DNA from: a virus
IMG/VR virus record: IMGVR_UViG_3300028553_000140
Span: 1-26,621 of that record
Length of the DNA: 26,621 nt
Reading direction: 5' to 3' (one strand)
Of this stretch, positions 1 to 26,621 are shown piece by piece. Under the pieces are notes generated by a model that had not been told where the DNA came from, ran no database searches, and saw nothing but the letters and a program-made list of their open reading frames with translations. The position numbers and the translations under genes are program-made. Position 1 is the stretch's first letter. Each line of letters begins with the position of its first letter.

Positions 1-2628
1 ACACAACAAGAAATAAACCTCGCAGCATATAAATCTGGTAAAAAACCTGAGGAGATACAGGCACTATTGCAAGCTAAAGGTATCCCCCCAGCTCCTACTA
101 TTACACCAGTACAGACCATAAAACCGAGTGAAGTCACAGCTCCTGCATGAGCTACTTATTGAGAAGCAAATATCCTACCTCCTAGCGTTACAGGATTTAG
201 CACGCCTAAACCAATCATTGCTACAACAGATAAGCCAGTTATAGGCACACCACCAGCGACTAATACCCCAATAGGTGATTTTTCAAAATTTACGCCTGAA
301 CAGAACTATTCAAAAGCAATGGAGATTTATACAAAAGACCCTAGTGAAGTTACAAAGGAGGAGATATCTTTTGTCCGGAGTTTAAAATTTAGAATGGATA
401 ATGGTGAAGATATTTATGGTAAGAAAGGGAAAAGCTCTTGAACTACTACATACTCTACCGAACTCGTACAGCCATGAGAAAATATCGCCTCTAGCACTCG
501 TAATGCTGATGGTAGCTACCAAGTTACCTATAAAGACTGAACATCGCAAAGAACCACCACAGAACCCTCAACAACTGTATTTCCTGAGTGAACACCTGAA
601 TACTTTGCCCAGAAAAGAGCAGAAGCATGAGAAGAAAGAGCAAGAGTTCTCGCAGAGCAGTTAACTGATTTTACAGAAAAAAGAGCAAAAGAAACAGCCG
701 ACCTCGTAGCGAAGTACGGAGAGAATATTGCTAGTCAATTCCAATCACAAAAAGCAGAAATAGAAGCACAATGAGCAAAGAGAATGGAAGAAACTAAAAG
801 TATGCTCGCTGGTCGTGGTGCTGGTCGTTCTGGTATTGCTATTGAAAAAGTAGACGAAATCGCTAAAAACATAGAAACTACTATCACACAAGCTAAGGCT
901 AAGGCAGACTTAGAACTCATGGCGTATAGAATGGAACAAGAGGGGGCAGATGCAGAAGCTATCAGTGCTATTCGTACAAATATAGCCAATGTCCAAGCAA
1001 ATATCGACCAAGCTAACTACGAGAATCAATTAGAGATTATCAAATTGAACCAAGAGAACGCTACAACAGGAAGTGAGGCGATGATGAATTTGCTCAATAC
1101 AATAAGTAATGGAGCTGAACTATCACAAGAAGTAGACATGGAAAAGAGTGCTGAATTATGATATTTTATCAACAAAAAGACATGACAGCCAATGTTTGAT
1201 TCTCAACGAAGGGCTTTAGAATTTAAAAAAACAGCAAGCTGACTCACTCCAGACCAAATAAGCACTTTCGCTAGTCTATTAAAAACATGAAAAGTAGACG
1301 AAGAATGACTCAAAAAGATATGATTAACTTCTGCGGAGATTGCAGACGTGACTAAGCATTCTCAAGTGTTGAGTGGAGACTATGTCGCACCTGTATCTGT
1401 TGTTGATTTTATCAAATCTAAAGAGTGATTTCGAGAACAGGCATACGATGACGCAACAGGCAATACTCTAGCACTATGAGAGACGCCAGCATGAACAGCA
1501 ACAATTTGATTCTGACAAACAACTATAAACTGAGTTCCTGTAAAATGATGAGATACTATATCTCAAGCAGACGCAGACGCAGAAATGAGGAAACAAATAG
1601 ACCAGAAATATTCAAGATACAAATCACTTGTTACAGTTCCTCTAAATGAAACACAGAAAGCAGCACTTACATCACTCGAATACAATGTATGACCATGAGT
1701 TTGGTGATTCGCGGCTATGAAACCAGTCTTAGCAGCTATCAACGAAAGTGATTTTAATAAAGCGGCTGATTTACTTGTACAATCTGGTATAGGAATAAGA
1801 AATGCTAAAACATGACAAACTCTTCCATGATTGATTGCCCGTAGACAAGAAGAGGCTGATATGCTTCGACAAACAGGCACATGAGCAACAACACCGACAG
1901 GGGGGGATACTGCATTAACAACATCTGATATTTCAATATTCAATAATTCTACATACAAACCACAACTAGAAAAAGACGCTACATTAAAGAAAAAATATCA
2001 AGTTTTCTTAGATGAAAAAAACAAGGTTATGAAAGACAAAAATGCTAGCATTGAGGAAGTAATGGGGTATTCGCAATGAGGAAAAGATTTGACGGATACA
2101 GACACAAAAACAATCACTAAATTTTCTCAGGCACTTGACCAAATAAGCTGAATTACTGAACAAATTAAGAAAATAAAAACTTGACCTATACTTTGAAGAA
2201 TAAGAGCAATGAACCCATACGATACTGACGCACAAACTTTGGCTTCTTCATTAAATTGATTGATTCCAAATCTCGCTCGATGAGTATATGGAGAAGTATG
2301 AGTATTAACGGATAACGATATTAGGATATATGCTAGAACAGTTCCAAATCTTACACAAACTAACGATGTGAATAATGCTGTTTTAGCTTTGACACTTGAT
2401 ACAATAGCGTGAGGGTACAAGAGACAACTACAAACACTCGCGGCAGCATGAAAAGATGTATCTGGTTTCGCAGGATTATATGATAGCATAAAAGCACAAG
2501 CTGATTCTATAAAAGCAAGTATTCCAGGATTCAACACCCCCCCACCAACAGGAGGAGAGAGGGGAAGTGTAACCTGAAATACAGGAACATTGTCAGACTG
2601 AGCAACATTTACTGTTACTTTTGAATAA
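1..2628 (+). CDS. Large virion protein with embedded GH24 lysozyme domain (5' end outside the window)
   Basis: Open in frame 1 from the first base to TAA when TGA is read as Gly, giving 875 visible residues; the start lies upstream. The N-terminal third is Pro/Thr-rich, then a long Ala/Glu/Gln-rich helical, probably coiled-coil stretch (about residues 215-370). Residues about 467-624 look like a phage T4-type lysozyme (GH24): KSKEG with Glu475, YDDATG with Asp484, ATIGFGQT with Thr501 (the E-x8-D spacing of the family), then a YNVGPG motif and GLIARRQEEA, the usual end of this fold. The family hydrolyses the MurNAc-GlcNAc bond of peptidoglycan. The C-terminal 250 residues are unrecognised and end in a Gly/Thr-rich tail. 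The size and the neighbouring head genes suggest a virion-borne wall-penetrating or DNA-ejection protein rather than a free endolysin (inference). The lysozyme call is strong; the virion role is moderate. Confidence 0.85.
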
Positions 2629-2629
2629 T

Positions 2630-5227
2630 ATGGCAACACTACCAACACAACAAAAATATACTCTTCCTTCATCATTTGCTTGATGATGGGACACCGCAGT
2701 AGAACAGATAAAGAAATGACAAACACCACTCCCAGTAACAGCACCAGTAGTAAAACCTCTTGAGGTGACTACTCCTAAAAAAAAATACAAGGTAAAATTT
2801 AGCAATTGAGCAACAGTGTCTTTTGACACACAACCAACACAAGCACAGCTAGAAGAGGCGTGGTCACTTGTTAAGGATATGAAGAAGCCAGAAAGAGCTA
2901 AATTCGATAGAAGCAATCCTACACAATTCGCACAGGATTATCAACAATCAGTACGAGAATGAACACCAAGAGCTTTTACTGGTGGTATAGTATGAGGGCT
3001 TATAAAAGGTACAGGCAAGACAGGGGAATTTATAGCTAAAACAGCCGACAAGGTACTACCCTGACAGCCATTTAGGAAATGGTGAGAAGAGTTTTCACAA
3101 TCTGGACAGTGAACTTCTGATATTATCCAAAAAGCAATGTGAGTAGACCCTACAAAAACAGCCACTAAAGTAGGCGAATTTGTGTGAGAAATGGGCATAG
3201 GAGCATGAACTGGTGGAGCTTTGGTAAAATGAGCATCTGTACTGCCTAAAGTGTGAGCAATAGCACAAAAATCACCGCTAATAGGCAACATAGGCAAGTG
3301 ATTAGCTGAATGATTATGATTCGATATAGCTTCTCAATGAGAAGTTTGAATATGAACAGCAATAGGTGCATGAATACCAGCAGGAGTATGACTTTCAAAA
3401 GCATGAAAATTTGTACTTTCAAAAGCATGAAAATTTGTGTCAAAATGACTTCCTGAAAGATTACAATTTTCAAATGTTATAAATAGATGAGACCTGACAA
3501 ATGCAAGTGAAAGACTTTCAAAACTTACACGAACAGAGCCAAACGTAAAAGAGGTGTCTAGGTGGGCTTTAGACAGGTGAATCAAATGAAGTGAGGCAGA
3601 ACAAAGAACATTGATACAAAAAGCCACATCAGAAGCGAAAAAGGCAAAGGATGCATTCCTTGCCACGAGTAAAAAAGCTTTTTGAATAGAAGATACTGGA
3701 AAATTAAAAAAGGCATTATCAGAAAGGAGGGAGGATTATATGGAGAAATGAGTTGCGACAGCATGAAATGAAGAAAGAGTTGCAAAATTTGATAGATTGA
3801 TAAATGCAACAAAAATGACACTTATGGAAATTGACGAATGAAGAGCATTATTAGGTGATAAATTATTTACTAAGCAAGGAACTTTCAAAGATGTTGGGAA
3901 ACAAGCAGGATGGCAGAATGTATGGAAAGATACTAGCGAATTTATAGATAAGCAACTCCCTTGATTTAGGAAACTTAATAAGGACATAGAAATAGGTATT
4001 GCTCTTGATGACGCTATCGCTAAAAAAGAAGCATCCGCAATAGCAAGACAAATAGCTACCTATTTATGATTTTCTTCTCTTTGAGGAGTTTCAGTATGAA
4101 CAATAACACAAGACCCAGTAAAATGACTTCAGGCATTCTTGTTGGGGCTTTCTTGAGCGTGAATAACAAAGTTTCTTCGTTCTCCTAAGGTTCTTTCAAA
4201 TATAGCATATTATCTTAATAAGCTTTCTCCAGAATCAAGAAAGACGATGGAGGCAATAAAAAATGGTCGGACGATTCCTTTAGAGAATTTCAGACCACTT
4301 ATTGAAGAATTGAAATTGTTACCACCACCAAGCTGAAAACCACTTACGACAGGGAAAGTAATAGACGTAAAGCTTATGACAGGATATTCGCCATGAATAT
4401 TGCAAAAGCAAGAACAGGCAATCAGCAGTAAAGTATGAACACAGCCAGTCCAATCAAACATACTCACAAATCTTTCAAAATCGAACATACTCACAAATCT
4501 TTCAAAATCGAAAATCAATTCCTGAAAAGATATATGAGAGATACTGCCACAAACGAAAGTAAGTATTCCATGACCTAAAATTACTCCACCTAGTATAAAG
4601 GAAACAATTAAAAAAGCAAGTTTACCAAAAAAACAACCAACAGTAAGCGATATACTCCCCAAGAGTACAAAGACACCCACAACACCAAAAGTAGAGGGGA
4701 AGACAGCTATTTATGAAGAAATAAGTAGTATAAAGAAGCAAGACAAAATCCATTTTAAGAAGAAAGATTGATTTACTTATGAAGGTTATCCTTATGAACT
4801 TAATTGACGAAAATATGTTATTGAATGAAATGACAAAATATGATATAACTTCTATAAATTCGATACTGCTGAGTATCTATCAAAATGAGATACCATTGGA
4901 AAAGCAATAAAATGATTTAAAAAAATAGAACCAAAATTATACATATCAAACTCAAACAAGATGAGTATAAATTATGACAAAGTTATAAACGAAGAAGTAA
5001 AACCCAAACAATCCCTCCCTCTAACACAAGGAGAAGTAAAGAAACCCTCTCTTCCTATTGGGGAGAGACAGGCGGTGAAGTATGGGGAGACGATAGAAGA
5101 TAGGTTGAAGAAAATGTCTCGTTCAGAAATAATTACCGAAATGAGTAATAAATGAATAAATTTGAAAAGAATGTTCAAATACACAAAAGAACAACTCATA
5201 AAACAGTACAAAAATTATCTCCAATAA
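2630..5227 (+). CDS. Large hypothetical protein, likely virion/ejection protein
   Basis: 865 residues, with about 52 in-frame TGA (Gly) codons and a TAA stop. The ATG lies one base after the stop of the lysozyme-bearing gene, a junction (TAA-T-ATG) seen repeatedly here. I do not recognise a family. Visible features are a Pro/Thr-rich start, a Gly/Ala-rich weakly hydrophobic stretch at about residues 175-270, a Lys/Glu/Ala-rich helical middle (about 285-450), a second hydrophobic Gly-rich stretch at about 475-515, a Pro/Lys-rich linker and a charged C-terminus. Two perfect or near-perfect in-frame tandem duplications occur: 24 bases at 3392-3439 (unit LSKAGKFV) and 27 bases at 4457-4510 (unit NILTNLSKS). 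Amphipathic, Gly/Ala-rich giants next to a virion lysozyme are typical of internal or pilot proteins, so that role is inferred from context only. Confidence 0.75.
3392..3439 (+). repeat. 24-bp in-frame tandem duplication
   Basis: Two adjacent 24-base units (3392-3415 and 3416-3439) differ only in their last base (A or G). They encode LSKAGKFV twice within the Gly-rich part of the 865-residue protein, and each unit contains one TGA-encoded Gly. The near identity suggests a recent slippage or duplication event. Confidence 0.9.
4457..4510 (+). repeat. 27-bp in-frame tandem duplication
   Basis: Two identical adjacent 27-base units (4457-4483 and 4484-4510) encode NILTNLSKS twice in the linker region of the 865-residue protein. 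The frame is kept, and perfect identity implies recent origin. Confidence 0.92.
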
Positions 5228-5228
5228 T

Positions 5229-5381
5229 ATGGTACTCGACTACAACTATACATCCTCTGTAAAATACTCTAAACCTATGTACCACTACACCAACATATAC
5301 AAGCCCAAAAAGACCATCGCTGATCGTATTCCTAACCCTATAAATATGCCCTGCAAATGAAAAGGTAAGAAGAAAAAGTAA
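5229..5381 (+). CDS. Small basic hypothetical protein
   Basis: 50 residues, Tyr- and Lys-rich, ending in a GKGKKKK tail; one TGA-encoded Gly. The ATG follows the preceding TAA by one base (TAA-T-ATG), as at other gene junctions here, which supports translation. No family is recognised. Its place just before structural and packaging genes and its basic tail would fit a small nucleic-acid-associated virion protein, but this is only a guess. Confidence 0.55.
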
Positions 5382-5410
5382 AAGACTAATTATTTATTAA
5401 CCCCCTTATT

Positions 5411-5680
5411 ATGTCTACCGCTACTCTAACAAATGTCACAGGTGTCGATTCCAGCACAACTCTCTTATCTGCTAACTCTTCACGACAGAAAGCATATATT
5501 TGGAACAACTCAACCGCTATCCTCTATGTAAAACTCGGAGGAGGTACAGCTTCTGCAACTTCTTGTACTTATAAAATGATAGCTGATGCTCAATTAGAAC
5601 TCCCAGCATGATTTACATGAGATGTTACTGGTATTTGGGCTGCCGTTAATGGTGCTGCTCGTATTACTGAACTAAGCTAA
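5411..5680 (+). CDS. Small conserved-type phage structural protein
   Basis: 89 residues, two TGA (Gly) codons, TAA stop overlapping the terminase ATG. The pattern is a Thr/Ser-rich start, then TLLSANSSRQKAYIWNNS, then AILYVKLGG, then a C-terminal GIWAAVNGAARITEL. This resembles a class of small beta-rich proteins of about 90-130 residues often found among phage head genes, where they are annotated only as hypothetical structural proteins. The TA-ATG overlap with the terminase gene suggests translational coupling. A role as head decoration or head-tail adaptor is inference. Confidence 0.7.
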
Positions 5681-7191
5681 TGGATAAAAAAGCTGTCCTA
5701 AAAGAACTCGCTACTCGCAATCTTGAAAAACGCCATAAACAAGAGTCGGCTAATTATATAGACTTTGTATCGTATTGGTTCAAGGAGGGAAGAAAATTTG
5801 AGTTTCAGATAGACAATTTTCACTTATTGATAGCAAAATATCTCGAAAAATGCTTTCGTGGTGAAATTACGAGACTTATAATAAACATCCCTCCAAGAAC
5901 TTGAAAAACAGAACTTGTGACAAAATGTTTTCCTGCTTGGTGTCTTGGTAAAGACCCGACAATGAAATTTATCGTCACAGGATACTCTGCAACACTTACA
6001 CAACAATTCTCACTTGAGGCGAGAGATATAGCACAATCACAGATATATAAAAATGTATTTCCTCGTATGCAGTGAATCCGAGACGATCAGAATACAAAAG
6101 AATATTGGGCGCTAAAAGAAGGATGAAGCTATTATGCAACGGGTACAGGTGGTTCGATAACTTGAAGATGAGCAAATTGCTTCATAATCGATGACGCAGT
6201 GAAGCCCGATGAAGCCGACAGCGATATAATCCGTACATGAATCAATAATTGGTTTGAAAATACTGTCCCTAGTCGTCTCGATAACCCAAATAGAGGGTGT
6301 ATAATTATCATCATGCAAAGGACACATGAAGACGATTTGTGCGGTCACCTTATCGAAAGGATGAAGAATCGCACAGGAGACGACTGGACGGTATTATCAC
6401 TGCCAGCAATTGCAGAACATGATGAATTTATACAGGTGGATGATGTAGTTTTCAAGAGACTTAAGGGTGAACTCCTCCACCCTAAACGATTTAATCCTGA
6501 TGGTATAGAAAAGATACGCAAGAACATGAATAACTCTACTTTTGAATGTCAGTACCAGCAAAATCCTATATCTAAGGAAAGCCAAGAATTTCACACAGAA
6601 TGGTTCAAATATATCGACAGAGACCAAATACCAACAGGTGGGCGTGTATTCACCACTGTAGATCCTGCATGGACTAAACAAAGCTACTCAGACTACACTT
6701 CTATCCTTACAGGGAAATTCATTGACGACAAGCTCTATATTTTATGATATACCGCTTGAAAATTCGACCCTGCGGAAGCGATAGACGAAATAGTAAAACA
6801 TATTAAATTGTATAACCCCGAGAAAATAGGAGTCGAGGCGATACAGGCAAAAGGTGTCCTCTCTGTTCCTCTCAGAAATACTTGTCAAACAATAGGTATT
6901 TATGCTAATATCGAAGAAATTGCACAGAAAGGAGATAAAGAGAGCAGAATACGCAAGTTAATCCCTCTATTCCGTGACTGACTTATTTACTTTGTACGAT
7001 GAATAGAAGACGGACAACCTATAAGTCTTGAAAAGCAATTATTGACCTTTCCAAGAGGAAAACACGATGATGTTATTGACAGTTTGCAGATGGTATACGA
7101 CCTATACACTCTTCAACCTAACACACACACACGACACAGAGGAATAAAAGTAACCTATCACAATTGACGCCCAGTGTTATCAAAAGGATAA
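5680..7191 (+). CDS. terL: Terminase large subunit (ATPase-nuclease DNA packaging motor)
   Basis: 503 residues, typical length for TerL. The N-terminal ATPase has Walker A PPRTGKT (residues 71-77, with Gly75 coded by TGA), GTGGSITGRG with two TGA-coded Gly, Walker B CFIIDD (Asp171-Asp172), and the motif IIIIMQRTHEDDLCGHL. The C-terminal RNase H-like nuclease has FTTVDPAW (Asp328) and PRGKHDDVIDS (Asp463, Asp464, Asp467). TerL docks on the portal, pumps DNA into the procapsid with ATP and cuts concatemers. There are eleven in-frame TGA codons. The start overlaps the upstream TAA. No small terminase gene was recognised nearby; it may lie outside the window or be too divergent to see. This is the most secure call in the window. 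Confidence 0.97.
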
Positions 7192-7192
7192 T

Positions 7193-7219
7193 TTGTACTT
7201 ATACATAAATAAATATAAT
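7193..7219 (+). promoter_or_regulatory. Putative promoter giving a leaderless portal mRNA
   Basis: TTGTAC (7193-7198), 15-base spacer, TATAAT (7214-7219), then exactly six bases to the ATG of the portal gene, so the expected transcription start coincides with the start codon. The same TATAAT-N6-ATG spacing occurs at 15889 and 21589. The AT-rich background makes a chance match possible. Confidence 0.45.
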
Positions 7220-7225
7220 AAAACT

Positions 7226-8986
7226 ATGAAAAAACTCTCCAGCTTTGATTCAGAAAAAAAACATGAAATGTGTCGGCATGTAAAGGATACTTTCGATGCC
7301 TACGAAATGGATTTAAAAAACTACCATAATGTCCTCCTAGAAATATACAAGGAGGTAAACAAAACAGAATCAGAAGCTCCTAACGAATGGGATACTAAGT
7401 TTCATGTGAGTAAAATGCGACAAACAGAGAACAAAACAACGCCTAAAATCATGGCTAAAAATCCTCGATTTATCGTATCATGGAAAACAGATACATGGGA
7501 ATACGAAGATAAAGGACTGCCAGAAGATGAGAAAATAGCTAAAATGGAAGGCAAAAAGGATCTACCAGAAGCTATCCAAGACTATCTCAATAAATTCTAC
7601 GAACAACAGGAGATAAGGAAGAAAATGAAGCTCTTTGCTAAGTCAGGTGTAAGGTATGGTATAGGATGGGGTAAAGTAGGTTATCGTTCAAAACAGGTGC
7701 GAAAGAATGGCAAGAAAAGCAAAGTAATAGACGGAGTACCTTATATAGATATAAAATCTTTCCTCGATATATATTTTGACCCTCGATATACTACTCTCGA
7801 TGAAATGCCAGCTATCATAGAAATCGCTCGTAATGTCCGTATATCAGAACTACAAGCAAGCGGTAAATATGACGATGAAATCCTCAAAGAACTCAAAACA
7901 ATACAGGGTGAAAAAGATGCATCACTCCGTAGAGAAGTAATCGAACGAATCGCAGGTATTACTAATTCTGGTGATGTACCTGAACCTGATTTTAATAATT
8001 TAGAATTAAAGATTTACGAGGGGTACTATGGAGATGATGATGATTTTGTTCGTATTACTACTGTGTCCGACTTGTTCGTTATAGGGTACGAAGAAATAGA
8101 AGAATTTTCATACGAAGAGTTCCGAGTATTTGAAGATACTGAAACTTTCAAAGCTAACTGATTCCTTGCGGATATAATGGGACTCGAAAGAGAACTAAAC
8201 TGGAAAAAGAACGCTGCGAGTGAATATATAAATATGGCTCTCCACAGAACTATGATTATGTCGGCTAATTCAGGTATAGACCCTGCTGAACTGTATAGCT
8301 GACCATGACATGTCATAATACCTGATGCTATGACCGCAAGAGATGTAATCGACAATCATCTCCTAGAAATGCCTCATCGTGAACTCTCAGTACAGTATTT
8401 CAACGAACAGAACGACATGGAACGCCAGATACAGTCCGCTAGTTACACGATTGATATAGCAAACAGGGCTGAATGAGTAGGGCAAACTAATACGGCAACT
8501 GGTGAAAAAATCCAGTACGCTGAGATGAACGATGTAATCAAAGATGTACGACAATCATTTGAGGACTCTCTCGCTCGTCTTGCCTACAAAATCCTCAATG
8601 TCACATATCAGAACATGGACACCAATATTTACTTTAAAGGGGAAAAGAAATACTGGACTCTCCATAAAGAAGCATTTGGTGATGCTCTCCGTAGATTTGA
8701 TATTAAAGTCGAGGCAAATTCTTCTTCAAGTGCTGATGTAGAAAGTCGTAGAGCTGATGCTATCGCTAAAAAGAATATAGCTCTCGAAGCTATGCAAGCT
8801 GGTGCTATGCCACCTGAGGGAGCAAAAGAAGCATTTAAGGATATAATGAGAACATTTGAGGGCGTAAATGTAGACAAGATGTTCCCTGAAACTCTTCCTA
8901 TGCCTTGAATGGGCTGATTGCCAACAGGACAACCACGGGCAGAAAAAGCACCAATTAACCCACTCGCTGTATGACTTCCTCAGTAA
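7226..8986 (+). CDS. Portal protein
   Basis: 586 residues following TerL, ending in TAA. Portal-like features are an acidic helical N-terminus, YIDIKSFLDIYFDPRY followed by the DEMPAIIEIARNVRISEL segment typical of portal wing/stem regions, a helical core with FNEQNDMERQIQS, and a C-terminal Gly/Pro-rich tail. Portals form the dodecameric ring at one capsid vertex through which DNA is packaged and ejected. The start at 7226 (MKKLSSF) is chosen over an in-frame ATG at 7193 because 7193 would put the -10 box inside the gene. The first 310 residues contain no TGA codon; the remainder has seven. The gene overlaps the next one by 16 bases. Position and size fit well; similarity is by pattern only. 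Confidence 0.82.
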
Positions 8987-9264
8987 TCCCAGTAAAACTC
9001 CCTCCACAAGTAGAAATAGCTAGTGCTGAATACAAGGCAAATCGTGACCAGATACTCGCTATTAAAGAAACGACAGGATTCAAATTTATTATAGACTGGT
9101 TTTCTCGTGAACGTGAAAGGACACTCAAAGAACTATTAACTTGCTCTCTCGAAACCGATACAGACAAGAAAAACTTGTTTACTGTAAGAGGTGAGTATAA
9201 TATATCTGACTGATTTTTAACCTATATAAAAAACCTCGAACTGAGCAAAGAAAGAGAAAAGTAG
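8971..9264 (+). CDS. Hypothetical protein between portal and scaffold genes
   Basis: 97 residues, one TGA-coded Gly, TAG stop; overlaps the end of the portal gene by 16 bases in another frame. The sequence is charged and helical, with the motif FIIDWFSRERERTLKELLTC and a Lys/Glu-rich tail. No family recognised. Genes in this slot often encode small head-assembly or portal-associated factors, but nothing in the residues proves that. A possible promoter for the following gene lies inside it at 9175-9201. Confidence 0.65.
9175..9201 (+). promoter_or_regulatory. Possible promoter for the scaffold-capsid transcript
   Basis: TTGTTT (9175-9180), 15-base spacer, TATAAT (9196-9201), inside the 97-residue gene. 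Transcription from here would give a leader of about 175 bases containing the structured element at 9280-9370. The spacing matches other candidates in the window, but the site lies in coding sequence and is unproven. Confidence 0.3.
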
Positions 9265-9279
9265 TCGCCCTCGTACATA

Positions 9280-9342
9280 ACTTCCCACCATTGTCATTTT
9301 CTTGTAATGACTAAATTCTGGGAAGTCTTTAGTCCTTACAAG
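9280..9342 (+). ncRNA. Structured leader RNA with alternative/pseudoknot pairing upstream of the scaffold gene
   Basis: A long stem forms between CTTGTAA-T-GACTAAA (9301-9315) and TTTAGTC-C-TTACAAG (9328-9342): 14 pairs with one mismatch and a 12-base loop. The loop contains TGGGAAGT (9319-9326), the perfect complement of ACTTCCCA upstream (9280-9287), allowing a pseudoknot. A competing inner hairpin GTCATT/AATGAC (9293-9298 and 9306-9311) excludes the long stem. A terminator hairpin starts at the foot of the stem. This looks like a folded regulatory leader, an attenuator or an RNase processing site. Pairing is visible in the sequence; function is inference. Confidence 0.55.
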
Positions 9343-9370
9343 AAGCTGATAATACAGCTTCTTTATTTTT
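9340..9370 (+). terminator. Intrinsic terminator (possible attenuator) before the scaffold gene
   Basis: Perfect nine-base stem AAGAAGCTG/CAGCTTCTT (9340-9348 and 9355-9363) with loop ATAATA, followed by TATTTTT and more T-rich sequence. It lies only 11 bases before the scaffold ATG and shares bases 9340-9342 with the preceding long stem, so the two structures compete slightly, as in attenuators. Confidence 0.75.
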
Positions 9371-9381
9371 AATTTTTTTCT

Positions 9382-10011
9382 ATGACAGAACAGTCACAAG
9401 ACCAAGTCATCGACCAAGTCGAAGAACAGTCACAAGACCAAGTTCCAGAAGAGGAATCTGGTGAGGGCAATACCCCTAGTAAAGTGGAAGTGGACGGAGA
9501 GTTGATAGATATTGAAGAGTTGAAAAAAGGGTATATGAGACAATCGGATTATACTCGTAAAACCCAGCAACTCAGTCAAGCGAAATCAAAGTCTCTAGAT
9601 GAGCTAAAGGAATCAAATCCTGATCTCTACGAACAAGTTGTTCAGCCACTCCGTGAAGCAGGACTTGTTACAAAAGAAGAGATGATGCTTGCTTTCCACG
9701 AGGAAGTAGCAAAACTCGATGAGAAGAAAAAAGCAGACAAAACTGCTAAACAATTCTTTGAAGAAAATCCAGACCTAGAAAAGTCCGAAAAGGCAATTCT
9801 TGAATTAAGTAAAAATACTGGCATGACTCCCGAAGAAGTAGCTATCCACTACTGATTTGCGGATAGTGACAAATTGCAGAAAGGTAAAAAGGAGGTAAAG
9901 GGCAAATTTGCCCCTAAACCAAAGTCTTATTCCGAGTTATCTCGACAAGAAAAAGATGACTATATAAACCAATCTGCGAACATCCCTGATAATCCTTTTT
10001 ATCGGAGATAA
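9382..10011 (+). CDS. Scaffold-like capsid assembly protein
   Basis: 209 residues, strongly acidic N-terminus, highly charged helical body, basic C-terminal segment (KGKKEVKGKFAPKPK), one TGA codon. The block KVEVDGELIDIEELKKGYMRQSDYTRKTQQL matches a pattern common in phage scaffolding proteins (here named only as pattern recognition, with its key residues Gly-Tyr-x-Arg-Gln-x-Asp-Tyr-Thr-Arg-Lys-Thr). Scaffolds fill the procapsid and bind coat protein through a basic C-terminal helix, then leave. It lies directly upstream of the major capsid gene, as is usual. A 20-base direct repeat (9388-9407 and 9424-9443) duplicates EQSQDQV near the start. The T-rich leader lacks a Shine-Dalgarno site. 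Confidence 0.8.
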
Positions 10012-10031
10012 TATTTTTAATTTAATTTTAT

Positions 10032-11249
10032 ATGGCTAATAATGTTACCGCCCAATTTCCTGAAATTTGGGCTGACAGGGTACAGCAAACATTCTATAAC
10101 AACAATGTTGCTCGTAATATAGTTGAGAGGGTTCCTTGAGATATCAACAACAAAGGAGACACACTTCATCGTGTCAAGCGTACAGAACAGACAGAAGCAT
10201 TTGAAGTCTCTGACCGATATGCTGATGTTTCTAACTATGATGTCACTCGTACTGACGAAACACTCTCTATTAATAAAGAGTATGTCGTTGCATTCCGTAT
10301 GGCTAGTAAAGACAATTTCCAAGCTAGTCCTAAGCTCATCGCTGATGAAGCTGAAAATCAAGCTCAGATTCTCTCTGACCAACTCGATTCAGATATTCTC
10401 GGTGAAATCTTCAACGCTGCTTCAACAGTAGACGATGGTTCTATCGGTGGTACTGCTGGAAATGGTATTACAATGGCAGATTCGAATGTATACAAAATCC
10501 CTAACGCTGTTACTAAGAAATTCCAGAGACTCAATGTAAACAATGGTTCTATGAGAGCTGTTGTTTCTCCTGATTATATGGAAATCCGTAACAACTCAGC
10601 CGCTTCTCGTGCTACTGATTTAGGTGACAAAGCTCTTATTCGACCATATCGTGGTGAATACGGTGGTTATGAGCATTATGTTTCTAACCTTATCGCTGGT
10701 TCTGCTATTATCACTTGGGGTGCTACCCCTACTGATGGCGACATTATCGTCCTCGAAGGTCAGACATTCACTGCTAAGACTACTCTCGGTTCTACCGCTG
10801 GTAACTTCACAATCGGTGCTAATGCTGCTGCTGCTAAACTCGCATTTGAAACTCTCGTAAATGACCCAGTAACTACTACCGTAACTGGTGTAGCTATCGG
10901 TGCTGTTGCGACAAGTTCAACAACTCGTATGTTCGTCAACAAGATTACTGCTGTCGCTACTTCTGCTACACTTACAACTGTACGTGTAAACGGAACTGGT
11001 GTCATCTCTATCTCTGTGACTTTCACATCTGGTTCAAACACTCTCACAAAGAAGAAACAACATCTTTTCTTCCAGAAAGGCGATGCTCCTGCACTCGCTA
11101 TTCAGTGGGACAAAGTACCAGACGGAGGTCGTGTAGACGGAAAATACAAAGTAGAAGAATACATCTGGGGTTCTCTCTACGGCTTCAAATCATTTACTGA
11201 CCTCGCTAAGAGAATCGTAAATGTAGAAATTGATGCTGCACTTCTCTAG
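10032..11249 (+). CDS. Major capsid protein
   Basis: 405 residues between the scaffold-like gene and a strong terminator. The N-terminus (NVTAQFPEIWADRVQQTFYN, then NIVERVPGDIN and GDTLHRVKR) and the end (GGRVDGKYKVEEYIWGSLYG) fit HK97-fold coat proteins. Residues about 225-340 are a Thr/Ala/Ser-rich beta-type segment starting TDGDIIVLEGQTFTAK, which looks like an inserted surface domain. The start is the ATG at 10032, so the first 89 residues, which include the only TGA codon (Gly36), belong to the protein. Only one of 31 Gly is UGA, unlike its neighbours, as expected if a very highly translated gene avoids the recoded codon (inference). Stop TAG. Confidence 0.9.
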
Positions 11250-11258
11250 TTACTAATC

Positions 11259-11282
11259 GGGGGCAGAAATGCCCCCATTTTT
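11259..11282 (+). terminator. Intrinsic terminator after the major capsid gene
   Basis: GC-rich seven-base stem GGGGGCA/TGCCCCC with a GAAA tetraloop, followed by ATTTTTA. It starts 10 bases after the capsid stop codon and likely ends or reduces the head-gene transcript. Confidence 0.92.
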
Positions 11283-11287
11283 ACAAT

Positions 11288-11572
11288 ATGAAAATAGAAC
11301 TATTCCATTGAGACTCTTATAGAAAAGAAATTCCTATTTTAGACAAAAATAGAAATCCAATAGATGTAGAATTAAAAGCTACATTTTGTATTTATAAAGA
11401 TGGTAAACTGGAATGGTTACAAGAACTAGAAAAAGAAAACTGAAAACTCAAACTAGAATTCTCTCAAGATGATATAAAGATGTTTGAAGCAGGAGAAAGG
11501 AAAGGCGAAATAAAAGTAAAAATATGAGATAGAACTAGAAGAGAGGAATTTGATATAGTTATTTATCAATAA
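11288..11572 (+). CDS. Small beta-rich protein, possible fibre/baseplate N-domain-like
   Basis: 94 residues, three TGA codons. The pattern FHGDSYRKEIPILDKNRNPI, followed by ELKATFCIYKDG and then FSQDDIKMFEAGERKGEIKV, resembles the small beta-sandwich found at the start of some receptor-binding or upper-baseplate proteins (BppU-like) and related phage proteins. It abuts the tail-fibre gene (stop TAA immediately followed by ATG). A connector between tail and fibre is a reasonable but unproven role. Confidence 0.6.
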
Positions 11573-13879
11573 ATGGAATTGCAACTTAATGAATTGAACT
11601 TTGAAATTATCTTCAACGGAGATGATTTTAATATTGAATTATTTAATGATCCAATTATTTTAGAGTTTGATAAAAAAGAACAAGAAAAAGAGGGGACAGT
11701 AGAAGAAAGTATAGAAAAATTCCTTTCAGAAAACCTCGAAACACTCATAAAACCTTTTATACCAGTATTGCCGAAAGTGAAAGACGGTAGAACGCCAAAA
11801 AAAGGTATAGATTATAGAGATTGAATAGATTGATTCACTCCAATCAAATGAATAGACTATTTCACGAAAAAAGAGGTCTCAGAGATTAAGAAAAGTCTCA
11901 AAGATGCAATACTATCTGAACTCCCTAAAAGTCTCTCTGAGGACGAAATAAACATAAAGTTTGAAGACATACTCAAAAAGATAAACAAACTCCCAACTGG
12001 TGGAGGATGAGCAATGTTTCTTCGTCAGTTAATGGATGTAAACGTTGGTAATCCTACTGCTCAACAATACTGATTAACCTACAATCCTAGTCGTTCTGAA
12101 TTTACACTCAGTACAATCTCTGCTAATGGCGTATGGGGTACTATCACAGGTACTCTCTCCGACCAAACAGACCTACAAACAGCCCTTGATGGAAAGCTAA
12201 ATAACTTAATAGCTACCAATAAACTGATAGGTCGATGAACTGCTGGAACAGGCGTAATGGAAGAGATTACTTTAGGTTCTTATTTATCCCTTACTTGAAA
12301 TACTTTAAATGTCACAGGAATAGAAGCACCTCTTACATTTTCAACAGGTCTTACTCGTACAGCAAACACCATCACGAATAATCTCTCTACTGGTGTTTCT
12401 TGATGACAAACAGTTATCGGTGGTACTGCTTCTGGCAATTCTTTGACGATTTCTTCGACTTCTCACGCTACTAAGGGAAAAATACTCTTTTGAACATCAG
12501 GGTATGATGAAGTAAATAATTGGCTCGGTATTGGTACTGCTACTCCGACTAAACCACTCCATGTCGCAGATACAACAAAAGGTTTTATGACTTTTGAGGG
12601 AAATATCGGCAGCGGCGTTTATTCTGGAGGTGCACTTCTTACTGTATCTGTTGGTGCTTCCTCTGGTGCTTCCTCTGGTGCTTATATGAGTTTTGTTGGG
12701 AAATTTGAAGCGTGGGTAGGTGTTCAAGCTACCAATAACGCTACTGGATATAAGTATATGAGGTTTGGTAATTCAACTAATAATGTTATTGATACAACCA
12801 ATGGTACTTTTGCGATACAAAGATTAAATGACACTGGAACAGCAGTATCCGCTACTCCGTTTCAAATGTCTAATGCTGCTCCAGCATCATCTCTGATAAT
12901 TCTTAGTTCTGGTAATGTTGGATTAGGCACATTAACACCAGCCACAAGACTTGAAGTCAATGGAAATATAACGATGCCTAGTGGCTTTTTTATCGGGTGA
13001 GGTACATCAGTAACAGCTACAAGAAGTATTGCACTTGGATATAATGCAAGAAACCTCAATGCTGGTTCAATGACAAATGTTGACTCTGTTGCTATTGGAT
13101 ATGGAGCGACTTCAAATTCAGGTTCAGGATATGCTTCAAGTACAGCAATCGGTTACAACGCTTCATCTATTGGATTTGCTATTGCGATTGGTGCTAACGC
13201 AACAGCAGGACTTATCGGAACAGCAATTGGTTATGGAGTTACTGTATCCGCAGCTGGTCTTGCGGTTGGCTATGGTTGTGCAAATGCTTGAGGTTACTGA
13301 GCATCACTTGGTTATTCAAACACAGCAGGTTTTGCTGGGGTTGCTATAGGATACATTGCGGATGCAACTAATGGAAACTGTATTGCTATTTGACGACAGG
13401 CAAATGCGGCATCAGGTGGTATTGCAATGGGCTTCCTTGCTACTGTCAGGTCGTCACTTGATTTTGGTATAGCGGCAGGTGCTACAGCAGGGCGTGGTTC
13501 AAGTATCTTACTCCAATGATGGAGTAGTGCTTCGGTCAATAAACACCTAGCGGTTGTAGAAAGTGATTATACAGTGACAACACCTGCATCATGGACTTCA
13601 AAAATGAAGCTTAATCTCATCAACTACAATGGCACGTTTAGCATGTTTCAGCTTGACCATGATGGAACGACTGGGACAATTACAAATCATTTTAAAGTTG
13701 TAAATAGTTCTACTGTAAGACTGAAAAACTACACAGTGGCTACACTTCCAGCAGGTGTACAAGGGGATACAGCGTATGTAACAGATGCACTCGCTCCAGT
13801 ATATTTAAATACTATTGTAGGAGGTGGTGCAGTGGTTTGTCCTGTGTTTTTTGATGGAACAAATTGGGTAGCTCATTAA
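11573..13879 (+). CDS. Tail fibre / receptor-binding protein with YadA-like head repeats
   Basis: 768 residues read through numerous TGA codons. Residues 1-60 form an acidic N-domain. About 64-100 contain collagen-like/fibre linkers (KDGRTPKKGIDY, DGFTPIKGIDYFT) typical of phage tail proteins. A helix and then a Gly-rich hinge (LPTGGGGAMFLRQL) lead into beta-rich repeats. Residues about 484-630 hold at least eight copies of an A-I/V-G-Y/x-x-A motif (SIALGYNA, SVAIGYGA, STAIGYNA, AIAIGANA, and so on), the left-handed beta-roll of trimeric autotransporter adhesin heads. The C-terminal domain has VATLPAGVQGDTAYVTD and ends in PVFFDGTNWVAH, a motif found at fibre tips. Fibres of this kind trimerise and bind host surface receptors. 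Confidence 0.88.
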
Positions 13880-13916
13880 AAGTTTACTTTACTTATATTT
13901 TCATTACACTTTCTAT

Positions 13917-14222
13917 ATGTGACTCATCAATAAAACAATCTGGTTCAATAATATACCTTGTACATACCACAGGATTATTGATATAAAGGGCAATTCTAAT
14001 GAAGAGCCAGTAGAATACGATTGAGAAAATAGAATAGACTATGTGTGACAAACAATGATTGAAGTTTGACATTATATAGACAGGGCGACACGAGACGCAA
14101 GAAAATATGATTTTGTTGTAAAACGACCATTTACAATGCCGTGATTTGATAAAACATGGGCACAAGCATACGAATATCTCCAAACTCTCCCCGAATTTGA
14201 GGGGGCTACTTCTGATGAATAA
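13917..14222 (+). CDS. Hypothetical protein downstream of the tail fibre
   Basis: 101 residues with six TGA codons, including the second codon. Visible features are a short N-terminal hydrophobic/aromatic part, an acidic middle and a C-terminus rich in aromatic residues (TMPGFDKTWAQAYEYLQTLPEFEG). No family recognised. Position after the fibre suggests a fibre-assembly or structural accessory protein (inference). Confidence 0.65.
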
Positions 14223-14245
14223 ATTTATTTTCTGATTTCTTTTTT

Positions 14246-14461
14246 ATGACACCACAAAATAATATGAACCCTAAACTCAAAGAACATCTCATATCTGCAC
14301 TCAATACTTTTTTGACTGCTTTTCTCTTGGCAATCGGTACAATCTGAATAGATATATCAAACCTCGACAGAGCGGCTCTCATCTCTCTCGGAGCAGTAGG
14401 AGCAAGGGCATGAGTAAAAGCTTTACAACAATGGCTCGTTTTACGACTTACTAAAAAATAA
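14246..14461 (+). CDS. Holin-like small membrane protein
   Basis: 71 residues: polar N-terminus, a first hydrophobic helix (LISALNTFLTAFLLAIGTIG, about 15-35), a short acidic turn (DISNLDRA), a second hydrophobic helix (ALISLGAVGARAGV, about 43-57) and a basic tail ending LRLTKK. Two membrane helices with a charged C-terminus fit a class II holin, which opens the membrane to time lysis. It precedes further small membrane genes and the endolysin gene lies about 3.2 kb downstream. A T-rich tract (TTTCTTTTT) sits directly before the ATG. Confidence 0.65.
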
Positions 14462-14462
14462 T

Positions 14463-14759
14463 ATGGAACAATTACTCGTAACTATATTCTCTGAAAAATG
14501 AATAATATATGGTTTGTTTGTATTTACTTTTCTTATGTCAGTGTATAAATGAATTCCCTATTTAGTAAGTAAATTCGATAACGTAGTAAAACAATTCACA
14601 GAACTCACAACACAACAGCAAAACATATTTAAAGAATCACTTGATAGAATAAGTGAATCATTCCTCAACCAAATATCAACAAGTAATGAATGGCACAAGT
14701 CACATGCTGAACATCTATCTCGTATAGAGGAATGAATAAAAAATCTATGAAACAAATAA
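14463..14759 (+). CDS. Membrane-anchored coiled-coil protein (holin/spanin-like accessory)
   Basis: 98 residues with one N-terminal membrane helix (GIIYGLFVFTFLMSVYKGI, about 13-31) and a long charged Gln/Glu/Ser-rich helical tail (about 38-95). The start lies one base after the holin-like stop (TAA-T-ATG). BhlA-type holin accessories and some spanin subunits have this layout, so a lysis role is suggested by neighbours rather than by specific motifs. Confidence 0.6.
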
Positions 14760-14980
14760 ACGAACATACAAAAGATGTAATTATTATTATGTTATTAGCT
14801 ATTATATCGCTCTTTTTAGGTGCTTTATTCTTGAGAGTAGAGGAACTAAAAGTAAAAATACCTAATCAGACACACGCTTTGTTAGAGAATACTATTCGTT
14901 ATCTAATTAGGGAAGAGTTTACTTTTGACAGACAAAACTTTAAATTTATAATTGAAGAAAATGAAATACAAAATAACTAA
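14747..14980 (+). CDS. Small single-pass membrane protein
   Basis: 77 residues from the ATG at 14747 (MKQINEHTKD), or 82 from an in-frame ATG at 14732 that would increase overlap with the previous gene from 13 to 28 bases; the shorter form is preferred. One hydrophobic helix (VIIIMLLAIISLFLGALFL) follows a short cytoplasmic N-terminus; the rest is charged. Together with the two preceding genes it may form a lysis cassette. No family recognised. Confidence 0.55.
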   Translation: MKQINEHTKDVIIIMLLAIISLFLGALFLRVEELKVKIPNQTHALLENTIRYLIREEFTFDRQNFKFIIEENEIQNN

Positions 14981-15059
14981 AGTACCAAAATCAGACCCTA
15001 GAAAGGGTATAGTAAAAGTAAAACGCAAGGTATGAACTAATCCTCGTAAATACGCATAA
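14961..15059 (+). CDS. Very small basic protein (32 residues)
   Basis: Starts inside the end of the preceding gene (20-base overlap) and ends in TAA; one TGA-coded Gly. Lys/Arg/Pro-rich: 12 of 32 residues are basic. The last A of its stop is the A of the next ATG, which supports a chain of coupled small genes. Function unknown. Confidence 0.4.
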
Positions 15060-15157
15060 TGAAAAAAGTCATGCAAATCTTAACTCTATTGGCTTGTGTG
15101 ACTCTCATTTTATCCCTCGCTGGTTGGTCACTATCCGTACTTATTTACCTTTTTTAG
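15059..15157 (+). CDS. Very small hydrophobic membrane peptide (32 residues)
   Basis: MKK start, then one hydrophobic helix (ILTLLACVTLILSLAGWSL) ending LIYLF, TAG stop. The ATG overlaps the previous stop by one base (TAATG). It could be a membrane peptide or an exported lipoprotein-like peptide; the lysis-region context favours a membrane role. Real translation is not certain at this length. Confidence 0.4.
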   Translation: MKKVMQILTLLACVTLILSLAGWSLSVLIYLF

Positions 15158-15232
15158 TCCAAACTTGATGAAGCGGAGGCAACAAATACCATGTATAATC
15201 CAGGTATAATTAAATAATTCAACAAGTACCTA

Positions 15233-15259
15233 TTGACAGAATAAAATAAAGAATATAAT
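15233..15259 (+). promoter_or_regulatory. Strong putative promoter
   Basis: TTGACA (15233-15238), 15-base AT-rich spacer, TATAAT (15254-15259); both boxes match the bacterial consensus perfectly. The bases after the -10 box, GAGTGTACTTATTTTTTA, closely match those after the -10 box at 25869 (GAGGATACTTACTTTTTA). The predicted leader is about 22 bases of T-rich sequence before the ATG at 15288. Confidence 0.7.
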
Positions 15260-15287
15260 GAGTGTACTTATTTTTTATTATTTTTTT

Positions 15288-15818
15288 ATGAAATTAAAAC
15301 ATGTCGTGTCCGTTATTAAAGCATGTGACACCATTGGTACACAGTCTATTGATTTTATGTTTGCCCGTGAATTCTTCTTGATTTTAAAACCTTTTAGAAA
15401 GCATTTTGATGAGTTTGTAAAACAAGAAGGAGTATTGATAAAAATGTATAATGCGGAAGTAGATAAACGAAGAAAAGAACTAAGCAAGTGACGAGACGAG
15501 GCAGAAGTCACAAAAATACTTGATACTGAATTTGTTTCACGTTTTCAGGAACTACAAAAAACTCTTCAAGAGGCATTAGAAGAAGATGTAAATGTGCTTC
15601 CTGTTTCCGAGAAAATCATGGAAGTATCTGAAAGGATACGAGCCAAAAAACCTGATTTTGAAATTGCACCGAATACAATTCGGGATATCTTTTCTTACAA
15701 AGCAGACGAGGACACACTAAATACACTAAATCACCTAAAAAATAATTATGTCCCTTCCATCCTACATAACACCTGACGAAAAGCATCGTGAAAAGCTCCG
15801 TCTTGCTCGAAAACATAA
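15288..15818 (+). CDS. Hypothetical helical protein
   Basis: 176 residues with three TGA codons. The ATG at 15288 follows TATTTTTTT; an in-frame ATG at 15258 overlaps the -10 box and is rejected as the start. Largely helical and charged (KHFDEFVKQEGVLIKMYNAE, then a Glu-rich segment EALEEDVNVLPVSEKIMEVS). It has its own consensus promoter, suggesting independent expression. No family recognised. Confidence 0.65.
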
Positions 15819-15870
15819 ACAACACTTGTACTATTTGGCTCGCAAGGAGAAAAAAGAAAAAACTCTCTAG
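15748..15870 (+). CDS. Possible small overlapping basic protein (40 residues)
   Basis: Overlaps the 3' end of the preceding gene by 71 bases in another frame and ends in TAG. The sequence starts MSLPSYITPDEKHREKLRLA and is Lys/Arg-rich to the end, with no TGA. It could be real, with translational restart, or a chance frame in a purine-rich region. Confidence 0.35.
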   Translation: MSLPSYITPDEKHREKLRLARKHKQHLYYLARKEKKEKTL

Positions 15871-15888
15871 CTTGTTTTATTTTTTGAC

Positions 15889-15894
15889 TATAAT
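15889..15894 (+). promoter_or_regulatory. Putative -10 box for a leaderless mRNA
   Basis: TATAAT exactly six bases upstream of the ATG at 15901. A clear -35 box is not visible. The same TATAAT-N6-ATG arrangement is seen at 7214 and 21589. Confidence 0.4.
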
Positions 15895-15900
15895 TTTAGT

Positions 15901-16149
15901 ATGAACCACCCTCTCAAGCCACAAGTAAACGAAGATCAAGAAGAAATACTCTTCCAACTTCGTCATAAAGTACCAGAAGATGAAGGAATGATGGTGGATA
16001 AAATGATAGCCCTACGAGAAAAGCACGAATCAGCTCAAGAAGTAGTACGACAGATAAACGAACAAACTCATATCTTACTCGATAAGGATGCACCACTCCC
16101 ACCACTTCTCAATCGGCTTCCGCCCTGAAACCCTATCTTTCGAGGTTAG
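15901..16149 (+). CDS. Hypothetical acidic helical protein
   Basis: 82 residues, TAG stop, one TGA-coded Gly near the end (PPGNPIFRG). Charged helical body with Glu/Gln/His-rich segments (DKMIALREKHESAQEVVRQI) and a Pro/Leu-rich tail. It lies just upstream of the metallophosphoesterase gene. No family recognised; the helical layout would fit a small assembly or adaptor protein. Confidence 0.55.
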
Positions 16150-16172
16150 TTTTATTTCTTTACCATTCTTTT

Positions 16173-17498
16173 ATGAATGATAATCCAGAGCAAGATGAGG
16201 GGATAAAAACCCTCAATCAGTTACTCGGAGAGACAGATATGCCCGAAGTACAAAGGGGAACAGACGGAAGAAAGTATTACATGATATATATTACAGTACA
16301 GGATTGACCAGTACAGAAAAAGAAGTGTGTACACGTTGATTGTGAACTCGCACAATCTGTCTTTGAAGATTATGTCCTTCATTGAGCAAATCTCACAGGA
16401 TTAGAAGTACAAAAGAAGTATGGAATGACAGGTAAAACATGGCAAGCGTTCAAGTCGTGCATGAATCTGGTGAAGCATTCGCTCCCCATTCCGCATGATA
16501 GACTCAAGTTTCTCACTGAGGCAGACATGGCAGATGAATTTGAAGAAATCATAGAACGTGGCGTAGATACTCATGTTGGGAAGATCCTCGACAAAGCTGG
16601 CGAAAAGAAGAGAAACGCAATGCTCAATGATTTTGCGATGAAGCTCGCAGTACAAGATTCATGGACACAAGATATAGTACAAGAATTTGACAGAGCTGGG
16701 ATGCCCTCTATCCCCCCTCGTACTTTTAGAAGCCAAGCTAAAACAGTAGAATCAGTATCTGTAATCCTGACAGATGCACACTTTTGAAATCGAGAAACCT
16801 ATGAAACCGCCAAAAGATTAGGAAGAGTTATTGATCACCTTATCGAACAACCAGTCGATAGAATAAACGTACTTATGCTCGGGGATGACCTCGAAGATGC
16901 AACTCAGATGTGAGCACACCCTGACACGAAGTTATCAATGCATCCTGACTTTCGACAACCTCATAAACTCATCTTGTATGTTTCCGCCCTCTACGCTGAA
17001 GAACTGAACCGCCTAAAAGCGAACCATGATGTAGACGTAAAAGCGGTACGATGAAACCATGATAGAGTAACAGAAAGTCGAGACGATGACCAGTTTCGAC
17101 TCGCTGGATGGATGATGCACCAACTCCTCCAACGCCAACTTGATTCTAAAATAGGATTTGAAGATTCTGATGAAACTATGCTCGTGACTATGATAAGCTG
17201 AATAGAACACTTTCTTTTTCATTGAGATGTGAAAGGTTTAGCAAAAATGAAACCTGACGAAATTGTCTCTCGATTTGGCAAGTTTAGAACACAAGGTGAG
17301 AAAGTTATCCTTAGCTGACATATCCATCGTCTACAACACGAACGAAGTGGAAGAATCAATAGAATAAGTGCTGGTGCTCTCACAGCTCCATGAGTCCATG
17401 AGATCCGTGAATGATATGTCACTAAAGATACAGAACCAACTATCACACTCCTACACTACAAAGGTGGAAAAGTAGACATTGAACATAAACAAATATAA
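16173..17498 (+). CDS. Calcineurin-like metallophosphoesterase with N-terminal helical/HTH-like region
   Basis: 441 residues. The metal-binding set of the family is complete: LTDAHFGN (Asp201, His203), MLGDDLED (Asp238), RGNHDRV (Asn295, His296), FHGDV (His350) and LSGHIHR (His383, His385). The Gly of GNHD, HGD and GHxH are all encoded by TGA, strong evidence for code 25. Such enzymes use a two-metal centre to hydrolyse phosphodiesters or phosphomonoesters; the substrate here cannot be told. Residues about 70-100 (GANLTGLEVQKKYGMTGKTW) resemble a helix-turn-helix, suggesting nucleic-acid binding. Phage MPEs of this type may act on DNA ends or nucleotides (inference). The ATG follows ATTCTTTT. 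Confidence 0.9.
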
Positions 17499-17505
17499 TT
17501 ATCCT

Positions 17506-17649
17506 ATGGAAGAAGTATTTTCATACGCCCCTGAAATCGAAAAGGAAATAGAAGCACGAGATGACGAACCGGTACACTCAAACTGGGCTGAGATGATTTG
17601 AGAAATCATTTATCTAGATAACCAACCTTGAAATGACACTGTCTCATAA
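17506..17649 (+). CDS. Small acidic hypothetical protein
   Basis: 47 residues, very acidic (MEEVFSYAPEIEKEIEARDD), two TGA codons; overlaps the start of the endolysin gene by 17 bases. The overlap and spacing suggest coupling with the endolysin. No family recognised. Confidence 0.5.
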
Positions 17650-18064
17650 TCAATTCCTAGATAAATATCTCCGTACTGCACCAGACTACGATGGAGTGAT
17701 GGGAGTACAATGTGTTGACGGAGCAAAGCAATACGTCAAAGACGTTTACTGAATATCACTAGGTTCTTTTGGCGGTACTGCCTATACTGGCTGGATCAAC
17801 AAAAAGAAAACTTTTGACCCTAAAATCTGGGAAAAGATAGAATGGAAACCATGAATGCTACCTAAACGTGGCGATATAATCTTTTACGATAAACCTTGAA
17901 TAACAGGACACGTTGCTATAGTCCACGAAGCCAATAAGATAGACATTATTGTACTTGAATTAAACTGAGCGACTTGAAACTGAGACGGTAAAGGATATAA
18001 TGCTTTCAACCTCGAAACTAGAAAAGACTATAAAGATGTCTTGTGATGGTATCGCCTAAAATAA
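17633..18064 (+). CDS. CHAP-type cysteine peptidoglycan hydrolase (endolysin)
   Basis: 143 residues, a single domain with no obvious binding module or signal peptide. CHAP hallmarks are the catalytic Cys27 in GVQCVDGAKQYV, a Gly-rich turn with TAYTGW, RGDIIFYD, and GHVAIVHE with His93 as the general base, followed by an ELNGATGNGDG segment that can supply the third catalytic residue. CHAP enzymes cut amide bonds of peptidoglycan stems or cross-bridges. There are eight TGA codons. It would need the holin-type genes at 14246 onward for release. The adjacent papain-like gene starts four bases downstream of its stop. Confidence 0.85.
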
Positions 18065-18067
18065 AAC

Positions 18068-18694
18068 ATGAAACAATTTGAGCTGGAACTGATAGAATCC
18101 TTTGCTCCTGAGACCCTATTTGAGAAATTCAAAACAGCGTACACAAGTTATCAGACACCCACAGAAGTAGGACTCACACCTAAAAAGATAGCAAACTACG
18201 ACCAGAAGAAGAATCCTTACTGTACTGCGTATGGATCTGCTGGATGCACAACGTACAACACTGGAAAAATCTTCACGAATGAATACATAGCTGAATGGGC
18301 ATCTAAGTACATAAGCCCAAACGGAGTAGCAAGTATGATGAACATATCGGAGAAGTTTGCAAAGGAACACTGATGTAGAAGTAAGCCAATCAATATTGAC
18401 TCTCCTTCAGCAAAAAAACTCCTAGATGCTGGATATGCCATAGTAGTATCTCTCGTAGCTCCTAGTTGATTCTGGAAGCAATGAGTGACAATGTGAAAGG
18501 CAGTATGACTCTTTACTTGAGATGCTTTCGGTCACACTCTCTACTTAACAAGGGAAAAAGGAAGAGATTATCTACAGAACTCTTGGTGAGGACTTATAGA
18601 GAAAGGATTATGGAATAAAATCCATGTAGAACTTCCTGACCTCTTAAAGAATAAATATATCCGACCTCTTGCAGTAGTCATATATTCGATATAA
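18068..18694 (+). CDS. Papain-like (C1-type) cysteine protease
   Basis: 208 residues. Four key residues of the papain family are visible: Gln46 (oxyanion hole) six residues before Cys52 in DQKKNPYCTAYG, the same distance as in papain; His156 in FGHTLYL; and Asn171 in LQNSWGG, the NSWG signature. There is no prodomain and no signal peptide, and the length matches the bare catalytic domain. It directly follows the CHAP endolysin. Possible roles are processing of virion proteins, attack on host surface protein or assistance in lysis; the sequence does not decide. Its TAA stop overlaps the -10 box of the small RNA cassette that follows. Confidence 0.82.
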
Positions 18695-18695
18695 T
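18669..18695 (+). promoter_or_regulatory. Putative promoter of small RNA cassette A
   Basis: TTGCAG (18669-18674), 15-base spacer, TATAAT (18690-18695), embedded at the end of the papain-like gene. The 15-mer GATATAATACTCTCG (18688-18702) is repeated exactly at 21496-21510. Confidence 0.5.
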
Positions 18696-18701
18696 ACTCT
18701 C

Positions 18702-18746
18702 GCTACGAAAAGGGGAAGCTCTCTCATAACTGGGAGAGTTTTTTTG
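18702..18746 (+). ncRNA. Candidate small RNA A
   Basis: A predicted transcript of about 45 bases from the promoter at 18669 to the T-run of the terminator, with no open reading frame. It shares promoter and start sequence with candidate B at 21510. It might be a small regulatory RNA, or simply a promoter close to an operon terminator. Confidence 0.4.
18716..18746 (+). terminator. Intrinsic terminator after the lysis/protease operon
   Basis: Stem AAGCTCTCTC/GGGAGAGTTT (18716-18725 and 18732-18741, including two G-U pairs) with loop ATAACT, running into seven T's. Confidence 0.85.
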
Positions 18747-18750
18747 TTCA

Positions 18751-18833
18751 CTCGAATTGAGTGATGCTATTTAAATTTGCATTCTATAAATATAACAATA
18801 TACTAATTGAGTTCTATTATTTAACTCTATTAT
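18751..18833 (+). promoter_or_regulatory. Inverted repeats upstream of the Rha-like gene
   Basis: The gap after the terminator contains an imperfect hairpin TCACTC/GAGTGA with loop GAATT just after the T-run and a second one, GAGTT/AACTC, around a nine-base loop close to the ATG. Either could be an operator or a leader hairpin for the regulator downstream. There is no clear -35/-10 pair in this AT-rich stretch. Confidence 0.3.
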
Positions 18834-19535
18834 ATGGAAACAGAATTAGTATTTACAGGATGAAACGATATTTACTGTGATTCTATGAAAATCGCAGAAA
18901 AGCTAGAAGTAAAACATGCAGACCTTTTGAGAACTATTAAAAAAATTATTAAAAGAAAACAAGTCGCTGGCGAGCGTATTGTTTCTTCTCAAAAATTCAT
19001 AGAGGCAGATTTTACAAACAAACAAGGTCGTACTTATAAAAAGTACAACCTCAATGAACCAGCATTTATAAAACTCGTCATGCAACTCAAGGGATATGAG
19101 AAAGCTGAGATTGTACAAGACATGTTTGTTGAAGCATTTATGAATATGAAAAAAGTTTTACAACAGCACACGAATACGAGCTGGATAGAAGCAAGAGATG
19201 CAGGCAAAGTACACAGATTAGAAGAAACGGATAAGATAAAAGAGTTTGTAGAGTATGCAAAGGCACAAGGTAGTACACAGGCAAACTATTACTACGCCAA
19301 TATTACTAAAATGACGTATAGAGCATTAGAACTTTTAAACCATGATAGACCTATTCGAGAGATTTTGAGCCGAATATGACTCACTTATCTTGCAGTAGCA
19401 GAAGACCAAGTAGTTATGAATTTGGAAAAAGGTATGAAAGAATGACTCCACTACAAAGAAATATACGCTATGACGAAAGCAAATCTAGAGAAATTCTGTG
19501 ACTTTCTTCCCGACCAAACAAAAATTATAACATAA
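18834..19535 (+). CDS. Rha-family phage regulatory protein
   Basis: 233 residues, TAA stop, several TGA codons. The N-terminal 110 residues match the Rha pattern: SMKIAEKLEVKHADLLRTIK, a basic stretch, FIEADFTNKQGRTYKKYNLN, then EPAFIKLVMQLKGYEKAEI and FMNMKKVL. The Rha domain is common in temperate phages and is thought to act as a regulator or antirepressor. The C-terminal part (EETDKIKEFVEYAKAQGS, NITKMTYRALELL) resembles the C-terminal domain seen in phage antirepressors. It is the first gene after the late block and probably marks the early/regulatory region. Its start is the ATG at 18834, giving the 17 residues before the internal ATG at 18885. Confidence 0.82.
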
Positions 19536-19599
19536 TTTACTCATTCTTTTGGCTTTTATATGCGGAAACAATACGATATAGACAAAATATAAAAAACAT

Positions 19600-19628
19600 T
19601 TGCAATCTGAAACAAAGAGATTTATAGT
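19600..19628 (+). promoter_or_regulatory. Putative promoter in the 267-base intergenic region
   Basis: TTGCAA (19600-19605), 17-base spacer, TATAGT (19623-19628). An ATG follows at once (19629), too close to be used by this transcript, so the promoter points to the structured RNA and the small secreted-protein gene downstream. Confidence 0.5.
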
Positions 19629-19634
19629 ATGATT

Positions 19635-19780
19635 GTACTTCGCTCCTCGACAACTTTCACAAAAAGGCAACGCCAGCTCACGAAAGACCGACAGCACAGT
19701 ATCACAGGGAATCTGATAGGGTAACATTCGCCATAGCTCACTTGGACATTCGAGTGAGAGTTACATCAGAATCTCTGTAC
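19635..19780 (+). ncRNA. Structured RNA candidate / folded leader in a gene-poor gap
   Basis: The 267-base gap 19536-19802 has no convincing gene: only a 10-codon and a 31-codon frame. It holds a long stem: ACAGGGAATCTGAT (19704-19717) pairs with ATCAGAATCTCTGT (19765-19778), 13 of 14 positions; then a three-base bulge and GTAAC/GTTAC; and inside, a second hairpin CTCACTTG/CGAGTGAG (19737-19744 and 19751-19758) with loop GACATT. A small GGC-AAC-GCC hairpin lies upstream. There is no terminator before the next gene, so it may be a 5' leader or a processed RNA. It does not fit a tRNA. Confidence 0.55.
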
Positions 19781-19802
19781 TCTTATTTCTTTTCTCCCCT
19801 TT

Positions 19803-19970
19803 ATGAAAAAAGTTATCCTCTTATTGTCACTGATGTCACTCTCTACGTTCGCAGATGTGATGTACTCATATACATACGTTACTCGTACTCATAAGTGTGC
19901 AGTAGATATATTCGTCCCTACCTCTTGAAAGGTAAAGACAGAGACTTTATGTTTTAAACTCTCTAAATAA
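19803..19970 (+). CDS. Small secreted protein with signal peptide
   Basis: 55 residues: MKK start, hydrophobic core (VILLLSLMSLST), predicted signal-peptidase site after FA (about residue 17), leaving a mature peptide of about 38 residues with two Cys (one probable disulfide). One TGA-coded Gly. The ATG follows TTTCTTTTCTCCCCTTT, the T-rich pattern of this genome. The folded RNA region upstream could control it. An exported phage peptide may alter the host envelope, block superinfection or act in lysis; nothing more can be read from it. Confidence 0.6.
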
Positions 19971-20164
19971 TGCAATACACAACGCACAACCTACGCATAG
20001 GTCTAAACAATGCTGAATCATCTCTACGATGGTTTGCTGACAAGAACCTATCCACAATGACAATGTACGATGAAAAAGCTATCGTACTCAATATGGCTCG
20101 TGTTGCTAATTTTTTAAAGATGCTCGACTCTAGCAAACAATTTTCTAATAAAAAATATTTCTAA
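19970..20164 (+). CDS. Hypothetical protein, 64 residues
   Basis: The ATG shares an A with the previous TAA stop. No TGA codon. Basic and polar, with the segment NNAESSLRWFADKNLSTMTM and a C-terminal helix (VLNMARVANFLKMLDSSKQF). No family recognised. Coupling to the secreted-protein gene is likely from the overlap. Confidence 0.55.
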   Translation: MQYTTHNLRIGLNNAESSLRWFADKNLSTMTMYDEKAIVLNMARVANFLKMLDSSKQFSNKKYF

Positions 20165-20174
20165 TCTAAAAACT

Positions 20175-20336
20175 ATGTATGTTGATAATATACGAAGTGT
20201 CCCGAAAGACACACCAATGAGAACACCTACCCTCAGTGATAACCCCACACCTATCTGACGATGGGTACGAAAACATTTTGGTAGACGATGACTGGATCTC
20301 TGCCTTAAATGAGAGAATTTAATTTCTTATAAATAA
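20175..20336 (+). CDS. Hypothetical basic protein, 53 residues
   Basis: Three TGA codons (PIGRWVRKHFGRRGLDLCLKGE). Pro/Thr-rich start and a basic C-terminal half. It ends one base before the YopX-like ATG (TAA-T-ATG). Function unknown. Confidence 0.5.
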
Positions 20337-20337
20337 T

Positions 20338-20781
20338 ATGAATAGACCTATAAAATTTCGTGCTTGGTTAAAAAACCACAATGTTATGACAGAAGTAAGC
20401 TCAGTAAATAAAAAAAGTGTTTTAGTACATAAAAGTATAAAAAGAAATTATGTACAAAAATTAGAAGATGTAGAACTCATGCAATTTACTGGTTTATTAG
20501 ACAAGAACTGAGAAGAGATATATGAGGGGGATATAGTGAGACTTCATTGCTCAAGTAATAAGGAAAACATTATCACAGCCACGATTGAGTGGTACGAATA
20601 CAAGTTCTTCCCACACATTCACGATAAAGAGATATGCGTGAAATGATGAACTGAGGCGTGAAAGATGGTGAAAATGTACACTGTTCATTTATGGTGAGGT
20701 TGTCATGCATACCTGACTACTCCTCGTTATCTGGAAGTCATCTGAAACATCTACGAGAATCCTGATTTACTTTCTAAATAA
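20338..20781 (+). CDS. YopX-family protein
   Basis: 147 residues with the characteristic YopX pattern: IKFRAW near the N-terminus, LMQFTGLLDKNGEEIYEGDIV in the middle (with one TGA-coded Gly in DKNGEE), an aromatic core (IEWYEYKFF) and the C-terminal YLEVIGNIYENPDLL. YopX proteins are common small phage proteins of unknown function. Several Gly in the conserved block are TGA, again supporting the code. It sits between small unknown genes and a lytic enzyme. Confidence 0.88.
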
Positions 20782-20785
20782 CCTT

Positions 20786-21469
20786 ATGGAAAATAAAACC
20801 ACGATACCTCGTCACATATTCTTCTTTATATTTTGTGTCCTGATCCTCGCAGTAGCTTTTATAGGTAAACTCGCCTATTGACTCAATAACTGTGAAGCCC
20901 CCTCATGCGGTTCTATAACTCAGAAATCAATTGTAAATAACGAAGAGTACGTTTGGCAGAACGATGACGAGATTTGAAAGCTCATAAGAGAAGCAGAACT
21001 GCCTAAAGACTACGATACACAAAAACTCCATGCTAAAATATGCCAGAAGACATCAAAAAGCCCTCTCTGTGAGGACATAGAGATTCTCAGACGTATAGAT
21101 AGCATAGCACGAGAAAAAGGAGTACCTACAGGGCTAATAATTGGTATCATGTTCGCAGAATCGACACTCGGTATAAATTTTAATAAAGAAGTATGTGCTC
21201 ACTACAATAATCCCTATGGAATAAAAGGAAGAAAATATGATACAGGAAAAGTAGAATGGTATACCAAAACGAAGTGAAGACCTGACGAGAATGGCTGTTG
21301 GCTCTATAAATTCGATTCTATTGATGAAGCAACCTACTCTCTAGCAAATACTATATCAATAGGATATAAGAGTTGTAATAACTCTGTACGCTGTCTATCA
21401 TATTCGTATGTATGACATCCTGACGTGGCAGAAGAATCTTGGATCAAACGTGTATCACAGTTCTTGTAA
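20786..21469 (+). CDS. Membrane-anchored lytic transglycosylase/glucosaminidase-like protein
   Basis: 227 residues with one N-terminal membrane helix (about 9-28, type II orientation) and an extracytoplasmic domain. The segment GLIIGIMFAESTLGINF carries Glu125 in the AESxxG motif of lysozyme-like/SLT folds, followed by NNPYGIKG as in glucosaminidase-type muralytic domains. Eight Cys, mostly in the outer domain, suggest disulfides. It is separate from the late lysis cassette, so it may remodel the host wall, help superinfection exclusion or aid DNA transfer (inference). It is followed by a promoter-terminator cassette. Confidence 0.75.
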
Positions 21470-21476
21470 TATCATA

Positions 21477-21503
21477 TTTACTTCAGGGTAAAATAGATAT
21501 AAT
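21477..21503 (+). promoter_or_regulatory. Putative promoter of small RNA cassette B
   Basis: TTTACT (21477-21482), 15-base spacer, TATAAT (21498-21503). Shares the exact 15-mer GATATAATACTCTCG (21496-21510) with cassette A at 18688; outside it the two sequences diverge. Confidence 0.45.
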
Positions 21504-21509
21504 ACTCTC

Positions 21510-21561
21510 GTCGCCAAGACTACATCATTCTATCCCTCTTGAAATATAGAGGGATCTTTTT
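21510..21561 (+). ncRNA. Candidate small RNA B
   Basis: Predicted transcript of about 50 bases between the promoter at 21477 and the terminator at 21532, without a reading frame. It lies in a true gap between two genes, unlike cassette A, so a promoter here serving nothing but a short RNA is more convincing. Confidence 0.45.
21532..21561 (+). terminator. Intrinsic terminator of cassette B
   Basis: Perfect eight-base stem ATCCCTCT/AGAGGGAT (21532-21539 and 21548-21555) with loop TGAAATAT and a CTTTTTAT tail. Confidence 0.88.
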
Positions 21562-21567
21562 ATCCCC

Positions 21568-21594
21568 TTGCTACCATCAGCAAAGTGATATAAT
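21568..21594 (+). promoter_or_regulatory. Putative promoter giving a leaderless metallopeptidase mRNA
   Basis: TTGCTA (21568-21573), 15-base spacer, TATAAT (21589-21594), six bases to ATG 21601. A TTGCT/AGCAA inverted repeat covers the -35 region. The six bases AGGAGT resemble a Shine-Dalgarno core but would be too close to the start codon. Confidence 0.5.
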
Positions 21595-21600
21595 AGGAGT

Positions 21601-22032
21601 ATGAAACTAAAACCAAAAGAAGAGAAAATATGTAAATTCATTGAAGACATAATGTGGCTCTTCGAAGTACAGAATTATACAAGGACTATAAAATTCCCAT
21701 CAAAAGATGAGGAACACGGAGACAATCAATGTACTGCTGCCGATATAGTTTTCGACCCTATATATCGTACTGTGGTAATAAGAATATTCCCTGTATTCTG
21801 GGAGTGGGGCAAAGAAAGCCAAGCAAAAGCCATTATCCACGAGTTATGTCATTGTCGTACTGGAGACCTAGCTGACTGTGCAGAAAACCTACTTAATTGA
21901 ACTCTAGTAACCTCTGAGGAGGTAAGACACGCAAAAGAGAATACAACTGAGTATATGGCTCAAATATTCTTTGAACTCGCTAGAGGGAATAAGAAGTATT
22001 TTAGTGAAGCTATTGCAGAATACCTGAAATAA
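21601..22032 (+). CDS. Zinc metallopeptidase-like protein (HExxH)
   Basis: 143 residues with AIIHELCHCRTGD (His80, Glu81, His84: the zincin HExxH) and a downstream TTEYMAQ segment whose Glu117 could be the third zinc ligand, a layout like that of small phage zincins and SprT/ImmA-type domains. Cys83 and Cys85 around the second His are unusual. One internal TGA. Small zincins of this type in phages sometimes cleave regulators, but the target here is unknown. Own promoter, no operon partner. Confidence 0.75.
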
Positions 22033-22059
22033 CCCCTCAACACTTGAGAAAAAAAAGAT

Positions 22060-22087
22060 TTGCTTAATTCTAGTGAATGCCTATAAT
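22060..22087 (+). promoter_or_regulatory. Putative promoter for the replication gene
   Basis: TTGCTT (22060-22065), 16-base spacer, TATAAT (22082-22087). A start about seven bases downstream falls on the first base of the repeat arm GTGTTGTC at 22094. Confidence 0.55.
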
Positions 22088-22093
22088 GGTCTG

Positions 22094-22173
22094 GTGTTGT
22101 CGTAAAGGAAATTGTTTTTGTATTTAGAGGTTTGAGTGTAGTAGGTGACAACACAATTTCCGCCTACTGCACT
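22094..22173 (+). promoter_or_regulatory. Complex inverted-repeat element upstream of the replication gene
   Basis: AGTGTAGTAGG (22135-22145) pairs with CCTACTGCACT (22163-22173): 11 pairs with one G-U and a 17-base loop. The loop contains GACAACAC and, overlapping it by two bases, ACAATTTCC; these are perfect complements of GTGTTGTC (22094-22101) and GGAAATTGT (22107-22115) upstream. The order A-B-A'-B' permits alternative pseudoknots in RNA; as DNA, the TGTTGTC/GACAACA pair could be an operator. It spans most of the 163-base gap before the ATG at 22196, which has no gene. Confidence 0.55.
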
Positions 22174-22195
22174 GAAATCTCCAATCGCAAAAAGC

Positions 22196-22909
22196 ATGGA
22201 GTGATACATAAAAATATACAGGCAACTGCTCGACTGGGAGTGGTATACTGACACGCCTACAAAATCCCTATTTATTCATTTGCTACTCAAGGCAAATATA
22301 AAGGATTGAAATTGGAGGTGAACACCAGTACAAAAATGAAGTCTCATAACAGGTAGGAAAAAGCTATCTGAGGAGCTTTGATTGACCGAAAGCCAGATAA
22401 GGACATCTCTAGAGAAGTTAGTGTCCACCAACGAAATCGCCATCAAAACAACCAAGAGTTTTAGCGTTGTATTACTCAATAACTGGGATAAGTACCAAGA
22501 CCAAATCGCCAACAAAGTACCCAACCAATCGCCAACCAATCGCCAACCAATCGCCACAGGAGGAAAAGGGAATAAGGAAAGAAGTAAAGAATCTGATACA
22601 GAGATAGGTGTTTCTATCGAAACCTCTCCAAGAGATGAGACAAGGGAGTTTTTTGAATCTCTGGAAAATAATATAGAAGAGGTAATCATTTCTATCAACT
22701 CAGACCCAGAACACAGAGAAGTTTTGCGTGCCGAGCTTTTCAAGTTTTATAACTATTGGTGTGAGAAGACCCCAGACTGAAAAAAGGTACGCTGGCAAAC
22801 TGAAAAAACATTTGAAGTGAAACGGAGACTTACTACATGGCTAATGAATACAAAACAATTTACTTCTAACCAATCACAATATGTGAAAAAACCAAGAGTT
22901 GTTGGATAG
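22196..22909 (+). CDS. Winged-helix phage replication protein (DnaD/replisome-organiser-like)
   Basis: 237 residues, TAG stop. The N-terminal pattern GYIKIYRQLLDWEWYTDT, SLFIHLLLKAN, NWRGTPVQKGSLITGRKKLSEELGLT, then QIRTSLEKL and IKTTKSF is the common winged-helix domain of phage replication proteins that bind the origin. The C-terminal part (FYNYWCEKTPDGKKVRWQTEKTFEVKRRLTTWL, key residues Phe-Tyr-x-Tyr-Trp and Arg-Trp...Arg-Leu-x-x-Trp) is the DnaD-type tail that recruits the helicase. The ATG at 22196 is followed by codon TGA (MEGYIK), so the standard code would hide the gene's start. The linker is encoded by three perfect 11-base repeats (22521-22553). Confidence 0.85.
22521..22553 (+). 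repeat. Three 11-bp direct repeats (possible origin iterons) inside the replication gene
   Basis: CCAACCAATCG occurs three times in a row without a mismatch, with degenerate copies just upstream (CCAAATCGCC at 22501-22510). Eleven bases is one helical turn and is not a multiple of three, so selection on the protein does not explain it. Lambda and many related phages hold origin iterons inside the initiator gene. Confidence 0.75.
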
Positions 22910-23228
22910 TGGGGCATGGTACTATGTCGATGTAAATATAGACCAAGAGAAATGAAAGGAGAGAATAGTGATAGACCAGCAAGAGTACAACACACTCATA
23001 GACTGACTCAATAACGATGGGAAGTTTCTAAAAGTAGGGAAGAACCACTATTTCTGGTCAAAGATAGATAGTTTCTGACCTATTGAATTTGGGGAGTGAG
23101 TTTTGCAACAATTAAAAACACTTCCAAAAGATGTGCAGGATTTTATCAAGAAACAAATCAGAGCATGACTCAAAATAACATCCCTCGATAATCTCCGTTC
23201 TGTAGTAGCATTTTTTAACTCTAAATAA
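22881..23228 (+). CDS. Hypothetical protein downstream of the replication gene
   Basis: 115 residues read through five TGA codons, starting at the ATG at 22881 whose second codon is TGA and overlapping the replication gene by 29 bases. Charged, aromatic N-terminal half (GAWYYVDVNIDQEKG), then KVGKNHYFWSKIDSFGPIEF, and a C-terminal helix (LPKDVQDFIKKQIRAGLKI). No family recognised. The slot after a phage initiator often holds a helicase loader, but the size and the absence of a Walker motif argue against that. Confidence 0.6.
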
Positions 23229-23230
23229 TT

Positions 23231-23497
23231 ATGGCTAAATGAAACAAACAAAGGAGATTGAAAATATACGATGACTTTTCTAAAAACGAATACCACGAAC
23301 TCTGCGACTTTTTCGATGTAGAAGAATTTCCGAATCGTTTCTATAAAATCATAACTAGGGAATACTGAGCAATAGACTTTTACCCTATGAGTGACAAACT
23401 GAATTTTAGAAAGAAGAACGAATATTGAATTATGGAGAACTATTGGAAACCAGATTGACTCAAGTGGATAAAAGATAATTTACTAAAGCACCTCTAA
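23231..23497 (+). CDS. Hypothetical protein, 88 residues
   Basis: Starts two bases after the preceding stop; four TGA codons. Aromatic and charged (MAKGNKQRRLKIYDDF, ELCDFFDVEEFPNRFYKI, ENYWKPDGLKWIKDNL). No family recognised. Probably the last gene of the replication operon, since a repeat and promoter region follows. Confidence 0.6.
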
Positions 23498-23507
23498 CCT
23501 CTCCTCC

Positions 23508-23533
23508 AATCTCTACCGAGTATGAGTAGAATA
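23508..23533 (+). repeat. 26-bp dispersed repeat, copy 1
   Basis: AATCTCTACCGAG followed by TATGAGTAGAATA; the copy at 25795-25820 differs at one base only. It lies about 30 bases upstream of the -35 box at 23564. Confidence 0.8.
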
Positions 23534-23563
23534 CATAATACTAAATGTAAACATAAATATCTG

Positions 23564-23591
23564 TTGACAGAATAGAATATATGAATATACT
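23564..23591 (+). promoter_or_regulatory. Putative promoter
   Basis: TTGACA (23564-23569), 16-base spacer, TATACT (23586-23591). The stretch TTGACAGAATA is identical to that of the promoter at 15233. The predicted start is near 23598, with a T-rich leader (TTATTTCTTTACTTTCTTTTT) before the ATG at 23622. Confidence 0.6.
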
Positions 23592-23946
23592 TCTCTTATC
23601 TTATTTCTTTACTTTCTTTTTATGTCTCACTACAATCACCTCTTCTCTAAGAATGTCATACAACACAAAACTCGTATATATGGTGGTTCTATTCGTAGTA
23701 TATTACTTCTCTCTCAAGCTCTTTTATCAAAATAATATGTCTAGAATTACTCAAATGTGTTTTTTCTTTTTTATACTAGCATGTCTAATATCTCATCTTT
23801 ACTTTATTGGTATGGCATTTCAGCACTGAGATTGAATAGGATCAATGTACATAGAAGCTGTGAAGTATATTGATATATCAAAGATGTGGCTAAAAGTGTC
23901 CTTAATGAATAAACTGGTGGTATGAATGACAATCTTTTATTCCTAA
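23581..23946 (+). CDS. Polytopic membrane protein (start uncertain)
   Basis: 121 residues from ATG 23581, with about three hydrophobic helices (residues 3-20, 31-49 and 58-77) and two TGA codons near the end. The -10 box of the promoter overlaps this ATG, so a later start is likely: 23653 (97 residues), or 23737 (69 residues) just after a TAA-T in another frame. That other frame, 23622-23735, encodes 37 residues starting MSHYNHLFSKN behind an ideal T-rich leader, and its stop is followed directly by ATG 23737. Two small genes are therefore an equally good reading. The hydrophobicity may partly reflect the T-rich DNA. Function unknown. Confidence 0.5.
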
Positions 23947-23957
23947 ACCTAAATAAT

Positions 23958-24119
23958 ATGAACAAACAAGTAAAAATGGATATGGCTTGCAAAAAATGTT
24001 GAGTAATCCAGAAGAGAGACGAGAGTATGAGTAACGATAATTGGAATTATTATGACAACAATCAGAAGTGCGAATGTGGAGAAAAGTTTAGCATGAGAAT
24101 TGACTGAGAATTTTTATAA
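23958..24119 (+). CDS. Small zinc-ribbon protein
   Basis: 53 residues with paired Cys: CKKC (residues 11-14) and CEC (39-41), a pattern suited to one zinc ion; two TGA codons. Follows the membrane gene after a CTAAATAAT-ATG junction. Phage zinc ribbons often bind nucleic acids or transcription proteins; the role here is unknown. Confidence 0.6.
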
Positions 24120-24128
24120 TAGCATTAT

Positions 24129-24209
24129 ATGCTAAAAAATGTCTGGGTATCTCCAAACCATAATTCATATGGTCGTGACCCATTTCCGCCTTACCACCTA
24201 ACACAATAA
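24129..24209 (+). CDS. Possible 26-residue peptide
   Basis: ATG to TAA, sequence starting MLKNVWVSPNHNSYGRDPFP, in the otherwise empty 92-base gap between two genes. The tight spacing to the next ATG (two bases) supports translation, but the length is too short for certainty. Confidence 0.3.
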   Translation: MLKNVWVSPNHNSYGRDPFPPYHLTQ

Positions 24210-24211
24210 CT

Positions 24212-24511
24212 ATGTACGAAGAATATAAAACACTAAAAATAGATGTAAGCGGCAATAACAGTCACGCCTCAATACTTGTTGATATACTTAAGCAACTAGA
24301 AAAAGTATGATGGGCTTCTTACGATGAAACAAAAGAAGAGTGGTGTACTTTGCTAATGTGTGATAGAGAATACCCTAGATTTTTGGTAAAGAGTTCGGGA
24401 AAATTTACGCCAGAATATATGGCTAGAAAAATAGAGAAAGAAAAGAAAAGACAGCATGAGTATTATCTAAAAGTAACTAAACCAAAGAGAAAGAAAAAAC
24501 AATACCTGTAG
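24212..24511 (+). CDS. Hypothetical protein, 99 residues
   Basis: One TGA (KVGWASYDE), TAG stop. Acidic N-terminal half with a WCTLLMCD segment and a strongly basic C-terminal tail (Lys/Arg-rich from about residue 70, ending KPKRKKKQYL), which suggests nucleic-acid binding. No family recognised. Confidence 0.6.
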
Positions 24512-24532
24512 ACACCCTTTAATTCCTACTAT

Positions 24533-24598
24533 ATGCTCAATACCCTTATACAATGAGAAGAAAATATGCCTACTTCTCTTACTTTATTACTAACTTAG
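24533..24598 (+). CDS. Possible 21-residue peptide upstream of the methyltransferase
   Basis: MLNTLIQGEENMPTSLTLLLT, ending TAG four bases before the methyltransferase ATG. The same opening (MLNILIQ) recurs at 25676 at the end of the frameshifted gene. It may be a leader peptide or chance. Confidence 0.25.
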
Positions 24599-24602
24599 TT
24601 TT

Positions 24603-25271
24603 ATGTCTTCCACTGCACGATGAGGGCAAAGAGAACCCACAGACTACTACGCTACACCACAAGGTGCGATAGTAACTTTTCTTGATTCTTTCCTACAAAC
24701 ACAAGAAGGGAATAAACTTTTACAACCGTACCCACAAGAAAAACTTTTGAGAACTGATTTGAAGATTCTCGACCCTTGTGCTGGTGGGAATCTTGAGCCA
24801 AAAGTGTATGAAGGGAAAAGAAAAGGAAAATCAGTCATGTATGATACAAAAATGGCATACCCTACTGTACTCGCAAATTACTGAGCTGTAAATATAGTCA
24901 CCAACGATATTCGAGAAGATAGCCCTGCAACTTACCATAAAGATTTTACCATAACATCACTTGTACCCTCTATATGAGGTATATATGATCTTGTTATTTC
25001 TAATCCTCCGTTTGCTTTTGCTGAACAATTCATTTTGAACTCTCTAAAACTTGTAAAAGAATGAGGAATCGTGGTGATGTTACTTCGTCTCAATTTCTTT
25101 TGAAGCCAAAAGAGAAAGAAGTTTTGGGAAGAAAATATGCCTATGTACTCTTTTGTACATCGTGAGCGTATGGGTTTTACTCCTGATGGTGCTACGGATA
25201 GTATAGAATATATGCACGCTGTATGGATTAAATGACTCAATCCTGAATTCTCTAAACTTAAAATCATCTAG
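24603..25271 (+). CDS. Adenine-specific DNA methyltransferase
   Basis: 222 residues. The N6-adenine MTase signatures are present: DYYATP near the start (residues 14-19), the AdoMet-binding motif LDPCAGG (56-62), the acidic residue in TNDIRED (101-106) and the catalytic SNPPF (133-137), in the order I then IV. No target-recognition domain is large enough to name a site, and no restriction endonuclease gene is adjacent, so this is an orphan phage MTase that may shield phage DNA from host restriction or mark it for packaging (inference). Several Gly are TGA. TAG stop. Confidence 0.88.
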
Positions 25272-25272
25272 T

Positions 25273-25476
25273 ATGTACGAATGTAAAACATGTGGAAACA
25301 AAAAGGAATTTATAGAAAACTACACCGATTCTGTCCGAGTATTTATATCCGATGAGTGAGATTTTTGTCATTCTGAAAGCGATCCGCAATTATGCGAAGT
25401 CGCCTGTCCTATCTGCAATAGTAGTACAGAAGATAATGCTATACTTTGTGACTGAAAAATATTAACTATTATATAA
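25273..25476 (+). CDS. Small zinc-ribbon protein with two CxxC pairs
   Basis: 67 residues; ATG one base after the methyltransferase stop. CKTC (4-7) and CPIC (45-48) form a classic zinc ribbon, with further Cys at 32, 41 and 59; two TGA codons. Likely co-translated with the methyltransferase. A nucleic-acid or protein-binding role is typical for the fold; specifics unknown. Confidence 0.65.
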
Positions 25477-25479
25477 TCT

Positions 25480-25676
25480 ATGCCCAAAAGACTCTCCACA
25501 CAACAGAAGATAGAATACTTCCTCCACGTAAGTGACCTATCTGTCCTCTCCATCTCCTTTTATGGTGGGAAGTATCAAGTTTATACACTGATGAAGAAGT
25601 CACCTATACAACTAAATCTAAGTCTATATCGAGGGCTATATCTGAACTCTATAAATTCTATAACGAAACTAAATAA
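25480..25676 (+). pseudogene. Hypothetical gene with an apparent frameshift near 25588
   Basis: Frame 1 from ATG 25480 gives MPKRLSTQQKIEYFLHVSDL, and so on to GGKYQVYTL; it then loses protein character, though it stays open to 25740. From about 25590 a different frame (-1) gives DEEVTYTTKSKSISRAISEL and ends at TAA 25674-25676, with coding-like composition. The two halves read naturally as one protein of about 65 residues, YQVYTL/DEEVTY, if a base was lost or the ribosome slips at ACACTGATG. That site is not a standard slippery heptamer, so a natural mutation or a sequencing error is more likely. No family recognised. Confidence 0.45.
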
Positions 25677-25794
25677 TGCTCAATATCCTCATACAATAAT
25701 AAATATGGGTAACTATCCCCTTAAAACAAGTAGATTATAAAATAGTAGTGTAGAAAAAACTAATTGCTGTCAAGGGATAATTACCAAAATCTAT

Positions 25795-25820
25795 AATCTA
25801 TACCGAGTATGAGTAGAATA
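25795..25820 (+). repeat. 26-bp dispersed repeat, copy 2
   Basis: AATCTATACCGAG followed by TATGAGTAGAATA, 25 of 26 bases as at 23508. It lies in the gene-free 25741-25900 interval, about 50 bases upstream of the -10 box for the final large gene. Confidence 0.8.
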
Positions 25821-25868
25821 TGTCGATCAAAATATAACTATATATAGTTTCAAAAGAATATAATTAAC

Positions 25869-25874
25869 TATAAT
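25869..25874 (+). promoter_or_regulatory. Putative -10 box and leader of the last complete gene
   Basis: TATAAT at 25869-25874 (another at 25859-25864). The following sequence GAGGATACTTACTTTTTA matches that at 15260 in 15 of 18 bases, and a T-rich leader of about 20 bases runs to ATG 25901. No convincing -35. Confidence 0.5.
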
Positions 25875-25900
25875 GAGGATACTTACTTTTTAATTTACTT

Positions 25901-26599
25901 ATGACTTCACTATCAACCAATTCAAGTACATCAACTATATCAACTACATACAGTCCAAATCTTACTGGTTGAATTATAACCGAAAAGAAGAAGTGATTTT
26001 TTAGCAAATTGTTTGGCAAGGAAAAGAAGTACGACTCAGATACATTTTTCTCTCTCATAAAGAACTGACTCAAGCAGATAGACTACAATAAAGCCCTCAA
26101 ATACAAGAAGGAAGTTATTAAGAATCTGAAACAAGCAGAATCTCTCTGACAAAAGCAAATGATTGAAACTCTGAATGAACAATTGCTCTGATTCAAAAAG
26201 GAGATACAGATTATATCTCGGTGATTTAATAAATATGTTTTTGAATCTGACATTGCCGACCTTGAGAGTGTTGGTATTCAATGAAAAACAATATGGAGAA
26301 AGGAAATACAGAACTATGTATCAGTCATACCGAGCAAGCCACTCAAAGAAATACTGAGAGCCAAAAAATACAATCTGTTTAACGAAATCATCATCATATA
26401 TACTCGAAATAGGTGAAGAGAGCTAGAACTAGACAAGAAGAAAAGCACAACAAATGAAAAGAGAAAGAAAGTAGATCCAATAGCATTTTGACTTGTCCGA
26501 GAGACTGGCAGATTATTTATAATTGCCGATTGGATGGATGATGAATGTGACTTTGATGTAAAGAAACTGCAAACTATTGTTGATATTAAATCTCTTTAA
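25901..26599 (+). CDS. Hypothetical protein, 232 residues
   Basis: Read through about a dozen TGA codons to TAA. Ser/Thr-rich N-terminal tail, basic linker (TEKKKGFFSKLFGKEKKYD), Lys/Gln-rich helical middle (residues about 55-110), then a folded-looking C-terminal half with PLKEILRAKKYNLFNEIIII and DPIAFGLVRETGRLFIIADW. I do not recognise a family. Own promoter and upstream repeat suggest separate regulation from the methyltransferase operon. Confidence 0.65.
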
Positions 26600-26600
26600 T

Positions 26601-26621
26601 ATGAAAGCCATCATCTACACT
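26601..26621 (+). CDS. Start of a further gene (cut by the window end)
   Basis: ATG one base after the previous TAA (TAAT-ATG junction) with seven visible codons, MKAIIYT. Nothing can be said of its product. Confidence 0.4.

Follow-up and report, generated by a model that had tools for sequence, protein, structure and literature searches.

Introduction

In the rep leaders of IncI-alpha and IncL/M plasmids, control is exerted on translation of the replication protein and involves an Inc antisense RNA and a leader peptide. The N leader of phage lambda contains a long, RNase III-sensitive hairpin before an early gene that is expected to limit translation; we know of no upstream arms in this leader that are complementary to the loop. 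The mRNA of T4 gene 32 carries an autoregulatory pseudoknot near its 5' end, and the start region downstream of it is unstructured and bound by gp32. How phages of reduced, recoded CPR bacteria control their genes is, to our knowledge, very poorly understood. Further described cases are the plasmid repZ leader, in which a pseudoknot is found together with an antisense RNA (PMC8383071), and SPP1 gene 38, which carries the direct-repeat origin oriL within the gene (PMC6316719).

Here we analyse an intergenic leader in IMGVR_UViG_3300028553_000140, of which the whole stretch of 26,621 nt is called the window. The leader resembles those of IncI-alpha and IncL/M in that it precedes a replication gene and has a hairpin loop whose bases complement a different part of the leader, and it resembles the lambda N leader in having a long stem just before the start codon. 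We propose, with a probability of about one half, that this RNA leader acts in cis and restricts translation of a DnaD-like helicase-loader gene. If this is correct, a compact RNA leader would control the replication of a phage in which most genes have no Shine-Dalgarno match.

A structured leader before the replication gene

The reading frames of the record follow genetic code 25 (TGA = Gly). In a near-identical record the ends of the window are joined, which gives a genome of 39,390 bp that is circular or permuted. The following features, all on the + strand, make up the locus.

22060..22087, +: candidate promoter TTGCTT-16-TATAAT (weak), seen in the sequence and not listed by the promoter scan
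22094-22101, +: arm A, GTGTTGTC, perfect complement of 22147-22154
22107-22115, +: arm B, GGAAATTGT, perfect complement of 22153-22161
22147-22154, +: A', GACAACAC, in the hairpin loop, 8/8 with arm A
22153-22161, +: B', ACAATTTCC, in the hairpin loop, 9/9 with arm B
about 22113-22196, +: long hairpin over the leader in the minimum-energy fold, reaching the first base of the ATG
22196..22909, +: replication gene, DnaD-like helicase loader, code 25 (PHROG 2514, E 3e-24)

The first-pass annotation had placed the feature upstream of a replication gene, and the loader that begins at 22196 agrees with this. An alternative GTG start of the same frame lies further upstream at 22145; however, the relatives align from M-x-G-[Y/F]-I-K and we thus use the ATG at 22196. 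The preceding gene ends at 22032, which leaves a gap of 163 nt. Such a structured gap is unusual, as the same gene type in six distant relatives is preceded by only about 0 to 43 nt, where there is no room for such a leader.

All four arms were recovered where they had been described, together with an 11-pair hairpin formed by AGTGTAGTAGG (22135-22145) and CCTACTGCACT (22163-22173) that includes one U.G pair and encloses a loop of 17 nt (22146-22162). A' and B' overlap by two bases (22153-22154), and a single base (G) separates B' from the 3' strand of the stem. A one-base spacing between a loop segment and the 3' stem strand suits loop pairing. The earlier description did not include the extension of the hairpin to the start codon of the loader gene: in the minimum-energy fold, 31 predicted pairs form a near-continuous stem with single mismatches, small internal loops and four U.G pairs, closed by a 13-nt tip loop (-36.4 kcal/mol, z -5.4).

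It had also been claimed that the transcript starts exactly at arm A. The elements TTGCTT (22060-22065) and TATAAT (22082-22087) would indeed put the start near 22094, but this promoter is no better than expected by chance, with a 3/6 match in the candidate -35 element and 39 occurrences of TATAAT on the + strand compared to about 37 expected from base composition.

Several known element types were also considered. A tRNA or tmRNA was not detected, and no Rfam 15 family matched the window at its curated score, with only sub-threshold generic hairpin models at 22030-22260. An intrinsic terminator or attenuator at 22134-22173 was rejected, as the hairpin is followed by GAAATCTCCAATCGCAAAAAGC after 22173 instead of a U-run and does not appear in the terminator-scan list.

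The predicted fold is strongest as sense RNA

To estimate how often such a feature arises by chance, 800 dinucleotide-shuffled versions of the 39.4-kb genome were searched for stems of at least 11 pairs, counting the loop bases covered by perfect complements within 70 nt upstream. At least 15 covered loop bases, and thus the full feature, were reached in one of the 800 shuffled genomes and at least 14 in three; the test was designed after the feature had been seen and is thus mildly post hoc. A hairpin with accidental complements is therefore, in our estimate, quite improbable as an explanation. The post hoc choice of the feature speaks for it, as do 40 weaker matches to a similar motif across 885 kb from other phages, compared to about 24 in shuffles; apart from the shuffle test, it is at odds with a feature that is strand-specific, intergenic and adjoins the start codon.

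When scanning the + strand of the 39.4-kb genome in 1310 windows of 110 nt, the best two loci were 9271 and 22081-22220, both of which the first-pass annotation had pointed out. The leader hairpin ranks second and is the strongest coding-strand fold outside the element at 9280. A z of -5 is not unique on its own, since windows with z < -4 are found on the minus strand (seven) as well as on the + strand (six); none of the minus-strand windows listed falls at 22100-22200. The strongest minus-strand folds, at 34991-35100 (z -6.2) and 26801-26910 (z -5.4) of the 39.4-kb genome, lie outside the window.

We compared the sense RNA fold to the folds of the same 107 bases as antisense RNA (-23.6 kcal/mol, z -2.6) and as DNA (-15.1 kcal/mol, z -2.6), bearing in mind that the feature had been picked on the sense strand. 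The fold is weaker in both, as the four U.G wobble pairs keep the stem together in the sense transcript only. The locus thus behaves as a sense-strand RNA structure, in line with the RNA-level structure suggested before, and the predicted energies are suggestive of a role of the sense RNA rather than of a cruciform, an operator or an antisense RNA.

This comparison bears on the proposal that the leader is the target of an antisense RNA controlling replication as in plasmids, with the loop as the first contact site. Although the location before a replication gene and the exposed loop of 13-15 nt would fit, and the repZ leader provides a precedent for a pseudoknot combined with an antisense RNA (PMC8383071), we consider it very unlikely, as the antisense strand folds poorly and promoter-like sites in the region occur at chance frequency.

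A further alternative acts at the level of DNA, where A/A' and B/B' would be protein operators or the hairpin would be part of the origin. Two features are relevant here.

22523..22555, +: three 11-bp iterons, AACCAATCGCC, inside the replication gene; probable origin
22181..22188, +: CCAATCGC, a single iteron-core copy in the 3' arm of the hairpin; possible Rep site (weak)

The iteron array lies about 330 bp inside the gene; this DnaD-like loader shows both the protein-family match and the internal 11-bp repeats. As 11 is not a multiple of three, the repeat is kept as DNA and not as protein. Similar 11-bp repeats occur at a similar position in L003, L112 and L118 and in Staphylococcus and Pseudomonas phages. 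Judged from the sequence, the iterons are probably the origin of replication, and the earlier idea that the leader itself might be an origin structure thus loses ground. The other + strand copies of CCAATCGC in the window are only those in the three iterons. Through the copy at 22181, the protein might recognise its own leader, for which one 8-base match is a weak indication. While this copy and the oriL repeats inside SPP1 gene 38 (PMC6316719) are in favour of a DNA-level element, the stem would be much weaker as DNA with four of its pairs being wobbles, arms A and B were found together nowhere else in a search for operator copies, and the probable origin lies inside the gene at a position common to several relatives. 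We thus regard a DNA-level element as rather unlikely.

A further DNA repeat was observed in the window, where 26 intergenic bases at 23508-23533 recur at 25795-25820 (25/26 identical, core ACCGAGTATGAGTAGAATA), each copy preceding a gene group; this repeat is perhaps a phage promoter or operator. Outside the window, the otherwise near-identical phage records L115 (G002) and L113/L114 (G001) differ in a tandem repeat region with a period of ~54 bp by eye.

Predicted folding order and proposed effect on translation

The arms, the hairpin, the sense-strand bias and the buried start region are computed features of the leader. In the lowest-energy folds of the growing transcript, A:A' is present until about 22160, B:B' at 22162-22170 and the hairpin from 22172. 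The predicted energies of A:A' and B:B' are nearly equal (-11.3 and -12.2 kcal/mol), where the calculations ignore pseudoknots and proteins. Because of the two bases shared by A' and B', the two arms could not both be fully paired at once, and the 5 nt that link A to B would add strain. In the predicted folds, A and B thus exclude each other, but as successive steps towards the hairpin. The competition between the two pairings that had been suggested by the first-pass annotation is therefore retained for the nascent RNA; a stable form of its two-state switch is not supported, as the hairpin and neither A nor B dominates the final fold.

The region before the start codon is buried in this final fold. 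Positions -40..-1 and -20..-1 of the replication gene are predicted to be the least accessible among 36 phage genes, with 0.26 and 0.23 unpaired, respectively, for a gene list that is the analyst's own choice of ORFs. Most of these 36 genes have no upstream Shine-Dalgarno match and many have open AU-rich upstream regions.

We suggest the following order of events. Arm A would pair with A' as the transcript emerges, and B would then compete with A for the overlapping loop bases. Lastly, the long hairpin would form and enclose the expected landing region of ribosomes, from about -83 up to the start codon. The loop of the finished hairpin would still be accessible to one arm at a time, either A or B, in a putative pseudoknot or kissing contact. 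The net effect would be that translation of the loader is held low or delayed and that replication initiation is limited. A regulator of this translation block might be the ribosome, the Rep protein, an RNase or a small RNA. The leader model thus predicts a transcript start at A, three folding steps and a buried start codon.

The same hairpin might instead be an element of RNase III-type processing or of mRNA stability, with the hairpin of the lambda N leader as a parallel. By being cut or by shielding the 5' end, it would set the lifetime of the replication mRNA or activate its translation. The near-continuous stem of ~31 pairs directly before the start codon would be suitable for this, and with a transcript start at 22094, arm A would keep the 5' end paired. 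However, the match of the loop to two upstream arms is left unexplained, and we consider this explanation possible but unlikely.

Recurrence of the design in related phages

The leader was found in only one relative, L002, where it is 100% identical over 261 bases, and no diverged relative was found carrying it. The exact 15-mer of the loop has 52 matches in viral contigs, but the arms and the hairpin occur together only in the near-identical relative. Relatives of the replication gene were found in L002 (near-identical), L003 and L112 (unrelated, 44-47%) and the code-25 phages L118 and L129, of which the latter two were detected with TGA-containing degenerate patterns. By inspection, the replication genes of L118 and L129 have no such hairpin touching the start codon.

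In L129, a clean A-B-A'-B' element with the sequence GGTCGCCAA ... AACTGCTGGG ... TTGGCGACC G CCCAGCAGTTTTTT lies on the minus strand (5870-5805), about 350 nt ahead of the replication gene; its B:B' pairing resembles an intrinsic terminator. A similar but weaker arrangement in L118 shares GTGTTGTC and has a terminator hairpin, the loop of which matches upstream by short matches only; the L118 leader had no match in the strict scan for the design. In the terminase-related phage G008, two hairpins have a 10-base loop-loop complement; at L117 6185-6280 (G008 17185-17280), they make up a possible small RNA with its own promoter-like site and a terminator. A match of the G008 core in L127 was dismissed as a chance coding match.

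The first-pass annotation had noted that the design recurs within the window.

9280..9345, +: second element of the same design, with ACTTCCCA upstream, its complement in a hairpin loop and then a separate terminator

This element is real and is the other top coding-strand structure. Its gap is mostly identical in L058, including a run of about 67 bases, in surroundings of 5.7 kb that are about 79% identical. The intergenic element lies before the scaffold gene, with window positions 9265-9380 nearly identical to L058 8502-8619. The gap before the scaffold gene also contains a strong hairpin of different sequence in L059-L062, L065 (~40-50% terminase identity) and L066 (35%), so that the structure in this gap seems to be kept while the sequence changes. 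The pseudoknot form at the 9280 site is found only in the window phage, the near-identical records and L058. A recurring hairpin, e.g. ATAGGGAAACTCTTCGGAGTTCCTTAT, was also observed downstream of the major capsid gene of L059, L061, L062 and L074, in a gap of 63 nt.

The strict scan of four genomes detected four distinct coding-strand loci, whereas shuffled sequences would yield about 0.25 when all eight strands are counted. Five matches, of which two are the same element, were found in 621 kb of DNA from other low-GC phages, and one distinct locus had a score of at least 28. At the lower and the higher cut-off, the Poisson probability of the enrichment is about 0.02 and 1e-4, respectively, for small counts and cut-offs chosen after the fact. 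From these scans, the design in which a loop pairs upstream looks enriched in the code-25 phage group. Going further, one might suspect a new class of phage RNAs in code-25 (Absconditabacteria/Gracilibacteria-type) phages, with loops that pair to upstream arms before replication and head genes and, in the leader studied here, two competing arms in a timed three-step folding relay that controls synthesis of the replication protein. We consider this broader proposal speculative and unlikely.

Comparison with known systems

The leader differs from those of IncI-alpha and IncL/M, where the partner of the loop lies downstream and the pseudoknot activates translation: here, the partners A and B lie upstream and the hairpin covers the start. 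Furthermore, neither an antisense RNA nor a leader peptide was recognised in the sequence of this locus, which belongs to another type of replicon. With T4 gene 32 it shares a putative pseudoknot near the 5' end of the mRNA of a phage replication protein, whereas the start region is here located inside the stem. The direct repeats inside the replication gene resemble those of SPP1 gene 38 (oriL, PMC6316719), a likeness that concerns the gene and not the leader. Other members of the replisome-organizer family that we examined have little or no gap before the gene, unlike the phage described here.
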